Assembly (NCBI RefSeq): GCF_000429165.1
Contig: NZ_AUBI01000004.1
Coordinates: 186,001-250,000, forward strand
DNA length: 64,000 nt
Reading direction: 5' to 3'
From: Acetobacter nitrogenifigens DSM 23921 = NBRC 105050
GTDB taxonomy: Bacteria > Pseudomonadota > Alphaproteobacteria > Acetobacterales > Acetobacteraceae
In this document: in pieces, positions 1-64,000 of the stretch
Layout of the letters: each line of letters begins with the position of its first letter
Position numbering within the stretch: the stretch's first letter is position 1
The notes under the pieces: generated by a model
The model's database searches: none
Told to the model about the DNA's origin: nothing
The model's input: only the letters and a program-made list of their open reading frames with translations
Position numbers and translations under genes: made by a program

Positions 1-549
1 CGAACTGAAGAATTCGTGCGCATCTTCCGGGCTGCTCAGATTGTTCTCCCACCACGCAACCACGCTCTCTGCGGCGAGCGGCAGATGATGCGCCCATCTG
101 GGGACCGGGATGCCCGAGCTGCGGGCGTTCTTCATGAGCTCCAGCACGCCCTGCGCTTCTTTGGCCGCCTCCAGCCCCACCATGATCAGCGGGATCAGGA
201 AGATGAGCGCCAGCGCCGCCGTGAAGAGCAGCGGCAACGTGACGCCGTTGGCGAGGCGCGGCCAGCGTTCGCGCGTTCGCTGATAGAGCGGCCATGTCGC
301 GATCGCGAAAACGCCGCCCCAGACCAGCGCGGTCAGAAACCCTGCGATGGTGTAGAGGGCGACCGCCGCGATGGCGATGCCCAGGAACTCCCTCGCACGC
401 CACTGCGACCGCATGATGACCGAGCGCTGGGCCGGGGTAGAAGCCTCGGCCTCCGCGGGCGACGGGGTCAGAAGATCCGCAGCCGGCGTGCGGCCTGCGG
501 CATGCGCGCCAGGCGGCGGCTCGATCAATGTCTGACCGGTCTTGGACAT
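1..549 (-). CDS. AI-2E family (PerM-like) transporter, 3' end beyond window
   Basis: The frame is open from an ATG at 549 to the left edge, giving the first 183 residues. A proline/alanine-rich cytoplasmic leader of about 45 residues is followed by paired hydrophobic segments at about 54-85 and 100-125. The short motif IATWPLYQR at about 82-90 is typical of the start of the AI-2E/PerM permease family, whose members are about 350 aa with eight membrane segments. A purine-rich AGGGAGGAAG lies about 10 bases upstream of the ATG, which supports this start. The substrate cannot be told from sequence: the family includes autoinducer exporters and Na+/H+ antiporters. It lies 226 bp downstream of the peptidase gene in the same direction. 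The C-terminal half is missing, so the family call rests on the N-terminus. Confidence 0.75.
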   Translation of the reverse strand, partial: MSKTGQTLIEPPPGAHAAGRTPAADLLTPSPAEAEASTPAQRSVIMRSQWRAREFLGIAIAAVALYTIAGFLTALVWGGVFAIATWPLYQRTRERWPRLANGVTLPLLFTAALALIFLIPLIMVGLEAAKEAQGVLELMKNARSSGIPVPRWAHHLPLAAESVVAWWENNLSSPEDAHEFFSS

Positions 550-775
550 CCGAACCTGCTTCCTCCCTGGGGCGGCGTAAAATATGGCCCGCCTTGCGCC
601 GTCCGACCACTCGCGCGGCGGATCAGGGAATGACGCGCAGGTGGGCTTCACCCTGTGCTGCGCCTCCGATTCGTTTCGAATGGAGTACATCCACACACGG
701 CGCAGGACGCCGAGCATACCCCACTTCGCGCGAAGGAGCGAACGGGCGGGGCGAACCGGCCGCTACGGCGCTGCG

Positions 776-2866
776 TCAGCCCCGACGCGCGGCCCCTTCC
801 GCCCAGATGGCGAAAGCATGGATCAGCGCCGCCTCGTCCAGCGACTTGAACCGCCCGGACGCGCCGCCATGCCCGGCCTCCATGTTGATGCGCAGCAACT
901 GCGGCCGCCCGGAGGTCGAATGTTCGCGCAGCTTCGCGATCCACTTCGCGGGCTCCCAATAGGTCACGCGCGGATCGGTCAGACCGCCGATGGCGAACAC
1001 CGTGGGATAGGGCTTCGCCTCGATCCGGTCATAAGGCGAATACCCGGCGATGCGGTCATAGGCAGCGGCGTCGGTCAGCGGATTGCCCCACTCCGGCCAC
1101 TCCGGCGGCGTCAGCGGCAGGGTGTCGTCCGACATGGTGTTCAGAACGTCGACGAACGGCACCACGGCGACGATTCCCGCGAACAGCTCCGGCCGCATGT
1201 TCGCGATCGCGCCCATCAGCATCCCGCCCGCAGAGCGACCGTCCGCGACGATGCGCCCGGCCTCCGTCACGCCCTGAGCAATCAGATGCTCGGCGCAGGC
1301 GATAAAGTCGGTGAACGTGTTGGTCTTGGTCTCTCCCCGCCCGCCGAGGAACCAGTTCCATCCCTTCTCCGCCCCGCCGCGCACATGCGCGATGGCGTAG
1401 ACCCAGCCGCGATCGACCAGGCTGAGATTGCGGGTGGAAAACGTCGGGTCGATGGAGATGCCGTAGGACCCATATCCGTAAAGCAGCGTCGGCGCAGGAA
1501 CGCCCTCCGGCGCGTCGCGGCGGCGCAGCAGCGTGATCGGCACGCTCTCTCCGTCCGGCGCCTTCGCGAACAGCCGCTGGCAGACGTAATCGACCGGATC
1601 GTGGCCGGAGGGAATGTCCTGCGCTTTCAGCAGCCACCGTTCGCGCGTCGCCAGGTCGTAGGACAGCCACTGGCGCGGCGTCGTTGGCGATTGATAGGAG
1701 TAGCGCAACTCGTTCGTAGCAAATTCATAGGAGCCGTCGAGGGACAGCGTGTAGGCGTCCTCATCCGTCGCCAGATGATGGGCCTCCCCCTCTCGTGGCA
1801 GGATCTGGATCGCCGTGTTCGCGTCCACACGCTCCACCCACACGACATGATCAGCGAACGCAGTGCAGTCGGTGATGTAACGGCCCGGACGATGCGGAAC
1901 CAGTTCGCGCCACGCCGCACGCTCGCCGATCTGCGTGTCCAGAACCGTCATCAGGCGGAAATCTGTCGCATCGCCAAGATTCGTGCGGACTACAAAGCGG
2001 TCGCCCCAGTGCGCCAGATCATAGGTCACGCCCTTCTCGCGCGCCGCAACGCACCGCGCCGCCGCCGTGGGGTCATCGCCCGGCACGACCCAGCTTTCCG
2101 CCGTGTCGTGATCGTTGGAGCTGATGACGATCCAGCGCCCCGAGCGGGTGGAGGCGACGCCCGCGAAGAAGCCGGGGTCCTTTTCCTCGTAAACCAGTTC
2201 ATCGGCGCCGCCTGCGACAGCGCGGCGGAACACTTTCACCGGGCGCCCGTTCTCGTCACGCCATGTCCAGAAAATGTATTGCGAATCGGGCGAGAATACG
2301 AAATTTCCCGAGCAGTCCCCGATCTCGACCGGCAGCAGCGCGCCGCTCGCCAAATCTTTCACCCGGACGGTGTAGATCTCCGAGCCCTGCGTGTCCTCCG
2401 CCCAGGCGAACAGCGCGTGATCAGGGCTGTGTGTCGCCGAACGCGCCACGTAGTAGCTGTGATCCTTGGCGCGGGCGTCGGCGTCGAGCAGCACCTCTTC
2501 CTGATCGACGCGATCCTCGTAATGCCGCACATGGCGCGGCTGCTGCGCCCCCGCCTCATACCGAACGCCATAGCGCCAGACGCCATGCGGCAGCGCGGGA
2601 TAGGACTCGTCCTCCCGCAAACGCCCCTTCATCTCGGCCACGATCTCCGCCTGCAAAGCCTGCGTCGAGGCCAGAACGGAATCGCTATAGGCGTTCTCCG
2701 CGCGTAGATGCTCCGCAATATCAGCGCGCAGCAATGTCGGGTCGCGCAGAACGGCCTGCCAGTTGTCATCCTTCATCCATGCGTAGTCGTCGGTGCGCGT
2801 GCGCCCGAGTTGCTCGATGGTGCGAGGGTCCTTGCGGGCGGCGGGCGGGGCGACTGGGTGGAGCAT
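776..2866 (-). CDS. ptrB: S9A serine peptidase, oligopeptidase B-like
   Basis: A cytoplasmic prolyl-oligopeptidase-family enzyme that would cleave short peptides, after Arg/Lys if it is true oligopeptidase B. The first 400 or so residues match the beta-propeller lid, and the C-terminal third is the alpha/beta hydrolase. The catalytic residues are visible: Ser in DGRSAGGM (about residue 545), Asp in GLTDPRV (about 630) and His in EAGHGGASG (about 665). I start at the ATG at 2866 (MLHPVAPPAARKDP, 696 aa, the usual family length) rather than 60 bases upstream, because the extra residues are non-conserved. No signal peptide is seen. A 707-codon antisense frame overlaps it and is a GC-rich shadow. 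The split between oligopeptidase B and prolyl oligopeptidase specificity is not certain. Confidence 0.9.
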   Translation of the reverse strand: MLHPVAPPAARKDPRTIEQLGRTRTDDYAWMKDDNWQAVLRDPTLLRADIAEHLRAENAYSDSVLASTQALQAEIVAEMKGRLREDESYPALPHGVWRYGVRYEAGAQQPRHVRHYEDRVDQEEVLLDADARAKDHSYYVARSATHSPDHALFAWAEDTQGSEIYTVRVKDLASGALLPVEIGDCSGNFVFSPDSQYIFWTWRDENGRPVKVFRRAVAGGADELVYEEKDPGFFAGVASTRSGRWIVISSNDHDTAESWVVPGDDPTAAARCVAAREKGVTYDLAHWGDRFVVRTNLGDATDFRLMTVLDTQIGERAAWRELVPHRPGRYITDCTAFADHVVWVERVDANTAIQILPREGEAHHLATDEDAYTLSLDGSYEFATNELRYSYQSPTTPRQWLSYDLATRERWLLKAQDIPSGHDPVDYVCQRLFAKAPDGESVPITLLRRRDAPEGVPAPTLLYGYGSYGISIDPTFSTRNLSLVDRGWVYAIAHVRGGAEKGWNWFLGGRGETKTNTFTDFIACAEHLIAQGVTEAGRIVADGRSAGGMLMGAIANMRPELFAGIVAVVPFVDVLNTMSDDTLPLTPPEWPEWGNPLTDAAAYDRIAGYSPYDRIEAKPYPTVFAIGGLTDPRVTYWEPAKWIAKLREHSTSGRPQLLRINMEAGHGGASGRFKSLDEAALIHAFAIWAEGAARRG

Positions 2867-2966
2867 CAAGGCTTTCCGTGTGGTGGTCGGAATGGCAGGA
2901 TGGCACAGTTCTGTGTGGGGTGGCACAGGGCATTGAACTGGAAGGGGCTGTCCAGTTTGGGAGTTA

Positions 2967-3814
2967 GGCTCAGGACCTGTTAATTCGGTGAACTGAGCGC
3001 GGCGTTGTGATTCACAGGCTTATCGAAGGAGATTGAGCCTGTGAGTAACATGTTTTTGCTGTCTGAGAGCCAGATGGAGAAGATCAGGCCGCATTTTCCG
3101 CTGGCTCACGGAGCGCCACGCGTGGATAACCGGCGTGTTCTGAGCGGAATTGTTTACGTGATCCGGAACAGTCTTCAGCGGAAAGACGCCCCGAAAGCGT
3201 ATGGCCCGCACAAAACTTTATATAATCGCTTCATTCGGTGGAGCCGCCTGGGCGTCTTCGACCGAATCTTCGTCGCCCTGACGGAACAGGCAGGCCGTTC
3301 GACGCGCCTGATGATCGATGCGATACATCTCAAAGCGCACCGGACAGCGGCCTCCCTGCTCAAAAAGGGGCTTTTCCCCGCCATATCGGACGGACAAAAG
3401 GCGGGCTGAACTCAGAACTCCATGCCGTGTGCGATGGTCAGGGTCGGCCTGTCTGGCTTCATCTGACTGCGGGACAGGTCAGTGATTCCAAAGGCGCAGG
3501 CGTGCTTCTGGCAGATCTCCCCGACGAGACAGAGGAAGTCATCGGGGACAGAGGCTATGACAGCAACCGGATCAGGTTATCCCTCGCAGAACGCAACATC
3601 ACTGCCTGTATTCCCCCGAAAATGAACCGGAAATCAAAGCCGCCTTACAAACGGCGTCTGTATAAAAAACGCCATCTGATCGAAAACATGTTCGCAAAGC
3701 TGAAAGACTGGCGGCGTGTTGCAACCAGATACGACTGCTGCGCTCATACTTGCATGTTCGCAATCCATATCGCAGCAAGCTTCATCTTCTGGCTCAAAGA
3801 ATGAGCCCTGAGCC
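2967..3814 (+). mobile_element. IS5-family insertion sequence (IS427-like), about 848 bp
   Basis: Both ends carry GGCTCAGG facing inward (left 2967-2974, right 3807-3814), with scattered further matches inside. The 848-bp span and two-frame transposase fit the IS427 group of the IS5 family. The bases outside the ends are TTA on the left and TCG on the right, so I see no clean target duplication. Either the ends are placed a base or two off, or the element has recombined since insertion. It sits between the peptidase promoter region and a large membrane-protein gene. Confidence 0.8.
3041..3804 (+). CDS. IS5-family transposase, two overlapping frames (-1 frameshift)
   Basis: The first frame starts at the ATG at 3041 and encodes the N-terminal DUF4096-type region with the first catalytic Asp (MIDAIHLKAHRTA). 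It stops at 3409. The second frame, one base back, carries the rest: TKGGLNSELHAV, the second Asp in EVIGDRGYDSNRIR, and the glutamate region KKRHLIENMFAKLKDWRRVATRYD, ending at 3804. The switch can occur at the slippery run C AAA AAG GGG near 3361-3370, as in other IS427-group elements that make their transposase by programmed -1 frameshifting. It is therefore probably functional rather than a pseudogene, though a decay mutation cannot be excluded. Confidence 0.85.
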
Positions 3815-4195
3815 TCGTCCGCGCGCACTACGCCTCCGCACCAAAGGGGTCAGTTTTTGGCTCCTATACCCTCTCAATCAGGGTCAATTTTCCATGCCGG
3901 TTGGAATGCCATCGTCTTTCATAGCGTATCGCTCCATGCTGCGGATTCAGGCAGGCTCTCACCCGCCACAATACGCCGCCTCCTCAGATCACCATCACGC
4001 AGTTTCAGCCACAACTCCCCGCAAACTTGGCCAACCTCCGCCCGACCGCGCTTTCTTGTCACGAACTGAAGGGGACTGGCCTATAATTGCCAACCTCGGA
4101 TATAAAGACTGGGGAGCTGTCATGCTATCGTAATCTATACCGCGAGCCACGATAGCGGGGATACATAGAATAAAGACTAAGGAGCGGACCGCGTA
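3815..4195. other. Gap: no gene; possible IS21-type end remnant, hairpin and short repeat
   Basis: No credible gene in 381 bases. Two short strings at about 3846-3862 and 3886-3903 (GGGGTCAGTTTTTGG and AGGGTCAATTTTCCATGCCG) resemble the repeated ends of IS21-family elements and may be a relic. An 8-bp inverted repeat, GCTATCGT/ACGATAGC, lies at about 4123-4155. The phrase AAAGACT-NN-GGAGC occurs twice (about 4102 and 4171), the second copy including the ribosome site of the next gene. TATAAT at 4082-4087 is a candidate -10 box. Confidence 0.4.
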
Positions 4196-6901
4196 GTGCC
4201 CCGAACCATAACAAACCCGATTACTCGAGAATGGCTGGCTTTAATCTTTTTGCTGGCGCTTCCTTTCTTGATCCATGCGCCGGGTCTTCTGGGTTTTCTG
4301 TCGGAAGATCCAATTTACAGCTTTCTGAAATTCGGCCCGCTCCCGGAGGATCCGGTTCTTCCCGGCTTTCCCGGATGGCTTGACCCCAACTCCGGGGCCA
4401 CTACGCAGGCATTGGGCGCGTCGGCGGCTCGGCAGTGGCTTTCGGGACACGTACCGTGGTGGGATTCCTATTCCGGCATCGGAATGCCAATGGCTGCGGA
4501 AATGCAAAGTTCCGCGCTATTTTTCCCGTTTGTCCTTCTTCTCGCCCTACCGAACGGTCTGGTTTTATTGAAAATCGCCATGCAGTGTCTCGCAGGGTTC
4601 GCAATGTATGGTCTAGCGCGAGAGATGCGGATTTCTTTCGGCGCGCGTATCGTCGTCAGCACTCTTATGGAGTGCTCAGGAACTTTTGCGTGGTTTTCGC
4701 ATGGACCGATCATGCCTGTGCCGTTTTTGCCGATGCTGGTATGGGGAATCATGAGATGCGGCGGGAATCGGGACGCGGGGCGTCGCTGGGGATGGCTTCT
4801 CGTTGCATTGGGCATCGGTGGTTCAATTATCGCAGGGTTTCCGGAGACAGCGTTTCTTGATGGACTTCTTGCGCTTGTGATTGCTATATGGCGGATCGGT
4901 ATCTCCCGCCACGGCCTGCCCACGGCTCTCCATATTATCGGTGGTGGATTTTTGGGAGTGCTTCTTTCCGCCCCCGCATGGGTTCCGTTCATTCTTCTGA
5001 TTCGCAATGCCTATCTTGGCCAGAATTCCGATATAGGGACAGCCCACGCGGATGTTGCGAATGCGGCCATGCTGTTGTTTCCTTATCTTCTTGGGCCACC
5101 GCAATTCGCGTTTTTCGTTCAGGCTAACGAAGCCGCTAGAGCTTTGTGGTGGCACACTAGCGCCTATTGCGATTTCACTTTGATCCTGGCAGCTCTTGTC
5201 GGGTTGGCAGGCGCAGTTTTTTCCTCTCGTCGGACCGGGAGTGTTGCATGGCGTGGTTTGCGAGTGGTCCTTGGCCTCTATCTGTTAATGACGGGGATGA
5301 AGGTTTTTGGCATCCAGCCTGGACAATACCTGATGGATATGATTCCAGGCATCCGTCAGACCATGACGCATATTTATATCGGGCCGAGCTGGTGGTTCGC
5401 TCTCAGCCTGCTCGCCGGACTGGCATTCGATGATACGCGCACAGCCGCAAAAGCGGCTGTGCGGCACGCATGCGTGCTGACGTTTGTTCCGCTTGCAGTG
5501 ACAAGCGTTCTGGTGGTGAGCGGCGCACGCAGCGCTATTGCCGAGTTGTGGACGCACGGCCACCATTACCACGCTCTTGTCGCATGGTCTTTCATGTGGG
5601 CCGTAACTACAGCGACGCTTCTTCTCTGGGGATTCTGGAAATCCGGAAAGAGCGGAAGAGTGTTGGTTGGAATGACGCTGTCGGTCAATTCCGTTGTCCT
5701 GTTTTCGGTCCCCTTGCTCTGTGGTGTGAAACCAGTAAGATCCGATGAGAGCGCTCTATCTGCCTTGCGGCATCTGACCCGACTGCAGCGGGTGCTGAGT
5801 CTTAATGCTCTAGCTCCCAATTATGGCGCCTATTACGGGATCGCTTCGATCAATTACACCTATCTGCCAGTGCCACGGAATTTTGCGAACGAAATCGCGG
5901 CGCATGCGATCAGTGACGGTGACCCGACACAGTATATTCCGGCGGGACTTAGTCGGTCTATGTCCGATACTCCCGAGTATTGGCAGAACATTCAGACCAT
6001 CCCACAGCTTGGCTCTGGACAAACGTTGGAGTGGTTGCGCAAACAATCCGTAGGCTTCATCGTGGCCCGCAATGGTACGGACGTATGGAGAGACCGTGCT
6101 GCATCCTCCATTGGACCCGGGAGCGCTGTGCCCGTACCTCTAGGCACGGGTACCGTCCGTGGACAGATCACGCTCCCCGCACCAGGAAAAGACGGTAAAG
6201 AGACAACCGCGACGATCCGAAAAATCGGTGTGTCTTTGGGAACCTATCAGGGCGCGTCTCGTGGGCGTATAGAGATGTCGCTGTGTGCGTCCGATGACTG
6301 CGTCACGGCGACTGGCGAACTGGATCGCGCTAACGACAATAGGCTGACATGGCTAGATCTTTCGCATCCTCTGACAGTTTCTCAGACTGGGGAACGAACG
6401 TTGGATGTAACGATCAGGGGCAGTCAAACGGATCGCCCGGCGGCGCTCTGGATGTGGCCCGCACGACAGAGGCAGGCCGAGCACATTCCTTTCTTTGCCG
6501 TGGACTACAATTTTAACCAGCCGGGACTGGAAACGATCTACAGCGATCCTTATGTATTTATTCAAACCATCCCTGGTGCAGCACCCTATTTTTCGGCTCC
6601 CGGCTGTATAGTGAAGCCGACAGATCGTAATGCGTTGAGCGCCGACTGCCCGGTGGGAACGACGCTGGTCCGGCATGAATTGTATGCAGAGCATTGGCAC
6701 GCGACATTAAACGGAGCCTCGGTTCCTGTCGGGATGACGGAGGACGGGCTACATCAGACGGTGACGCTCCCACCGGGAAAATCAGCGATTACATTTGATT
6801 ACAGGCCCCCGGGATATCGACTGCTGTGCACGCTGTTCGGTTTGGGGCTGGCAGGATGCGCAGGGTGGCTGATGATGGAAAGAAGAAGGCAACGTCTTTA
6901 A
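4196..6901 (+). CDS. Large polytopic membrane protein, YfhO-like
   Basis: The 901-residue protein starts with GTG at 4196; AAGGAG lies about 13 bases upstream. It has a hydrophobic N-terminal half with about ten or more membrane segments (the first at about 12-32), a segment at about 445-505, a long soluble region (about 530-870), and one last membrane helix at about 872-892. The N-terminal WWDSYSGIGMPMAAEMQSS stretch, two-thirds soluble C-terminus and terminal helix resemble YfhO and related GT-C-like membrane proteins thought to modify surface glycopolymers. No active site is assigned. GC is visibly lower than in the flanking housekeeping genes and it sits beside an IS element, so transfer is plausible. 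The precise function is unknown. Confidence 0.6.
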   Translation: MPRTITNPITREWLALIFLLALPFLIHAPGLLGFLSEDPIYSFLKFGPLPEDPVLPGFPGWLDPNSGATTQALGASAARQWLSGHVPWWDSYSGIGMPMAAEMQSSALFFPFVLLLALPNGLVLLKIAMQCLAGFAMYGLAREMRISFGARIVVSTLMECSGTFAWFSHGPIMPVPFLPMLVWGIMRCGGNRDAGRRWGWLLVALGIGGSIIAGFPETAFLDGLLALVIAIWRIGISRHGLPTALHIIGGGFLGVLLSAPAWVPFILLIRNAYLGQNSDIGTAHADVANAAMLLFPYLLGPPQFAFFVQANEAARALWWHTSAYCDFTLILAALVGLAGAVFSSRRTGSVAWRGLRVVLGLYLLMTGMKVFGIQPGQYLMDMIPGIRQTMTHIYIGPSWWFALSLLAGLAFDDTRTAAKAAVRHACVLTFVPLAVTSVLVVSGARSAIAELWTHGHHYHALVAWSFMWAVTTATLLLWGFWKSGKSGRVLVGMTLSVNSVVLFSVPLLCGVKPVRSDESALSALRHLTRLQRVLSLNALAPNYGAYYGIASINYTYLPVPRNFANEIAAHAISDGDPTQYIPAGLSRSMSDTPEYWQNIQTIPQLGSGQTLEWLRKQSVGFIVARNGTDVWRDRAASSIGPGSAVPVPLGTGTVRGQITLPAPGKDGKETTATIRKIGVSLGTYQGASRGRIEMSLCASDDCVTATGELDRANDNRLTWLDLSHPLTVSQTGERTLDVTIRGSQTDRPAALWMWPARQRQAEHIPFFAVDYNFNQPGLETIYSDPYVFIQTIPGAAPYFSAPGCIVKPTDRNALSADCPVGTTLVRHELYAEHWHATLNGASVPVGMTEDGLHQTVTLPPGKSAITFDYRPPGYRLLCTLFGLGLAGCAGWLMMERRRQRL

Positions 6902-7030
6902 CGGTTTATGGAATTCGGGCTTTAAGGACCGAATCATCTCGATTTACGCACGGGTCATCAGCAGATGAGAGATCCTGGGACATCTTCTTGAAATCTATGC
7001 TGTGGAGCCTATCGGGCTCCACAGACGACA

Positions 7031-7180
7031 TTATTCACTTTGCATGACCAGGTTAGCAACGTTTCTGAGCAAGAGGGATGCGAAAGCGATGGTGTGCATT
7101 TCAGCAAGTGTTGAAGCGCAGCGCTCGTAGTCTTTCACAGCCTCCCGCACCGTGTCGACCACGCGAACGCTCTCTCTACG
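7031..7180 (-). pseudogene. Remnant of an IS5-type transposase C-terminus
   Basis: Translation of the minus strand gives RRESVRVVDTVREAVKDYER followed by CASTLAEMHTIAFASLLLRN. This aligns with the usual end of many IS5-family transposases (RRWVVERTFAWL...KDYER...L..M..IA...LLLR). The catalytic core is missing, the upstream reading does not look like transposase, and no second end was found. It is a decayed fragment of an element different from the intact one at 2967-3814. The call rests on this single motif block. Confidence 0.5.
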
Positions 7181-7438
7181 AGCCATCGCTGGGTAATAAC
7201 ACAAAACCCATATTACCAGCGGCAGGATGACGATTTCGAGATTTGTATCATGGCCTTCGACAGATTTCTCCGGTTTTGACCCAATATGGCACTGATCGCC
7301 CATGGCAGTTCAACTGCTGCCATCTATTGCCTGCTGGTATAGCTTCCGCCAGCGGACCCACTTCTGCCCGGTCATCCCTGCTTGCAGGCGTCAGCGGAGA
7401 TTCCACACCCGTTGTGGAAATGGCCCGACTTTCTTTAC

Positions 7439-8848
7439 TCAGACGCCGCCACCACCACCCACCCTCGCCCCAACCGCCCTCCGCAACGCCGCATACACCC
7501 CCCGTCCCCCCATCTGCCCCACATTGAACCGCATGGAGCCCGACAGCGTGCGCGAGACACTGAACACGTCGCCCGGCGCCAGCACCAGCCCATCCCGCAG
7601 GGCGATGCGGGCGAGCGTCGCGGCGTCCACGCCATCCGGCAGCGCGCACCAAAGATAGAACCCGCCGCGCGGCGTCAGATGTGGAAAAATTCCGATTTGA
7701 CCGAGATGTTTCGTCGTCTCGCGTCTGGCCGTGGCCAGCCGGCGCCGCAGCGCCTCCATATGCTTGCGGTATCCGCCGTCGCTCAGGATCGACAAAGTCA
7801 CCTCGGCGGCGACGGGACACACGGCGCTGAAGCAGGTCGCGACCTGCAGATCCGTCAGCGCCTCGATCCACTCCGGCGTCGACACGATATAGCCGCAACG
7901 TAAAGAAGCAGACAATGTCTTGGAAAAGCTGCCGATGCGGATGACGCGCCGCAGTCCGTCCAGCGTCGCCAGACGCGGCGACGGTTCGGGCTCGAAATCG
8001 GCGAAGATATCGTCCTCCACGACGATCATGTCGTGTTCCGCCGCGATGTTCAGGACGCGATGCGCCACGCGCGGCGAGATCGTGGCCCCCGTCGGGTTAT
8101 GCAACGCCGAGTTGGTGACGTAGAGCCGGGGCCGCGCCGCCGCCACGATCTGCGCGAACTGTTCGACGTTCGGTCCGTCCGCCTCATAAGGGACGCCGAC
8201 CACGTTCGCGCGATGCGCCCGCAAAAGCGCGCGGAAATTGAAGTAACACGGGTCATCGACCAGCACCGTATCGCCCGGACGCAGCAGCAGGCGGCACACA
8301 AGATCCAGCGCCTGCGACCCGGAGCCGGTCAGAAGGATCTGGTCCGACGCGACGGGCAGATTTTCTGCTGCAAATTGCCGCGCCAGCAGCCGCCGCAGCG
8401 GCAGGGAGCCCCGCGCGGGGCTGTATCCGGCCAGCAGCGCGTCGTCGCCGCGCGCCGCCGCCCGCATGGCGCGCCGGATCGCATCACCTGGCATCCACTC
8501 CGCCGGGAGCCAGCCGCAGCCAGGGCGTGGCGTATCTGGCGCTGCGTCCAGCGATTGCCGGGACACCCAGAGCGGGTCGATCTCCCGGTTGAACTGTGGC
8601 CCCGCCTCCGTCAGCATGAGAGCGGGGGCCGCACCTGCGACGTAGAACCCGGAGCCTGCGCGGGCGCGAATGGCTCCCTCCGCGACCAGCCGGTCATAGG
8701 CTTCGACCACGGTCGAGGGGGACACGCCCATCGCGTCAGCGCAACGCCTGACCGACGGCAGGCGGTCTCCCACGCCCAACGCGCCGCCGCTTATGCGCGC
8801 GCGTATCGCCGTCACCACATCCGCCGTGCGGGAGCCTCGCGTCGTCAT
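7439..8848 (-). CDS. MocR/PdxR-type GntR regulator with aminotransferase domain
   Basis: A 469-residue transcription factor. Residues 10-70 form the GntR winged helix (RLPSVRRCADAMGVSPSTVVEAYDRL region). Residues about 110-460 are a fold-type I aminotransferase domain with NPTG at 251-254, Asp280 and the PLP lysine Lys310 in SFSKTLSASLR. Such proteins bind PLP as a Schiff base and usually sense an amine or PLP itself rather than catalyse transamination. It is divergent from an EamA exporter, a common pairing for this family, with an inverted repeat between the two genes. The C-terminus ends in a run of glycines (GARVGGGGGV), which is unusual. The effector is unknown. Confidence 0.92.
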   Translation of the reverse strand: MTTRGSRTADVVTAIRARISGGALGVGDRLPSVRRCADAMGVSPSTVVEAYDRLVAEGAIRARAGSGFYVAGAAPALMLTEAGPQFNREIDPLWVSRQSLDAAPDTPRPGCGWLPAEWMPGDAIRRAMRAAARGDDALLAGYSPARGSLPLRRLLARQFAAENLPVASDQILLTGSGSQALDLVCRLLLRPGDTVLVDDPCYFNFRALLRAHRANVVGVPYEADGPNVEQFAQIVAAARPRLYVTNSALHNPTGATISPRVAHRVLNIAAEHDMIVVEDDIFADFEPEPSPRLATLDGLRRVIRIGSFSKTLSASLRCGYIVSTPEWIEALTDLQVATCFSAVCPVAAEVTLSILSDGGYRKHMEALRRRLATARRETTKHLGQIGIFPHLTPRGGFYLWCALPDGVDAATLARIALRDGLVLAPGDVFSVSRTLSGSMRFNVGQMGGRGVYAALRRAVGARVGGGGGV

Positions 8849-8880
8849 CGCTTCCAGTCCGTATGGTAAAAAGTATCGGT

Positions 8881-8908
8881 ACAGTTTTTCGATATTGTAC
8901 TGAACTGT
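8881..8908. promoter_or_regulatory. Candidate MocR operator between regulator and exporter
   Basis: ACAGTT (8881-8886) and AACTGT (8903-8908) form a perfect 6-bp inverted repeat separated by 16 bases. It includes a second GTAC core (GGTACAG and TTGTACTG). It lies 33-60 bases from the regulator start and 57 bases before the exporter start. GTAC-containing repeats are typical MocR-family sites. Binding by this protein is an inference. Confidence 0.55.
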
Positions 8909-8964
8909 TCCTGTCGCCGCCAGCGCCGGATCGCCTACCGTTCCCGAAAATCGTGGGGGACTTC

Positions 8965-9825
8965 ATGAAAACATCGACAAAAGGATTCGGCAGCGGGCTG
9001 CTGGGCGTCCTGATTTTCAGCGGGTCGCTGCCTGCGACGCGCCTTGCGGTCTCCGGATTCTCGCCCCTGTTCCTGACGGCGGCGCGCGCGCTGATTGCGG
9101 CGGCTCTCGGCGCTCTGCTGCTTGCGGCGTTGCGGGAGCGACGCCCTGCGCGGCCAGATTTGCCGTCGCTGGGCGTCGTGGCGCTGGGTGTGGTCATCGG
9201 TTTTCCGCTGCTGACCGCGTTGGCCCTGCGCCATATCACCTCCGCCCATTCGCTGGTCTTTATCGGTCTGCTGCCGCTTGCGACGGCGCTGTTTGGCGTT
9301 CTTCGCGGCGGGGAGCGCCCCGGCGCGGTCTTCTGGGCGTTCTCCCTTGCTGGGGCTGCGAGTGTTGCGGGCTTTGCGCTGACGCATGGCGGCGGAGGGT
9401 CTGTCGCGGGCGATACGCTGATGCTCGCGGCCGTGGCGTTATGCGGGCTGGGGTATGCCGAGGGAGCAGCACTTTCGCGTCGTCTCGGCGGCTGGCAGGT
9501 GATTTCCTGGGCGCTCGTTCTGGCGTCTCCGGCGATGGCGGCGCTCGCCCTCGCCACCGAGCCCGGAGGCTGGGCCGCCATCGGGTCGTCGGCGTGGATG
9601 GGCCTCGCCTACGTCTCGGTGTTCAGTATGCTTGTCGGGTTTATCTTCTGGTATCGCGGCCTCGCGCTCGGCGGCATCGCAAGCGTCGGACAGTTGCAGT
9701 TGCTGCAACCGTTTTTCGGCCTGATCCTTGCCCATGCCGTGTTGGGGGAGGCCGTGTCGTGGGCGATGTGCGGCGTCACGATGGTCGTTGTCGCCTGTGT
9801 GGCGGGCGCGCGGCGTTACGCCTGA
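8965..9825 (+). CDS. EamA/DMT-family exporter
   Basis: A 286-residue inner-membrane protein with about ten hydrophobic helices arranged as two EamA repeats (about residues 8-135 and 150-280). The start at 8965 (MKTSTKGFGSG) is chosen because it begins just before the first helix and has GGGGGA 5-10 bases upstream; the open frame extends 34 codons further upstream but through the operator region. Paired with the divergent MocR regulator, it probably exports an amino acid, amine or vitamin-B6-like metabolite under that regulator's control. The substrate is not determinable from sequence. Confidence 0.88.
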   Translation: MKTSTKGFGSGLLGVLIFSGSLPATRLAVSGFSPLFLTAARALIAAALGALLLAALRERRPARPDLPSLGVVALGVVIGFPLLTALALRHITSAHSLVFIGLLPLATALFGVLRGGERPGAVFWAFSLAGAASVAGFALTHGGGGSVAGDTLMLAAVALCGLGYAEGAALSRRLGGWQVISWALVLASPAMAALALATEPGGWAAIGSSAWMGLAYVSVFSMLVGFIFWYRGLALGGIASVGQLQLLQPFFGLILAHAVLGEAVSWAMCGVTMVVVACVAGARRYA

Positions 9826-9855
9826 GCGGGTGTGTGGCGGGGAGTTTGGGCGCTT

Positions 9856-9879
9856 CTTCTTTTTCTGAAGAAAAAGAAG
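9856..9879 (+). terminator. Hairpin terminator with A/T flanks
   Basis: CTTCTTTTTC and GAAAAAGAAG form a perfect 10-bp stem around the loop TGAA, followed by CAAAAAGACTTTTT, itself a small stem with a T run. It closes the exporter gene and, read from the other side, the GNAT operon that converges on it. I recall similar strings recurring in acetic acid bacterial genomes. Confidence 0.75.
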
Positions 9880-9977
9880 CAAAAAGACTTTTTCCAGTTT
9901 GGAGGCATGGCGCATCCAAGACGCGTTGTCACATAACGAAGGCTCGGCGCTTGACCGCTCACGCCAGCACGCGACGT

Positions 9978-10442
9978 TCAGGGAGACCATCCGTAATACC
10001 GGACAAGAAACCCGGCCTGTGGATGGGGTTCGTCGCGCAGCATGATCAGGCCATGGCGTTCGTAAAACCTCTGGCCCGCGAGATTGCTTAACGGCGTGCG
10101 CAACGTGAAGCCCTCCGGCATCAGCGCCTGCGCGCGTCGCAATAACCTTGCGCCAAGGCCCGCGCCCTGCGCCGACGGCGCCACGAACAACTGATCCACC
10201 ACGCGTTCTCTTTCACGAACTGCAAGAAATCCTGTGATCCTGTCGTCGTTTTCCACAACCTCGATCCACCATCCTTCCGACTGAAGCCTGGCGCGCAGCG
10301 CCTTCACATCGTGGACCCTCGGCGCGCCGCCGTCCATGCTGATCGTGCTTTCCCGCCATAACGTGGCGATCGCCGTCAAATCGTCCTGCGTCGCCGCCCT
10401 GATCTCCGACGCGCTCAACTTTGCGGCCCCTGCATCCGCCAT
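9978..10442 (-). CDS. GNAT family N-acetyltransferase
   Basis: A 154-residue acetyl-CoA-dependent transferase. The acetyl-CoA loop QLFVAPSAQGAGLGARLLRRA (about 83-103, with the Q/R-x-x-G-x-G/A signature) and the C-terminal N-L-A-G-Q-RFYERHG block are clear. The start at 10442 overlaps the end of the upstream permease by 28 bases, so the two are probably co-transcribed and translationally linked. The acceptor is unknown; with a peptidase and an amino-acid permease in the same run, an amino acid or peptide amine is a reasonable guess. Confidence 0.85.
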   Translation of the reverse strand: MADAGAAKLSASEIRAATQDDLTAIATLWRESTISMDGGAPRVHDVKALRARLQSEGWWIEVVENDDRITGFLAVRERERVVDQLFVAPSAQGAGLGARLLRRAQALMPEGFTLRTPLSNLAGQRFYERHGLIMLRDEPHPQAGFLVRYYGWSP

Positions 10443-11854
10443 CCGCGACGGCTCAGCACCAGCAGGTAATAGGCTCCGGCTCCCAGCGCCACGAACAGAG
10501 TCAGCACCAGACTTGGGCGTCCGGTCTGCGCGTCCATCCAGTTCATTCCCGTCACGCCGACCATCGCCAGAAACGCCAGCAGGGGCGGCAGCGGAAACAG
10601 TGGCATACGGTAATGTCCCCCTGCGGTCAGCCCGTTACGCCGCCCGACGATCACCGCCAGACAAAGCGCCATATACATCACCAGAATTCCGCTGCCGGTG
10701 ATAATCAGCAGCATCTGCTCGCTGATCAGACACGCAGCGCCGGAGAATGCTCCCGCCGCGAACGTCGCGCCCCAGGGGGAGTGAAAGCGCGGATGAATAA
10801 CTGTCAGACCGTCGCTCAACCGCGCAGGGAGAATGCGGTCGCGTCCGATGCTGTACAACTGGCGGGAGCACATCAGCAGATTGGCGATCACGGCGTTCAG
10901 AATCGCCAGAACAAGACAGAAGCTGACCAGAACGTTCGCGACCGGTCCTGCGTAGGACAGAAAGATCACGCCCATCATGTCATGCGATGAAAAGAACGTT
11001 CGCAAATCCGGCGCGCCCAGCAGGACCGCAACGACCGGCACGATTTCGCAAATGACCGTCACCAGAAGCGCGAGCAACACTGTCCGACCGATGTGGCGGG
11101 ACGCGTCATGCGTCTCTTCGCCGAAATACACGGCTGAGCCGTAACCGTTGTAGGAGAAGATCGACAGCGACACCGCCATGGCGATCAACGTCGGAGACAC
11201 TGCGGACAGTGTTCCGATTGTGTCGAGAAACACAGGATGCAGCACCACTTCGCTCAGCGGCCGCGCGGCATGAAAGAGCCCGAGCGCCGCCAGCGCCGCC
11301 AGCGCCAGCAACTCGACAGCCAGAAACGCCCCTGTCACCACCGCGCTGGCCCGCAGATGCAGCACGCATACGCCCGCCGCCAGCGCCACCGTCAACACGG
11401 CGGCGGCGATCGGCGGCGCTCCGGGGACCAGCACGTCGAGATAGACGCCGATCCCCACCGCCATGACCGCCGGGATAGCGATCAGCTGCATCACCCCCAC
11501 GCCCAGCACGACAAATCCCGCGAATGGGCCGAGGATACGGCCGACGATCGCATATTCACCACCCGAAAGCGGAAAAGCCGAGGCCAGTTCGGCGTATACG
11601 AAGGACATACACAGCCCGACCAGCGCGCCCACGGCCATGGCGATCAGCGCGCCAGAGCCGCCCGTCGCGAAAATACCCGGCACAATGATGAACACGGACG
11701 ACGCCGGAGAGATCGCCGACAGCGTAATCATCAACACGCCGAGCAATCCCATACTGCGCTTCAGCCCGGACGGTTGGCCGCCCGCGCCTTCGATCGGCGC
11801 GACCGCGTCGCCTTTTCCCGAAATGGCGGCGTCCGGCGTTGCAAGATCCGTCAT
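10415..11854 (-). CDS. APC-family amino acid permease
   Basis: A 479-residue transporter with a polar N-terminus of about 30 residues and about twelve membrane helices. The first, SMGLLGVLMITLSAISPASS, contains the glycine/serine-rich break typical of APC carriers. Its ATG (11854) overlaps the TGA of the upstream peptidase gene as ATGA, so the two are translationally coupled. The likely role is uptake of an amino acid or beta-amino acid released by that peptidase. Substrate specificity is not visible. Confidence 0.88.
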   Translation of the reverse strand: MTDLATPDAAISGKGDAVAPIEGAGGQPSGLKRSMGLLGVLMITLSAISPASSVFIIVPGIFATGGSGALIAMAVGALVGLCMSFVYAELASAFPLSGGEYAIVGRILGPFAGFVVLGVGVMQLIAIPAVMAVGIGVYLDVLVPGAPPIAAAVLTVALAAGVCVLHLRASAVVTGAFLAVELLALAALAALGLFHAARPLSEVVLHPVFLDTIGTLSAVSPTLIAMAVSLSIFSYNGYGSAVYFGEETHDASRHIGRTVLLALLVTVICEIVPVVAVLLGAPDLRTFFSSHDMMGVIFLSYAGPVANVLVSFCLVLAILNAVIANLLMCSRQLYSIGRDRILPARLSDGLTVIHPRFHSPWGATFAAGAFSGAACLISEQMLLIITGSGILVMYMALCLAVIVGRRNGLTAGGHYRMPLFPLPPLLAFLAMVGVTGMNWMDAQTGRPSLVLTLFVALGAGAYYLLVLSRRGWRMQGPQS

Positions 11855-12945
11855 GCGGCGCCTCCCGAAGGAACGCAGACCAGTGACTTCAACCGCTCCG
11901 GGTCGATCGCCCGCACCAGCCGCCCGCGCCGTCCAACCATTGTCTCCGCGCCAAGCATCGCGTTCAGCACCGCTTCCTCCACCGCCTCGACCGCAGCCAT
12001 GAACACGTCGTCCATCGCTTCGTCACTCAACGCCTCTATTCGCCTCAACGGCGCGCCCGGAAAGGCGCCTGAGTCGTTAGCCGTGCTGAACGCCAGAAAA
12101 ATGTCGCCGGAATTATTTCCCGAGGGGGTGCCTCCGCGTCCGATGCCGATGCCGATCCTCTTCGCCACGCGCCGCAGCTGCGTCGGTTCCAGCGGCGCGT
12201 CGGTCGCAAGGATCACGATGATCGACCCGCGTTCCGACGGCCACAGCGTATCTTCCGGCATGGCGCGCCCTGCCGCCGCGCCGCAAACCGTCAGCCACGA
12301 CCGCCGCCCGTGATTGGCCTGGACCAGCGCGCCGAGCGTATATTCGCCAGCCTTTGTCCGCACGATCCGCGACGACGTGCCCGTGCCGCCCTTGAACTCA
12401 TAGGCGATCATCCCCGTCCCACCGCCGACATTCCCTTCCGCCACTGGCTTGAAGGCCGGGGTGGCTGCGGCCGCCTCGATCGCAGCCAGCACGTCGACCT
12501 CCGTCACATGCTGCCCGGCGATGTCGTTCAGCCACCCGTCGAACGTTTCCCCCACCACAGGGAGGGGCCAGAGGGTCTCTCCCATCACGTCGGGGAACGT
12601 CTTCAACATCCATCGCGCCGTCGCGTGATGCGCGATGCCCAGCGAGCAGGTGTTGGTCAGCGTGATCGGGCCCATGAACCATCCGGCCTCGTCGATCCAG
12701 TGACAACCAGTCAGCTCGCCGTTACCATTCATTGAGAAACTGCCCGCAAGAACGGGGTGCAGCAGATCGCCTTCCGCGCGTGGCAGGATCGCCGTCACGC
12801 CTGTCCGGATCGCATGCTCGTCCTCACCCGAGATAAGCGTCCTGTAGCCGACCCGCACGCCCGGGACGTCTGTAATCGCATTCCACGGACCCGGCACGCC
12901 GGGAAGAGGCAAGGCGAGTTCTCTGGCGCGTGGGCGGCTGGACAT
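11851..12945 (-). CDS. P1 family (S58) aminopeptidase, DmpA/BapA-like
   Basis: A 364-residue self-processing N-terminal nucleophile peptidase. The DmpA signature is present: GNNSGDIFLAF at 276-286, where cleavage before Ser279 would give alpha and beta chains and leave Ser279 as the nucleophile. GNVGGGTGM (171-179) and NHGRRSWLTV (211-220) are other conserved blocks. Members remove N-terminal D-, beta- or small L-amino acids from peptides. The open frame could start three bases earlier with GTG; I prefer the ATG at 12945. It heads an operon with an APC permease and a GNAT enzyme, which suggests scavenging of unusual peptides. No signal peptide is obvious. Confidence 0.9.
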   Translation of the reverse strand: MSSRPRARELALPLPGVPGPWNAITDVPGVRVGYRTLISGEDEHAIRTGVTAILPRAEGDLLHPVLAGSFSMNGNGELTGCHWIDEAGWFMGPITLTNTCSLGIAHHATARWMLKTFPDVMGETLWPLPVVGETFDGWLNDIAGQHVTEVDVLAAIEAAAATPAFKPVAEGNVGGGTGMIAYEFKGGTGTSSRIVRTKAGEYTLGALVQANHGRRSWLTVCGAAAGRAMPEDTLWPSERGSIIVILATDAPLEPTQLRRVAKRIGIGIGRGGTPSGNNSGDIFLAFSTANDSGAFPGAPLRRIEALSDEAMDDVFMAAVEAVEEAVLNAMLGAETMVGRRGRLVRAIDPERLKSLVCVPSGGAA

Positions 12946-13196
12946 CACAAAATCCGGACAGTGGGCGTGTGCCGGGAGTTAAGGACGCCCCGCCCGGGCG
13001 CGCAAGACTGTTACGGATGTGGAGCAACCACCTTACGGACGACAGACTCGAGCGAGTTGCTCTTCTTCCCTGGCCTTCGGCTTGCCTCTCTGAACGCCGG
13101 ATCTGGTCGTCGCCGTGACCTGAAAGCGTATGCGCTTACGCCGTTTCGCAGACGCGGCCAACTGGCCTGCATGTTTACGTCCGCCCGCGCGGCGCT

Positions 13197-15368
13197 CTAA
13201 TGGCGCACCGCAGTGTGCAGTGTCGCGGTGTTTTTCGCTTCGCTCGCCAGATAAGCGTGGATGTCGTCCGCATCCGATTGTGTCAGGATATCGGAAAAGC
13301 TCGCCATTCCGGCCGCCGAAAGCGCGCCGCCGAGAACGATCTGGTCAAACGCGCGATGCGTCGACTCCTGCATAGTCAAAAGATTTGGGGCGATGCCGGC
13401 CTTTCCAGGAACGTGACATCCCGAACAACGCGCGGAGTCGAAAAGACGGGCGCCGCGCGTAATCATCTCAGGCGAAGTCCTGATTCCAGAGGGCGGCGAT
13501 ATCGCGACCACCGAGCGATTCACCAACGCCGGGGTCGGCACAGCGCCGCCGTCCAGCGCGAAAACCACAATGCGCCCTGCGTTGCCATAGCGATACCCCG
13601 CCGAATTTTCTGGAAACTCCCAGGCGGATGCTCCACCGAGGCCAGCCATAACTGCAATGTACTGACGCCCGGCGACGGCGTAACTGACAGGCGCGGCCAT
13701 GATTCCTGTGCCGACGCGAATATGGCTGAGCGGCGCTCCGGTTCTGGCGTCGTATATGTTCAGAAATCCGGTCGCATCCCCCTGCGCCACGATATCGCCG
13801 CCTGTCGAAAGCACGCCTCCGCTTTGCTCGGGATCCGTGCTTGTAACCACAGACCATGCCGCCCGCTGATGAACCGGGTCATAGGCCTGCAACGTATCGT
13901 GGCGAATGACCGGGATATCAGCTTCGCCTTTCTGTGCACGGGATATCGCGGCGCGGTCCGTGACATCCATCGAATTGTCCGTGCCGCGATGGTAGGCAAG
14001 ATCGCGCGACAGTGAAAACACCATCGGGAAATCCAGCGTTGGGATATAAACATATCCCGTCCTGCGACTATATGACATCGGCCGCCAGTTATGGCCGCCC
14101 GCCTCCCCGGGATAAACCAGCTTCGGCTCGCGCGAGTAATCCCCCTGAGCCGTAAACACGGGCCGTCCGGTTTTCATGTCGATATGATCAGCCCAGTTTA
14201 CGTCGGTATATTTTTCCGCCGAGATCAATTCTCCAGTCGCTCTGTCGAGCACATAAAAAAATCCGTTCTTCGGCGCCTGAACCAGAACTTTCCGCAACGT
14301 TCCGCCTATCCTCAGATCGAGCAGCGTCATCTGCTGCGTCGCGGTAAAATCCCAGCTATCTCGGGGCGTCGTTTGATAATACCATTTCATGCGACCGGTT
14401 TTTGGATTAAGCGCGAGAATTGAAGACACGAACAAAGTGTCGCCTCCCCCCGGGCTGCGAACGAACGCCGGATGCGGAGACCCGTTGCCTGTCCCGACAT
14501 ACAGGAGATTCAGCTCCGGATCATACGCCATCGCGTCCCAGGCAGCCCCGCCTCCCCCCACGTCCCAACGACTCTTCGGGCCCCAGGTCGGCGCCGCTAT
14601 CGCCAGTTCAGGATTCTCCTGCGGTTTGGACGGGTCGGCCGGAACAATGAAGAAGCGCCATGCAAAAGCGCCGGTCTCGGCGTCGAAAGCAGTGAGGTAA
14701 CCGCGCACCCCCATCTCGGCGCCGCCATTGCCGATGACGACGTTGCCTCCGGCGATCTGCGGCGCGCCGGTACTGGTCAAAAAACGATCATGGTCGATGA
14801 TCGTATCGCGAACCCATATTTGTCGCCCGGTCCCGGCGTCCAGCGCAAAGAGCCGTCCGTCGAGCGCTGCGACATAGACCCTGCCTTTCCATACGGCCAC
14901 GCCACGATTGACAATGTCGCAACACGCCCGCCTGGCCCATCGTCCGTCGACATGTGGATTGAATGTCCATAGCTCGCGCCCCGTCGCCGCATCGAGCGCA
15001 TAGACCACTCCCCAGTTTCCGGTCGCATACATGACCCCGTCGATCACAACGGGCGACGCCTCCAGACCACGCGTGGTTCCGGTATTGTATTGCCAGGCAA
15101 AGCCAAGCCTCTCGGCATTGGAATCATTGATCTGGCTAAGCGGGGAGTAATGATCGGCCGCAAACGTCCGGTTCGTCGCGTACCAGTTTTGCGGTTCGGC
15201 ATCCGCCTGCGCCATGCGCGCCTCGTCAATCGCGCCAGGCTGCTTCGGAGATGTTGGCTTGAGGCTCTCCGCATAGGCCGGATCTCCCGGAATATTTCCC
15301 GAAGCGACGCCACATACGGCGAGGAGTATAACAGGCAGGAACAGCGTGATGCGGCGTGAGATACACAT
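13197..15368 (-). CDS. PQQ-dependent quinohemoprotein alcohol dehydrogenase
   Basis: A 723-residue periplasmic enzyme that would oxidise an alcohol or polyol and pass electrons through its own c-type heme. A signal peptide covers about 1-24 (basic CISRR, then a hydrophobic run). The eight-bladed propeller carries the vicinal disulfide Cys149-Cys150 (RRACCDIVNRG) and repeated tryptophan-docking ALDAxTGxxxW motifs. The catalytic Asp is Asp340 in DSWDFTATQQ; the residue two later is Thr, not Asp, so this is the calcium rather than lanthanide type. The C-terminal cytochrome domain has CSGCH at about 647. I start at the ATG at 15368 because the signal peptide follows directly. No AdhB-type cytochrome partner is adjacent, so it may be a soluble type II enzyme. 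Confidence 0.92.
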   Translation of the reverse strand: MCISRRITLFLPVILLAVCGVASGNIPGDPAYAESLKPTSPKQPGAIDEARMAQADAEPQNWYATNRTFAADHYSPLSQINDSNAERLGFAWQYNTGTTRGLEASPVVIDGVMYATGNWGVVYALDAATGRELWTFNPHVDGRWARRACCDIVNRGVAVWKGRVYVAALDGRLFALDAGTGRQIWVRDTIIDHDRFLTSTGAPQIAGGNVVIGNGGAEMGVRGYLTAFDAETGAFAWRFFIVPADPSKPQENPELAIAAPTWGPKSRWDVGGGGAAWDAMAYDPELNLLYVGTGNGSPHPAFVRSPGGGDTLFVSSILALNPKTGRMKWYYQTTPRDSWDFTATQQMTLLDLRIGGTLRKVLVQAPKNGFFYVLDRATGELISAEKYTDVNWADHIDMKTGRPVFTAQGDYSREPKLVYPGEAGGHNWRPMSYSRRTGYVYIPTLDFPMVFSLSRDLAYHRGTDNSMDVTDRAAISRAQKGEADIPVIRHDTLQAYDPVHQRAAWSVVTSTDPEQSGGVLSTGGDIVAQGDATGFLNIYDARTGAPLSHIRVGTGIMAAPVSYAVAGRQYIAVMAGLGGASAWEFPENSAGYRYGNAGRIVVFALDGGAVPTPALVNRSVVAISPPSGIRTSPEMITRGARLFDSARCSGCHVPGKAGIAPNLLTMQESTHRAFDQIVLGGALSAAGMASFSDILTQSDADDIHAYLASEAKNTATLHTAVRH

Positions 15369-15411
15369 TTCTGTATCGTAATTATGAACGTGATGCTCAG
15401 CAAGACGATAC

Positions 15412-15464
15412 CTTACCCCATATGATTCATCCGGGCGATGGTTCGGATGAATCATATGGGTAAG
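15412..15464. repeat. Long inverted repeat upstream of the PQQ dehydrogenase
   Basis: A 22-base arm (15412-15433) and a 21-base arm (15444-15464) are complementary throughout, apart from one extra C in the left arm, around the 10-base loop GGCGATGGTT. The arm core is CATATGATTCATCCG. It lies 44 bases before the dehydrogenase ATG and about 200 bases after the yghU stop. No T run follows on either strand, so it is not a standard terminator. A regulator site or a leader hairpin is more likely. Confidence 0.8.
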
Positions 15465-15668
15465 CCGGTTATGGCTTTTGTAAATATGGTGGATATTGAA
15501 AGCAGGTGAGACGCCTGTTTCTCTCGACGCCTCAAAAAATGAGCATCAACATGAATGCCAGAGAGTATCCGTAAACAGTATTCACATTGCCATATGAGAA
15601 TTTCTCAACATTCGGATTCCCGACCACAGGTGCAATCGAAAATCCAAAATTTCTTCAAATATAAAACT

Positions 15669-16550
15669 TCAAGATTTCTTGACCAATCGATCCTGAGTTT
15701 TGGTCTCGAAATCCGAAGCGTCATGTCGTTCATGGAGCTGACTGGACGGGTCTCCAAATACCCGGTTGACCATACGTCCACGCTGTACTGCAGGCCGCTC
15801 CAGCAGTCGATCCGCCCAAGCCTTGAGGTGGGGATAGTCCTGTACGCTCAGGAATGTGGCGGCGTCATTATAAAGCCAACCTTCCACCAGACCGCCATAC
15901 CACGGAAAGATCGCCATATCGGCAATGGTATACTCAACACCCGCGACGAAGGGACTTTCCGCAAGGCGTCGATCCAGAACGTCCAGCTGGCGTTTGGCCT
16001 CCATAGAAAAACGATTGATCGCGTATTCTATTTTTTTTGGCGCGTACGCATAGAAGTGACCGAAACCGCCGCCGATATAGGGCGCGCTTCCCACCTGCCA
16101 GAAAAGCCAGTTGAGGCATGCTGTCCGGTGAGCAATATCTTTCGGGATGAACGCCCCAAATTTTTCCGCGAGATACAGCAAGATGGAGCCAGATTCAAAA
16201 ACGGCTATCGGCTGTTCATGACTAAGATCGACAAGCGCCGGAATTTTGGAATTCGGATTGATTTCCGTGAAACCTGAGCCGAACTGCTCGCCATCGCCAA
16301 TACGGATGAGCCAGGCGTCATATTCCGCCTGCGTGTGACCCGTGGCCAGCAGCTCTTCGAGCAGGATTGTTACCTTCACACCGTTGGGCGTGCCGAGAGA
16401 GTAGAGTTGAAGGGGGTGTTCGCCCACAGGAAGCTTCTTGTCATGGGTAGCTCCTGCTGTCGGACGGTTTGTGCTGGAAAATTTTCCGTCGCCAGGCGCT
16501 GTCCACGTCCAGACTTTAGGAGGCACGTAGTCCGATGGTCCCGTCATCAT
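15669..16550 (-). CDS. yghU: Glutathione-dependent disulfide-bond oxidoreductase YghU
   Basis: A 293-residue cytoplasmic GST-fold enzyme closely resembling E. coli YghU across its whole length. It has PPKVWTWTAPGDGKF at the start, LPVGEHPLQLYSLGTPNG, the thioredoxin-like N-domain with ESGSILLYLAEKFG, GGGFGHFYAYAPKKIEYAIN, and the terminal QLHERHDASDFET. These proteins bind two glutathiones and reduce disulfides. The start is ATG at 16550 (or the next ATG at 16547), matching the E. coli N-terminus and preceded by AAGGGA; the frame extends further upstream without conservation. Divergent from the gluconate permease. Confidence 0.93.
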   Translation of the reverse strand: MMTGPSDYVPPKVWTWTAPGDGKFSSTNRPTAGATHDKKLPVGEHPLQLYSLGTPNGVKVTILLEELLATGHTQAEYDAWLIRIGDGEQFGSGFTEINPNSKIPALVDLSHEQPIAVFESGSILLYLAEKFGAFIPKDIAHRTACLNWLFWQVGSAPYIGGGFGHFYAYAPKKIEYAINRFSMEAKRQLDVLDRRLAESPFVAGVEYTIADMAIFPWYGGLVEGWLYNDAATFLSVQDYPHLKAWADRLLERPAVQRGRMVNRVFGDPSSQLHERHDASDFETKTQDRLVKKS

Positions 16551-16908
16551 GATATCCCTTTTGACAATGTGGAAAACTGGTCCGCCGCAAGGTCCCGTGC
16601 GCGTCTTCGTTCGTAAGATTGTTGAGTCGCTGCCCGCTCTTGGCACCCCCCCCCCCCGGTCAGGCGCCGCGTGAACGTTCATCATCTCCATGACGCGCTC
16701 AAGCGTCAGGTCAACATTCACCCGGCCAGTCCACGCCTCTCATGACACGCTCCGTCCTTTCGGACCACCCTGCGCGGATATGTCAGCAGGCGCATGACCA
16801 CGCTCCCTGACGAACAGTCGCATCTGCAAGTGTGGGAGTCGCCATAAGAAGTCCCGCGCAACGAGAACGAGCGAACCTCAACCGTGAAGAAACGCCAGTT
16901 CTCACGAG
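16551..16908. other. Divergent intergenic region with a C12 tract
   Basis: A 358-base region between yghU and the gluconate permease. It holds a run of twelve C bases at 16646-16657. I see no gene supported by homology; short frames on both strands are arginine-rich shadows. Promoters for both flanking genes must lie here but no convincing boxes stand out. Confidence 0.5.
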
Positions 16909-18375
16909 ATGATGATCCCTCCCTCCTGCCACGGCGTGCTTCATGACTGGCCAAAGAAACAGACGAGGCCAAAACCCTTGCATCATCTGACGGCGTGGAG
17001 CGCCCACGACACCGGCGTCATCATTTCCTGCGCGCTCGCCCTGCTGGTCATCGTTGTGGCGATCAGTCTGGCGAAATTGCCTCCATTTCTTGCGATCCTG
17101 CTCGGCGCCATCGTTTTCAGCGCCACCACGGGTCTGGACATGGCGAAGGCCATCGCATCCTTTCAGGCAGGAGCAGGTCATTTGCTGGGGGACAGTGGCC
17201 TCATCATCGCGCTGGGCGCGTTGCTCGGCGGCATGGTGGCCGGCAGCGGCGCCGCTGATCGACTGGTGACGGCGCTCCTGAGTCCGGGCGGCAGGCCTCT
17301 TTCGGCGCGCGCGCTTCCGTGGTGCGTGGCCGTCGCCGCCATGCTGGTGGGGTTGCCGCTGTTTTTCGAAGTCGGGCTGGTAATCATGCTTCCGCTCGTC
17401 CTCGGCGTCGCCCGAACCGCGCGTCAGCCAGTGCTGCGTATCGCTATTCCCGCCCTTGCGGGCATGACCGTGCTGCACGCGCTGGTCCCGCCGCATCCGG
17501 GGCCTCTCATCGCCATATCCGCCCTGCACGCCTCTTTGGGAACGACATTACTGCTCGGACTGGCGATAGCTGTGCCAGCCGTCGTCCTCGCAGGGCCTGT
17601 GTATGGAAATTTTCTTTCCACCCGACCGGAATACCGAACGATCTCCACGGCGGCGTCGGCGAATTTCTCGTCTCCCGGCAACGTGCGGCAGGAGCGACAG
17701 CCCTCTCTTGCCGCCGCCGCGATGACGATCCTGCTACCTGTCGCGCTGATGCTCGCACGCACGGCGTCGGAGTTGTGCCTGCCCCGGAATGGTATGGCTG
17801 CGCACATTCTTAACACTGTTGGCGAGCCCTTTATGGCGCTCCTGCTTTCAGTGTTCTTTGCTGTGATCGTTCTCGGCTGGCTGAGCCGCCAGCCGCGTCG
17901 TGAAACAGGCCGCACGTTGCATGACAGCCTGCCGCCGCTCGCCGTGCTTTTGCTGACCATAGGCGCCGGGGGCGGTTTAAAGCAGGTTCTGCTCAGCGGA
18001 GGGATCGCCGGGACGATCAGCAAGATCGCGGAATCTTCGTCTCTACCTCTCGTCGTCCTGGCGTGGCTGATCGCGGTTTGCCTTCGTCAGGCGACGGGAT
18101 CTGCGACAGTCGCGACTTCAACGACTGCGGGACTCATGGCCCCGCTTCTCGCGACGATGGGCCTTTCGTCTCCACAAACATCGCTTGTCGCGCTTTCAAT
18201 CGGGGCGGGTTCCGTTTTCTTCTGTCACGTCAACGACGCAGGTTTCTGGATGGTGCACGAACTGTTCGGACTGACGCTGAAGCAGACCTTGATGGTCTGG
18301 TCGGTCCTCCAGACGATCGTATCCCTGACAGGGCTGGCCCTCTGCAGCGCGATCTGGGTCTTTCTGGCGTCATAA
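16909..18375 (+). CDS. GntP-family gluconate/organic acid permease
   Basis: A 488-residue inner-membrane carrier with about twelve hydrophobic helices. Family signatures include GLPLFFEVGLVIMLPLV (about 146-162), VPPHPGPL (about 196-203), the ATGSATVATSTTAGL block (about 393-407) and HVNDAGFWM (about 443-451), all typical of GntP/GntT proton symporters. Gluconate is the usual substrate, and acetic acid bacteria make gluconate in the periplasm, so uptake for the pentose phosphate pathway is a sensible role. The start is uncertain: no good ribosome site precedes the ATG at 16909, and the first 30 residues are non-conserved. It converges on the aminotransferase-V gene. Confidence 0.88.
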   Translation: MMIPPSCHGVLHDWPKKQTRPKPLHHLTAWSAHDTGVIISCALALLVIVVAISLAKLPPFLAILLGAIVFSATTGLDMAKAIASFQAGAGHLLGDSGLIIALGALLGGMVAGSGAADRLVTALLSPGGRPLSARALPWCVAVAAMLVGLPLFFEVGLVIMLPLVLGVARTARQPVLRIAIPALAGMTVLHALVPPHPGPLIAISALHASLGTTLLLGLAIAVPAVVLAGPVYGNFLSTRPEYRTISTAASANFSSPGNVRQERQPSLAAAAMTILLPVALMLARTASELCLPRNGMAAHILNTVGEPFMALLLSVFFAVIVLGWLSRQPRRETGRTLHDSLPPLAVLLLTIGAGGGLKQVLLSGGIAGTISKIAESSSLPLVVLAWLIAVCLRQATGSATVATSTTAGLMAPLLATMGLSSPQTSLVALSIGAGSVFFCHVNDAGFWMVHELFGLTLKQTLMVWSVLQTIVSLTGLALCSAIWVFLAS

Positions 18376-18499
18376 CAGACAAAGCGAAATTTTCGAGACG
18401 GTCTCCGCCTCTCCCGCTTTGCACAACCCCTTCTGCAACCGTAGTTGCTTTCCCTTCCTGCGAGATCAAACGCAGAATCCTCCGAGCCGCCCGACCGCC

Positions 18500-19960
18500 T
18501 CAGCCGGCCAATGGCGTAAAGCGAGCCGTGCTCTTGTCGCAGTGATACAGGGCTGCGATTTCCGTAGCGTCCCGCGCGAGTTCGTCCACGGCGCCGATGA
18601 TGAACTGCGCCTTCTGGTCGGTGAGAAGCACGCTCAGGTTCAGGCGCGTCCAGCCAGGTTTTTCAATCTCGTCACCACTTAGAATTGAATTTCTCAAAAC
18701 GACCGAATGTTCGCGCCCTATCCCGAGCAAATCGTGCGCATACGGCCCTGCGCAAGCGCAACCGCCGCGCGCCTGCACGCCGTAGCGATCGGACAGCATG
18801 CGCGTGAAAAGCTGCTGATGGACAAATCCTTCTCCCCGCTCACCGCGCACCCTGATGGAAAATATCGGCAACGAATGCGCCGCCGCGCTGTTACCCAGAA
18901 TTTCGATCCGGTCGTTACGTCGCCAATACTGCAGCGCGCGTTCGCGTAACTGCGCATGGCGAGAGTCCATTCTGGACTGACCGATGGCGTCCTTGACCAG
19001 AAAGGCCAGCGCGGCGCGGATATCGCCGATCACGTTCGGCGTGCCGGATTCCTCTCGGCTGACGACATTCACCGAATAGTCATGTCCCCATGGCGAGACG
19101 AAGCGCACGGTCCCGCCGCCGGGGCAGACCGGGCGGTCAAGCGTCACTGCCTGCCTGCGCACGATCAGCACGCCGGAAGCGCCAGGTCCGCCGAGAAATT
19201 TGTGCGGTGAAATAACGATCGCGTCTTTCTGGAATTCCGTTCCTGCGCGCATGTCCACGGAAAGGTAAGGGCCGCCGCCCGCGTAGTCCCACACCACGGC
19301 CGCTCCGTGGCGACGCAGCACGGCGCTGACAGCGTCCACGTCGGTCATGACGCCGGTGACGTTCGACGCCGCCGAGAACGCGCCGACCTTCAACCGCTCC
19401 GGTCCGGCCGCCCTGAGCGCCGCCTCAAGGACGTCAAGATCCGGCCCTCCCTGAGCGGCTTCGGCGATGGCCACGATCTCCGCCCCGGACTCGCGCCAGG
19501 GCAGGATGTTCGAGTGGTGCTCGTAAGGACCAATAAAAACGACCGGGCGAGATGTCCCCTCGCGCGCGGCCGACCCCACGCCCAGCAGTTCCACCAGTCG
19601 GTTGATCCCTGCGGTGGCGCCGGAGCCCACAAAAATCGTCGCGTAGTCGTCCGTCGCCCTACATTGATCGGCAATAATTCTGCGCGCCGCTTCGCGGGTG
19701 CGCGTCATGTACATGCCGCAGAACGACGCTTCGGTATGGCTGTTCGCGTAGTAGGGCAGGACATGCTCGAGAATGAAATCCTCGACCTGCCGCAGGGAGC
19801 GGCCGGAGGCGATATAATCCGCGTACACAAGAGGATGGACGCCGAAAGGTCCCGGGACCGGAGCGCCCTCGCCGATCAGTCCTTCACGCAATGCAGACAA
19901 AACGTCGCCTGTGGCGAGAGAGGCTTCGAAGCGGTCGAACGGCGCACGATCGGCAATCAT
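18500..19960 (-). CDS. Class V aminotransferase, cysteine-desulfurase-like
   Basis: A 486-residue PLP enzyme of the NifS/Csd fold. The PLP lysine is Lys254 in SPHKFLGGPGASG, Asp225 is in VVWDYAGGG, and His75/Glu77 lie in ANSHTEAS. RGGCACAG at 398-405 puts two cysteines (401, 403) where desulfurases have the mobile catalytic Cys loop. The protein is longer than SufS/IscS (about 400 aa), with an N-terminal extension and a longer C-terminal tail. No suf or isc genes lie nearby; instead a divergent Lrp-type regulator does. The reaction could be cysteine or selenocysteine lyase, or a different class V activity; the substrate is inferred only. Confidence 0.8.
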   Translation of the reverse strand: MIADRAPFDRFEASLATGDVLSALREGLIGEGAPVPGPFGVHPLVYADYIASGRSLRQVEDFILEHVLPYYANSHTEASFCGMYMTRTREAARRIIADQCRATDDYATIFVGSGATAGINRLVELLGVGSAAREGTSRPVVFIGPYEHHSNILPWRESGAEIVAIAEAAQGGPDLDVLEAALRAAGPERLKVGAFSAASNVTGVMTDVDAVSAVLRRHGAAVVWDYAGGGPYLSVDMRAGTEFQKDAIVISPHKFLGGPGASGVLIVRRQAVTLDRPVCPGGGTVRFVSPWGHDYSVNVVSREESGTPNVIGDIRAALAFLVKDAIGQSRMDSRHAQLRERALQYWRRNDRIEILGNSAAAHSLPIFSIRVRGERGEGFVHQQLFTRMLSDRYGVQARGGCACAGPYAHDLLGIGREHSVVLRNSILSGDEIEKPGWTRLNLSVLLTDQKAQFIIGAVDELARDATEIAALYHCDKSTARFTPLAG

Positions 19961-20070
19961 GGTTTTGGCTCACCTGAATGATGTCATGGTGATTCGACCA
20001 CGACTGGAGGCGCGAGTTCCAACTCATATTCTGCTTTGAATCACGAATTTTGTTGTCATATGATCTGACA

Positions 20071-20532
20071 ATGGCCGAAAATCTGGATCATATCGATCGT
20101 GCATTGCTCCGCGCATTGCAGAAGGACTCCTCCCTCTCTCAACGCGCCCTCGCGGACGTTGTCGGGCTGTCGCAAAACGCCTGCTGGCGACGTCTTTCGG
20201 CGTTGCGCGAAAAAGGGTTTCTCGACAGGCAAACCCTGCGGATCGACCCGGCGGCGCTCGGGCTGGGGCTGGTCGTGTTCGTCATGGTGCGCACGCGCCA
20301 CCACGACCAGCACTGGCTGCAACGATTTCGGGCGCTCGTGCTCGCTCTTCCAAACGTGACCGATTTCCACCGGATCGCCGGAGATTACGATTACATGCTC
20401 AAAATCGTATCGAAGGACATGAACGCCTTTGACACGGTCTACCGACAGTTGATCGAGAAGATCGATCTGGACACGGTCACATCCTACATCTCGATGGAGA
20501 CGATCGCAGACAGCCGAGACCTGCCTGTGTGA
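20071..20532 (+). CDS. Lrp/AsnC family transcriptional regulator
   Basis: A 153-residue regulator. An N-terminal winged helix (LDHIDRALLRALQKDSS...LSQNACWRRLSAL) is followed by the RAM/AsnC_trans_reg ligand domain with GDYDYMLKIVSKDMNAFD. I choose the ATG at 20071; an in-frame TTG seven codons upstream is possible. It is divergent from the desulfurase-like gene with about 110 bases between them. Lrp-type regulators commonly control an adjacent amino-acid enzyme in response to that amino acid, so cysteine or a related compound may be the effector here. Confidence 0.92.
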   Translation: MAENLDHIDRALLRALQKDSSLSQRALADVVGLSQNACWRRLSALREKGFLDRQTLRIDPAALGLGLVVFVMVRTRHHDQHWLQRFRALVLALPNVTDFHRIAGDYDYMLKIVSKDMNAFDTVYRQLIEKIDLDTVTSYISMETIADSRDLPV

Positions 20533-20821
20533 CGTCGCGCATGCGCCGTCACCCGTATGAATGCGCCCATATAATTGCGTTCTTGCCGTTTTTCCTGCGC
20601 TCTCTCGCCAGCCCGGCTGTCGCAGGCCGCGCTCGACCATATCAGGCGCCCGCTCTTCGACGCCCGCCACAGAAGCAACGCTCCAACCAGGCGAGATCAC
20701 CCCGTCACCGAGACCGCCGCCGCTCGAACGTGGATCACGCAAGAGCTAAGCGCCAGAACGACACGGACAAGGCGCCCAGGCCCTGTTCGGCGAAACCTCC
20801 GAAGGTCCGCCGCCCTGCCCC
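20533..20821. other. Convergent intergenic gap
   Basis: A 289-base space between the Lrp gene and the converging synthase-like gene. Arg/Pro-rich frames only; no gene, RNA or clear terminator is visible. Confidence 0.4.
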
Positions 20822-21688
20822 CTATCGCAACAATCCCCTGACAACGACGCGCAGCCGGTCCCCAAGTCCCCGCTCCTGTCCCATTTGGACCGGCTCGCGC
20901 CGCAGATCGCGCACGGCCAGCGTCGCAGGCAGGGACGCCAGCCGCAGGGCGTGACGCTGCGACCCTGCGTTGCGCCGGGGCGCAGCGTCACGCCCTGACG
21001 GCAACAACGCCGTCCCTTCCTGACGCAAGGAGGCGGCGAGAAGCGCCAGCTGCTCCGGCTCGATTTTCGCGAGCCCGGCGCGATCTTCAGGATCGAGGCC
21101 AGCGGCGACCAACGCCTCCGACGGAAGCGCGGGCCGTCCGCCCGCCAGCACCGCAGGCAAATGGCGTAACAGCGCGCCTGCGGCGTAGGCTGCGCCCGCC
21201 TCCTCAATACGCTCCAGCAACGCCGTGTCCTTCAGCCCGAGCAACGACCCGACGATGCGTTGCATCTGTCCGGAACCGTCGCGCATCGCCTGACGCCATC
21301 CCTCCCAGTCCGGCAGACCGTAGAGTTCGTTTTCGCGCGCTTCGAGCATGGTCAGCAAAGGTTGCGGCTGAATCCGCCCCTCTTCAAGCAGCTCGCCCAG
21401 AGTCATCGCGACATCGTGACGGGCCTGAAAACGACGTTCCGGCGCCTGCACGATGTCGCGCCACCACTGCAGCCTGATAAGCCCCGCCATCGGCCCCGCG
21501 AACGCCGACGACACGGGCTGGTGGAGCGCGCGCACGATCTCGCAGTTGAACGCGATCACCGGGAACGCGACGCTTCGCACGGCAGGCGGCAGGAACATCG
21601 CGCACAGAAACCTGTCGGGATCGCGTTTGCGCGCAATCTCGGCGCAGGCCCGCGCTGCGCGGGTCGCCGCATCTTCTTCCGCGTTCAT
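20822..21688 (-). CDS. Squalene/phytoene synthase family protein, divergent
   Basis: A 288-residue protein of the trans-isoprenyl diphosphate synthase head-to-head family (FLCAMFLPPAVRSVAFPVIAFN, GLIRLQWWRD, G-Y/A-G-LLRHLP). The aspartate-rich D-x-x-x-D metal motifs of true squalene or phytoene synthases are not present in the expected first position (AFNCEIVRA instead). It is therefore more like the NDUFAF6-type members that assist respiratory complex I assembly in mitochondria and alphaproteobacteria. I start at the ATG at 21688; the frame extends 32 codons upstream into the sodB promoter. A 17-bp perfect inverted repeat interrupts the coding region near residues 231-248. Divergent from sodB. 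Confidence 0.75.
   Translation of the reverse strand: MNAEEDAATRAARACAEIARKRDPDRFLCAMFLPPAVRSVAFPVIAFNCEIVRALHQPVSSAFAGPMAGLIRLQWWRDIVQAPERRFQARHDVAMTLGELLEEGRIQPQPLLTMLEARENELYGLPDWEGWRQAMRDGSGQMQRIVGSLLGLKDTALLERIEEAGAAYAAGALLRHLPAVLAGGRPALPSEALVAAGLDPEDRAGLAKIEPEQLALLAASLRQEGTALLPSGRDAAPRRNAGSQRHALRLASLPATLAVRDLRREPVQMGQERGLGDRLRVVVRGLLR
20945..20997. repeat. 17-bp perfect inverted repeat inside the synthase-like gene
   Basis: Arms 20945-20961 and 20981-20997 (CAGGGCGTGACGCTGCG and its complement) surround a 19-base spacer. It is read in frame as extra residues DAAPRRNAGSQRHA between LLPSGR and LRLASLP, where the family normally has a short link. It looks like a palindromic element inserted in frame. 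Confidence 0.8.
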
Positions 21689-21823
21689 CGCGTTACGGTC
21701 CTTATGGAGATGAATGGCGCCGCGCGGGGCCTCCGTCTCTTGACGGTCCCCCGGTCGGCACATAGCTGTTGCGGGCGGCGCCACTCCGCCCTGAACTCAG
21801 GATAAATCACCAAGGAGCATGTC

Positions 21824-22432
21824 ATGGCCTTCGAACTGCCAGCCCTCCCCTACTCCTACAACGCGCTTGCCGCCAAAGGCATGTGCCAGGAAACCCTGGA
21901 GCTTCACCACGACAAGCACCATCAGGCCTATGTCACGGCTCTGAACGGCTTCGTTGAAGCCAAGCCGGAACTGCAGGGCAAGTCGCTCGACGAGATCATT
22001 CTCGCCGTCAAGGGCGACGCCGCGTCCGCGCCGGTGTTCAACAACGCCGGACAACACTGGAACCACATCCTGTTCTGGAACAACCTGTCCGCGAACGGCG
22101 GCGGCATTCCGGGCGCGCTTGAAGAGAAGATCAAGAGCGACCTCGGCAGCGTCGAGACGTTCAAGGAAGAGTTCAAGAAGGCCGCGACGACGCAGTTCGG
22201 TTCCGGCTGGGCATGGCTGGTTCTGACCCCGGCAGGCAAGCTTGCCGTGACCAAGACCGCCAATGGCTCCAACCCCCTCGCCGAAGGCCAGGGCAAGGCG
22301 CTACTAGGCCTCGACGTGTGGGAGCACGCCTACTACCTCGACTTCCGCAATCGTCGTCCCGACTACATCACCAACTACCTCGACAAGCTCGCCAACTATG
22401 AGTTCGCCGAGGCTCAGCTGAAGGCTGCCTGA
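21824..22432 (+). CDS. sodB: Iron superoxide dismutase
   Basis: A 202-residue cytoplasmic enzyme converting superoxide to hydrogen peroxide and oxygen. Metal ligands are His28 (ETLELHH), His81 (GQHWNHILFW) and the Asp and His of LDVWEHAYYLD. Gln77, two before the Trp-Asn-His group, is placed as in iron-type enzymes (manganese types have Gln near residue 146 instead), so iron is the likely metal. The N-terminus MAFELPALPYSYNAL and the length are as in E. coli SodB. AAGGAG lies 7 bases before the ATG. Followed by two hairpins. Confidence 0.96.
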   Translation: MAFELPALPYSYNALAAKGMCQETLELHHDKHHQAYVTALNGFVEAKPELQGKSLDEIILAVKGDAASAPVFNNAGQHWNHILFWNNLSANGGGIPGALEEKIKSDLGSVETFKEEFKKAATTQFGSGWAWLVLTPAGKLAVTKTANGSNPLAEGQGKALLGLDVWEHAYYLDFRNRRPDYITNYLDKLANYEFAEAQLKAA

Positions 22433-22440
22433 TTCCGGAT

Positions 22441-22476
22441 CGATAAAGCGGAGCGCGTCTGCGTCCCGCTTTATCG
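22441..22476 (+). terminator. Hairpin directly after sodB
   Basis: CGATAAAGCGG and CCGCTTTATCG form an 11-bp perfect stem with a 14-base loop, starting 8 bases after the sodB stop. There is no long T run, so it may protect the 3' end rather than terminate. Confidence 0.55.
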
Positions 22477-22496
22477 GGAATAACCGGCCTGCGACG

Positions 22497-22533
22497 AAAA
22501 AGGGGGACGATCCGATGGATCGCCCCCCTTTTC
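22497..22533. terminator. Bidirectional intrinsic terminator between sodB and thioredoxin gene
   Basis: AAAAAGGGGG-A-CGATCC, loop GAT, GGATCG-C-CCCCCTTTT: a stem of about 11 GC-rich pairs with an A run on the left and a T run on the right. It can serve both converging genes. Confidence 0.88.
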
Positions 22534-22620
22534 TGTAACAACCGTGTGAGGCGAGCTGCGATCAACCTACGCGCCTCACCGTCTCGCCTTACCTTCAGTC
22601 GCCTGATCGGAATCCGACGC

Positions 22621-23139
22621 TCAGGTCCGCGCCGCCCATTGCGCGATCAGATCGACCACGGCCTGCGCCGACATGCGACGTGCATTTCCAAGGGCCGTCG
22701 CGCCGTCCGGATCGAGCAGCTTGCCGTCCGGCGTCACGATCAGCACGGTCGGAACCGATTTAATGGTCACGCCATAACCCTGCGCGATGTCCATGTTGGC
22801 GTTGAAACGGTTCACATTCACGCTGACCGTTTCAAAGTTCTGCCCAAGCCACGTATTCACTTCGGGAATCGCGAAAACGCCCGCAAGCATCCGGCAGTCG
22901 GGGCACCAGTTGCCGCCGAAATCGATAAGGACCGATTTCCCGCTGGCCTTGGCGCGTGCGAACGCCGCCTTGACCGCCGTCGGGCCGTCTTCAGCCGGGG
23001 CGTAGGGCGCCGCCACCGGGCTGATCGCGGCGGCGCCGACCTGCGGCGCTGGCGTAAAGTCGCGGGCGGACGCCGCGAGCGGAGACAGGAACGGGAGCGT
23101 GGCGAGCAGAGCCGCCGCCGTGGTCAGACGACCAGCCAT
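22621..23139 (-). CDS. Periplasmic thioredoxin-family protein
   Basis: A 172-residue protein with a signal peptide (about 1-25, AASA-RDF cleavage likely) and a thioredoxin fold holding the active-site motif WCPDC at 78-82. The cis-proline loop is KSVPTVLIVTP. WCPDC rather than WCGPC, plus the upstream GKSVLIDFGGN, is typical of DsbD-gamma/thiol-reductase-like secreted thioredoxins. The likely role is reduction or exchange of disulfides in the periplasm, possibly in cytochrome c maturation. No redox partner is adjacent. Confidence 0.88.
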   Translation of the reverse strand: MAGRLTTAAALLATLPFLSPLAASARDFTPAPQVGAAAISPVAAPYAPAEDGPTAVKAAFARAKASGKSVLIDFGGNWCPDCRMLAGVFAIPEVNTWLGQNFETVSVNVNRFNANMDIAQGYGVTIKSVPTVLIVTPDGKLLDPDGATALGNARRMSAQAVVDLIAQWAART

Positions 23140-23310
23140 GACATATCCTTCGGTATCAGCGCGTTACGGACGAATGGTCGGCTGCCGCGCGCTTCTGTGT
23201 GTTCTTATGGGAGCCTGCCTGCTCAGACGGATGATTCCGTCCGGCCACGCCTGCTCCCGTCCGACGCAAGAGGATTGCGCCGTGTGCCTGTTCACATGAG
23301 CGGCGCACGA

Positions 23311-24252
23311 TCACGACGCAACGGGATCGGCCCAGAAAAATGTGACCTCGTGCTTGTTATGCCACAAATGCGCGAGCGTCGCCCCGGGGATGGCGGCGAA
23401 GGCGTCCATGGTCGCAAAATCCGTCTCACCCTGAAACTTGACGCTCATGACGATGCGCGCCGCACGGCCTGCCTCGATCCACCGTCGCACAAGCGCCAGA
23501 AGGCGCTCTGGGTAGGCGATGACGTCCGAGAACAGCCAGTCGACGCGTTCGACCGAGACAGGGTCGATCCCAAAAGCGCTTTCCTGTCGGAACGTAACGC
23601 CCGGCATGGCCGCGACCTGCGGCGCGAGCGGCGCACGATCGACAGCCGTGACCGACGCGCCGAGTTGCGCGATCGCCCATGTCCAGCCGCCCGGCGTCGA
23701 GCCGAGATCGACGCATGTTTCACCGGGTTGAGGCCAGCGGCCGAGCCGCGTGCACGCCTCCCACAGCTTGAGATAGGCGCGTGAGGGCGGCCCTTCCCTG
23801 TCCTCGACGAAGCGGGGAACGCCCGAGGGGAACGGACTCGTCTTGGTGGGGGAATACAGAAGCTCGTCCGTCTCCAGCAGCGTCCACGCGCCCAGATGGC
23901 TCGCTGGCGCCGGCTGCGGAAAGACGAGCGGAGCGGCCTTCACCGGCGGCAAGCGCTCCGAGATAAGGTTCGCCCGACGGAAATGACCCGTGGGAACCAG
24001 AGCCCAGTTGCGCTGCACGCCGCGCAGAACGCTTGCCGCGTCTCCGATCGAGGCGATTTTTCGTCGCTCTGGCGCTGCCCAGATGTCGAGCGCCCAAACG
24101 CTCGACGCCGGAGGCTGCTCCGAAATCGCCAACGGCCCGACCCAGATCAGGTCGCCCGCACCCAGCCGGTCCAGTTCGGCGGCGAGAACGCTCTCCAGCC
24201 CGGGCGGCGCCTGATAGACGCTGCCGCAACGGCTCCGCTCAGCTTCACTCAT
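23311..24252 (-). CDS. RlmM-like 23S rRNA 2'-O-methyltransferase
   Basis: A 313-residue SAM-dependent methyltransferase. The SAM motif is VDLGSTPGGW (181-190). The K-D-K-E tetrad of ribose 2'-O-methyltransferases can be read as Lys162 (YLKLWEA), Asp243 (LFSDVI), Lys272 (SVKFQGETD) and Glu302 (NKHEVTFF). The N-terminal 130 residues resemble the THUMP-like half of RlmM, which methylates C2498 of 23S rRNA. It overlaps the upstream DUF423 gene by 8 bases, so the two are probably co-translated. Confidence 0.82.
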   Translation of the reverse strand: MSEAERSRCGSVYQAPPGLESVLAAELDRLGAGDLIWVGPLAISEQPPASSVWALDIWAAPERRKIASIGDAASVLRGVQRNWALVPTGHFRRANLISERLPPVKAAPLVFPQPAPASHLGAWTLLETDELLYSPTKTSPFPSGVPRFVEDREGPPSRAYLKLWEACTRLGRWPQPGETCVDLGSTPGGWTWAIAQLGASVTAVDRAPLAPQVAAMPGVTFRQESAFGIDPVSVERVDWLFSDVIAYPERLLALVRRWIEAGRAARIVMSVKFQGETDFATMDAFAAIPGATLAHLWHNKHEVTFFWADPVAS

Positions 24253-24625
24253 GGATTGCGAACGCGACGGCCAGCACGAACCAGGACAGGATCAGGATCG
24301 ACCCGCCGGTCGGCGCGACCGCCCCCAGATGGTGACCCGTGAATGCGGTGAAATAGAGCGCGCCACAGAAAATCAGCGTCCCGAGCACGAGACCGTTGCC
24401 GCCAAGAGCCATCAGGCGCGTCGGCTTTCTGGCGCCGAGACCCAACCCCACAAGCGCCAGAGCATGCCACATATGCATTTCCACAGCGCTATGCGCGATC
24501 TCCCGCCCCGCTCCGAGTCCAAACCGCTCTGCAGGAAGGTGGGCCGTGACCGCCCCCATGGCCACCGCCGCACAAGCGAGCAGCGCGCCCGCCGAGCGCC
24601 AGAAACGCGCCATCAGAACCAACAT
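24245..24625 (-). CDS. DUF423 family membrane protein
   Basis: A 126-residue protein with four hydrophobic helices (about 8-28, 46-64, 71-91, 103-123), matching YgdD/DUF423: GALLACAAVAMGAVTAH, a central helix with HMWHALAL, and the C-terminal GGSILILSWFVLA. The function of the family is unknown. ATG at 24625 has AAGGA about 8 bases upstream. It overlaps the rlmM-like gene, a pairing known from other bacteria, where ygdD and rlmM are neighbours. Confidence 0.88.
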   Translation of the reverse strand: MLVLMARFWRSAGALLACAAVAMGAVTAHLPAERFGLGAGREIAHSAVEMHMWHALALVGLGLGARKPTRLMALGGNGLVLGTLIFCGALYFTAFTGHHLGAVAPTGGSILILSWFVLAVAFAIHE

Positions 24626-24651
24626 AAAGACATCCTTGAAATTCGCCGAAC

Positions 24652-24663
24652 CTTCTTAAGAAG
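24652..24663. repeat. 12-bp palindrome in divergent promoter region
   Basis: CTTCTTAAGAAG is a perfect palindrome 27 bases upstream of the DUF423 start and about 180 bases before the DUF4142 gene. Possible operator; no known protein assigned. Confidence 0.4.
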
Positions 24664-24845
24664 TCATCAGCAGTCGAACACATCACTTACAACTATTACA
24701 TCTGTAACATAAGACGGTGTGGGCGCCAGGTTTGTGCAATCTATATAGAGCGTGTTAACGCCATTTCAGCTAATCAGCCTGTGGGTTTCTTCGGTCGCAG
24801 GCCTCGGGTTCTCGTCGAAGCTATCGGCAGTGGAGTATGTTACCA

Positions 24846-25430
24846 ATGAAACAGAAAAAAAACTGGCTGGCGATCGCCGCCATGCTTCCCCTAGCCGCTT
24901 GCGCCGACCACCCCAAGCAGTTTACCGGACCGCTTTTGCCCGCCATGGACGAAGCGTTCGTTCATCAGGCCGCCGAAAGCAATCTCGTCGAAATTGCGAT
25001 CAGCAACGCCGAGTCCAGTGAAGGTCACTCCGCAAATATCAAGACCTATGCAGGATCGGTAGTGACAGACCACACTGCGGATCAGGATCGCCTGAGTGGA
25101 ATCGCCAAGGCCCACGGCTTCACCCTGCCAAGCGAACCCACGCCCGACGACCAGAAGCTGATCGAGCGCCTGACCAGCCAGAAGGGCTCTCGCCTCGATC
25201 ACGCGTATCTTGCCGAGATCGTCAAGCAGCATAAAAGCGCGGAAGCTCTGATGAAGCAGGAGGCGACGACGGTCGCCGATCCTGATCTGAAGTCTTACGT
25301 GGCGGACATGCAGGTCAGCGAGAAAGCCCACCTTCAGAGCGCAGAAAAACTCTCCGGCGGTCGCCGCTCCGCACGCCGGCGCACAGCGCATACGCAGGCC
25401 TCGACTCCGAGCGAACCGGCGGGCTTTTAA
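24846..25430 (+). CDS. DUF4142 lipoprotein
   Basis: A 194-residue exported protein. The lipobox LAAC ends the signal peptide (Cys at about residue 19), so it should be lipidated by the Lgt encoded at 32 kb. The helical ferritin-like DUF4142 domain covers about 30-160 (FVHQAAESNLVEIAISN...HTADQDRLSGIAKAHG...LDHAYLAEIVKQHKSA). The tail is basic and Ser/Thr-rich. I prefer the ATG at 24846: GGAG lies 10 bases before it but only 3 before the ATG at 24837. The family has no proven activity; members occur in stress and surface contexts. Confidence 0.85.
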   Translation: MKQKKNWLAIAAMLPLAACADHPKQFTGPLLPAMDEAFVHQAAESNLVEIAISNAESSEGHSANIKTYAGSVVTDHTADQDRLSGIAKAHGFTLPSEPTPDDQKLIERLTSQKGSRLDHAYLAEIVKQHKSAEALMKQEATTVADPDLKSYVADMQVSEKAHLQSAEKLSGGRRSARRRTAHTQASTPSEPAGF

Positions 25431-25599
25431 GTCAGACGCCACGGGGACGCGTGCGAAACGTCCCCGTGACTGCCTGACGACACTCGGTTATCCGGGCGCA
25501 TGTCGCCGGAGCCGGGCGCACTATCCGCAGGGAAACGTTGACGCTATTTTTTCGTGCTCCCGACGCTTTTTCGCCTGCAGTCTTGAAAGGCTCAGCCTC

Positions 25600-26187
25600 A
25601 TGGTCGTGAGAATAGATCGGGTGACCACCAGAGGCGGCGATCGAGGCGAAACCTCTCTCGGCGATGGTTCGCGGATCAGCAAGGCCTCCGCCCATATCGC
25701 GGCGCTCGGTTCGCTCGACGAGGCGAACACGGTCATCGGCGTGCTTCGAGCACATGTCATGCATGACGGCGCGCTTAGAGAACGCCTCAGCGCCTTGCAG
25801 AACATGCTCTTCGATCTCGGCTCGGATCTTTGCCAGCCTCAGGACAACGCCAAGGCTCAACGCGTCTCCATCTCGCTGACCGATGATATCGATCACGAAA
25901 TAGAACGTCTGCGAGAGAAGCAGGAGCCGCTGCGAAGCTTCATCCTTCCGGGCGGTTCGCTGCCCGCAGCATGGGCGCATATGGCCCGCGCCTCCATCCG
26001 CCGCGCCGAACGTGATGTGGTCGCGCTGTCCCGGAGCGTCGAGATCAACAGCGCTCTTGTTTCTATTCTTAACAGATTGTCCGATTACTTCTTCGTTCTC
26101 GCCAGACATTTGAACGACGACGGCAGAAACGACACGGTGTGGACGCCAGGACGCTCTTTGCGAGAAGCGTCTATCCCCGACACGTGA
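25600..26187 (+). CDS. Cob(I)alamin adenosyltransferase, PduO type
   Basis: A 195-residue cytoplasmic enzyme transferring adenosine from ATP to cob(I)alamin to give coenzyme B12. The N-terminal ATP motif TTRGGDRGETSLGDG (8-22), the SLDEANTVIG helix, and the conserved RRAERDVVAL and NRLSDYFFVLARHLN blocks identify the PduO-type family (usual length about 190). No other B12 gene is adjacent; the metal-complex binding protein at 28 kb could be linked but need not be. Confidence 0.93.
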   Translation: MVVRIDRVTTRGGDRGETSLGDGSRISKASAHIAALGSLDEANTVIGVLRAHVMHDGALRERLSALQNMLFDLGSDLCQPQDNAKAQRVSISLTDDIDHEIERLREKQEPLRSFILPGGSLPAAWAHMARASIRRAERDVVALSRSVEINSALVSILNRLSDYFFVLARHLNDDGRNDTVWTPGRSLREASIPDT

Positions 26188-26418
26188 CGCCGGACGCCGA
26201 CACGCCATACTCCCTCGGGCTTCGTTATCTTCCTTCTTGAAACGTGGATAACGTCATGCTAGAGGGGGCCAACTTTACCGTATAAACAGCCTGAACGAGC
26301 CTCTGGCGGCGGGCGGTAACGTTGCGATAATTTTTTCAAATAATTCCGTCCCGCCAAACAGCGTGCGACACGCCTGCGATCAGGCCCGAGCAATACAACG
26401 ATTTCTGAAAGAACGGTA

Positions 26419-27090
26419 GTGAACTCCGGATTTCTAAAAAATTCCAAATTGGACGAAGATCTGTCCGAAGACTCCAATGTTGACAGCAGCGCCGAGGAGG
26501 CTGCTCTTCGCGCCGCCCTCAATCGCCTCGGCTCCCAGCGCGCGCCAAGCCCCCCCCGCACGGGAAACACGCCCCGTCCGGTCAACGACGCGCCCGCGCG
26601 CCTCTCGCTTCGTCCCACAATGGATCAGAACCAGCAGCGCAAGCGCCGTTTCGTACGGGACGGAGACGTGCAGGTCGAGCGACAGGCGCTGACGCGCCCG
26701 ACCGGCCGCACCGCGCATTTTTCTGAAACGGAAAGCGTCGATCTCGATCGTCACAAACGCCTTCTCGACGATGAACGACGTTTGCGCGAGCAGGCCGAAC
26801 GTCAGTTGAACGAACTCGAGACGTCACACCGGACCATGAAAACCCGGCTGGGACATGCGGAGATGCTTCTCAATGAGCTGAAGCAGTCTCTGGCGACGCG
26901 GAACATGGAACTGGCGGATCGGACTGCCGAACTCTCCGCCGAACGTGCCGGGCGCCAGGCTGCCCTCGCAGAGGTCAAGGATCTGCGGGCGCAAATCGCA
27001 GCCGCGCCCAAAAAGCGGGAGCGCGTAGCACGGCAACAGGAACTGACTCTGGCGGATGAGCCCGAGCCTGTAAAATGGTGGAAAGACTGA
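26419..27090 (+). CDS. Coiled-coil protein of unknown function
   Basis: A 223-residue hydrophilic protein starting with GTG. Residues 1-100 are acidic, proline-rich and probably disordered; residues about 108-190 form a strong coiled coil (DRHKRLLDDERRLREQAERQ onward); the end is the short motif EPVKWWKD. No family recognised. It overlaps the next gene by 16 bases, so the pair is one unit: a cytoplasmic coiled coil and a membrane protein. Confidence 0.65.
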   Translation: MNSGFLKNSKLDEDLSEDSNVDSSAEEAALRAALNRLGSQRAPSPPRTGNTPRPVNDAPARLSLRPTMDQNQQRKRRFVRDGDVQVERQALTRPTGRTAHFSETESVDLDRHKRLLDDERRLREQAERQLNELETSHRTMKTRLGHAEMLLNELKQSLATRNMELADRTAELSAERAGRQAALAEVKDLRAQIAAAPKKRERVARQQELTLADEPEPVKWWKD

Positions 27091-27587
27091 AACGTCTTTC
27101 CATTTCGTCCGACGCAACCTCGATCATTCAGGAGGGGGTTGGAAACGTAATCGTCATCGCCTCCTGCGCGACAGCCGCCGCAGCGTTGATCGTACCCGAC
27201 CTCATCTTTGGTTTTCTGACATTGCTCAGAAGTGTTCTGGAGTCGCTTTTTCTACCCTGTAAGCTTCTCTTTGACCTTGCATCATGGCTGTCGGGAGGAT
27301 CTTCAGTACAAAGCGCCGTCTCCAGCGTGGACAACGCTCGCGCTGACGCCACACATGTAAGGGCGCTTCACGCATATTTTCCTACAGTCATGATCATTAT
27401 TGGCCTTATGGTCTATTTTTTCAACGAAGGTAGCCGCAACGTGGCCACTCGATTCATTGCTCCCGGTTTGCATACCGCCGCCGCTTTTCTGATTTTTTCA
27501 CCTATTGCGTTACTTCTTTTTCCCGCCATCTGCATCGAGGCAATCTCAACAATCGAATCCAGAGAAAAAAACACGCAATCGGGATGA
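27075..27587 (+). CDS. Small membrane protein of unknown function
   Basis: A 170-residue protein with hydrophobic segments at about 22-45, 46-70, 105-125 and 134-155. It starts inside the end of the coiled-coil gene. Nothing in it matches a family I know. The overlap suggests the two proteins work together, perhaps as a membrane anchor and its cytoplasmic partner. Confidence 0.6.
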   Translation: MVERLKRLSISSDATSIIQEGVGNVIVIASCATAAAALIVPDLIFGFLTLLRSVLESLFLPCKLLFDLASWLSGGSSVQSAVSSVDNARADATHVRALHAYFPTVMIIIGLMVYFFNEGSRNVATRFIAPGLHTAAAFLIFSPIALLLFPAICIEAISTIESREKNTQSG

Positions 27588-28068
27588 ACGTTGGCGGCGG
27601 GGACATACGCATTCTCGACTAAATTACCCCATATTATAAGATATTTTTATTTTCTTTATTTATGAAAATATACAATATTTGTATTCAATTTTACACATCA
27701 GTTGTAGTGTTTCAAAAAATCGTTAATACAGCGCGAACATTGATTGGTTATGTAACCTACTACACATGATTGACGAAGGCCGCTTTCCAGACCACGCGCA
27801 ATATCTGTATCGACAGTCACGGTGTGAGCGGGCGTATCGCTTCAAACGGACGTTCGAAAATATGCTACACAGGATACCGTTATCGAAAATATAACCAAAC
27901 ACTGTTACTGATTATCGACATGGAATTTGTGTGCGAAACGCCAGACACAGCATCGGACTGAACGGCGCTTGAGCGTGCATCGTCCGATACGACGATGCGC
28001 CGCCATGACCCACCGCACACATCATAGCGACACCGGCCCGAACGTCGCGGTCGCCACATGCCGCCGGC
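27588..28068. other. AT-rich gap of 481 bases, no gene seen
   Basis: Bases 27600-27760 are strikingly AT-rich (for example ATTATAAGATATTTTTATTT), unlike the GC-rich surroundings. A 63-codon frame at 27770-27961 begins with a non-ATG codon and has no recognisable domain or ribosome site, so it is not called. Possible transfer junction or regulatory DNA. Confidence 0.4.
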
Positions 28069-29166
28069 TCAATCCGCTGGCGGTCGGCTCGTCAAAATCC
28101 GGTCTATTTGCCCCGGCGTCATCGAAACACCAAAGTAATCCTGATAAAATTTCTTGCTGTCTGCAGGAAGATCATACTTCCCGAACAGATCCGGATGCAG
28201 CAACTTCGCTACCCAGCGCAGTTGCAACAGCACCTCCGACCCATAACGATCCCAGGGGAAGACTCCGGTGGGATTCATGAACACCTTGCCGTTTCGAACA
28301 GCCCTCAACACGTCCCATCCCGCCGGGGCGGGAGTCCCGGCGGCTGGAAGCGGCACGCCCCCCTGAACGATGATCACATCCGGGTCCCAGACCTGAATTT
28401 GCTCCATATCGACCGGGCGCATATTTCCGGACACCTCCCCGGCGGCGTTTCTTCCACCAGCACGCGTGATCCATTGATCGATGATCGTGTCGCGTCCGTC
28501 GGCCATAAGTGGAAACAGGCTTTTAAGATGAAGTACTTTCGGGCGGGTCGCAGCGGGCGCGGCGGCAAGGGCTGTATCCAGTTCGACGAGCTGAGTGTCG
28601 AGAGCCGCGTTGTAACGCGCCGCCTTCTCGCGCGCCGTGACGTCATTCAACGCGGCTGCGGTCAGTTCGACGGAACGGCGCAGCCCCGCCATGTCCCGAA
28701 AGCTCATATCGAGGGTCGGCAGTCCGGCTTCACGCAGCTTGCTCACGTCGGTCAGCCCGGTGGACACGAACACAAGATCGACCTTGTCCGCCAGCAATCC
28801 CTCTACGTCAGCCGAACCCGGCGTCACAAAGCGCGCAGCTTTCAACGCCGGACTGACCTGAAACAACCATGGCTGATTGGCTGGCTTGTCGACCGTGACA
28901 GCGACACGGTCCGCCGCCCCCAGCATCGCGACAACTTCGTTATGCGCAAACCAGAGATCGGCTATCCGAACCGGATGCGCCGGTGTCGAAACCTTTTCCC
29001 CCTGCATATCGGACACCAAGATCGCGCCGTGTGACGAGGGCGCACACACCCCCTGCTTCAGCCCCGCGCCAATCAACGCGAGTAAAATACCTGCGCCAAC
29101 GCTGTACACGCGCAGGCTTTTTCGTGGCGTGAATGTGGAAGATCGCACGACGTTGCCAAGACTCAT
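28069..29166 (-). CDS. Periplasmic binding protein for iron/heme/cobalamin-type ABC transport
   Basis: A 365-residue exported protein: signal peptide about 19-42, then a PBP2/TroA-like fold (VRIADLWFAHNEVVAMLGAADRV, VEGLLADKVDLVFV, WDPDVIIVQGG, the C-terminal GVFPWDRYGSEVLLQLRW). The last motif is common in binding proteins for iron complexes. No permease or ATPase gene is adjacent, so it is an orphan or works with a distant transporter. The ligand is not certain; heme, siderophore or another metal chelate is possible. Confidence 0.82.
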   Translation of the reverse strand: MSLGNVVRSSTFTPRKSLRVYSVGAGILLALIGAGLKQGVCAPSSHGAILVSDMQGEKVSTPAHPVRIADLWFAHNEVVAMLGAADRVAVTVDKPANQPWLFQVSPALKAARFVTPGSADVEGLLADKVDLVFVSTGLTDVSKLREAGLPTLDMSFRDMAGLRRSVELTAAALNDVTAREKAARYNAALDTQLVELDTALAAAPAATRPKVLHLKSLFPLMADGRDTIIDQWITRAGGRNAAGEVSGNMRPVDMEQIQVWDPDVIIVQGGVPLPAAGTPAPAGWDVLRAVRNGKVFMNPTGVFPWDRYGSEVLLQLRWVAKLLHPDLFGKYDLPADSKKFYQDYFGVSMTPGQIDRILTSRPPAD

Positions 29167-29292
29167 TTTGCATTGTCTATAGTCATGCAGATATAGATCA
29201 GGCAGAAGCCGCCTCTGACAAGCGGGGGCGACGCGCTTTCCTCACTCTGTTGCCGACACGACACAATGTGGCGCAAAGCCGCTCTTGCGCCG

Positions 29293-30267
29293 TCAACCTC
29301 CTGGCGGCGGAGCCTTCGTCTGACCTGCTGCGGCAGTTCCTGGCGCGCCCGCCTGCCCCGGAGGCTTGATAGGCGCGACGTCGCGTCCGGTGTAGCGCGT
29401 GATCATCTCTCCGACGGCCTCCGCCGCCTGCTGCGCCGCCGCTACAGCTACGTCCCCCCACATCCCGTCCAGCGAATGGGCCTGAATGTCGTGCAACTGC
29501 GTCGCGATACCCACTTCCTTGTCGTGACTGTCCGTGACGCGCCACGCGATCTCGATGCCCTGCTGCGGATTGTTGCGCGATCCCGGCGGACCCGCCGTCA
29601 GCTTGACTGTGGTCGCCACCGTAAAATCGGCGTCCTGAGGCGATGTCTGGATGGTCTGCTCCGATCCCCGGAACGACGCGGCGAAGGCCCGCGCCAGAGA
29701 GACGTCGCCGTCGCCCGGAGCGCCGGTCACTCCCTTGAACCATACCCGCGCCCGACGATGCTTCAGGCTGTGCGGGTCCTGATCCATCTGATCGGCCTGA
29801 ATGCCACTCAAAGCAGAGACGACCTGATCCGCGCCCTCATGCGCGATCTGCGCGACGGCGCCAGAATCGACAGCCGACCACGCATCGACCGGCACGCCGG
29901 TTCCCTCTTGTGTCGCACGCACAGCCCCTGCGGGCGTCATAATGCTGTAAAGCGGCACGATCTGCCCTCCGCGCCGCTCGGTACGGAGCTTCAGCCACCA
30001 GTCGCCGGGACGCGTCGGCTGCGCGATCGCGGGCACGGACTGCTGCAGCAGAATCGCGGCTATATCCTTCGCCCAGATTGCCGCGAGTTCGGGCTTCATC
30101 TGCACGTCCGTCGGCGTCGGCACGTCGAGGCGCGACGGCGGCGGATTATGGGCCAGCTCGCTCGCCACGCCGCCGGGATTTCTGAACGGGTGCGGCACGT
30201 CGAGACATCCAGTCAGGCTGATGACCGAAACCGCCGCCGCCAGTGAAGCTATATGACGCACGGTCAT
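29293..30267 (-). CDS. Lipoprotein of unknown function in the lgt operon
   Basis: A 324-residue lipoprotein: lipobox SLTGC with Cys at about residue 21, a mixed alpha/beta body, and a proline/glycine-rich tail (KPPGQAGAPGTAAAGQ). I start at the ATG at 30267, which overlaps the stop of pgeF by 4 bases; the longer open frame (to 30492) runs inside pgeF and is not real. Its operon with lgt, which makes lipoproteins, is suggestive. No known domain is recognised. Confidence 0.75.
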   Translation of the reverse strand: MTVRHIASLAAAVSVISLTGCLDVPHPFRNPGGVASELAHNPPPSRLDVPTPTDVQMKPELAAIWAKDIAAILLQQSVPAIAQPTRPGDWWLKLRTERRGGQIVPLYSIMTPAGAVRATQEGTGVPVDAWSAVDSGAVAQIAHEGADQVVSALSGIQADQMDQDPHSLKHRRARVWFKGVTGAPGDGDVSLARAFAASFRGSEQTIQTSPQDADFTVATTVKLTAGPPGSRNNPQQGIEIAWRVTDSHDKEVGIATQLHDIQAHSLDGMWGDVAVAAAQQAAEAVGEMITRYTGRDVAPIKPPGQAGAPGTAAAGQTKAPPPGG

Positions 30268-31082
30268 ACGGCGCCTCCGTGTTGTGTTGGCGCTATGACG
30301 GAGATCTGATGGCCGATATGACCGCCGCCCGCCAGAGTTCGCCGCCTGTGGCTGTAAAAGCGGCGCTCGTCGCTCAGTGTGTCCACACCGAGCGCGAGAG
30401 CTTCGCCAACGCCGGCCGCACGCAGACGCCATTGGCAATAACCGGCAAGGTCGAACTGATAATGCCCATCGCGGACGCCGGGAGCGAACCATTGCGCCGC
30501 TTCTGCGTCGTCCCCGTCCTGCAACACGGCGGCGCGCATGTCCTCGCCGACCTCATAACTCCGACTGGCGATGCAGGGACCGACCACCGCCACGACGTCC
30601 GACGCTCGCGCGCCGCATGCTTCCATCGCGCGCAGCGTCGCCTCCAGCACGCCACCGACCGCGCCGCGCCATCCCGCATGCGCCGCGCCGACCACACGAC
30701 CGTCGCGCGACGCGAACAGCACCGGCGCGCAATCCGCCGTGATCACGCCCAGCGCAACGTCAGGTCGCGTCGTCACCATGGCGTCGGCCTTCGCGCCTTC
30801 GCCAAACGCCCATGGTTCGTCAACGATGATCGCGTCGGCGCTGTGAACCTGCGACACCCCGAGCAGCATCTCCGGCGCGACGCCGATCTCGACCGCCACC
30901 CGCCGACGATTTTCACGGATGGCGTCCGGGTCGTCGCCCGAACGCGCCGAACAGTTCAGGCTGGCGTAAGGCGCTGCCGAGACGCCGCCCAACCTTGTGA
31001 AAAACCCGTGCCGCGTTCCGGGCAGAGCGGGAGCGCGCAGCACCCAGCCTTCTGGCGCGGAAAAACCGCCGTCAGTCGTCAT
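30264..31082 (-). CDS. pgeF: Laccase-domain protein PgeF (YfiH family)
   Basis: A 272-residue cytoplasmic enzyme of the YfiH/PgeF family. It shows HGFFTRLGGVS, SLNCSARSGDD, QVHSAD (His ligand), TADCAPVLF (Cys ligand), AHAGWRGAVGG (His ligand) and GPCIASRSYEVG. Members were described as multicopper polyphenol oxidases, then as purine nucleoside phosphorylase-like enzymes and as editors of peptidoglycan precursors (removal of L-Ser from UDP-MurNAc). The start overlaps the end of the midA-like gene by 11 bases. Confidence 0.92.
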   Translation of the reverse strand: MTTDGGFSAPEGWVLRAPALPGTRHGFFTRLGGVSAAPYASLNCSARSGDDPDAIRENRRRVAVEIGVAPEMLLGVSQVHSADAIIVDEPWAFGEGAKADAMVTTRPDVALGVITADCAPVLFASRDGRVVGAAHAGWRGAVGGVLEATLRAMEACGARASDVVAVVGPCIASRSYEVGEDMRAAVLQDGDDAEAAQWFAPGVRDGHYQFDLAGYCQWRLRAAGVGEALALGVDTLSDERRFYSHRRRTLAGGGHIGHQISVIAPTQHGGAV

Positions 31083-32136
31083 TGCGCGAACTCCTTTGTC
31101 CCGTCACGGAAAATGGCGCCCCATCAGGCTCGAAACCCGGCGGAGCGACCTGCCCCGGCGATGCAAGCGCGATCGCCTTGAAAAGACGCCCCATACGCTC
31201 GGGCGCCATCAACCGGTCCAACCCGGAACGAATCGCCCCCGCCTGCTCCGGCGCGTTCTTGCACAACGCTGCGGCGCGTTCGACGGCGCCAAGCGACGCA
31301 AGCAAACGCCCCTGCTCCACGACGTCGAAATTTCGCACCCCTCGCAGTTGCGCGGCAGCGCCGAACGCCTCGAAATCGACATGCGCCGTCAGGTCAGCGG
31401 AACCGGGATCGACGAGCGGCGATGCTGGACGGCCGTCGCGCAGCGCCTGCAGGGAGTCGCCAGGCAGCGAACGCGCCGTCCCGTAATCGATGAACAACGC
31501 GACGCCCGGATCGGCGACGAGCCTCTCGCCCACGGCTTCGGCGAACGCCAGCGCCGCCGGGCAGATTTCCACGACGTCGTCCAGATCCGCATCACGCACG
31601 GCAAGTTCCGGGGGCGCGTCGTGAAGGCTTTCGACGCGCCAGTCGCCGCCTTCAACATAGCGTTCGCCCCACCCATCAGACGTTCTGATGAACTGACGGA
31701 TCGGCAGCGCATCGAGAAACTCGTTAGCCAAAAGCACCATGCGCCCACGCGGCACGGTCTCCAGCGTCTCGTGCCAGACCGGCGACACGGGAAACGGGCG
31801 CAGCGCGTCCGCCTGACAGGCGCGCAGGCGCGGCGAGGTCTCGATCAGATGCACCGCCCCACCTTGAAGAAAGTCCGGAGCCGCCCGCGTGATGACGCGC
31901 AGGGCGTCGGCCATGAGCGTGCCCCGTCCCGGACCGGCCTCAACCAGATGTGCCGGACCGCCCAGCCGCGTCCCTGCGACGACGCACCACGCCCCGAGAA
32001 TTTCTCCGAAAATCTGCGATATTTCCGGCGCCGTGATGAAGTCGGAAAACGGGTCGCGCCCGGCGTAATACGCAGCGTTGGCGCGCGCCATGAAGGCGTC
32101 CAGCCGCTCAGCGCCCGCCGCTCTTGCCGCAGTCAC
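31072..32136 (-). CDS. MidA/NDUFAF7-type SAM-dependent methyltransferase
   Basis: A 354-residue methyltransferase of the family that includes NDUFAF7, which methylates an arginine of a complex I subunit. Seen: SDFITAPEISQIFGE at 31-45, the SAM motif VEAGPGRGTLMADAL (64-78), and the NEFLDALP motif. The start is GTG at 32136 with GGAG about 9 bases upstream. It lies 28 bases after lgt and overlaps pgeF, the standard alphaproteobacterial order lgt-midA-pgeF. A complex I role is inferred from the family. Confidence 0.88.
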   Translation of the reverse strand: MTAARAAGAERLDAFMARANAAYYAGRDPFSDFITAPEISQIFGEILGAWCVVAGTRLGGPAHLVEAGPGRGTLMADALRVITRAAPDFLQGGAVHLIETSPRLRACQADALRPFPVSPVWHETLETVPRGRMVLLANEFLDALPIRQFIRTSDGWGERYVEGGDWRVESLHDAPPELAVRDADLDDVVEICPAALAFAEAVGERLVADPGVALFIDYGTARSLPGDSLQALRDGRPASPLVDPGSADLTAHVDFEAFGAAAQLRGVRNFDVVEQGRLLASLGAVERAAALCKNAPEQAGAIRSGLDRLMAPERMGRLFKAIALASPGQVAPPGFEPDGAPFSVTGQRSSRNDD

Positions 32137-32164
32137 GGGGCAAGCTCCACGTGCCGAGCGAACA

Positions 32165-33013
32165 TCACGCCGGGTCGTGGGCGTGGTCCGCGGCGAGGGG
32201 CGCTCCTGCGTATCGCGGCGTCCGGAATGCGTGGATCATCAGCCCCACGCCGGCGACGATCATCGGCAGGCTCAGAATCTGTCCCATCGTGACGCCAAAC
32301 GCGAGGAAACCAAGGAACGCGTCCGGTTCGCGGAAAAATTCACAAAAAATCCGCGCGCATCCGTACCCGCACAGGAACAGGCCCGCCAGAAATCCCGGAC
32401 GCTCTCGAAGTGCGGTGCGCCGTGCAGCAAGGATCATCACGGTGAATAACAGCGCGCCTTCCGTCAGCGCCTCGTACAGTTCGGAAGGATGGCGCGGGAC
32501 CGGCCCGCCATTCGGGAAAATCATCGCCCAGGGAAGGGAGTCGCTTGCCTGCCGCCCCCACAACTCGCCGTTGATGAAGTTGGCAACGCGCCCCAGCCCG
32601 AGACCGATCGGCACGCAGACCGTCACCCGATCGGAGAATGCAAGGAAATTCAGCTTTTCTCGCCAGGAAAACAGCGCCAGCGCGATGATGACGCCGCTGG
32701 CGCCGCCATGGAAAGACATGCCCCCGCGCCAAACCTCGACGATCGCCAGCGGGTGCGTGAGATAGAAACCGGGCTGATAGAACAGCACGTAACCGAGCCG
32801 CCCGCCGAACACGACGCCGAGAGTCGCCCAGGTCAGGAAATCGTCAGCCTGCCGCGTACTGGCGGCGCGCGGCGCCCACGCGACCAGCCTCTTCAGCAGG
32901 ATCACGCCAAGAACGAGCCCGACAATATACGCCAGCGCGTACCAACGTATCGCCAGCGGACCGAAATGAATCAGCACCGGGTCGAACTGCGGGAACATCA
33001 GAACGGGAAGCAT
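32165..33013 (-). CDS. lgt: Prolipoprotein diacylglyceryl transferase
   Basis: A 282-residue inner-membrane enzyme that transfers diacylglycerol to the lipobox cysteine of preprolipoproteins. About seven helices. The catalytic core is clear: His102 in SFHGGASG, and Arg142 and Asn145 in the GRVANFINGELWGR signature (141-154), positions almost identical to E. coli His103, Arg143 and Asn146. AGGAA precedes the ATG. First gene of the lgt-midA-pgeF-lipoprotein operon. Confidence 0.97.
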   Translation of the reverse strand: MLPVLMFPQFDPVLIHFGPLAIRWYALAYIVGLVLGVILLKRLVAWAPRAASTRQADDFLTWATLGVVFGGRLGYVLFYQPGFYLTHPLAIVEVWRGGMSFHGGASGVIIALALFSWREKLNFLAFSDRVTVCVPIGLGLGRVANFINGELWGRQASDSLPWAMIFPNGGPVPRHPSELYEALTEGALLFTVMILAARRTALRERPGFLAGLFLCGYGCARIFCEFFREPDAFLGFLAFGVTMGQILSLPMIVAGVGLMIHAFRTPRYAGAPLAADHAHDPA

Positions 33014-33039
33014 CGAGCGGATTCCTGAAGCGAGAGGCG

Positions 33040-34020
33040 TTAGATGTAGGGGTCGCTTCCCGCGAGATAATCGCGGACATACCGGGTGACGCCATCTTCG
33101 AGAGAGGTGAAGGGGCGGTCGTATCCTGCGGCGCGCAAACGCGACAAGTCAGCGCAGGTAAAGGATTGATATTGGCCGCGCAAGGACTCGGGCATGTCGA
33201 CGAATGTAACGTCCCGCGGCGCGCGCGCCGCGTCGCAGACGGCGTACGCGAGATCCAGGTATGTGCGCGGAATCCCTGTTCCGCAGTTGAACAGGCCGCT
33301 GACCTGCGGATTGTCGTAGAGCCAGAGCATGACGTCAACGACGTCGCCCACCCAGATGAAATCGCGCTTCTGCTCTCCGTCGGCGATATCCGGGCGATCT
33401 GACCGAAACAGGCGCGCCGGACCGCCCGCGCGCACATCGTCATATTTGACCTTTACAACGGAAATCATCGATCCCTTGTGATATTCATTGGGACCGTAGA
33501 CATTGAAGAACTTGAGCCCGACCGACTGGGGGGGAACCGCGTCACTGCCCTTCATCCGCTTGAGCGTATGTTGATCGAAGACGTGCTTGGACCATCCGTA
33601 AAGGTTCAGAGGCTCCAGCCCCGGCAGCGTCTCCGGCGCGTCCGAAAACTGCTCTGGCCGGTCCGCCGCCCCGTACGTGGCTGCAGAGGACGCGTATATA
33701 AAGCGCGCCCGGTTCTGCGCGCACCATGTCCAGAGACGTTCCGACAGCGCGACGTTGGTGCGCCAGACCAGATCGCCATCACGTGCGGTCGTGGCGCTGA
33801 TGGCTCCGAGGTGAAACACCGCCTCGACGCCACGAGCGCCAGAGAGGAAACCGTCCAGATCTTCGGGCGCCACGAGTTTCGCCGGCGGATGACGTCGCAG
33901 GTTGCGCCATTTGCCGCCGTCGCGCAGGCGATCGACGACGACGACGTCCAGACCGCGCTGCGCCAGCGCGGCGACAAGACAGGAGCCAATGAAGCCGGCG
34001 CCGCCGGTGACGATGATCAT
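33040..34020 (-). CDS. hldD: ADP-L-glycero-D-manno-heptose 6-epimerase
   Basis: A 326-residue NADP-dependent epimerase of the extended short-chain dehydrogenase family. It makes the heptose precursor of lipopolysaccharide inner core. GGAGFIG at 6-12 binds the nucleotide; Tyr141 and Lys145 (LYGWSKHVFD) are catalytic; FFNVYGPNEYHKG and DFIWVGDVV are HldD hallmarks. I choose the ATG at 34020 with AAGGTGG five bases before the spacer, over a GTG nine bases upstream. It lies 26 bases upstream of lgt in the same direction, so may be in that operon. Confidence 0.93.
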   Translation of the reverse strand: MIIVTGGAGFIGSCLVAALAQRGLDVVVVDRLRDGGKWRNLRRHPPAKLVAPEDLDGFLSGARGVEAVFHLGAISATTARDGDLVWRTNVALSERLWTWCAQNRARFIYASSAATYGAADRPEQFSDAPETLPGLEPLNLYGWSKHVFDQHTLKRMKGSDAVPPQSVGLKFFNVYGPNEYHKGSMISVVKVKYDDVRAGGPARLFRSDRPDIADGEQKRDFIWVGDVVDVMLWLYDNPQVSGLFNCGTGIPRTYLDLAYAVCDAARAPRDVTFVDMPESLRGQYQSFTCADLSRLRAAGYDRPFTSLEDGVTRYVRDYLAGSDPYI

Positions 34021-34169
34021 GCGAACCACCTTATAAAGAGCATCCGCTCACTGCCAAACTCTTGACGCGGCGGGGGCGCGCCAATTGGATTAATCGCCCG
34101 GCAATGCTTATAAGCCAGATTCTGTGAAGAACCGCGCCTCTCGCGGTTGCTGCTGCCAGGAGGATCGGA

Positions 34170-34514
34170 ATGTCCGACCGACCGCGTCTGTTCGACGACC
34201 TTGCCGGTGTTGCCGGCGGCGCGATTTCCGCCATCGCGGGAGTCAGGGAGGAAGCCAATGCTCTGGTGCGCTCGCGCGTGGACGAGGCGCTTGCCCACCT
34301 TCAGGTCGTCCGCCGCGAAGAATTCGAAGTCGTGCGCGAAATGGCCGCTAGCGCCAGACTCGCCAACGAAGACGCCGAACGGCGCATCGCCGCGCTGGAG
34401 CAGCGCGTGTCTGAACTGGAAAACCGGCTTTCCGGCCGCTCGGACGGTTACGCCCCCTCACAATCCACATTTACGTCCGGAAGCAACGACGTCGGCTCAG
34501 GATTCGTCGGCTAA
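34170..34514 (+). CDS. ubiK: UbiK-type accessory factor (BMFP family)
   Basis: A 114-residue protein: a short amphipathic N-terminus (RLFDDLAGVAGGAISAIAGV) followed by a C-terminal coiled coil (VVRREEFEVVREM...RIAALEQRVSELENRL), the standard BMFP/UbiK layout. UbiK assists assembly of the aerobic ubiquinone synthesis complex at the membrane. A perfect AGGAGG lies 7 bases before the ATG. Divergent from hldD, first of a run with ybjN-like, proC and tetR-like genes. Confidence 0.9.
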   Translation: MSDRPRLFDDLAGVAGGAISAIAGVREEANALVRSRVDEALAHLQVVRREEFEVVREMAASARLANEDAERRIAALEQRVSELENRLSGRSDGYAPSQSTFTSGSNDVGSGFVG

Positions 34515-34673
34515 CTACCGTTACAAAAAGTCCGCCCTACCTCCTTGCAGGGGAGTTCGCGGGTCCATAGGCTCGAAAAAATGCGACGAGTCGCCAGCGC
34601 CTGTCGCATGATTCGCAGACGACGCCGACCATGTCTTCGAACATGGGATGGCTTCATGGCTTGGGAGTCCAGC

Positions 34674-35177
34674 ATGCCTGCTCTGACGATGACCACCTCC
34701 TCTCCCAACTCCAACCCTCTCGACCTCATGGAACAAATTGTCGGAGGCTACGAATGGGCCTTCGACCGCCGCAACTCTTCGGAAATGGCCGCAGAGGCCC
34801 CGGGCAAATGGTGCGATTACGGTCTGTACTTTTCCTGGTCGACCGAATTGAGCGCGATGCACTTCACCTGCACCTTTGATCTCAAAGTGCCTGAACAGCA
34901 GCGCAAAGCCCTGTTCGAACTGATCGCGCTGGCCAACGAACGTCTCTGGATCGGTCATTTCGGACTCGATCTGGAAGACGGCATGCCGATGTTTCGCCAT
35001 GCCGTCCTCCTTCGCGGCGCGCCGGGCGCATCGATGGAGAGCCTTGAGGACATGGTCGATATCGCCATCAGCGAATGCGAGCGTTTTTATCCGGCGTTCC
35101 AGTTCGTACTCTGGGGTGGGAAAAGCCCCGCGGACGCGCTCGACGCCGCCATGCTGGATTGCGTGGGCGAGGCCTGA
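34674..35177 (+). CDS. YbjN domain protein
   Basis: A 167-residue cytoplasmic protein of the YbjN family (type III secretion chaperone-like fold): FDRRNSSEMAAEAPGKWCDY, LYFSWSTELSAMHFTCTFDL, RALFELIALANERLWIGHF-like, and GKSPADALDAAMLDCVGEA at the end. I choose the ATG at 34674 with GGGAG upstream; further starts upstream have no conservation. Its stop overlaps the proC start (TGATG). The family has no proven biochemical role; the linkage to proC is conserved in alphaproteobacteria. Confidence 0.85.
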   Translation: MPALTMTTSSPNSNPLDLMEQIVGGYEWAFDRRNSSEMAAEAPGKWCDYGLYFSWSTELSAMHFTCTFDLKVPEQQRKALFELIALANERLWIGHFGLDLEDGMPMFRHAVLLRGAPGASMESLEDMVDIAISECERFYPAFQFVLWGGKSPADALDAAMLDCVGEA

Positions 35178-36004
35178 TGGCCGAACATACGCCCCCTCTT
35201 CTGCTGATCGGCTGCGGCAACATGGGGGGCGCACTGTTCGAGGCGTGGGTCGCGGCGGGACTGGCGCCCTCCGTCGTTCTCGACCGCAAAAAGGAAGCCA
35301 TTCCCGCCCCGCACCGACTTGTCCGGTCGGCGGCGGAAATTCCCGCCGATTTCACCCCATCGGTCATCGTGCTTGCGGTCAAACCACAGACGGCGGCGCA
35401 GGCTATCGCGGATCTCCTTGCTGCACGGCCCGATATCGCCGCCAACGCAACGGTCCTGTCCGTCATGGCCGGCGCCACGACGGCGGCCATCGGGGCCGCC
35501 CTGTTCGGCGCCGGCTCCGTAGCGCGTCCAGTCGTGGTGCGCGCGATGCCCAACACGCCCAGCGCCATTGGCCGGGGCATGACCGGCCTGTTCGCCGCTC
35601 CCGAGGCGCCTCAGGCCATCCGCGCGTTGTCCGAGTCTTTGCTTGCGGCCGTGGGAGCCACCGTCTGGGTGGAGCATGAAGAGCAGATAGACGCAGTCAC
35701 GGCTGTCTCCGGGAGCGGGCCCGCTTATGTGTTTCTCTTGGCTGAACTGCTCGAGCGCGCTGGCGTTGAACAAGGCCTTCCCGCCGACGTCGCGCGCCTT
35801 CTCGCCCGCAAGACGATTTCCGGCGCGGGCGAACTTATGGACCGCTCGCCAGATGACGCTACGCAACTGCGCCACAAAGTGACCAGCCCCGGCGGAACGA
35901 CCGCGCAGGCGATCGCAGTTCTTGCGGCGAAAGATGCATGGCCGACCGCAATCTCGGAAGCCGTGGCGGCCGCAACCCGGCGAGCACGGGAACTCGCCGT
36001 CTAG
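35177..36004 (+). CDS. proC: Pyrroline-5-carboxylate reductase
   Basis: A 275-residue NAD(P)H-dependent enzyme for the last step of proline synthesis. N-terminal Rossmann motif LIGCGNMGGAL (10-20), VLAVKPQ, VRAMPNTPSAIGRGMTGL, and the C-terminal signature AVSGSGPAYVFLL...TSPGGTTAQAI. Its ATG overlaps the stop of the ybjN-like gene, so it is translated by coupling; the open frame upstream of 35177 is not part of it. Confidence 0.96.
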   Translation: MAEHTPPLLLIGCGNMGGALFEAWVAAGLAPSVVLDRKKEAIPAPHRLVRSAAEIPADFTPSVIVLAVKPQTAAQAIADLLAARPDIAANATVLSVMAGATTAAIGAALFGAGSVARPVVVRAMPNTPSAIGRGMTGLFAAPEAPQAIRALSESLLAAVGATVWVEHEEQIDAVTAVSGSGPAYVFLLAELLERAGVEQGLPADVARLLARKTISGAGELMDRSPDDATQLRHKVTSPGGTTAQAIAVLAAKDAWPTAISEAVAAATRRARELAV

Positions 36005-36030
36005 AGCGGCCTTTATTGTTATTCGGAAAC

Positions 36031-36696
36031 ATGAGTACGCCGCCGATGGAAAACGACCATTTCGACTCCGCCCTTCTCGCTGCCGCAATGTCGCTGGCCG
36101 CGAGCCAGGGGTGGCGCAACTTCACCCTGACGGACGTCGCGCGACATGCCGATTTCGATATGGGCGACGTCCGCGCGCGTTTCCCCTTCAAAAGCTCGAT
36201 GCTCCTGCTTCTCGGCACGTTGGCTGATCGTTCGTCGCTGGTCGATGACGGAAGCGTCGCTTCACCGCGTGAGGCGCTTTTTGATCGGCTGATGCGCCGC
36301 TTCGACGTATTTCAGCAGTACCGGGAGGGCGTTCTCGCCGTGCTTCACGCACTGCCCTACGATCCCGCGCTTGCCACATTACTCGGCGGCGCTACGCTTA
36401 ACAGCATGCGCTGGATCTCCGACGCATCGGGCGTGAACACACGGGGTCTGGAAGGTCTGGTCCGTATTCACGGCGTGACGGCGGTATGGGCCTACACCCT
36501 GCGCGCTTGGGAAAAAGACGACAGCGAAGACCTTGGCGGAACCATGGCTGCGCTTGAATTGGCATTGGACCGCGCTGAACGTCTGGGGCTGTTTCGCGGC
36601 GCCACAGGGAAGGACGTCCAGCCGACTGAGGCAGATCTGACTTCCGACGCCTCTGGCCACACTGAACCCGGCGGATGGGCCGACGACGAACACTGA
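36031..36696 (+). CDS. TetR-like protein
   Basis: A 221-residue protein with a TetR-type N-terminal helix-turn-helix (LAASQGWRNFTLTDVARHADFDMGDVRARFPFKSSML). The C-terminal domain has the DSEDLGGTMAALELALDRAERLG motif that also occurs in COQ9-like proteins of alphaproteobacteria. It could be a local repressor or, like COQ9, a lipid-binding ubiquinone-synthesis helper; the presence of ubiK three genes upstream favours looking at the second option. The ATG at 36031 lies 26 bases after proC. Confidence 0.75.
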   Translation: MSTPPMENDHFDSALLAAAMSLAASQGWRNFTLTDVARHADFDMGDVRARFPFKSSMLLLLGTLADRSSLVDDGSVASPREALFDRLMRRFDVFQQYREGVLAVLHALPYDPALATLLGGATLNSMRWISDASGVNTRGLEGLVRIHGVTAVWAYTLRAWEKDDSEDLGGTMAALELALDRAERLGLFRGATGKDVQPTEADLTSDASGHTEPGGWADDEH

Positions 36697-36714
36697 CTAG
36701 CGGAGTGGCTTTAC

Positions 36715-36732
36715 GAGCGGCTTAAGCCGCTC
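36715..36732. terminator. 18-bp palindrome after the proC run
   Basis: GAGCGGCTTAAGCCGCTC is perfectly self-complementary and begins 18 bases after the tetR-like stop. A second pairing of GCGGCT with AGCCGC at 36742-36747 is possible. There is no long T run, so it is only a probable terminator. Confidence 0.5.
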
Positions 36733-36762
36733 TAAAAGAGCCGCCAGCGAGAGTGCCGCCGG

Positions 36763-36837
36763 TGGGGCGTAGCCAAGCGGTAAGGCAGCGGATTTTGATT
36801 CCGCCATTCGGAGGTTCGATCCCTCCCGCCCCAGCCA
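36763..36837 (+). tRNA. tRNA-Gln (UUG)
   Basis: A 75-base cloverleaf. The acceptor TGGGGCG pairs with CGCCCCA; anticodon stem GCGGA/TCCGC encloses the loop TTTTGAT with anticodon TTG; T arm GGAGG-TTCGATC-CCTCC; and CCA is encoded in the gene after the discriminator base G. It stands alone after the proC run. Such tRNA ends are common integration sites, but I see no integrase here. Confidence 0.96.
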
Positions 36838-36960
36838 CGATCATCCAGCAAATATCGAAGCGCCGCCGAATTATGTGTCGGACGAGCGCATCCGACGCTC
36901 TTCAGATCAGACGGAGACCGTTAGATTACTCGCGAGTCTTTTCCACGGATCCAGAAGAAA

Positions 36961-36992
36961 GTCTCCTTCGCCAGCGTCGCGACGAAGGAGAC
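36961..36992 (-). terminator. Terminator after the HU gene
   Basis: GTCTCCTTCG and CGAAGGAGAC form a 10-bp stem with a 12-base loop. On the minus strand it is followed by TTTCTT, consistent with ending the HU transcript 42 bases downstream of its stop. Confidence 0.72.
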
Positions 36993-37033
36993 CGCCGCCC
37001 GAAGGCGTTCGGAAAAACGGCGTGACGTGGCGA

Positions 37034-37303
37034 TCAAACAGCCTTCTTCAGGTTGGGACTGGCCTTGAAGCGCACGGTCTTGCCCGCCTTCACCTTGACG
37101 GGTTCTCCCGTACGCGGATTAAGGGCCTTGCGAGCCTTGGTCTTTTTCACTGTGAACGTGCCGAACGAAGGCAAGGTAAATCCACCTTCCTTCTTCAACT
37201 CCTTGACGATCGCTTCCATCAGATCCGCCGCCGCCTGGTTCGCCGCGACACCAGTGCAGTTGATGGAATCCTGAATAACGGCGGCTATAAAAGCTTTACT
37301 CAT
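37034..37303 (-). CDS. HU-family DNA-binding protein
   Basis: An 89-residue nucleoid protein: SKAFIAAVIQDS, GEDAI-like helix, GGFTLPSFGTFTVKKTKARKALNPRTGEPV (the beta arm with the RNP-type proline that kinks DNA), and AGKTVRFKASPNLKKAV. I start at the ATG at 37303, 21 codons inside the longest frame, where the HU fold begins; AGGAGG lies 12 bases upstream. It stands next to the accessory glycan region. Confidence 0.93.
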   Translation of the reverse strand: MSKAFIAAVIQDSINCTGVAANQAAADLMEAIVKELKKEGGFTLPSFGTFTVKKTKARKALNPRTGEPVKVKAGKTVRFKASPNLKKAV

Positions 37304-37534
37304 TGGCCGGATATACCTCCTGTTTGCACGCAGCCTTAAACCGTTCAGGAAAAGTTCTATCGACAAGACGATCGCAAGCGGCGTTGCCGGTTAACGCAGT
37401 GTAAATAATGAAACCACAAAAAAAGGCGCGATCAAAACAAAATTTTCCGAGAAAAATAAACAAACTTCATTCAGATCACACCGAAAACACGTTATCCATC
37501 GAGGACGACGTTTCAACTCTCAAGCGGAAAATCA

Positions 37535-38398
37535 ATGCCTCCCTGCGCCACCTCCGTTTGCCTTTTCGCTGCATATGCGCCTGACGGCATATTGCCGCCC
37601 CACACGATTTATTATTTATCCCAGATCTCGAAAGAAGGATTTATCATCCATATCGCTCTTGCAGGAGCGCTGCGTGCCTCCCCCGATTCACTGACTTTTT
37701 GCGAAGCGCACGGGATAAAAATCTGGCCGAGGCCCAACGCAGGCCTCGATTTCGGCAGTTGGCAATACCTGAAACGCATAGGCTGCGCCGATGGCGCGAC
37801 CCAGGTGCTCCTCGCCAATGACAGTGTATTTGGCCCAATGACGCCCCTAACCCCAATCTTTGCCAAAATGATGCATAATGACGCTCCCGTGTGGGGCCTC
37901 GTGGGCTCCAGAGCTATTACGCGCCATCTTCAATCATGGTTCGTTTGCTTTGAGAAAAAAAGTTTTGAGCACCCCGTCATAGCCAGATTTTTTGAACAGG
38001 ACTTTGCAAGCATGTCCCGCGAAGAGGTGATCTGGCACGGAGAACTGGGGTTGGCAGTGGCATGCAATGCGGCAGAGTTGGTTTTTGACGCCGCCTGGAA
38101 AGACTGGAACAGTGTTTCAAGCCGCTTCTTCCCGGCCAACCCAATGCACACGCGGTGGCGTCGCTTTGCGGCTGGTCGCGATATTCCGTTTATTAAAGTC
38201 GAATTAATTCGTGATGACCCGTTCAATCTTGGAGTCGCGCAGAAATGGCGCAGCATTGTGCAGGGCCAATATGGTTTTGACCCTCTCTGGATCGAGGCAT
38301 ACCTGATGACGCACGCACAACAACTCAATCAGCACGCAAAAAACCCTAATATGATGGGAAAAATTCTCTACAAAATACTTTACGTTATGCATTTATAA
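37535..38398 (+). CDS. RgpF-like polysaccharide biosynthesis protein
   Basis: A 287-residue protein with the rhamnan synthesis F (RgpF) domain: HTIYYLSQISKEGFIIHIAL, RPNAGLDFGSWQYL, LLANDSVFGPMTPL, and WGLVGS. RgpF-type proteins act in cell-surface rhamnan and O-antigen-like glycan synthesis, probably as glycosyltransferases. GC is lower than in the housekeeping neighbours. It ends 4 bases before the transposon target repeat, so the insertion spares the coding sequence but separates it from the other glycan genes. Confidence 0.82.
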   Translation: MPPCATSVCLFAAYAPDGILPPHTIYYLSQISKEGFIIHIALAGALRASPDSLTFCEAHGIKIWPRPNAGLDFGSWQYLKRIGCADGATQVLLANDSVFGPMTPLTPIFAKMMHNDAPVWGLVGSRAITRHLQSWFVCFEKKSFEHPVIARFFEQDFASMSREEVIWHGELGLAVACNAAELVFDAAWKDWNSVSSRFFPANPMHTRWRRFAAGRDIPFIKVELIRDDPFNLGVAQKWRSIVQGQYGFDPLWIEAYLMTHAQQLNQHAKNPNMMGKILYKILYVMHL

Positions 38399-38402
38399 AT
38401 TA

Positions 38403-38410
38403 TAAAAAAA
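38403..38410. repeat. Left 8-bp target duplication
   Basis: TAAAAAAA immediately outside the left terminal repeat; identical to 44727-44734. Confidence 0.9.
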
Positions 38411-38434
38411 CCCGTTTATCCCCTTGACGCATGT
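38411..38434. repeat. Left terminal inverted repeat, 24 bp
   Basis: Starts CCCGTTTATCCCC and is the exact reverse complement of 44703-44726. The next bases (TGGCC against GCGTG) differ, so the repeat ends there. Confidence 0.95.
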
Positions 38435-38566
38435 TGGCCTCAAAACCTGTAGCAAGCGCGAATTCGAGTTATCACAATGGTTTTCAGGGAATCACACCGA
38501 AGACATTATCAAGACAAATAAAAATATTTATTCTCTATTTATTTATAAACCTAGTTTATATCATTC

Positions 38567-39112
38567 TTATTCATTTGTATTATTCCCTCCAGTGATATTT
38601 TCTTGCTCTTCCACATATTTTTCGTCGATTTCGGCACGGTACCCGATAGACGGACAATCAACGTCTTTGAGCCAATACCCATGCTCCTGAATAAACACGA
38701 TTTTTTCCCGTGAGCGCCACATCATTGTCCCGAGGACTGTTTCAGGCTGTTTTCCATAAATATGGATTTCTCGCTCAGCCAGAGCATCAAAGAGATCCCG
38801 ACGTGAAGCCGGTTTATTGCGTATGCGCAGAATTTCAGAAACAGCTTTTTCCACAGCACTACGGCTAGGATTCTTAGATCGTGCGAGTTTCCGTGACGAG
38901 GAAGTCACCACGGTATCCACTTTTTTTGTATTATGGTGCGTTGTCTCCATAAGATCTGAACGATCCATAACCTTACGCCACATCTCCAGAAGACTTATGA
39001 GTTGTGATCGTTTTCCGTTGGCACTCTCTAGCTTCTGAGCGAGTTCAGCGATCTCCGCCTCGCATGCGGCAAGCCGCGTTTGAATTTGGTTTACCGCTTC
39101 ATTATCTGCCAT
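38567..39112 (-). CDS. Winged-helix (HARE-HTH-like) protein, transposon cargo
   Basis: A 181-residue protein. Residues 3-35 are a coiled coil (IQTRLAACEAEIAELAQKLE), 50-85 a polar linker, and 86-150 a winged-helix-like domain: AVEKAVSEILRIRNKPASRR, then YGKQPETVLGTMMWRSREKI ending in GYWLKD. This layout resembles HARE-HTH domains, which are reported in restriction-modification and other DNA-modification proteins. ATG at 39112 has AGGA five bases upstream. Low GC, like the restriction gene. It may regulate or assist that enzyme; the family assignment is tentative. Confidence 0.65.
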   Translation of the reverse strand: MADNEAVNQIQTRLAACEAEIAELAQKLESANGKRSQLISLLEMWRKVMDRSDLMETTHHNTKKVDTVVTSSSRKLARSKNPSRSAVEKAVSEILRIRNKPASRRDLFDALAEREIHIYGKQPETVLGTMMWRSREKIVFIQEHGYWLKDVDCPSIGYRAEIDEKYVEEQENITGGNNTNE

Positions 39113-39246
39113 TGTATTCCTCGCCCCACTCGACAACACCGACACAACGACATAGCAGATTCTGCGCTCGGAACACAATTTAAGTTGTCGACCACAGCGC
39201 GCTGCGCTATGAATTCAGGGCCATGACGGATTCGCCGCACGGTGTT

Positions 39247-39272
39247 GCCACCCTCCCGGCCAGGAGGGCGGC
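39247..39272 (+). promoter_or_regulatory. GC-rich hairpin before the 29-codon ORF
   Basis: GCC-A-CCCTCC, loop CGGCCA, GGAGGG-C-GGC: nine pairs with one opposed mismatch. It ends 32 bases before the ORF start, so it would lie in the 5' leader. Confidence 0.6.
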
Positions 39273-39304
39273 GACCGTATCACTCTCGTAATTAGGAGAT
39301 TCAG

Positions 39305-39394
39305 ATGAGTAGCAATCATCTGCTGAGGCGGAAGGGACCTGGACAGTATGCGCTGCCATCCCTGAAGCCTCTACTCTTGTTAAATTTGGGGTAG
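39305..39394 (+). CDS. 29-codon ORF with strong ribosome site, transposon cargo
   Basis: The frame reads MSSNHLLRRKGPGQYALPSL then KPLLLLNLG and stops with TAG. AGGAG lies six bases before the ATG. The peptide has a basic first half and a leucine-rich end. It sits between two strong hairpins (39247-39272 and 39417-39447) in the otherwise non-coding space between the winged-helix and restriction genes, and runs opposite to both. It could be a small hydrophobic toxin, a precursor peptide or a leader peptide; I recognise no family and coding status is not proven. Confidence 0.45.
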   Translation: MSSNHLLRRKGPGQYALPSLKPLLLLNLG

Positions 39395-39416
39395 CAATCT
39401 AACCCAAACCTAAAGG

Positions 39417-39447
39417 AGCCATGACACACTTCGAGCGTGTCATGGCT
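39417..39447. terminator. Hairpin between the small ORF and the restriction gene
   Basis: AGCCATGACAC and GTGTCATGGCT form a perfect 11-bp stem with a 9-base loop, followed on the plus strand by TTTA. It could end the small ORF transcript on the plus strand and the restriction-enzyme transcript on the minus strand. Confidence 0.6.
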
Positions 39448-39541
39448 TTACGATAGCTATTTTCTCCTCGCTTGTCTACTCATAGATGGCCAGCGATGCG
39501 AAATGTGCATTCTTAATCTCGTGTTCTTGTTGCCACGCCAG

Positions 39542-42500
39542 TCAACTGTAACGACTAGAGCTATCTAACCCAGTTCGGTAGCCATGAATTCGTGTTTCGG
39601 TGGCGGGCCAACGCGGCGTGATATTTTTCAAAAACGGATCGTTTGTCATATCGGCTTTGATGGAGGCGATGTCGTTATCGTCCAGCCCAAGGGCATCTCC
39701 GACGATAGTGTCGATCTTGTCCACCACAGTATCAATCGCGCTGGCATGATCAGATTCTCTAAACTGCTTCACGAGGGCATGGAACTTCTGAAGCGTCTCC
39801 GCGTCGGGCGGAATTGGCGTCTCAAGTATGCTCGTTCTGTCCACCGTGTTTTTTGAAGTTCCTGCCCGAGCAGAAAGGGCGGCCGCCAAGCCTTTGGCGG
39901 CAGCTTCATCCGGTACTTTGACCCAATCCAGCAGATATTCGGAAATCTGGAGATGCCAGGTTTCCCCTTCAACAACTGGTGTGCAATCGCGAGTAAGCTC
40001 AACGGGTTCATGTGCCTTGTTGAGACTTTCCGACCATTCAACCTTTTTACCCGTCTTTTTCACGGCGTCTTTAACAACGTCGCGAAAAGGTCGAAGCGAC
40101 AGTCGATCAATCGCCGCGAACAAGGACGCCTCGGTCCGGAAGTGGTTTTGGCAGGCATTCACGAGATCGTCTCGCAATGCTTCTAGCGCCGCTGATTTAT
40201 CTATCATGGCATCGTTCCACGGAAGCATCCGCAGGTTCGTGGGATAAATATGACTCCGGTTCATGTCTAGGTACGACATACGGCAGTGCAACGCATAAAA
40301 ATAGCGGTAGATACGTGAGACAAACATCAGGTCAAACGGCACATCTACACAATCCTCGCGTGGTCCGAAAATTGTGGCGGTGTTGGTAAAAACAATCTTC
40401 GACGGGTCAAAGGGAACGGCGTTCGGACAGGTTGCTATCTGTGCCACTGCGTAGCATCGCTTGGGGAGTATTTCTCCCAAGCGGAAAATCCCCATATCAC
40501 TGGCTCTCGCAATATCAATATTTTTATCTAATGGTAAACCCGTCAGCGCGGTAGCGATGATATTTTCGGCCTTATAGACATCTACGCCATCGCCGGATCG
40601 GGCAGAAGCCTTTTTTCCGCGAAAGGCGAGGCCACCTCCTGACATCGAACGTAGCTCCCACATTTTTGCATTGCCTTTGGGTGGATTGAGGCTGACTGTT
40701 CCGCGTTTGTCTCCTTTCGTCTTATGCCAATATTCCTGAAAGGCAGATGACATTTGCGGATTGGTGAGTAGCTTATTGATGATTGTCCGTCGTTCCGGAG
40801 TGACACGGGTGACAATTCGACCATCGGGCGTGAACAAGTCCGCATAATCGAGATGTGAGCCAGGAATGCCCGCGAGATCAAAAGCAGGGCGTTTCGTTCC
40901 ATCACCAAAATCTATGCAGGTCTTGTCTGCCAGTTTGATGACAACCTGGTCCGCCTCCCATCGCTTTCGATTTCGATCCGCGATATTTTGCCATGCTGCA
41001 AGACTTTCCGGCCTAGCCTTTGCCAGACGCTCATCAATCCATGGCTGCAAGCGGGCTGCGCGGACGCGATAACGCTCATGTTCCTCAACTGGCAGAGGGG
41101 TGGTTTTATTTAACCACTTCGGATCAAGCGGCAGCCTGGGTGGACGCGCTTCGGCGATAAAGACGATAGGCAGAACTTTGGCATCAAATAAATCGCGCCA
41201 AATTACTTCCAGATCAACAATTTCCTTGATCGTCCATCGTCCGTCCGGACCAAACAGGCGACGCAATTCAGCATTTTCCTGCGTGCCACAAAGGGCAAGA
41301 GGGACAACGAAACCAAGCCGCCCCGCTCCTTCGCCCCACGGGTTGGAACGTCGGCACCAGCCATCAAGCGCGCGATAGATAAATAAGGCATAGAGATTGG
41401 CTTTGGCGGAAATGCCTTTCCAGCCATCATAACCACTTTCAAAATATTCGGTCGTTACCTCGTCTAGCGCGCCGGAGCGTTCAGGACGAACGTAGGGTGG
41501 ATTACCTGCGATTCCACCGTAATTGCGGTCATCAAGCTCGACGAAGCGCCCATGCTGGGCCAACTCTACTCCTGGGCGAATGATGCTGTTTGCCTTGTCA
41601 CTGATCGCAATATCCGGAAACTCGGGAGCGGCGAGCAACTCATCCTTAAAGACAAGGACATGCCAGAGAATCTGAATTTGTGCGAGGACCGCTGAGAACG
41701 TATTAAGGTCGTTGCCTGCCAGTCGGTCGAGAGCGGCAGTAACTTCATCAAAGGTGGCTAACCCTCGATCGGCATCTTCTCCGACCACTTGCTGGTAGCG
41801 CTCAATCAAAAAGGTACCGCTCCCGCAAGCGGGGTCCATGAAACGATCTTCTGGCTTTAATTCCAGCCGATCGACGATATAGCGGGCGATCGAGGGCGGG
41901 GTGTAATATTCGCCAAATTTTTTACGTTGTTCCCGGTTGAGAAAACGATCGTAAACGCCTGTAAGAATATCGCCCTTGACTGTGGTGAAGTCATATCGAG
42001 ATAGCTGGTACATGGCCCATTCGATCGCGTTGGACAGATTGCCATCATTGGTGGCAAAGACCCAATCCAACTCAGTTTCGTCAAATGCCGCCGCGTAGAG
42101 CGCCTGGGCCTTTTCATACGCCATTCTCAGCAGGCGCGTGTATCCGAAGGAGAACTTTTCTCGCAGCTTCTGAAATGCTTCCACGCCGCCATTGCAAATG
42201 TAGCGGTTCTTGCCAAAGAATTCATGATCCTCGAAAAAGCGTATCAGCAGGATACGGGCAAGGATAAGGTTTGCGGTTTCGGTCGCAAACATCTCCAGAA
42301 TCTTCTTTTCTTCCTTGGCATCATTTTCTTTGGCGTTCACCCGTGCCCTGAATTCAGGTAAGCCGTCGAGCGCCAGGCGGGCGATACTGCCAGCCTTTTT
42401 TAACTCGCGATTAAGGCGCACGACATCACCGCCATAAGTCATCGCCGCTTCATACGATCCTGGGTGGGCCGTGGCCGTCAGTGTGTATGGGTCGAAAACA

Positions 42501-43258
42501 GCGTCTCGATATTTTTCCTTGAACTTGTTCCAAAATTCGGAAATCTTGGTTGCTTTATCAAGAACGGATTGCAGCGTTCCGAGAGTAGACTCCTGCAAAT
42601 AACTCGTCGTGTTGCGTAGAGTCTCATAGAAGTTTCTACGAGCGATGAGTGCCTGGTTGTTTTGTCTTTTGGTTCCTTCGTCCGGCATCGTGAGCTTCTC
42701 AGTCCCAATCAGTGCGACGTCTCCTCCTCGAAACGCTTCCAATCTCTTGGGGACGCCTGCGATCTCATACGACAAACGCGAAAAGATGTTTCGGAAACTG
42801 ATTTCGTCAGACGATTGATCAAGGATAAAGGTAATATCTTTGGAAGCATCATGGGTTGAATCCATCACTGGCCGGGCAATAATGACCGTTGGATCAACCA
42901 TGACAAACCATGCGGTATCGGGACGGATGTATTTTGCTTTTTGAGCGAAAATTGTCTCCCGTTTGCTAAGGGTGGAAAATGCGTTGTGCTCGTCCTTGGC
43001 CTCAACCACCAACCAGTCAATCTCAATCGATTTGCCATTGCGATCGGTGATTCCCGATGGTGCGCGGCAGGTGACGTCCGGTCTCCCATCTTCTCCCGCG
43101 ATGTCTATGTGAACCGAACTGCGTGGATACCCAAGAATATCACAAAAAATATCACGAAGAGGGCCATACATAGCCGCTTCCTGACCACGTTTTACATCTC
43201 GGATTGTCTGAATAGCTTCAGCAAATATTCCGATGATCGAATTGCCGCTCTTTTTCAT
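39542..43258 (-). CDS. Type IIG restriction-modification enzyme, transposon cargo
   Basis: A 1,238-residue single-chain enzyme joining nuclease, adenine methyltransferase and target recognition. A PD-(D/E)xK nuclease motif lies at the N-terminus: Asp61 in GRPDVTCR, and Glu86 and Lys88 in LVVEAKDE. The methyltransferase core follows: GEYYTPPSIARYIVDRL (about 448), motif I MDPACGSGTFLIERY (about 475) and motif IV GNPPYVRPE (about 588). The last 500 residues are the probable specificity domain. Being self-contained, it needs no separate methylase. I use the ATG at 43258; a TTG two codons upstream is possible. BREX PglX proteins look similar, but this one has its own nuclease and no other BREX gene is nearby. 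Codon use is lower in GC than the chromosome. Confidence 0.9.
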   Translation of the reverse strand: MKKSGNSIIGIFAEAIQTIRDVKRGQEAAMYGPLRDIFCDILGYPRSSVHIDIAGEDGRPDVTCRAPSGITDRNGKSIEIDWLVVEAKDEHNAFSTLSKRETIFAQKAKYIRPDTAWFVMVDPTVIIARPVMDSTHDASKDITFILDQSSDEISFRNIFSRLSYEIAGVPKRLEAFRGGDVALIGTEKLTMPDEGTKRQNNQALIARRNFYETLRNTTSYLQESTLGTLQSVLDKATKISEFWNKFKEKYRDAVFDPYTLTATAHPGSYEAAMTYGGDVVRLNRELKKAGSIARLALDGLPEFRARVNAKENDAKEEKKILEMFATETANLILARILLIRFFEDHEFFGKNRYICNGGVEAFQKLREKFSFGYTRLLRMAYEKAQALYAAAFDETELDWVFATNDGNLSNAIEWAMYQLSRYDFTTVKGDILTGVYDRFLNREQRKKFGEYYTPPSIARYIVDRLELKPEDRFMDPACGSGTFLIERYQQVVGEDADRGLATFDEVTAALDRLAGNDLNTFSAVLAQIQILWHVLVFKDELLAAPEFPDIAISDKANSIIRPGVELAQHGRFVELDDRNYGGIAGNPPYVRPERSGALDEVTTEYFESGYDGWKGISAKANLYALFIYRALDGWCRRSNPWGEGAGRLGFVVPLALCGTQENAELRRLFGPDGRWTIKEIVDLEVIWRDLFDAKVLPIVFIAEARPPRLPLDPKWLNKTTPLPVEEHERYRVRAARLQPWIDERLAKARPESLAAWQNIADRNRKRWEADQVVIKLADKTCIDFGDGTKRPAFDLAGIPGSHLDYADLFTPDGRIVTRVTPERRTIINKLLTNPQMSSAFQEYWHKTKGDKRGTVSLNPPKGNAKMWELRSMSGGGLAFRGKKASARSGDGVDVYKAENIIATALTGLPLDKNIDIARASDMGIFRLGEILPKRCYAVAQIATCPNAVPFDPSKIVFTNTATIFGPREDCVDVPFDLMFVSRIYRYFYALHCRMSYLDMNRSHIYPTNLRMLPWNDAMIDKSAALEALRDDLVNACQNHFRTEASLFAAIDRLSLRPFRDVVKDAVKKTGKKVEWSESLNKAHEPVELTRDCTPVVEGETWHLQISEYLLDWVKVPDEAAAKGLAAALSARAGTSKNTVDRTSILETPIPPDAETLQKFHALVKQFRESDHASAIDTVVDKIDTIVGDALGLDDNDIASIKADMTNDPFLKNITPRWPATETRIHGYRTGLDSSSRYS

Positions 43259-43641
43259 CGTCAAATATCACGTCCCGAATAGAATTGGCTCTCTAATAAC
43301 CAGACCGTTACACCTGCACCAGATATCGGCACCCTGTGGCGTTCCGGAATATCGCATCCGATCAAGTGATTCGCTCCTGATTGATAAAAGCGATTCTATC
43401 GGAGGCCACGCGTCGCGTAACCGGTGTCTCGATTACTGCGTGAGAAACAACTTTCACTGGCAGCTTTTTGAGGTGTGGTTTGCGGTTTGGATCTGCCTGA
43501 ATCCGCCCGCTTCTGGTCGGCCGAATGCAAAGGATACACTGGTTTGTTCCGTCAACCTGTCCCAATCCTTGTTGTTCTTTTTGGGCAGGACGCGCATGGT
43601 GTGTGTCAAGGATGGTCCGAGGCATTGGAGAACAGAAAGAC
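43259..43641. other. Gap inside the transposon, no gene seen
   Basis: A 383-base space between the restriction gene start and the small basic ORF. Frames on both strands are short and unlike proteins I know. It must hold the promoter of the restriction gene, but no box is convincing. Confidence 0.4.
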
Positions 43642-43842
43642 GTGCGACGAGTGAGACGATTAACCTTAGCTGAAGCACTGCGGAACGGCGAAGTCGATGC
43701 TTTTGCTGCCCAGGCCGAGGCGGAAGGCATCGGCCCAGCAAATCTGGAGATCTTTGAAAAACTGCTGGGATGCATTACAGCGCCCCGACAAGAAGATCGA
43801 ACATGCCGTTTACACGGGCGCGATAACTCACACGAAAAGTAA
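43642..43842 (+). CDS. Small ORF convergent with the transposase
   Basis: A 66-codon frame starting with GTG at 43642 (another GTG at 43651), with GGAG about 11 bases upstream. It contains VRRVRRLTLAEALRNGEVDA and AQAEAEGIGPANLEIFEKLL, then a polar tail ending NSHEK. It overlaps the end of the transposase gene by 68 bases in the opposite direction. From memory, similar small proteins (ending in a Ser/Gly-rich tail, with an AEARGIGP-like block) lie beside other transposases in alphaproteobacteria, so it may be an accessory of the element. Function unknown. Confidence 0.5.
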   Translation: MRRVRRLTLAEALRNGEVDAFAAQAEAEGIGPANLEIFEKLLGCITAPRQEDRTCRLHGRDNSHEK

Positions 43843-44677
43843 ATTCTGCCAGATAGCGCTGCATATGCTTTGAACTTATCTGGATATGAGTTGACCGCAC
43901 TGACGCCTTGAACAGCCTCCAAAAACCCTCGACAGTATTTACATGGAAGGTCGCCTTCGCTCTGTAATCATAGTAAGCATATTCTTTCGCGGCGTGCTTG
44001 ACGACACCATGCTGATAACCATCGTTCGTTAGTAAGCCATACGACACAAGTTCATCTGTCGAGACAGTTGAACCCGGTTTGACATTTTTCAGGACAACGT
44101 CTCTCAGCGTATCTTTTGTGACATCCGGGATAACAACTGCCTTCATGTTGCCGCCACGTTCGGCGAGCCCCATGACAATGGTCTTGCCCGGTGCGCCACG
44201 CCCCCGCTTTCCACCGGATCGCCGTCCGCCAACATAGGCTTCGTCCAGTTCTACATGTCCAGCAAGCAGGGCGTCGAAATTTTGAGCTTTTGCCATGAGA
44301 TCACGAATTTGCTGTCCCATGCGGTAGGCGGTTTTATAAGTAACGCCCAGTTGGCGCTGTAGCTCCTTGCCGCTAACGCCGTGACGTGTCGTGCAAAACA
44401 GGTACATCGCATAAAACCATGATACGAGAGGCGTCCGCGTGTCATGTAGAATCGTGTTTGCTGTAGGATTCACATGATGGCCGCATGATGAACAAACGTA
44501 AGTGCGGCGTTCTTTGAGTTTGTGGTGTGTTGTCTCTTTGTGACATACATTACATTCAAATCGCGTGCCACCGAAGCGAACCCGCATGATATGAGCGAGG
44601 CAGGCGTCATCATCGGGAAAGCGCCGAAAGAATTCCCGAACTGAAAATTCAGGCGATGCGGACGGACTCTTGCTCAT
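43775..44677 (-). CDS. IS1595-family (ISXO2-like) transposase
   Basis: A 300-residue DDE-type transposase. The N-terminal zinc ribbon has Cys42, Cys45, Cys62 and Cys65 (ECNVCH...VCSSCG). The catalytic core shows Asp145 in VELDEAYVGGRR, Asp208 in VSTDELVSYG and the HVNTVEGFWRLFKAS block (245-259) with the third acidic or amide position. These are the ISXO2-like DDE features. It starts 26 bases inside the right terminal repeat and reads inward. No frameshift or stop is present, so it looks active. Confidence 0.95.
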   Translation of the reverse strand: MSKSPSASPEFSVREFFRRFPDDDACLAHIMRVRFGGTRFECNVCHKETTHHKLKERRTYVCSSCGHHVNPTANTILHDTRTPLVSWFYAMYLFCTTRHGVSGKELQRQLGVTYKTAYRMGQQIRDLMAKAQNFDALLAGHVELDEAYVGGRRSGGKRGRGAPGKTIVMGLAERGGNMKAVVIPDVTKDTLRDVVLKNVKPGSTVSTDELVSYGLLTNDGYQHGVVKHAAKEYAYYDYRAKATFHVNTVEGFWRLFKASVRSTHIQISSKHMQRYLAEFTFRVSYRARVNGMFDLLVGAL

Positions 44678-44702
44678 GCTTTATTGAGTAACACACTCAC
44701 GC

Positions 44703-44726
44703 ACATGCGTCAAGGGGATAAACGGG
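44703..44726. repeat. Right terminal inverted repeat, 24 bp
   Basis: Exact reverse complement of 38411-38434. Confidence 0.95.
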
Positions 44727-44734
44727 TAAAAAAA
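44727..44734. repeat. Right 8-bp target duplication
   Basis: TAAAAAAA, identical to 38403-38410. Confidence 0.9.
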
Positions 44735-44834
44735 TATCATCGCTTAACGCATACTACGAACGAATTTCGTTAAAGAAAATAATAATAGAAAATTCCAATA
44801 ATATAAAAATAATTATTTTATATCACATCGATAT

Positions 44835-46028
44835 TCAATCATTATTCACATTATTACCGAATACATAATTATTGCCGATACGCTTTCGACGATCAATCAT
44901 CGCCTCAAATGCTTGCCTTATACGTGCTATAGCCTCCGATTTATAAGGAAAAATTTCCGGAGAGTCGCGATCGTGGACGATCATTCCTGTTTCTACTTCA
45001 AAAATCACGACCTGTCCCGCGGAGGACACACCGAAATCCAGCCCGAAATAATCCAGCCCCACGCGCGTTGCAATCTCACGTAATGCATCGATGATCGAAA
45101 CAGAAAAATACGATGCCATATCGCCCATAAACCGCGCCTCTTCCGCACGACGTTCCGGGTAATGCTCCATGTGAGCATTGTAGTACCAGACAGCCCAATC
45201 GTTATGCACAGCTAGATGAACAGGAAATGGCTCACCGTCGATAAACACGACTCTAAATTTTCTGTATAATCCGTCCTCATTCTTGAAGTCGAAAAAATCC
45301 GTTACGAAGAACGTGTCCGATATGCTTGCATGGCGACAATAAGCATTCAGCTCCGAGCGGCTATCCAACTTGCGCAAATTCAACCCTGCATGGGACGATA
45401 TCGGCCGGATAAGCACCGGATATTTTACAATATTATCAAACGGTTCCTTCACAGTACAACAGGCAGGAACCACAACATCTCTCAAACCAGACAAAAGCCG
45501 CGAAACTTCGGAACGGGACGCCGCTTCTATTTGCTTCGGCCGGTTGATTGCCGGCAAATTGCTGCGACGCCCAAAATCTTCCGCTTGTGACAAATACTGT
45601 TGGGAGCGGATGTCTTCAGCTATTCCAACCAGAAGACAGTCGGGCGCTGGCTCCAAAGAAGTCAAAGCCTTGACCAAAGAGGCGTTCGCCGACAAATCGC
45701 CCGTCATCCATAAAGTATGGACCGTCGTCGACTGATCCAGGAGCATACCTATCGGCGCGTTAGCCTGAAAATTCCCTGGCGCAGCAAGAACCAGCAGACA
45801 TCGGAGTGGGTCCGCCCTACCTTCGCGAGACCTCTCAAACGGGTCTATGGCTATGGCCATATTCAAATGAGCCAGAGCCGCATTTTCGTCCCCGCACACC
45901 AGACACGCTTCCCACAGCGCATAATGCAAAGTCGCCTGACGCGCTGGAGGAGCGCCCTCTTTCAGACATTCCTCTAGATGGGTCCGCGCCACCCGTGGGT
46001 CGTTCGAAAATTCGGAAAAATCGAGCAT
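44835..46028 (-). CDS. ATP-grasp protein with N-terminal TPR-like region
   Basis: A 397-residue protein. The first 80 or so residues are TPR-like helices (ATLHYALWEACLVCGDENAA, LAHLNMAIAIDP). Residues about 180-370 form an ATP-grasp fold: PVLIRPISSHAGLNLRKL, KFRVVFIDGEPFPVHLAV, and the metal-binding GLDYFGLDFGV...VVIFEVETGMIVHD. ATP-grasp enzymes join a carboxylate to an amine or thiol through an acyl phosphate. It lies downstream of the 920-residue glycosyltransferase on the same strand, so may build or attach part of the same product. The substrate is unknown. AT-rich flanks border the transposon. Confidence 0.78.
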   Translation of the reverse strand: MLDFSEFSNDPRVARTHLEECLKEGAPPARQATLHYALWEACLVCGDENAALAHLNMAIAIDPFERSREGRADPLRCLLVLAAPGNFQANAPIGMLLDQSTTVHTLWMTGDLSANASLVKALTSLEPAPDCLLVGIAEDIRSQQYLSQAEDFGRRSNLPAINRPKQIEAASRSEVSRLLSGLRDVVVPACCTVKEPFDNIVKYPVLIRPISSHAGLNLRKLDSRSELNAYCRHASISDTFFVTDFFDFKNEDGLYRKFRVVFIDGEPFPVHLAVHNDWAVWYYNAHMEHYPERRAEEARFMGDMASYFSVSIIDALREIATRVGLDYFGLDFGVSSAGQVVIFEVETGMIVHDRDSPEIFPYKSEAIARIRQAFEAMIDRRKRIGNNYVFGNNVNND

Positions 46029-46120
46029 ACGGCTTATTAGAAGGTCGAAACCGCTAATTTGTCGTAAATACTCCCTCTTGCCACAAGAACGATATCAGAC
46101 GCAGGAGCGTCGAAATACCT

Positions 46121-48883
46121 TTAGCCTTGATTAGCGCGCGTTTCCACTTGCTCCTTCAATATCGTCAGGAGTTCATCAGCCTGATCTTCGAACGTCGCAA
46201 GCGTATGCTTTAGAGGATTCGCATAGCCATTAAATCGACCTGCCTCGCCGAGCACTTTTTCTATCGCATTCTGCAGAGCGCCGGAGCCGCTGTTGAGCGG
46301 CATCAAAGTTCCGTTGACCCCGTCGACGATATCTTCAGACTGCCCACCCGGACTCGTCGCGATTACCCATACATCCCTGGCAAGAGCTTCGCGCACTGTC
46401 AGGCCGTAGCTCTCCATCCACTGAGACGGAAACAACAGCACGTCAATCTCATTGAAGAAATCGTCCATAGTATCTGGCGAATAGGCGTCTCGAACGATGA
46501 CTGCTCCTTTCACCTTCCAATCGTGAGTAATGATCGACTGAAAACCCAGTTTCAGTTTGTTATCGATCACCACCAGTCGCCAGTCGCTTGAATCCAGCCG
46601 TTCGAACGCCTCACGGACGAGCGGATAACCCTTTACAGCTTCGACGCCGCCGACATATCCGAACCGCAACGGAGCGCCGTGAGGACGAGGATTACGGGGC
46701 GCCTTCGGCCAAAAAAACCCGTTGCGATTCACTCTGATGGCGTCCGACGGTACGCCATTTTCAATGTAGAGGCGGCGATGCGCTTCACTCGGCGACAACA
46801 GGAGCGCCGCACCGGCAAGCGTTTGCTTCATCAGATCCGCTCGGAGGCCCAAATGCCGGGCCTCTGGCACACAAAGCTGACAGACGTGCGGATCAATACG
46901 GCGCTGCGCGCAATACGTACCATCCTTGCGAACCATGAATTGCCGCTCACACAGCCACCATGCGTCATGCACGGTGATGATATAAGGCACGCCGCGCTCG
47001 GAGCACGCATGGAGAACCCCCAGCCCAAGGCCCTGCATCGAATGGAAATGAACGATGTCGGGGCGATAGGCCTCAAGCCACGCGACGAATTGCCGCGTGA
47101 CCCTCGGATTATCGAGGGAGGCCGCCGAATCGACGTGAAGCGGCAAGGGAGACCCCAGAACTGAAACGCCCAGAGCCTCGTACCTCACTGACGATACGTA
47201 CCGTGTCGGGTTGGGGGCCGCGGCCGTAAAGACGGCGACATCCACGTCACGTTCAGACAGCCGCTTGACCATCTCCTCCGCGATCAGCGTGGCTCCGCCG
47301 AATGTCCTCGGTGCGAAATAGATGTTTGCAGCCATTATGCGCAGCCTGCCCGATGGCTTTACGACTGACGGCGGGAAGCAGGCCGCAACCTGAGTCGCAG
47401 CGATTGCGTCAGGTCGATAGCGAGCCATGACGTCGCCGTAAGCGCGCTCTGCAAGTTGCTGCCGGAGTTCAGGATTCCTGGCGAGCATTAAAAACGCGTC
47501 CCGCCACTCCTCCACGCCCTCCGCAAGAAGTCCATTGTTCCCGGGCTGGATCACCTGCCTGAACGTATCCCGCGGAGAACATATCGAAGGCACCCCAAGA
47601 ATACTGGCCTCGATAAACTTTATGTTGCTCTTGGCGTCGTTGAATAACGTCGCCTCAAGAGGAGCGACCGCTATATCCGCTTCGGCAAGGAGCGCCATAT
47701 AGTTCGCGTAATCTCTGCCCCCGATATGTTCGACACGCTCAGAAACCCGTGCAAATCCTTCTGGAAGGGTAAGATCGCCCACAATGCGAAGGCGTAAGCG
47801 CTGCTCGCTCTCCATCGCCGCCAGCAAGCCGTCGGCGCACTCCCTGAAGTCTGCGTCGTGTGTTTTGGTTCCTGATCCGTAGACGATCAAAATGTCCTGC
47901 AAAGGCGTCACCAACGCCTTACCGCGCACGTCGCGTAACCGTGCGGCAATTTCGAGAGTCTGCTGATCCAGCGCGTTTTCAATCACATGAACGTCGGCGA
48001 TCCCCGCACGACGCATGGCGTCCCCAAGCGCCCGTGTGGAGGCGATCGCACGATCGCAGCTCAGCAAGCATTCACGGAAAAGCCTGACTCCATTGAGAAG
48101 TTCCGATTTCTCCGCATTCGACAAACCAGAGATGTTGCTGTTTTTGATATATTCAGCATGCTCGAAGATCAAATCGTCGACTTCCCACCACGGAGAAAGC
48201 GACAATCGCCGGGCCTCCTGAATTACTTCTTTAACCGGATCAAACGCCGGCACACGGTAGAAGATCACCTCAGTAGATGTCTGCAATGCCGTTATCGCGG
48301 CCTCACAGTCACGCCAGTCAACGACCTCTACCTGCCACCCCAAGCTCTCCAGTTGCTCCTGCTTTTGCCAGACGCGGTATTTCGCACATTGCCGTAGGGT
48401 CAATTCAGCAATGATAGAAATTTTGGGTGTTAATTCTGTCAGACGAGACGCAGCGACGCTCCTGTTGTCGACATTTTCAGCGAGATGACCATTACGACCG
48501 GACGTTGCGGGCCCATTGCGCAGTTTTGTTATTTGCTGACGGCGTACATGGATCCGTGCATATGCGCGTCGCGCCAACGCAGACAGACCCTCGTCACGCC
48601 CAATTTCGCGGGCGCGTCGGACCAGAAGCGAAAAACGACTACCAGACGGCAATTTTCCGTGGAGAACGAACCACAACAGACGAACTGCGCGTCCGACACG
48701 CACGACTTTGGAGCCAGACCAGATATTCAAGGTCTCGCGAAGCGCGTGGCCCTCCGCCGCCAAACCATCTGCGCGCATACTGTGAACAGAGGCGGCGCAT
48801 CGATAGCTGTCGACCAAAGCTTCGGCGTCGCGCAATTTCTGTTCGAGCGCCTTAATGACCAAAGGTTCGTTCACAATACCCAC
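46121..48883 (-). CDS. Multidomain glycosyltransferase, two GT domains
   Basis: A 920-residue protein starting with GTG. Residues 1-30 form a short coiled coil. Residues about 150-480 are a first GT-B-type domain (FYRVPAFDPVKEVIQEARRL, EVDDLIFEH, VYGSGTKTHDADF, NIKFIEASILGVPSICSP). Residues about 490-900 are a second GT4-type domain (APRTFGGATLIAEEMVKRL, VHFHSMQGLGL-like, VHDAWWLCERQF, FGYVGGVEAVKGYPL, FPSQWMESYGLTVREALA). It should transfer sugars from nucleotide donors at the inner face of the membrane. The first domain is a paralogue of the GT-B domain in the 1,062-residue protein at 51-54 kb. The beta-roll gene lies just upstream on the same strand, separated by a terminator. Confidence 0.85.
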   Translation of the reverse strand: MGIVNEPLVIKALEQKLRDAEALVDSYRCAASVHSMRADGLAAEGHALRETLNIWSGSKVVRVGRAVRLLWFVLHGKLPSGSRFSLLVRRAREIGRDEGLSALARRAYARIHVRRQQITKLRNGPATSGRNGHLAENVDNRSVAASRLTELTPKISIIAELTLRQCAKYRVWQKQEQLESLGWQVEVVDWRDCEAAITALQTSTEVIFYRVPAFDPVKEVIQEARRLSLSPWWEVDDLIFEHAEYIKNSNISGLSNAEKSELLNGVRLFRECLLSCDRAIASTRALGDAMRRAGIADVHVIENALDQQTLEIAARLRDVRGKALVTPLQDILIVYGSGTKTHDADFRECADGLLAAMESEQRLRLRIVGDLTLPEGFARVSERVEHIGGRDYANYMALLAEADIAVAPLEATLFNDAKSNIKFIEASILGVPSICSPRDTFRQVIQPGNNGLLAEGVEEWRDAFLMLARNPELRQQLAERAYGDVMARYRPDAIAATQVAACFPPSVVKPSGRLRIMAANIYFAPRTFGGATLIAEEMVKRLSERDVDVAVFTAAAPNPTRYVSSVRYEALGVSVLGSPLPLHVDSAASLDNPRVTRQFVAWLEAYRPDIVHFHSMQGLGLGVLHACSERGVPYIITVHDAWWLCERQFMVRKDGTYCAQRRIDPHVCQLCVPEARHLGLRADLMKQTLAGAALLLSPSEAHRRLYIENGVPSDAIRVNRNGFFWPKAPRNPRPHGAPLRFGYVGGVEAVKGYPLVREAFERLDSSDWRLVVIDNKLKLGFQSIITHDWKVKGAVIVRDAYSPDTMDDFFNEIDVLLFPSQWMESYGLTVREALARDVWVIATSPGGQSEDIVDGVNGTLMPLNSGSGALQNAIEKVLGEAGRFNGYANPLKHTLATFEDQADELLTILKEQVETRANQG

Positions 48884-49059
48884 ACATGACCTGGAGATTT
48901 TCGCATGACACCCGCAACGAAAGTCCCATTTAGAATAACGCCGCGAGATTGAAGACGCGGAATCATCTGACTGAGACTATTCGAGACGAGCCATTAACGA
49001 AACGTCCATCTCTCTGTGTCGAGAATTACAATCAAATACAAGGGTGATTATGTGGTAAA

Positions 49060-49092
49060 AAAAAGAAAAGCCGAGCACAATGCCCGGCTTTT
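49060..49092 (-). terminator. Intrinsic terminator of the beta-roll gene
   Basis: On the minus strand AAAAGCCGGGC, loop ATTGT, GCTCGGCTTTT (one G-U pair) is followed by CTTTTTT. It begins 44 bases after the beta-roll stop and would isolate that gene from the glycosyltransferase behind it. Confidence 0.9.
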
Positions 49093-49135
49093 CACAAGCA
49101 GTAAAAACTCCGTTAAAAGCTTACCTTGGCAACCC

Positions 49136-50521
49136 TTACGAACCAATAGCAAATTGCGAACTGGTGAGGCTGGCAACATTGTCAAATTTGATCGTACTGC
49201 CGTCAGACAGCGTGATCGTCGTGCTACCGTTGCTGTTTACCTGATTGGCAAGAGCGGTCGTCAGTTCGGCTTCGGTGTACTGATACAAGAATACGAAGTT
49301 CCCTGCGGCAGAACCAAAATCCGTAATTTCATACGAAGCGCCTGCGATCCCGTTACGGAACGCGAACTCGTTGGCGGCGCCCGAGCCACCAGTCATGGTT
49401 GCATCACCCACACCCGCGACCAACGTATCGGACGCCGTTCCGCCGATGAACACCTGCGTGCCACTGTAGCCGGCAACGTTACCAAACGCTTGCACGCCAT
49501 ACTCCGAGTTCGCCGCATTCAGTGTCTCATTACCGCTGTTAGCGACAAACAGAGACCCTTTGCTACCCGTCGTATCGAGCGTGACGTCGAGCCCGGCGCC
49601 ACCAAAGATCGTCGCAGACGACGCTGTAATCGTCGTCGTGCCGGTCCCGAGGAAGGCCAGGGACCCGCCAGCGTCAATGCTTGCGTTGTGCGCACCGTAA
49701 ACAGTAGCGTCGCCAGACGCAGAAATCGTGTCGGACACGCCCGCATACACGGAGGACCCAGCGCCAGCAAGAGAAATGGTGTCGCCGGTACCAGCGACAA
49801 TCGTCGACGTGCCGCCAACCGTGATGGAGTTGCCACCACTGCTGGCGTCATTGATGTAAGCGTCAGCGCCAACGTTGATAACAGAACTGCCGCCGTAGAC
49901 CGAAACGGTCTGACCGCTGTTGTTGCCACCAAGAATAGTGTCCTGGCCGTAGGACGCGACAACATTCGAACCCTGATAGATCAGGATCAGGTTATCACCC
50001 GCGCCGGCGTTTATTGTGTTGCTGCCGGTTCCGGCGATAACAGTGTCGTTTCCGTCGCCAGTCGTGACAGCCCAGTTGCCAGCGCCAGACGACTGATCGC
50101 CCGTGAACAGGTTATTGCCCGCTCCAGCGATAAACGTACCGTTCGATGCTCCAGCCTGAAATTCGATCCCGAATTGAGTGCCGCCGACGACACTGAGCGT
50201 GCCGGACGAGACGTCGCTGGCGTCAACGTGGAACGCCCCGGTCGGCGTAGCTCCCAGAGTGTCGCCGAACACGATGTATTCGAGATTACCCGCCAGCGTG
50301 TAAGTGCCGGTCCCTGTGAGCACAGCCAGACCAGCCGCATTACCCGTAAAATCGTACGTTCCGCCGCTCGATAGAGCTTCGCCGTTCAGAGTGTCTATAA
50401 CGCTCGTCAGCTCATTACTGAAGCTCGTTACCAACGCTCCAAGCGACCCGGTCGCAGCCCCATCGACCGTAACGTTGATGGCGGATCCGGAAGATGCGCC
50501 CTGAACGGTAACAATTGCCAT
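49136..50521 (-). CDS. Secreted beta-roll/RTX-like protein
   Basis: A 461-residue protein made almost entirely of Gly, Ala, Ser, Thr, Asn, Asp and Val, with no cysteine. It contains repeated short strands such as GDGNDTVIAGTGSNTINAG and AGDNLI, close to the calcium-binding GGxGxDxUx nonapeptide of RTX proteins but degenerate. The C-terminus ITLSDGSTIKFDNVASLTSS is of the kind found at the end of type I secreted proteins. No N-terminal signal peptide, so type I secretion or surface display is the likely route. Its Ser/Thr/Asn content offers many glycosylation sites, and glycosyltransferases flank it. It has its own long upstream region and a strong terminator, as expected for an abundant protein. 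Confidence 0.8.
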   Translation of the reverse strand: MAIVTVQGASSGSAINVTVDGAATGSLGALVTSFSNELTSVIDTLNGEALSSGGTYDFTGNAAGLAVLTGTGTYTLAGNLEYIVFGDTLGATPTGAFHVDASDVSSGTLSVVGGTQFGIEFQAGASNGTFIAGAGNNLFTGDQSSGAGNWAVTTGDGNDTVIAGTGSNTINAGAGDNLILIYQGSNVVASYGQDTILGGNNSGQTVSVYGGSSVINVGADAYINDASSGGNSITVGGTSTIVAGTGDTISLAGAGSSVYAGVSDTISASGDATVYGAHNASIDAGGSLAFLGTGTTTITASSATIFGGAGLDVTLDTTGSKGSLFVANSGNETLNAANSEYGVQAFGNVAGYSGTQVFIGGTASDTLVAGVGDATMTGGSGAANEFAFRNGIAGASYEITDFGSAAGNFVFLYQYTEAELTTALANQVNSNGSTTITLSDGSTIKFDNVASLTSSQFAIGS

Positions 50522-51219
50522 TAGTCACATCCCTCTACGCTACCCACAGCGACAGACGCACCTTTTGCGGATCGCCACTCGGTCTGGTTTGTAGATGAAG
50601 TTTCGCAATCGTCGCAACCAGAATCTGACCGCCAGAATAGAAAAAAAACATTATAACGTTTACTTTTTAGTCTCTATTTTGAGCACTTCGCCACGCAAAG
50701 CAACAAATACAACTTGGTGGGAATTTTATGGTTAATTTTTCATTAAATTTATATCAAAAAATCGTTAAATTCAGAACTCCCATCTCCGAAATTTTACTGA
50801 TTCTATCTAAAGAAAAACTACGCCGCCCCCTCAATTCTCGACAACAACCCCTCAGCGCTCCGCACTAAAGCCGTCAAACAGGTTTTCGGGAAAAAACATA
50901 CTCCATATCGATTTTTCCTCACATCGATAAGTTTGTTTTAAACAAACATTGCAAAAGTAATCTACCTCTACCGTGCTATCGGCGCAAAACTATATTTATC
51001 CGCAACACTGTATCGCTTTTTTATGTAATAGTATTACACAGCGCTTAAATCTCGCCGGCATCCACACAGGAAGGGCTATGGCACTTGGAGCGCGCCACCG
51101 TATCGAGGTAGCAAATAGAATCTGCCCTGATCTAATGGTGAATTTGTCATAAAATGCATACAAAACAGCGTCACTGTCAGCGCGATCAATTGAAAGATTC
51201 TCTCGATAGGACCGCCACA
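50522..51219. other. AT-rich divergent promoter region, no gene seen
   Basis: A 698-base region between the beta-roll gene and the large glycosyltransferase, much richer in A/T than the flanks (for example TTTAAACAAACATTGC and TTATGTAATAGTATTAC). No credible gene on either strand. It must hold the promoters of both divergent genes; the length and composition suggest regulator or nucleoid-protein binding. Confidence 0.5.
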
Positions 51220-54200
51220 ATGCGCGACGCTTCTTTTTTTGCTTTCGCCAGCAAAAGCCTTGCGCCCGCTTTCACGCACGCCTTCAAACGAGATAGTGAC
51301 CTCTCCCCATACGCTCACCTGCCATTTCTGGCCTGCCTGCTTCATACCCAGAGTCCAACGGAGGCGGTTTTCCTCAATTCGTCCCGATCTTTGTCTGAGT
51401 GGGCGGCCGAACTCGTCGCCTCCGAGAGTCTACCCACCTCAGTTCACGCGACCGACGCCGAAGGGGAAACACCCCCAAGCTGGGATAAAATCGCCCTTCT
51501 CCACATCGACGCAACGACGCCAGCCAGTCTTATTGAAGAGCGACTTGACCGCTGGACGCCTCGCCTCCGTGAAGACGGAACGCTTCTGATCTATGGCGTC
51601 GAAACCCCGCGCGACGCCGCATTATGGCGCCGCCTGTCAGCCGAAAGCGCCTCCTTTCTGCTGACAGGCGGCCCAGGGCTCGGGCTGCTCGCGCCGCGCT
51701 CGATACCGGCCACGCTCACCTGCCTGCTCGGAGCGCCGGGCCAACGTCTGGGCGATGGCGCGCTCGCCCGCCTCAAATATCACTTTTCGACTCTCGGCGA
51801 GACGGCCGCCGACCGGGCAGGGCGCGACAGCGCAATAGCTGTGGCGCAAGCCCGGGAAAACGCTGCGCGCGACGCCCGCATACGATTGAGTGAAATGACG
51901 GCAGCCCTGCGCGCAAGCCAAAAACGAGAAGATGTCGCCAACGAGGCCAACGCCTCATTACTCGCTCAATTAAGAGAGACGCAGACAGCAGCCAGCCGCC
52001 TCGATGCGAAGCTTGCTGACGTCGAGGCGCGGCTGGCACGCAATACAGACGCGCTGGAACGAACCAGACGTCAGGCCGCCGAGCAACAGGAGTTGCTAGG
52101 GCCGGTAAGAATCTGGATGGAGCAGGCGTTTTCTCTCCTTACTTCCCAGAGCACCGCGACGGCTGCATTCTCTCAACGACTATCCTCGCATGAAGAAGCA
52201 CTTACGACGCTCCGGTCATTTCTTGAGGCTCCGGCTGGAGTGGTGCGCCGATTCGCCCGCGCCGTCCTGCGCCCCAACTTCTCGCCTTTCGTACCGACGA
52301 CGCCCGAAGCGCCACGCCTCACTTCGTGCGCGCCGCCGCCCGTCTTACCCGTCTGGCGCGACGAGCCACTTCCGCCAGAAATCACGCCCGCGTCCCCTGC
52401 CCCGGAAACGCTCGACACCGGCATCCTGATCGAAGCCCCATCTTCGGCGCAGCGCCTTGTTCCGGCGAGCGCCCGTCGGCGTAACATTCTGTTCGTCTCG
52501 GGCGAACCGACGACGCCCGGCACAATCTACAGATGCCAACGTAACGCTGCCGCCTGCGCTACTACCGGGCACGTCACGCGAGTCTGCGATTGCGCCGCTG
52601 TCGGCCCGGACGAGGTGGCGTGGGCGGATGTGCTGATTCTATGGCGCGTCGTTTACAGCGAACACGTCAATATCCTTATCCGTCTCGCACACGAACGTGG
52701 CGCGATAGTGGTGTTCGACGTCGATGACCTCGTCTTCATTCCGGCGCTGGCCAATATTTCGGTGATCGACGGAATTCGAACGATCGGCGTCACTGAGTCT
52801 GAAACCAACAGTCTGTTCGCCGGGTTCGGGGTCACTCTCAGCCGATCTGACGCCTGCATCGGCACGACCGACACACTCGCCCATCATATGCGGCGGCTGA
52901 AACCTCTGACTTATACGCTTCCCAACATATTCGATCACGCCTGCCTGGCGAAAAGCCGCCTCGCCGTCCGCCAGCGCGCCTGGGAAGGAACGGACGGACT
53001 GATTCGCATCGGCTACGCGTCGGGCACCCGCACACATCAACGCGACTTCGCGCTAGTGGCCGACGTGCTGGCGCGCCTGCTGTACCAACGTCCCGAACTG
53101 CGGCTTGTGTTGTTCCGCGAGCCCGGCAACCACAAACCGATTCTGCTCATGGACGAGTTCCCCGCGCTCGCGCCAGTCGCGGCTCAAATTGAATGGCGCG
53201 ACACAGTACCGCTCGTGGATCTTCCGAAAGAATTCGCACGTTTCGATATTTCGATAGCCCCCCTTGAGACAGGCAATGTGTTTTGCGAGGCGAAAAGCGA
53301 GATCAAATTTCTCGAAGCGGCCCTAGCCGGAGTTCCATCGGTCGTCTCGCCAACCGCGCCGTATCGTGCAGCTATCATCGAAGGCGTCACCGGGTTGACG
53401 GCCGACACGCCCGACGAATGGGACCGCGCCCTGCGGCGCCTGCTCGACGATGCGTCTCTTCGTTCGCGGATGGCGCGCGATGCGTTCAACCATCTGCTGT
53501 GGAATTTCGGCCCAGAGCGTCAGGCCCTCCTCTTCGAAACGCTCATCATGTCACTCGGAGACGAAGTCGAAGCGGCTCGCGCCACCGAAACGATACTGGC
53601 GCGCGGCTCATACCGGAGCCGCAACCTGCCGGAAATTCCCGAAAGCCAGACGCTGTTCATCCATGACGCTCTGGGTGAAGCACAGGTGACGGTTCTGATC
53701 ACATCCCACAACTATGGCGATCTCATCGTTGAAGCCCTCGAATCAGTACGGGCGCAAACGATGCGAACGCTCGACCTTATCGTGGTCGATGACGCGTCCG
53801 ACGATGATTCCGCCGCTGTCGTCCTGCAATGGGCGCGCAGGCACGCAGACAGATTCAACCGCCTGCTTGTGCTCGCGCCGCATCGCAATGTCGGCCTCGG
53901 CGGAGCGCGCAATATCGGCGTATCCGCTTCCGAAACGCCGTTCTTTCTGTCGCTGGACGCGGATAACCGCCTTCTGCCGAACGCATGCGCGGCTCTGCTC
54001 GAAGCCTGCGCCGACGCCGCTTACGCCTACCCGTCGATCCGAACTTTCGGCGAGGGGCATTCGCCAAAAATCATGGGCGACCTGGCGTCACGGCCGCTTA
54101 GACTGGCCGGAGAGAACTACATCGACGCGATGGCCATGGTCGCAAAATGGGCCTGGGCCGCCGCAGGCGGTTATTACGTGAGTCGGGAGGCCATGGGGTG

Positions 54201-54408
54201 GGAGGATTTCGACCTCTGGTGCTCACTGGCGGAAATGGGACTCCGGGGCACGCGTCTGGCGCATGTCGTCGCGGAATACAGGATGCATGACGCCTCCATG
54301 ACCACCTCCGTAACCGAACGGGGCGCACATAAGGCGCGCGTCGTCGCGCATATCAAGGCCCGGCATCCGTGGGTGGACGTTCACCATGAGGCCATCTCCC
54401 GCGCATAA
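51220..54408 (+). CDS. Giant glycosyltransferase: MTase-like, coiled coil, GT-B and GT2 domains
   Basis: A 1,062-residue protein. Residues about 1-185 resemble the second half of a class I methyltransferase fold (DKIALLHIDATTPASLIEER, RLREDGTLLIYGV) but lack a clear SAM glycine loop. Residues about 200-310 are a coiled coil. Residues about 430-760 are a GT-B domain with GYASGTRTHQRDF and EIKFLEAALAGVPSVVSP. Residues about 810-1,050 are a GT2 domain (VTVLITSHNYGDLIVEAL, VVDDASDDDS and the DxD-like SLDADNRL). The start is ATG at 51220. Two transferase activities in one chain suggest repeated or alternating sugar addition. Divergent from the beta-roll gene. Confidence 0.85.
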   Translation: MRDASFFAFASKSLAPAFTHAFKRDSDLSPYAHLPFLACLLHTQSPTEAVFLNSSRSLSEWAAELVASESLPTSVHATDAEGETPPSWDKIALLHIDATTPASLIEERLDRWTPRLREDGTLLIYGVETPRDAALWRRLSAESASFLLTGGPGLGLLAPRSIPATLTCLLGAPGQRLGDGALARLKYHFSTLGETAADRAGRDSAIAVAQARENAARDARIRLSEMTAALRASQKREDVANEANASLLAQLRETQTAASRLDAKLADVEARLARNTDALERTRRQAAEQQELLGPVRIWMEQAFSLLTSQSTATAAFSQRLSSHEEALTTLRSFLEAPAGVVRRFARAVLRPNFSPFVPTTPEAPRLTSCAPPPVLPVWRDEPLPPEITPASPAPETLDTGILIEAPSSAQRLVPASARRRNILFVSGEPTTPGTIYRCQRNAAACATTGHVTRVCDCAAVGPDEVAWADVLILWRVVYSEHVNILIRLAHERGAIVVFDVDDLVFIPALANISVIDGIRTIGVTESETNSLFAGFGVTLSRSDACIGTTDTLAHHMRRLKPLTYTLPNIFDHACLAKSRLAVRQRAWEGTDGLIRIGYASGTRTHQRDFALVADVLARLLYQRPELRLVLFREPGNHKPILLMDEFPALAPVAAQIEWRDTVPLVDLPKEFARFDISIAPLETGNVFCEAKSEIKFLEAALAGVPSVVSPTAPYRAAIIEGVTGLTADTPDEWDRALRRLLDDASLRSRMARDAFNHLLWNFGPERQALLFETLIMSLGDEVEAARATETILARGSYRSRNLPEIPESQTLFIHDALGEAQVTVLITSHNYGDLIVEALESVRAQTMRTLDLIVVDDASDDDSAAVVLQWARRHADRFNRLLVLAPHRNVGLGGARNIGVSASETPFFLSLDADNRLLPNACAALLEACADAAYAYPSIRTFGEGHSPKIMGDLASRPLRLAGENYIDAMAMVAKWAWAAAGGYYVSREAMGWEDFDLWCSLAEMGLRGTRLAHVVAEYRMHDASMTTSVTERGAHKARVVAHIKARHPWVDVHHEAISRA

Positions 54409-54439
54409 TGGACTTGGATCGGCTCGCGACGAGGAGCGT

Positions 54440-54829
54440 CTACGCAACCTCTTCGCCGGGTCCCCGCCGCCGTAGCAGCCTTGCAATAGAACGTTGGATA
54501 GCAAGACGCTCGCCAACATCAAGACGCCGGTAAAGTCGCAGGAGGTCGACCTCGTCGATTGTCAATTCGACCGCCACGTCCTGCGTGGCCATGCCGTTCA
54601 GGAACACCTCCAGCGGAACGCCAAGAATCTCTGCCACCCGTGGCAAATGCTCGCGCACACGACCGTCGCGATCAGTTTCCCAATGCGCAACAGCGCTGCG
54701 CGACATGCCAAGCGCATCGGCCAGATCAGCCTGCGTCAGCCCGGCGTAGAGCCGCAGGGAGCGGATACGCTGTCCAAGCGTCTCCTGACTGCCCAACTGG
54801 GCGGGAATGTCAGGTCCAGATGAATCCAT
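54440..54829 (-). CDS. XRE-family helix-turn-helix regulator
   Basis: A 129-residue regulator. The HTH is at about 18-70 (LGQRIRSLRLYAGLTQADLA, MSRSAVAHWETDRDGRVREH). The C-terminal half is helical and polar (LTIDEVDLLRLYRRLDVGER). A perfect AGGAGG precedes the ATG. It lies between the glycan region and gcvP, 45 bases from the gcvP stop and in the same direction, so it could be read from the gcv operon. Targets unknown. Confidence 0.88.
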   Translation of the reverse strand: MDSSGPDIPAQLGSQETLGQRIRSLRLYAGLTQADLADALGMSRSAVAHWETDRDGRVREHLPRVAEILGVPLEVFLNGMATQDVAVELTIDEVDLLRLYRRLDVGERLAIQRSIARLLRRRGPGEEVA

Positions 54830-54874
54830 AGCTCAACGCCTCCTGTGGCAGGCGGCGTCAAACGGGAAGTTCGT

Positions 54875-57742
<2,868 letters not shown>

Positions 57743-57895
57743 GATGACAATCCTTGTGCGAAGAAACAATGTGGCGGCGAGGCAGGAATTCGCGCCGTGA
57801 ACAGGTGGGAGACAGGCGCGCCCGCACAACGGCCGGACGCGTCATCCCTGAACTACGAAGACGAAGGCGGTCCGAAACGAGGGACCGCCAGCCGA

Positions 57896-58258
57896 TCAGC
57901 CGATCAGCGCCTTGTAGGCTTCCGCGTCGAGCAGATCGTCGAGCTGCGCTGCGTCCGCCAGACGCATCGTGAACATCCAGCCGTCCGCCTCCGGCGCCGA
58001 GTTGATCAGCGACGGGTCGTCCGCGAGAGCGGGATTCGCTTCCACGACCTCTCCGTTCACCGGTGCGTAGATGTCCGACGCCGCCTTCACCGATTCAACG
58101 ACCGCAGCCGAATCACCCTGCTTGATCGCGCCTTGCGCGGTCACTTCGAAGAAGACGATTTCACCCAGCTCTTCCGCCGCATGAGCCGTGATCCCGACGG
58201 TCGCAACGTCGCCGTCGACGCGGAGCCATTCGTGTTCCTTCGTGTAGTACGTGGTCAT
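57896..58258 (-). CDS. gcvH: Glycine cleavage H protein
   Basis: A 120-residue lipoyl carrier: YTKEHEWLRVDGDVATVGIT, ELGEIVFFEV, and the lipoyl lysine Lys58 in VVESVKAASDIYAPVNGEV. It shuttles the aminomethyl group between the P, T and L proteins. AGAGG lies five bases before the ATG. 60 bases after gcvT and 153 before gcvP. Confidence 0.96.
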   Translation of the reverse strand: MTTYYTKEHEWLRVDGDVATVGITAHAAEELGEIVFFEVTAQGAIKQGDSAAVVESVKAASDIYAPVNGEVVEANPALADDPSLINSAPEADGWMFTMRLADAAQLDDLLDAEAYKALIG

Positions 58259-58318
58259 GCACGCCTCTTCATTACGATTTTGAAACTTTTACCACCGTGC
58301 CCGACGGGCGCGTGATCT

Positions 58319-59452
58319 TCAACGCTTGAAACCAGCCGGAACGAACGGCATGGCCGCGACAGTCACAGGCGTCCGACGCCCACGCAGTTCGGCAAAGATC
58401 GCCGAACCTGTCTGGGCGTAAGGCGTGGCGACGTAACCCATCGCGACCGGAGCCTGAAGAGTCGGGCCAAACGCGCCTGACGTCACAACGCCGATCGGTT
58501 CTCCGCCCTCGGCCCCGGCGAACAACAGCGCGCCGCCTCTGATCGGAGCCCGGCCTTCGACCAGCAGCCCGACCCTGCGACGCAACGCGCCTTCGGCGAA
58601 TTGTCGCTGGACGACGTCGCTGCCAGGAAAACCGCCCGCGCGGGCGCCGTCCGCACGACGAATTTTCTGGATCGCCCACTCAAGAGCGCCTTCAACGGGC
58701 GTCGTCGTTTCGTCGAGGTCCGATCCGTACAGGCACAAACCCGACTCCAGACGCAGGCTGTCGCGCGCGCCAAGACCAATCGGCGCGACCTCAGGCTGCT
58801 TCAGCAGCGCGCGAGCCACGGGCTCTACATCCACATCATTGACGCTGATCTCGAAACCGTCTTCGCCGGTGTAACCCGAGCGTGAGACAATCACGTCCAG
58901 CCCGTCGAAATCCGCCTGGATCACGTCCATGAATTTCATGCTCGCAACAGCGGGTGCGAAACGGGCCAGAGCCTGCTCCGCTTCCGGCCCCTGCAGGGCG
59001 ATCAGCGCGCGACGATCCATCGGCTCGATTTCGCAGATCGGCGACAGGACGGACTGGAACAGCGCCGTGTCCGCCGCCTTGCAGGCGGCGTTCACCACGA
59101 TCAGAAACCGGTCGCCAAGGTTGGCGATCATCAGGTCGTCGAGAATTCCGCCCTTGTCGTTGGTCAGGAACCCGTAGCGCTGCCGTCCCGGCTTCAGACC
59201 GACAACGTCGACCGGCACGATCGTCTCGATCGCACGGGCGGCCGACGCCATGTCGCCGTCAAGCGGGCGAACCGAGACCTGCCCCATATGAGACACATCG
59301 AACAAACCGGCTTTGGCGCGGGTGTGCAGATGCTCGGCCATGATGCCGGCAGGATATTGCAGCGGCATGGCGTAACCGGCGAAGGGCACGATTCGCGCGC
59401 CAAGCTCCTTGTGCAGCGCGAGGAGCGGAGTCTCCAGAATCGCCTCGCTCAC
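58319..59452 (-). CDS. gcvT: Aminomethyltransferase (glycine cleavage T protein)
   Basis: A 377-residue tetrahydrofolate-dependent enzyme that releases ammonia and forms methylene-THF. TPLLALHKELGARIVPFAGY, GLFDVSHMGQ, RSGYTGEDGFEISV and GLGARDSLRLESGLCLYG identify it. The start is GTG at 59452, with no ribosome site of its own. It overlaps the stop of an 18-codon leader ORF that has a strong site, so translation is probably by coupling. First gene of the operon and directly behind a tandem glycine riboswitch. Confidence 0.95.
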   Translation of the reverse strand: MSEAILETPLLALHKELGARIVPFAGYAMPLQYPAGIMAEHLHTRAKAGLFDVSHMGQVSVRPLDGDMASAARAIETIVPVDVVGLKPGRQRYGFLTNDKGGILDDLMIANLGDRFLIVVNAACKAADTALFQSVLSPICEIEPMDRRALIALQGPEAEQALARFAPAVASMKFMDVIQADFDGLDVIVSRSGYTGEDGFEISVNDVDVEPVARALLKQPEVAPIGLGARDSLRLESGLCLYGSDLDETTTPVEGALEWAIQKIRRADGARAGGFPGSDVVQRQFAEGALRRRVGLLVEGRAPIRGGALLFAGAEGGEPIGVVTSGAFGPTLQAPVAMGYVATPYAQTGSAIFAELRGRRTPVTVAAMPFVPAGFKR

Positions 59453-59505
59453 AACGAGAACCGACGGAGAACGAGGGACGGGAACGCAGGCATAAAAGAA
59501 AGCAT
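59449..59505 (-). CDS. 18-codon leader ORF coupled to gcvT
   Basis: ATG at 59505 is preceded by GGGAGGTG at ideal distance. The peptide reads MLSFMPAFPSLVLRRFSL and its TGA (59451-59449) overlaps the GTG start of gcvT (59452-59450) as GTGA. It lies just after the hairpin that ends the riboswitch, so riboswitch control of this ribosome site would control gcvT indirectly. Coding status is inferred from the ribosome site and overlap. Confidence 0.6.
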   Translation of the reverse strand: MLSFMPAFPSLVLRRFSL

Positions 59506-59520
59506 CGGCACACCTCCCGA

Positions 59521-59703
59521 ACCCGGCCTGAGCCGGGTCAGTTATGCGCCCCTTCTGTCCGTTTGCCTGAGATCGCTATCCCGTCGGCGGACGCATGCCG
59601 CGTCACTCTCCAGAAGTCAGTGTCATAGGGTCCGTTAGCCTGAGAGATTCCGGGGCGGTTGCTCCTTCGGCGTCGGGCCTTGCAGCCCGAACTCTCCCTC
59701 TAT
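59521..59703 (-). ncRNA. Tandem glycine riboswitch controlling gcvTHP
   Basis: Two aptamers on the minus strand. The first (about 59703-59623) has GGGAGAGTTCGGG, CCGAAGGAGCAA and AATCTCTCAGGCTAACGGAC. The second (about 59618-59548) has TCTGGAGAGTGACGC, CCGACGGGATAGC and ATCTCAGGCAAACGGACAGA. These match the glycine riboswitch consensus (GGAGAG..., CCGAAGGAGCAA, CTCTCAGGCAAA.GGAC). A 7-bp hairpin, ACCCGGC/GCCGGGT (59521-59538), follows directly before the leader ORF ribosome site and is the likely expression platform. Glycine binding should turn the operon on. Confidence 0.95.
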
Positions 59704-59762
59704 GACGCCGCAGATGTCGCATTCGACCATTGCGAAGTCAAACGAAATCGACGCACCCGCAC

Positions 59763-59790
59763 GCCCTGCGCGACACACATCGCGCAGGGC
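59763..59790 (-). terminator. Hairpin after speE
   Basis: GCCCTGCGCG and CGCGCAGGGC form a perfect 10-bp GC stem with an 8-base loop, just after the speE stop. No T run follows, so termination may be weak or Rho-assisted. Confidence 0.55.
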
Positions 59791-59795
59791 CGCAA

Positions 59796-60668
59796 TCAGT
59801 CTTGCGAAGCGGGCAGATTCGCCGCGATATACGGCGGCAGATTGAACGACCCGACATGAATCTCGGGCGTCCAGTACTGCGTCTTCCCCAGAAGCCCGGC
59901 CTCACGCGCACGCTCGCGAACGGCCGCGACATCCTGCTTCGCAGGGTTGCCGCCCTTCGACGCGACGCCAAGCGTCATGAACCCGCCGACATAGGTCGGA
60001 ACCGCCGCGACATACGCCGACACGGTCGGAAAGAAACGCGCGCGGCGCAGGCTGGTCTCGCGCAGTTCGTCCGCCTGCATGAACGGCACGCCGCACTGGT
60101 TGACGATCAAACCCTGCGGTCCGAGGATTCGCGCGCAATGCTGATAGAACGCATCGGTGAACAGTACTTCGCCAACGCCGATGGGATCGGTGCTGTCGAC
60201 GATGATCACATCGAACGACTCATCCACCGCTTTCGCCACATACTCGATTCCGTCGCCAACGATGACATCGGCGCGCGGATCATTCCACGCATCGCCCGCG
60301 ATCTTCGGAAGATATGTTTTGGAAAGTTCGATGACGTCTCCGTCGATCTCGACCATGACAGCCTTCTCGACGCCCGGATGTTCCAGCACCCGACGCAACA
60401 CGCCGCCATCACCGGCGCCGATGATCAGCACGCGCTTCGCAGCGCCGTGCGTCAGCAGCGGCACATGCGTCAGCATCTCCTGATAAACGAACTCGTCCCG
60501 TTCCGTGATCTGGATGGCGCCGTCCAGCACCAGAACCCTGCCGTGCGACTCACTTTCAAAAATCACTATATCCTGAAAGTCGCTTTTCTTGCGGACCAGT
60601 TCCTTATCGACCCGGAATCTTTGTCCCCACGCCGAGTACAGCTCTTCGTTCAGCCATTCGATCGACAT
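59796..60668 (-). CDS. speE: Spermidine synthase
   Basis: A 290-residue aminopropyltransferase converting putrescine and decarboxylated SAM to spermidine. SIEWLNEELYSAWGQRFRVD, SHGRVLVLDGAIQITERDEF, VLIIGAGDGGVLRRVLEH, the catalytic Asp in IVDSTDPIG, and YVGGFMTLG are family blocks. I start at the ATG at 60668 with GGGGA upstream; the longer frame has an unrelated leader. 70 bases after speD, separated by a terminator-like hairpin. Confidence 0.96.
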   Translation of the reverse strand: MSIEWLNEELYSAWGQRFRVDKELVRKKSDFQDIVIFESESHGRVLVLDGAIQITERDEFVYQEMLTHVPLLTHGAAKRVLIIGAGDGGVLRRVLEHPGVEKAVMVEIDGDVIELSKTYLPKIAGDAWNDPRADVIVGDGIEYVAKAVDESFDVIIVDSTDPIGVGEVLFTDAFYQHCARILGPQGLIVNQCGVPFMQADELRETSLRRARFFPTVSAYVAAVPTYVGGFMTLGVASKGGNPAKQDVAAVRERAREAGLLGKTQYWTPEIHVGSFNLPPYIAANLPASQD

Positions 60669-60679
60669 CGCGTATCCCC

Positions 60680-60710
60680 ATATAAAAGAGGCCGGGACTT
60701 GCCCGGCCTC
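60680..60710 (-). terminator. Attenuator-like hairpin between speD and speE
   Basis: On the minus strand GAGGCCGGG and CCCGGCCTC form a 9-bp stem with a 5-base loop, followed by TTTTATAT. It is a standard intrinsic terminator shape placed 12 bases before the speE ATG, so some transcripts should stop before speE. Confidence 0.8.
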
Positions 60711-60738
60711 GTTCACGACACTTCAGATTGTCCTAGAA

Positions 60739-61200
60739 TCAGGCGACCTTGCCGCGCCTCTGCTCGTCAACGACGATGCGGCCTGCGTTGAACAGACGCT
60801 GCATCACCGGAATCGCAAGATGCGGATCGCACGCGCCGCACATGAAAATGTCGACGGCGGCGAAGTCACGCTCCGGCCATGTGTGGATCGAGATATGACT
60901 CTCCGCGAGCACCACCACGCCCGAAACACCGCCGTTCGGAGAAAAGTGATGGAAATGACTATGCAGAATCGTGGCGCCTGCTGTCACCGCCGCTTCACAG
61001 AGAACGGCGTCAATCCGCTCCGGATCGTCGAGATTCGACGCATCCCACAGATCAATCAGCAGATGAGTGCCAGCGAACTTCTCGCCGTCACGTTCGACAA
61101 AGTAATCCTTCCGCTCCTCTTCGTGAGAGGCGACGGAAACAGAAACCTGGTTATTGCTCGGGAGTTCCGAGACCATCCCCAGTTGAGCAAGTGCGTTCAT
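60739..61200 (-). CDS. speD: S-adenosylmethionine decarboxylase proenzyme
   Basis: A 153-residue pyruvoyl enzyme. Self-cleavage should occur between Glu100 and Ser101 in AESHISIHTWPE, leaving a pyruvoyl group on the alpha chain. GTHLLIDLWDAS, ATILHSHFHHF and the late CGAC (Cys121, Cys124 area) are family features of the short prokaryotic type. I start at the ATG at 61200 with GGGGG six bases upstream; the longer frame runs through the structured leader and is not real. It supplies decarboxylated SAM to SpeE. Confidence 0.94.
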   Translation of the reverse strand: MNALAQLGMVSELPSNNQVSVSVASHEEERKDYFVERDGEKFAGTHLLIDLWDASNLDDPERIDAVLCEAAVTAGATILHSHFHHFSPNGGVSGVVVLAESHISIHTWPERDFAAVDIFMCGACDPHLAIPVMQRLFNAGRIVVDEQRRGKVA

Positions 61201-61204
61201 CACG

Positions 61205-61290
61205 TACCCCCAAACCAGTAGACAGCCTGTTGGGCAAAATTGCCCCCTTGGGCCAAGAAGGGGGTTGATAGGGCGTGATCCCCCTGGACG
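61205..61290 (-). promoter_or_regulatory. Structured speD leader with alternating G and C runs
   Basis: Read on the minus strand, five runs alternate: GGGGG (61284-61280), CCCCC (61264-61260), GGGGG (61247-61243), CCC (61234-61232) and the ribosome-site GGGGG (61211-61207). Two neighbouring hairpins, CCCCCTT/AAGGGGG and GGGCA/TGCCC, share bases 61243-61245, so they cannot both form. This is the layout of a translational switch. No known riboswitch class was recognised. Confidence 0.6.
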
Positions 61291-61573
61291 CAAGCTGTTT
61301 TTGAGGTCTCGTTTGTGAAGATTTCGCCTCAGGCCAAACATAGCTGACCATCGACGACTGAGCGCCGCGGCCATGCGCCCTGCAGACCGATGACGGAGCA
61401 CCACTCTCAGAGAAGAGAACCGCGGCGATATCGCCTTTCAGTTACAATTGAAACGATGTTTGGCGGCTACGAGGCCAATCCTGCCGAACGCGACACAAAA
61501 ACTTCTTACAAACGGCGTTGGCTGGACAGTTCATCCGCATGACGCAAGACCGCATCAAGGCGACAGAAGCCCT
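61291..61573. other. Upstream of speD: no gene seen
   Basis: About 280 bases between the speD leader and the converging-direction large gene's stop. Arg-rich frames only; the speD promoter should be here. Confidence 0.4.
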
Positions 61574-64000
61574 TCAGCGTTGGCCGGATCGCAGCCGCAA
61601 ATCTTCCTCCGGCGACGTCACCAGCAATGTGAAGACACGTTGCCGCTCCGCCGTCATGCGGCGGCCGCCGACCCAGTCCCGGAGACGATCCAACGTCGCC
61701 CAATCATTGACCCGGGCGGCGTCACTCGCCAGCCTGATCGCAAGATCCTGCTGCACGTTGGACAGGTCGCCTTTTTCGGGAAGCCTTCGGGTGGCCAGAC
61801 GCCCGACCACCAGCGTCGCATCGGCCCATTTTCGCTGCTCCTCCAGAAGTCGCCCGCGCAGATCGAGCGCAGCGTCGCTCTCATCCTGCGCAAGCATCTG
61901 CAACGCCTCGTCCTTGCCGCCTTCCTGCGCAAGCAGTCCTGCGGCGATCACACGCCGACGGGAGACGACATCCGCCGGAGCGCCGGTGTCCGCCGTTTCG
62001 TCCAGTGCACGGCGCGCCTGCCCCAGACGCTTCGCCGCGACGTCGGCCTCCGCCAGCCGCGCGCCCCACTCTGCACGCAAGGCGTCGTCAGCGGCGAGCG
62101 GCAAGGCTTTCTCAAGTGCCGAGGCCGCCTGCCCCGGAAGGCCGATCGTCTGCAGTTGCGTCGCCAGACCAGCCAGAATACGCCCCTTCACAACGGTGTC
62201 GGGAATCTGATCGATGTGGCTTTCGACAAGTGCGACCGAATCTATAACGTCATTCGTTCCGGTATTCGCTCCATGATCTGAAGCTCTGGTCAGGTTATCC
62301 AGTATCGCCTCGACCTGCGACGAATCCGGCGAACGCTGGTCGGGGAAAACACTCTCCATGTCATCGATCGCGTGCAACGCCTCGCGCCACGAGCCAGCCT
62401 GCATGAGTGCGGCGATCTGAGCTTTGCGAACATCGAGCTCCCGTCCGACCAGACGGGCCTGTAGGAGAAGGCCACTATACGCTTTCGCCGCCTCGGCAGG
62501 AGAGATACGCTGCAACTGCAGCTTGAGTCCGATCGACTGCTCGCGTCCCAATTCCGCCTGCCTGTCGTCACGACGAGCAGCCAGACGTTCGAACGCCGCA
62601 AGCGCTCCCTGCCTGTCTCCGCGCCTCAACAACAGAAATGCGCGAGCCGGATCGAACGCCGGATCCGAAGGCAATTCGCCAAGAGCCCCAAGATCGCCGT
62701 CCGAGCCGTTCTGAGCGATGAATGTCGCCGCTTCAGGTTGCAGTTGCTCCCGCAGAGGCTGTGGATACGTCTTAAGGCGCGGGTATCCGACAGCAAGCAG
62801 CGCCGCCGCTCTGGCGCGATCTCCACCAGCACGAGCAAGATAGAGGCCACGCCAGAAACTTCCGCTTTCGCGAGGATCAGGCTGCTCCAGTGCGCCCGCC
62901 GCCTGCGTATCGCCGCTCAGCAGCGCCGCTGCGGCTGCAAGCAGCATCACGCCAGGACGACCTGCGAGCGCCGGTTCGTCCTTGACTGCGGTGTCCACGA
63001 TGGAACGCGCGGTCTTCGCATCCCCCATGGCGAAGGCCGCCCGCGCTGCTGCAAGCCTCGGTTCGCCACGCCCCTCAGGCGAAGCAAGCGCTGCCTGCGT
63101 CCAACGTCGCCGAAAATCCTCGCGCAAAGCGGCCGGCGTCAGGGGCCGTAGCCCCAGCCATGACCAATCGACGTCGTCATCGGCAAGAGAGGATGAACTC
63201 GCATTGACGACAGGCGCCGAATTTTGCCCCACGGCATCGACAAATGGACCGCCCGCTCCACTGCGCACGTTGATCCTGTCTGACTCGACAGCAAACACCA
63301 CGCCTTGAGCGGCGGGCCAGATTTCGTAACCGACGTGGCGCCGGAATGTCGTCCCGCCAGACACCTCCTCCGCCGATGTCCCGATTTGCAATCGCGCACC
63401 GGAAGACGGGTCTGCGAGCGCGATTACCCGCCCCGCCTTCGGCATTGGATACAGGACGCCACCGTCTTTCTGCTCCGGCGTAATCGATGGCGCCTGACGC
63501 GGGCGTCCGCTCACGTCCTCAGCCGCGAGGACCCACCCGCCGGGCGCTTTGCTTAAACTCAACGAACCCTGCACGCTGGCTGGTACGGTGATAATGGCGC
63601 TATCGCCCAGAAGATGCACGCTGAGAGCCGAAAACGGCCCTGAGTCGCGCAAAGCGGCCGCATCCATCGCTACCGCATGATCCGCGACGATCACGAAGGT
63701 TTTCCGCGACCAAAATCCGGCGACGCCCGTCTTGTCGCCCAAAGGCAGAAATATTTTGGTTACGGCGGGCGACGTTTTTTCGGTCGTCGCGCCAGACGCC
63801 GCCCCTGCATCCGGGTTTGCTGGAGAAGGCGCGCCGGGACGCGAGGCATTATCCGGAAGTGTTGCGGGAGCTTGGACAGTCGCCGGAGCCGCCGCCCCAT
63901 CGGCCGCTGGCGTGACGAGATTTTGTCTCCAGCCGGCCGGCAGCCCTCCCGCTTCCACGTGAGTTGGCGAAGTCGATGCAGGCGCGGCGGCAGGATGAAC
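61574..64000 (-). CDS. Large repeat-rich protein, 5' end beyond window
   Basis: The frame is open from the right edge to the stop at 61574 (more than 808 residues). The first visible 70 residues are Pro/Ala/Thr-rich and probably disordered. Residues about 70-290 form a beta-rich region (FWSRKTFVIVADHAVAMD...ALSVHLLGDSAIITVPASVQ). The rest is helical repeats of TPR type (for example RAFLLLRRGDRQGALAAFER and ARLAEADVAAKRLGQARRAL). A GTG at 63958 could be taken as a start, but nothing supports it because the frame continues upstream. No family recognised; the layout suggests a scaffold in or near the envelope. It runs head to tail with speD. Confidence 0.65.
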   Translation of the reverse strand, partial: VHPAAAPASTSPTHVEAGGLPAGWRQNLVTPAADGAAAPATVQAPATLPDNASRPGAPSPANPDAGAASGATTEKTSPAVTKIFLPLGDKTGVAGFWSRKTFVIVADHAVAMDAAALRDSGPFSALSVHLLGDSAIITVPASVQGSLSLSKAPGGWVLAAEDVSGRPRQAPSITPEQKDGGVLYPMPKAGRVIALADPSSGARLQIGTSAEEVSGGTTFRRHVGYEIWPAAQGVVFAVESDRINVRSGAGGPFVDAVGQNSAPVVNASSSSLADDDVDWSWLGLRPLTPAALREDFRRRWTQAALASPEGRGEPRLAAARAAFAMGDAKTARSIVDTAVKDEPALAGRPGVMLLAAAAALLSGDTQAAGALEQPDPRESGSFWRGLYLARAGGDRARAAALLAVGYPRLKTYPQPLREQLQPEAATFIAQNGSDGDLGALGELPSDPAFDPARAFLLLRRGDRQGALAAFERLAARRDDRQAELGREQSIGLKLQLQRISPAEAAKAYSGLLLQARLVGRELDVRKAQIAALMQAGSWREALHAIDDMESVFPDQRSPDSSQVEAILDNLTRASDHGANTGTNDVIDSVALVESHIDQIPDTVVKGRILAGLATQLQTIGLPGQAASALEKALPLAADDALRAEWGARLAEADVAAKRLGQARRALDETADTGAPADVVSRRRVIAAGLLAQEGGKDEALQMLAQDESDAALDLRGRLLEEQRKWADATLVVGRLATRRLPEKGDLSNVQQDLAIRLASDAARVNDWATLDRLRDWVGGRRMTAERQRVFTLLVTSPEEDLRLRSGQR

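What the first reader, a model, noticed from the sequence alone, without database searches (positions are those of the whole stretch)
38411..44726. Complete 6.3-kb IS1595-family transposon carrying a single-gene restriction-modification system
Seen directly: 24-bp perfect terminal inverted repeats, an identical 8-bp flanking repeat (TAAAAAAA), an intact IS1595/ISXO2-like transposase, and between them a type IIG enzyme with nuclease and methyltransferase motifs plus small genes. Known: IS1595 elements make 8-bp duplications and can carry passenger genes. Inference: one DDE transposase moves a whole defence system that needs no separate methylase, so it is self-protecting on arrival in a new host. 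The clean ends indicate a recent move. It sits within a glycan region and spares the coding sequences on both sides.
Basis: partly seen in the sequence, partly recalled or inferred. Interest (0 to 1): 0.88.

Follow-up and report, generated by a model that had tools for sequence, protein, structure and literature searches.

The report
Cargo-swapping transposon carrying a restriction enzyme
A complete 6.3-kb jumping DNA element carrying a single-protein defence enzyme is really there, and its relatives use the same mover and the same ends to carry quite different genes, so it looks like a reusable carrier whose cargo is exchanged.

Summary
Window 38411-44726 (6316 bp) is a complete IS1595-family transposon: perfect 24-bp terminal inverted repeats (TIRs), an identical 8-bp duplication, an intact transposase, a 1238-aa type IIG-like enzyme and a coiled-coil/winged-helix gene. 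A sister species has the uninterrupted site (9.5 kb collinear, 89.4% identical).

I compared it with 85 related elements (86 accepted of 103 transposase loci, 12 of them by hand).
It is found in 84 of 86 elements and is under purifying selection; in 50 of 73 its start lies within 30 bp of the last cargo gene's stop.
(2) Elements share about 1 kb (left TIR, transposase, small gene) and the right TIR; 12 of 16 compared pairs share nothing between. Cargo class shows no signal on the transposase tree, while a core trait does.
(3) Close relatives carry Cas2/VapD-like, Schlafen AlbA_2, barstar and defence-candidate genes instead. The window element is the largest of the 86.

Nuclease activity and self-protection on arrival are untested, and a general enrichment of defence cargo was not shown. 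IS1595 elements with passenger genes are known; the shared small gene and free cargo exchange I did not find described.

The parts
38403..38410 (.). target-site duplication, left copy TAAAAAAA
38411..38434 (+). terminal inverted repeat at the cargo (far) end, 24 bp; the 'right' end in the transposase's orientation
   Evidence: only this pair in the host genome
38567..39112 (-). 181-aa protein P0003: long N-terminal helix (residues 2-65) and C-terminal winged helix (84-148); homologues in other elements of the clade
   Evidence: phmmer L011 2.3e-18, L031 2.9e-5; jackhmmer; AlphaFold2 pLDDT about 85-95 in both parts; weak winged-helix matches in the PDB, best E 0.1
39417..39447 (.). near-perfect hairpin (14-nt arms, 13 of 14, 3-nt loop) between the enzyme gene and P0003; terminator-like, function inferred
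   Evidence: I12
39542..43258 (-). 1238-aa type IIG-like restriction-modification enzyme P0001: N-terminal PD-(D/E)XK-like motif (P60 D61 ... E86 A87 K88), adenine methylase motifs DPACGSGTF (475-483) and NPPY (586-589), long C-terminal part of the size of a target-recognition domain
   Evidence: motif positions invariant in a full-length homologue
43642..43842 (+). 66-aa conserved small gene (GTG start), opposite strand, overlapping the transposase 3' end by 68 bp; present in 84 of 86 related elements
43775..44677 (-). IS1595-family transposase, 300 aa
44703..44726 (-). terminal inverted repeat at the transposase end, 24 bp; the 'left' end in the transposase's orientation
44727..44734 (.). 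target-site duplication, right copy TAAAAAAA

Best explanation
The stretch 38411-44726 is a unit transposon of an IS1595-family subgroup. Its transposase acts on the two 24-bp ends and duplicates 8 bp of an AT-rich target, moving everything in between as cargo. Shown: ends, duplication, intact transposase, empty site in a sister species, and 85 related elements with the same plan. The subgroup is built of a fixed core of about 1 kb (transposase-side TIR, transposase, and a small convergent gene of about 50-66 aa), a cargo slot, and a bare 24-bp TIR at the far end. Shown by comparison: the slot's content is replaced between these fixed boundaries. Here the slot holds a one-polypeptide type IIG-like R-M enzyme and a coiled-coil/winged-helix protein. 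Inferred: the enzyme methylates the host's sites and cuts unmodified incoming DNA, so host and element share protection; P0003 binds DNA as a dimer and regulates; the small gene, usually the last gene of a cargo operon running into the transposase's 3' end, restrains transposition, in line with the single copies seen in the genomes.
For: TIR/duplication score 36.0 against a control maximum of 28.5. Empty site, 9517 aligned columns at 89.4%. 86 elements accepted of 103 loci: 74 automatic, 12 by hand, 17 dropped; 70 of 86 have an 8/8 duplication, AT 0.74 against 0.49 in the flanks. Small gene in 80 of 86 as an annotated-length ORF and 84 of 86 by six-frame search, always opposite the transposase; dN/dS median 0.26, all 130 usable pairs of 351 below 1. 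Its start lies within 30 bp of a cargo stop in 50 of 73 elements, 18 of them exactly at -4 or -1; random points 9.2% and 0.35%. In 12 of 16 chosen pairs only the first 1.0-1.06 kb and the last ~24 bp match. Seven-member cargo class: 7 changes on the tree, shuffles mean 6.55; P0003-like class: 8, mean 8.88; control trait (left-TIR variant): 2, mean 8.87, 0 of 300 shuffles as low. Enzyme motifs conserved in a 35%-identical full-length homologue.
Against: No second element with this enzyme was found: P0001 is in 1 of 385 class genomes and 1 of 398 phylum genomes, its own in both, so its mobility rests on this one copy plus the empty site. No Pfam nuclease model matched and the PDB matches cover only the methylase. 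In the window the enzyme runs in the transposase's direction, away from the small gene, so the coupled layout does not apply here; in the 33 nearest elements only 13 are coupled. A general excess of defence genes in the cargo was not shown: 4 of 20 sampled cargo proteins against 1 of 10 flanking controls. Nothing shows that the small gene controls transposition; its fold (three helices, pLDDT 75) matched nothing useful in the PDB.
Confidence: 0.82

Rival explanations
1. An ordinary transporter-IS: one IS1595 element that happened to trap an R-M gene once, with nothing special about the group. The varied cargo of relatives reflects old, slow divergence and loss rather than exchange.
For: IS1595 elements with passenger genes are established (PMC11891212, PMC5704250, passages). 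Members of one cargo class are often only about 30% identical, so some differences may be old.
Against: Near-sister transposases carry unrelated cargo (L012 and L016: core DNA 91.6% identical over 1030 bp, nothing else shared but 26 bp at the far end); cargo class has no signal on a tree that carries strong signal for a core trait; the break points recur.
Confidence: 0.3
2. The enzyme is not a restriction enzyme but a solitary methylase, or a BREX/PglX-like or MADS-like component, with another function.
For: Family models match only the methylase domain and include mad2 (5e-15) and PglX (9.4e-10) next to type IIG (2.8e-18).
Against: An N-terminal PD...EAK motif is conserved with a distant full-length homologue (P60, D61, E86, K88 invariant), and no BREX or MADS partner lies within the element.
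Confidence: 0.15
3. P0003 and the enzyme form one functional unit: P0003 times expression of the enzyme on arrival, like a controller protein of R-M systems.
For: Same strand, 429 bp apart; predicted DNA-binding fold.
Against: P0003 relatives occur in elements without an R-M enzyme (L011, L031, L009, L026) or with a Cas2/VapD-like gene (L010, L018, L025, L029, L157); a hairpin separates the two genes.
Confidence: 0.25
4. The ends are a chance or assembly artefact.
For: The duplication is a low-complexity A run.
Against: 24 perfect bases, score far above controls, the same ends in relatives, interior of a 377-kb contig, empty site.
Confidence: 0.01

Closest known systems
IS1595 family and its 'transporter IS' (tIS) members with passenger genes (Siguier et al. 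2009, cited; the paper itself was not held)
   Same: Transposase domains, TIRs of about 24-25 bp, 8-bp AT-rich duplications, passenger genes between the ends. ISNha5 is cited as an IS1595 member carrying a transcription regulator, and IS220 (IS1380 family) a methyltransferase (PMC11891212, passage).
   Different: A whole one-polypeptide R-M enzyme as cargo; a conserved convergent small gene; cargo exchanged between fixed boundaries. The small gene was not found in 6 of 7 other IS1595-family loci, including IS1595 proper, ISKpn3 and ISPma1.
tISCpe8 and MTnSag1 (IS1595-type elements with lincomycin resistance; PMC5704250, passages)
   Same: IS1595 transposase, 25-bp TIRs, 8-bp repeats, passenger gene.
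   Different: Those are mobilised by conjugative elements; neither an oriT nor mobilisation was tested here. Their cargo is drug resistance.
Tn7-like transposons as carriers of defence systems (PMC8649781, abstract and outline)
   Same: A transposition core with highly varied cargo that includes anti-phage systems.
   Different: Different and multi-protein machinery and far larger elements (size recalled); here a single 300-aa transposase, mostly 1.6-3.5 kb elements, and one to three cargo genes.
Type IIG restriction-modification enzymes (Eco57I/MmeI-like; PADLOC REase_MTase_IIG)
   Same: Methylase motifs, nuclease-like motif upstream, long C-terminal part, all in one polypeptide.
   Different: Weak match to all models held (63 bits); recognition site and activity unknown; closest full-length relative found is only 35% identical (Nitrosophilus labii plasmid).

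Membership tests
IS1595 family transposon | DDE_Tnp_IS1595 domain and N-terminal Zn-ribbon | tested here: met
   PF12762 2.4e-38, PF12760 2.3e-9; NF033547 194 bits
IS1595 family transposon | terminal inverted repeats and 8-bp target duplication | tested here: met
   family features as stated in PMC8101967 (passages)
IS1595 family transposon | moves as a unit (empty site) | tested here: met
IS1595 family transposon | transposition activity of this copy | not testable with these tools
   needs a mating-out assay
IS1595 subgroup (ISNwi1 or ISSod11, from recalled TIR consensus) | assignment to a named ISfinder subgroup | not tested
   ISfinder is not available here; the subgroup names come from PMC8101967, the TIR consensus from recall
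Type IIG restriction-modification enzyme | adenine methylase domain with motifs I and IV | tested here: met
Type IIG restriction-modification enzyme | nuclease domain in the same polypeptide | tested here: inconclusive
   conserved PD...EAK motif, but no nuclease family model matched
Type IIG restriction-modification enzyme | methylation and cleavage activity, self-protection | not testable with these tools
   needs long-read methylation calls and biochemistry
Tn7-like transposon | TnsA/B/C machinery | tested here: not met
   none of the 8 proteins scanned (3 in the element plus 3 minor ORFs and 2 neighbours) matches such a family
BREX / MADS system | match to the PglX or MAD2 curated model above cut-off | tested here: not met
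   47.3 bits against 720, and 31.6 against 400

The most novel reading that the evidence does not exclude
This IS1595 subgroup is a cassette-exchange transposon. A fixed transposase + small-gene core repeatedly acquires new, often defence- or toxin-like, cargo between a constant junction at the small gene and a bare 24-bp far end. The small gene, translated as the last gene of the cargo operon and antisense to the transposase's 3' end, ties expression of the cargo to silencing of the transposase, so the element stays at one copy per genome while its cargo is useful. The window element is an enlarged version that took in a complete restriction-modification enzyme. It would be a small, DDE-transposase counterpart of an integron cassette array.
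Probability: 0.3. Interest if true: 0.85.

Novelty: new variant of a known kind. Interest (0 to 1): 0.6.

Why it matters
If right, defence genes do not need large islands or conjugative elements to travel: a single 300-aa transposase with 24-bp ends can carry a complete R-M enzyme. The family-wide pattern raises two questions that can be tested directly: how cargo is replaced so cleanly up to a bare 24-bp end, and what a small protein does that is shared by transposons whose transposases are only about 45% identical. The core-plus-TIR signature also gives a simple way to look for unknown small defence systems, since cargo ends are marked exactly.

Tried and rejected
Defence enrichment: ten cargo proteins picked for interest gave 7 of 10 PADLOC hits at E <= 0.01, but that is biased. 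A random sample of 30 was drawn and 20 were run: 1 of 10 in the far clade and 3 of 10 in the close clade (for L011 I replaced the sampled antisense ORF by the P0003-like ORF). The third ten were not run. Ten of 20 drawn flanking controls were run: 1 of 10. So 4 of 20 against 1 of 10; not claimed as enrichment.

Other copies in the host family: 3 of 397 genomes matched the 20-base end with up to 2 mismatches, the host included; 11 genomes matched the reversed control, so the two others are at chance level. One of them, G295, has no transposase of this kind.

Tracing the enzyme: nothing in viral contigs, no match of 80% coverage in phages (0 of 22 records with a match), no DNA match of the element in plasmids, one full-length relative in plasmids.

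dN/dS control: the frames shifted on the same strand gave 1.30 and 2.16, antisense frames 1.15, 0.34 and 2.63. The 0.34 frame shares wobble positions with the small gene, and its low value is expected from that; only 130 of 351 pairs were usable in the gene's own frame.

Single copy: 20 of 25 genomes of close relatives have the exact 15-base end motif, none more than once per strand. Collapsed repeats in draft assemblies could hide copies, and G1168 and G920 hold two related transposases each.

Labels: the names VapD-like, ART-like, DUF1828-like pair, NYN-like and 'two-TM membrane protein' are my reading of sequences, not tool results, unless a hit is quoted. The PIN match of L015 (E 0.036), the DUF5343 match of L020 and the Cas2 match of L157 are below Pfam's cut-offs. 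The 16 pairs and the cargo classes were chosen by me; the seven-member and Cas2-like classes were checked afterwards by BLAST.

Structure search with VIA-align was unavailable.
Full report
Observation. The reported anatomy is real. The two 24-bp ends match base for base, the 8-bp TAAAAAAA flanks are identical, and the coordinates are exact. The transposase is an intact IS1595-type protein. In the host genome (51 contigs, 4.27 Mb; the window is inside a 377-kb contig) the ends occur once, as this pair. The element is poorer in G+C (0.50) than the window (0.60), and in its genus a transposase of this kind (E <= 1e-25) is found in 4 of 49 genomes: the host, and three others at only 35% identity. 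The host organism was not identified.

Empty site. Both flanks were searched in 49 genomes of the genus. One genome, G799, matches both (86% and 89%) on one contig, 87 bp apart. The fetched stretch (L114, 9501 bp) aligns to the window with the element removed over 9517 columns at 89.4%, with no insert. The intergenic junction has diverged, so the target reads as a similar A-rich run, not the same eight letters. This is the main evidence that the element moved as a unit.

Relatives. A genome-wide scan gave 79 loci with related transposases, the best 83-86% identical and in Sphingomonadales; viral contigs added 9, Sphingomonadaceae genomes 13 and a plasmid 1. With the window that is 103 loci. 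A joint score for ends and duplication passed the control maximum in 75; one of these (L148) was dropped because its transposase is truncated and the ends fell inside it; 12 more were accepted by hand because the ends were clear but the duplication weak or unassigned; 16 were dropped. Of the 86 elements, sizes run from 1142 to 6316 bp with a median of 2240; the window element is the largest, the next 3483 bp. Only one (L037) has under 300 bp beyond the transposase. Duplications are AT-rich (0.74 against 0.49 in the flanks; 70 elements with 7-8 matches).

A second core gene. A search seeded with one cargo protein that was by chance read through into the core uncovered a short ORF opposite the transposase's 3' end. 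As an ORF it is in 80 of 86 elements, 33 of 33 with a transposase at least 60% identical to the window's and 47 of 53 of the rest; by six-frame search with the resulting profile it is in 84 of 86, always on the same strand (the profile was built from most of these rows). Outside the part that overlaps the transposase its dN/dS is 0.26. It is missing from 6 of 7 other IS1595-type plasmid loci that I looked at, including IS1595 proper, ISKpn3 and ISPma1, and present in a Sulfitobacter one, so it marks a subgroup. In 50 of 73 elements its start lies within 30 bp of the stop of a gene that runs toward it, 18 of them with the 4-base or 1-base overlaps typical of coupled translation; random points in the cargo give 9.2% and 0.35%. 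The coupling is the rule in the far clade (37 of 40) and less so in the close clade (13 of 33). In the window the R-M gene points the other way, so the small gene stands alone. The predicted fold is three helices, without a useful match.

Cargo exchange. DNA comparison of 16 chosen pairs shows, in 12, a match over the first 1.0-1.06 kb and, beyond that, only the terminal 23-27 bp (seen by BLAST in 8 and by direct comparison inward from the end in all 12). The other four pairs share cargo DNA and belong to the same cargo class. The left boundary falls near the start codon of the small gene. L012 and L016 are 91.6% identical in the core but carry a two-gene cargo and a different pair, respectively. 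On a transposase tree of 33 elements plus 3 outgroup rows, the seven elements with the two-gene cargo need 7 changes (shuffles: mean 6.55), the ten with P0003-like genes 8 (mean 8.88, 31% of shuffles as low), while a variant in the left TIR needs 2 (mean 8.87, none of 300 as low). The far TIR of an element is nearer to its own left TIR than to the far TIRs of elements with the same cargo in 19 of 20 cases, so the far end belongs to the transposase, not to the cargo. How a new cargo comes to lie exactly against a bare 24-bp end is not explained. A 512-bp element without transposase, with the same ends and a perfect 8-bp duplication (L170), shows that ends can move without their own transposase and could supply far ends.

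What the cargo is. In the close clade: Cas2-like (VapD-like by my reading) genes in five elements (L010, L018, L025, L029, L157; Pfam Cas2 2.2e-6 for L018); a two-gene pair in seven (PADLOC candidate PDC-M24B, 1.2e-5, 0.0011 and 0.00012 in the three tested); Schlafen AlbA_2 with a RecG-type C-terminal ATPase fold (L145; 7.3e-9, 4.9e-13); barstar (L021; 1.5e-9); DUF433 with MerR (L014); DUF6941 (L007); PDC-M34A (L013; 4.3e-14); PD-T4-9-like (L016; 4.8e-6). Farther out: PDC-S42 (L058; 1.8e-50), PDC-S45 (L062; 1.1e-14), and a 780-aa type IIG-like enzyme in a gammaproteobacterial element with weak ends (L069; 3.1e-34; 5 of 8 duplication, no small gene). Many far-clade cargo genes look like small membrane proteins and match nothing. 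The random sample does not show an excess of defence genes over flanking genes (4 of 20 against 1 of 10), so 'defence carrier' is a description of this and some other members, not a rule for the group.

The window's own cargo. P0001 has methylase motifs I and IV and, upstream, a PD...EAK motif; both are invariant in a 35%-identical full-length protein on a Nitrosophilus plasmid. It is rare: only the host among 385 class and 398 phylum genomes. P0003 is predicted as a 64-residue helix followed by a winged helix at high confidence, and its relatives occur in other elements of this clade with other partners or alone, so it is better seen as a recurring passenger than as part of the R-M system.

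Literature. Passenger-carrying IS1595 elements are known (passages). The founding paper and the tISCpe8 paper are not held (for the latter). Searches for IS1595 together with restriction-modification, anti-phage cargo, cargo genes, or accessory small proteins listed nothing that, by titles and abstracts, describes an R-M-carrying IS1595 transposon, the small gene or cargo exchange; that is an absence in an open-access library only.

Verdict. The finding is correct and, looked at alone, a new variant of a known kind. Its larger interest is the family it opens: a compact transposon core with a second, unrecognised gene and freely exchanged cargo.

Noticed in passing
L170:4192-4703 (viral contig IMGVR_UViG_3300008255_000064): 512-bp transposase-less element with the window's exact left end, a 19/24 far end and a perfect 8-bp duplication AAGGAGAT: a MITE-like relative.
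   Followed up: partly
L037:9926-11067: 1142-bp element with transposase and small gene but no cargo, ends 19/25 and duplication 8/8: a candidate bare core.
   Followed up: partly
L069:9921-13366: Second IS1595-like element (Gammaproteobacteria MAG) holding a type IIG-like enzyme of 780 aa (PADLOC 3.1e-34); its duplication is weak and the small gene is absent.
   Followed up: partly
L011, L016, L026, L076, L087, just after the transposase: An ORF of 130-156 aa on the transposase strand is similar in these five elements (clustered for four of them; L087 by eye) and overlaps the small gene's N-terminal part in antisense; nature unknown.
   Followed up: no
far-clade elements, e.g. L035, L036, L041, L049, L051, L068, L080: The single cargo gene often looks like a 190-250 aa protein with N-terminal membrane segments, directly upstream of the small gene; by eye only, no family match in the four scanned (L041, L042, L052, L060).
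   Followed up: no
window 44835-46028 (-): Right-hand neighbour gene, 397 aa: only a weak match to an F420 glutamate ligase model (29.6 bits, cut-off 300); an ATP-grasp-like gene of unknown role beside glycosyltransferase genes.
   Followed up: no
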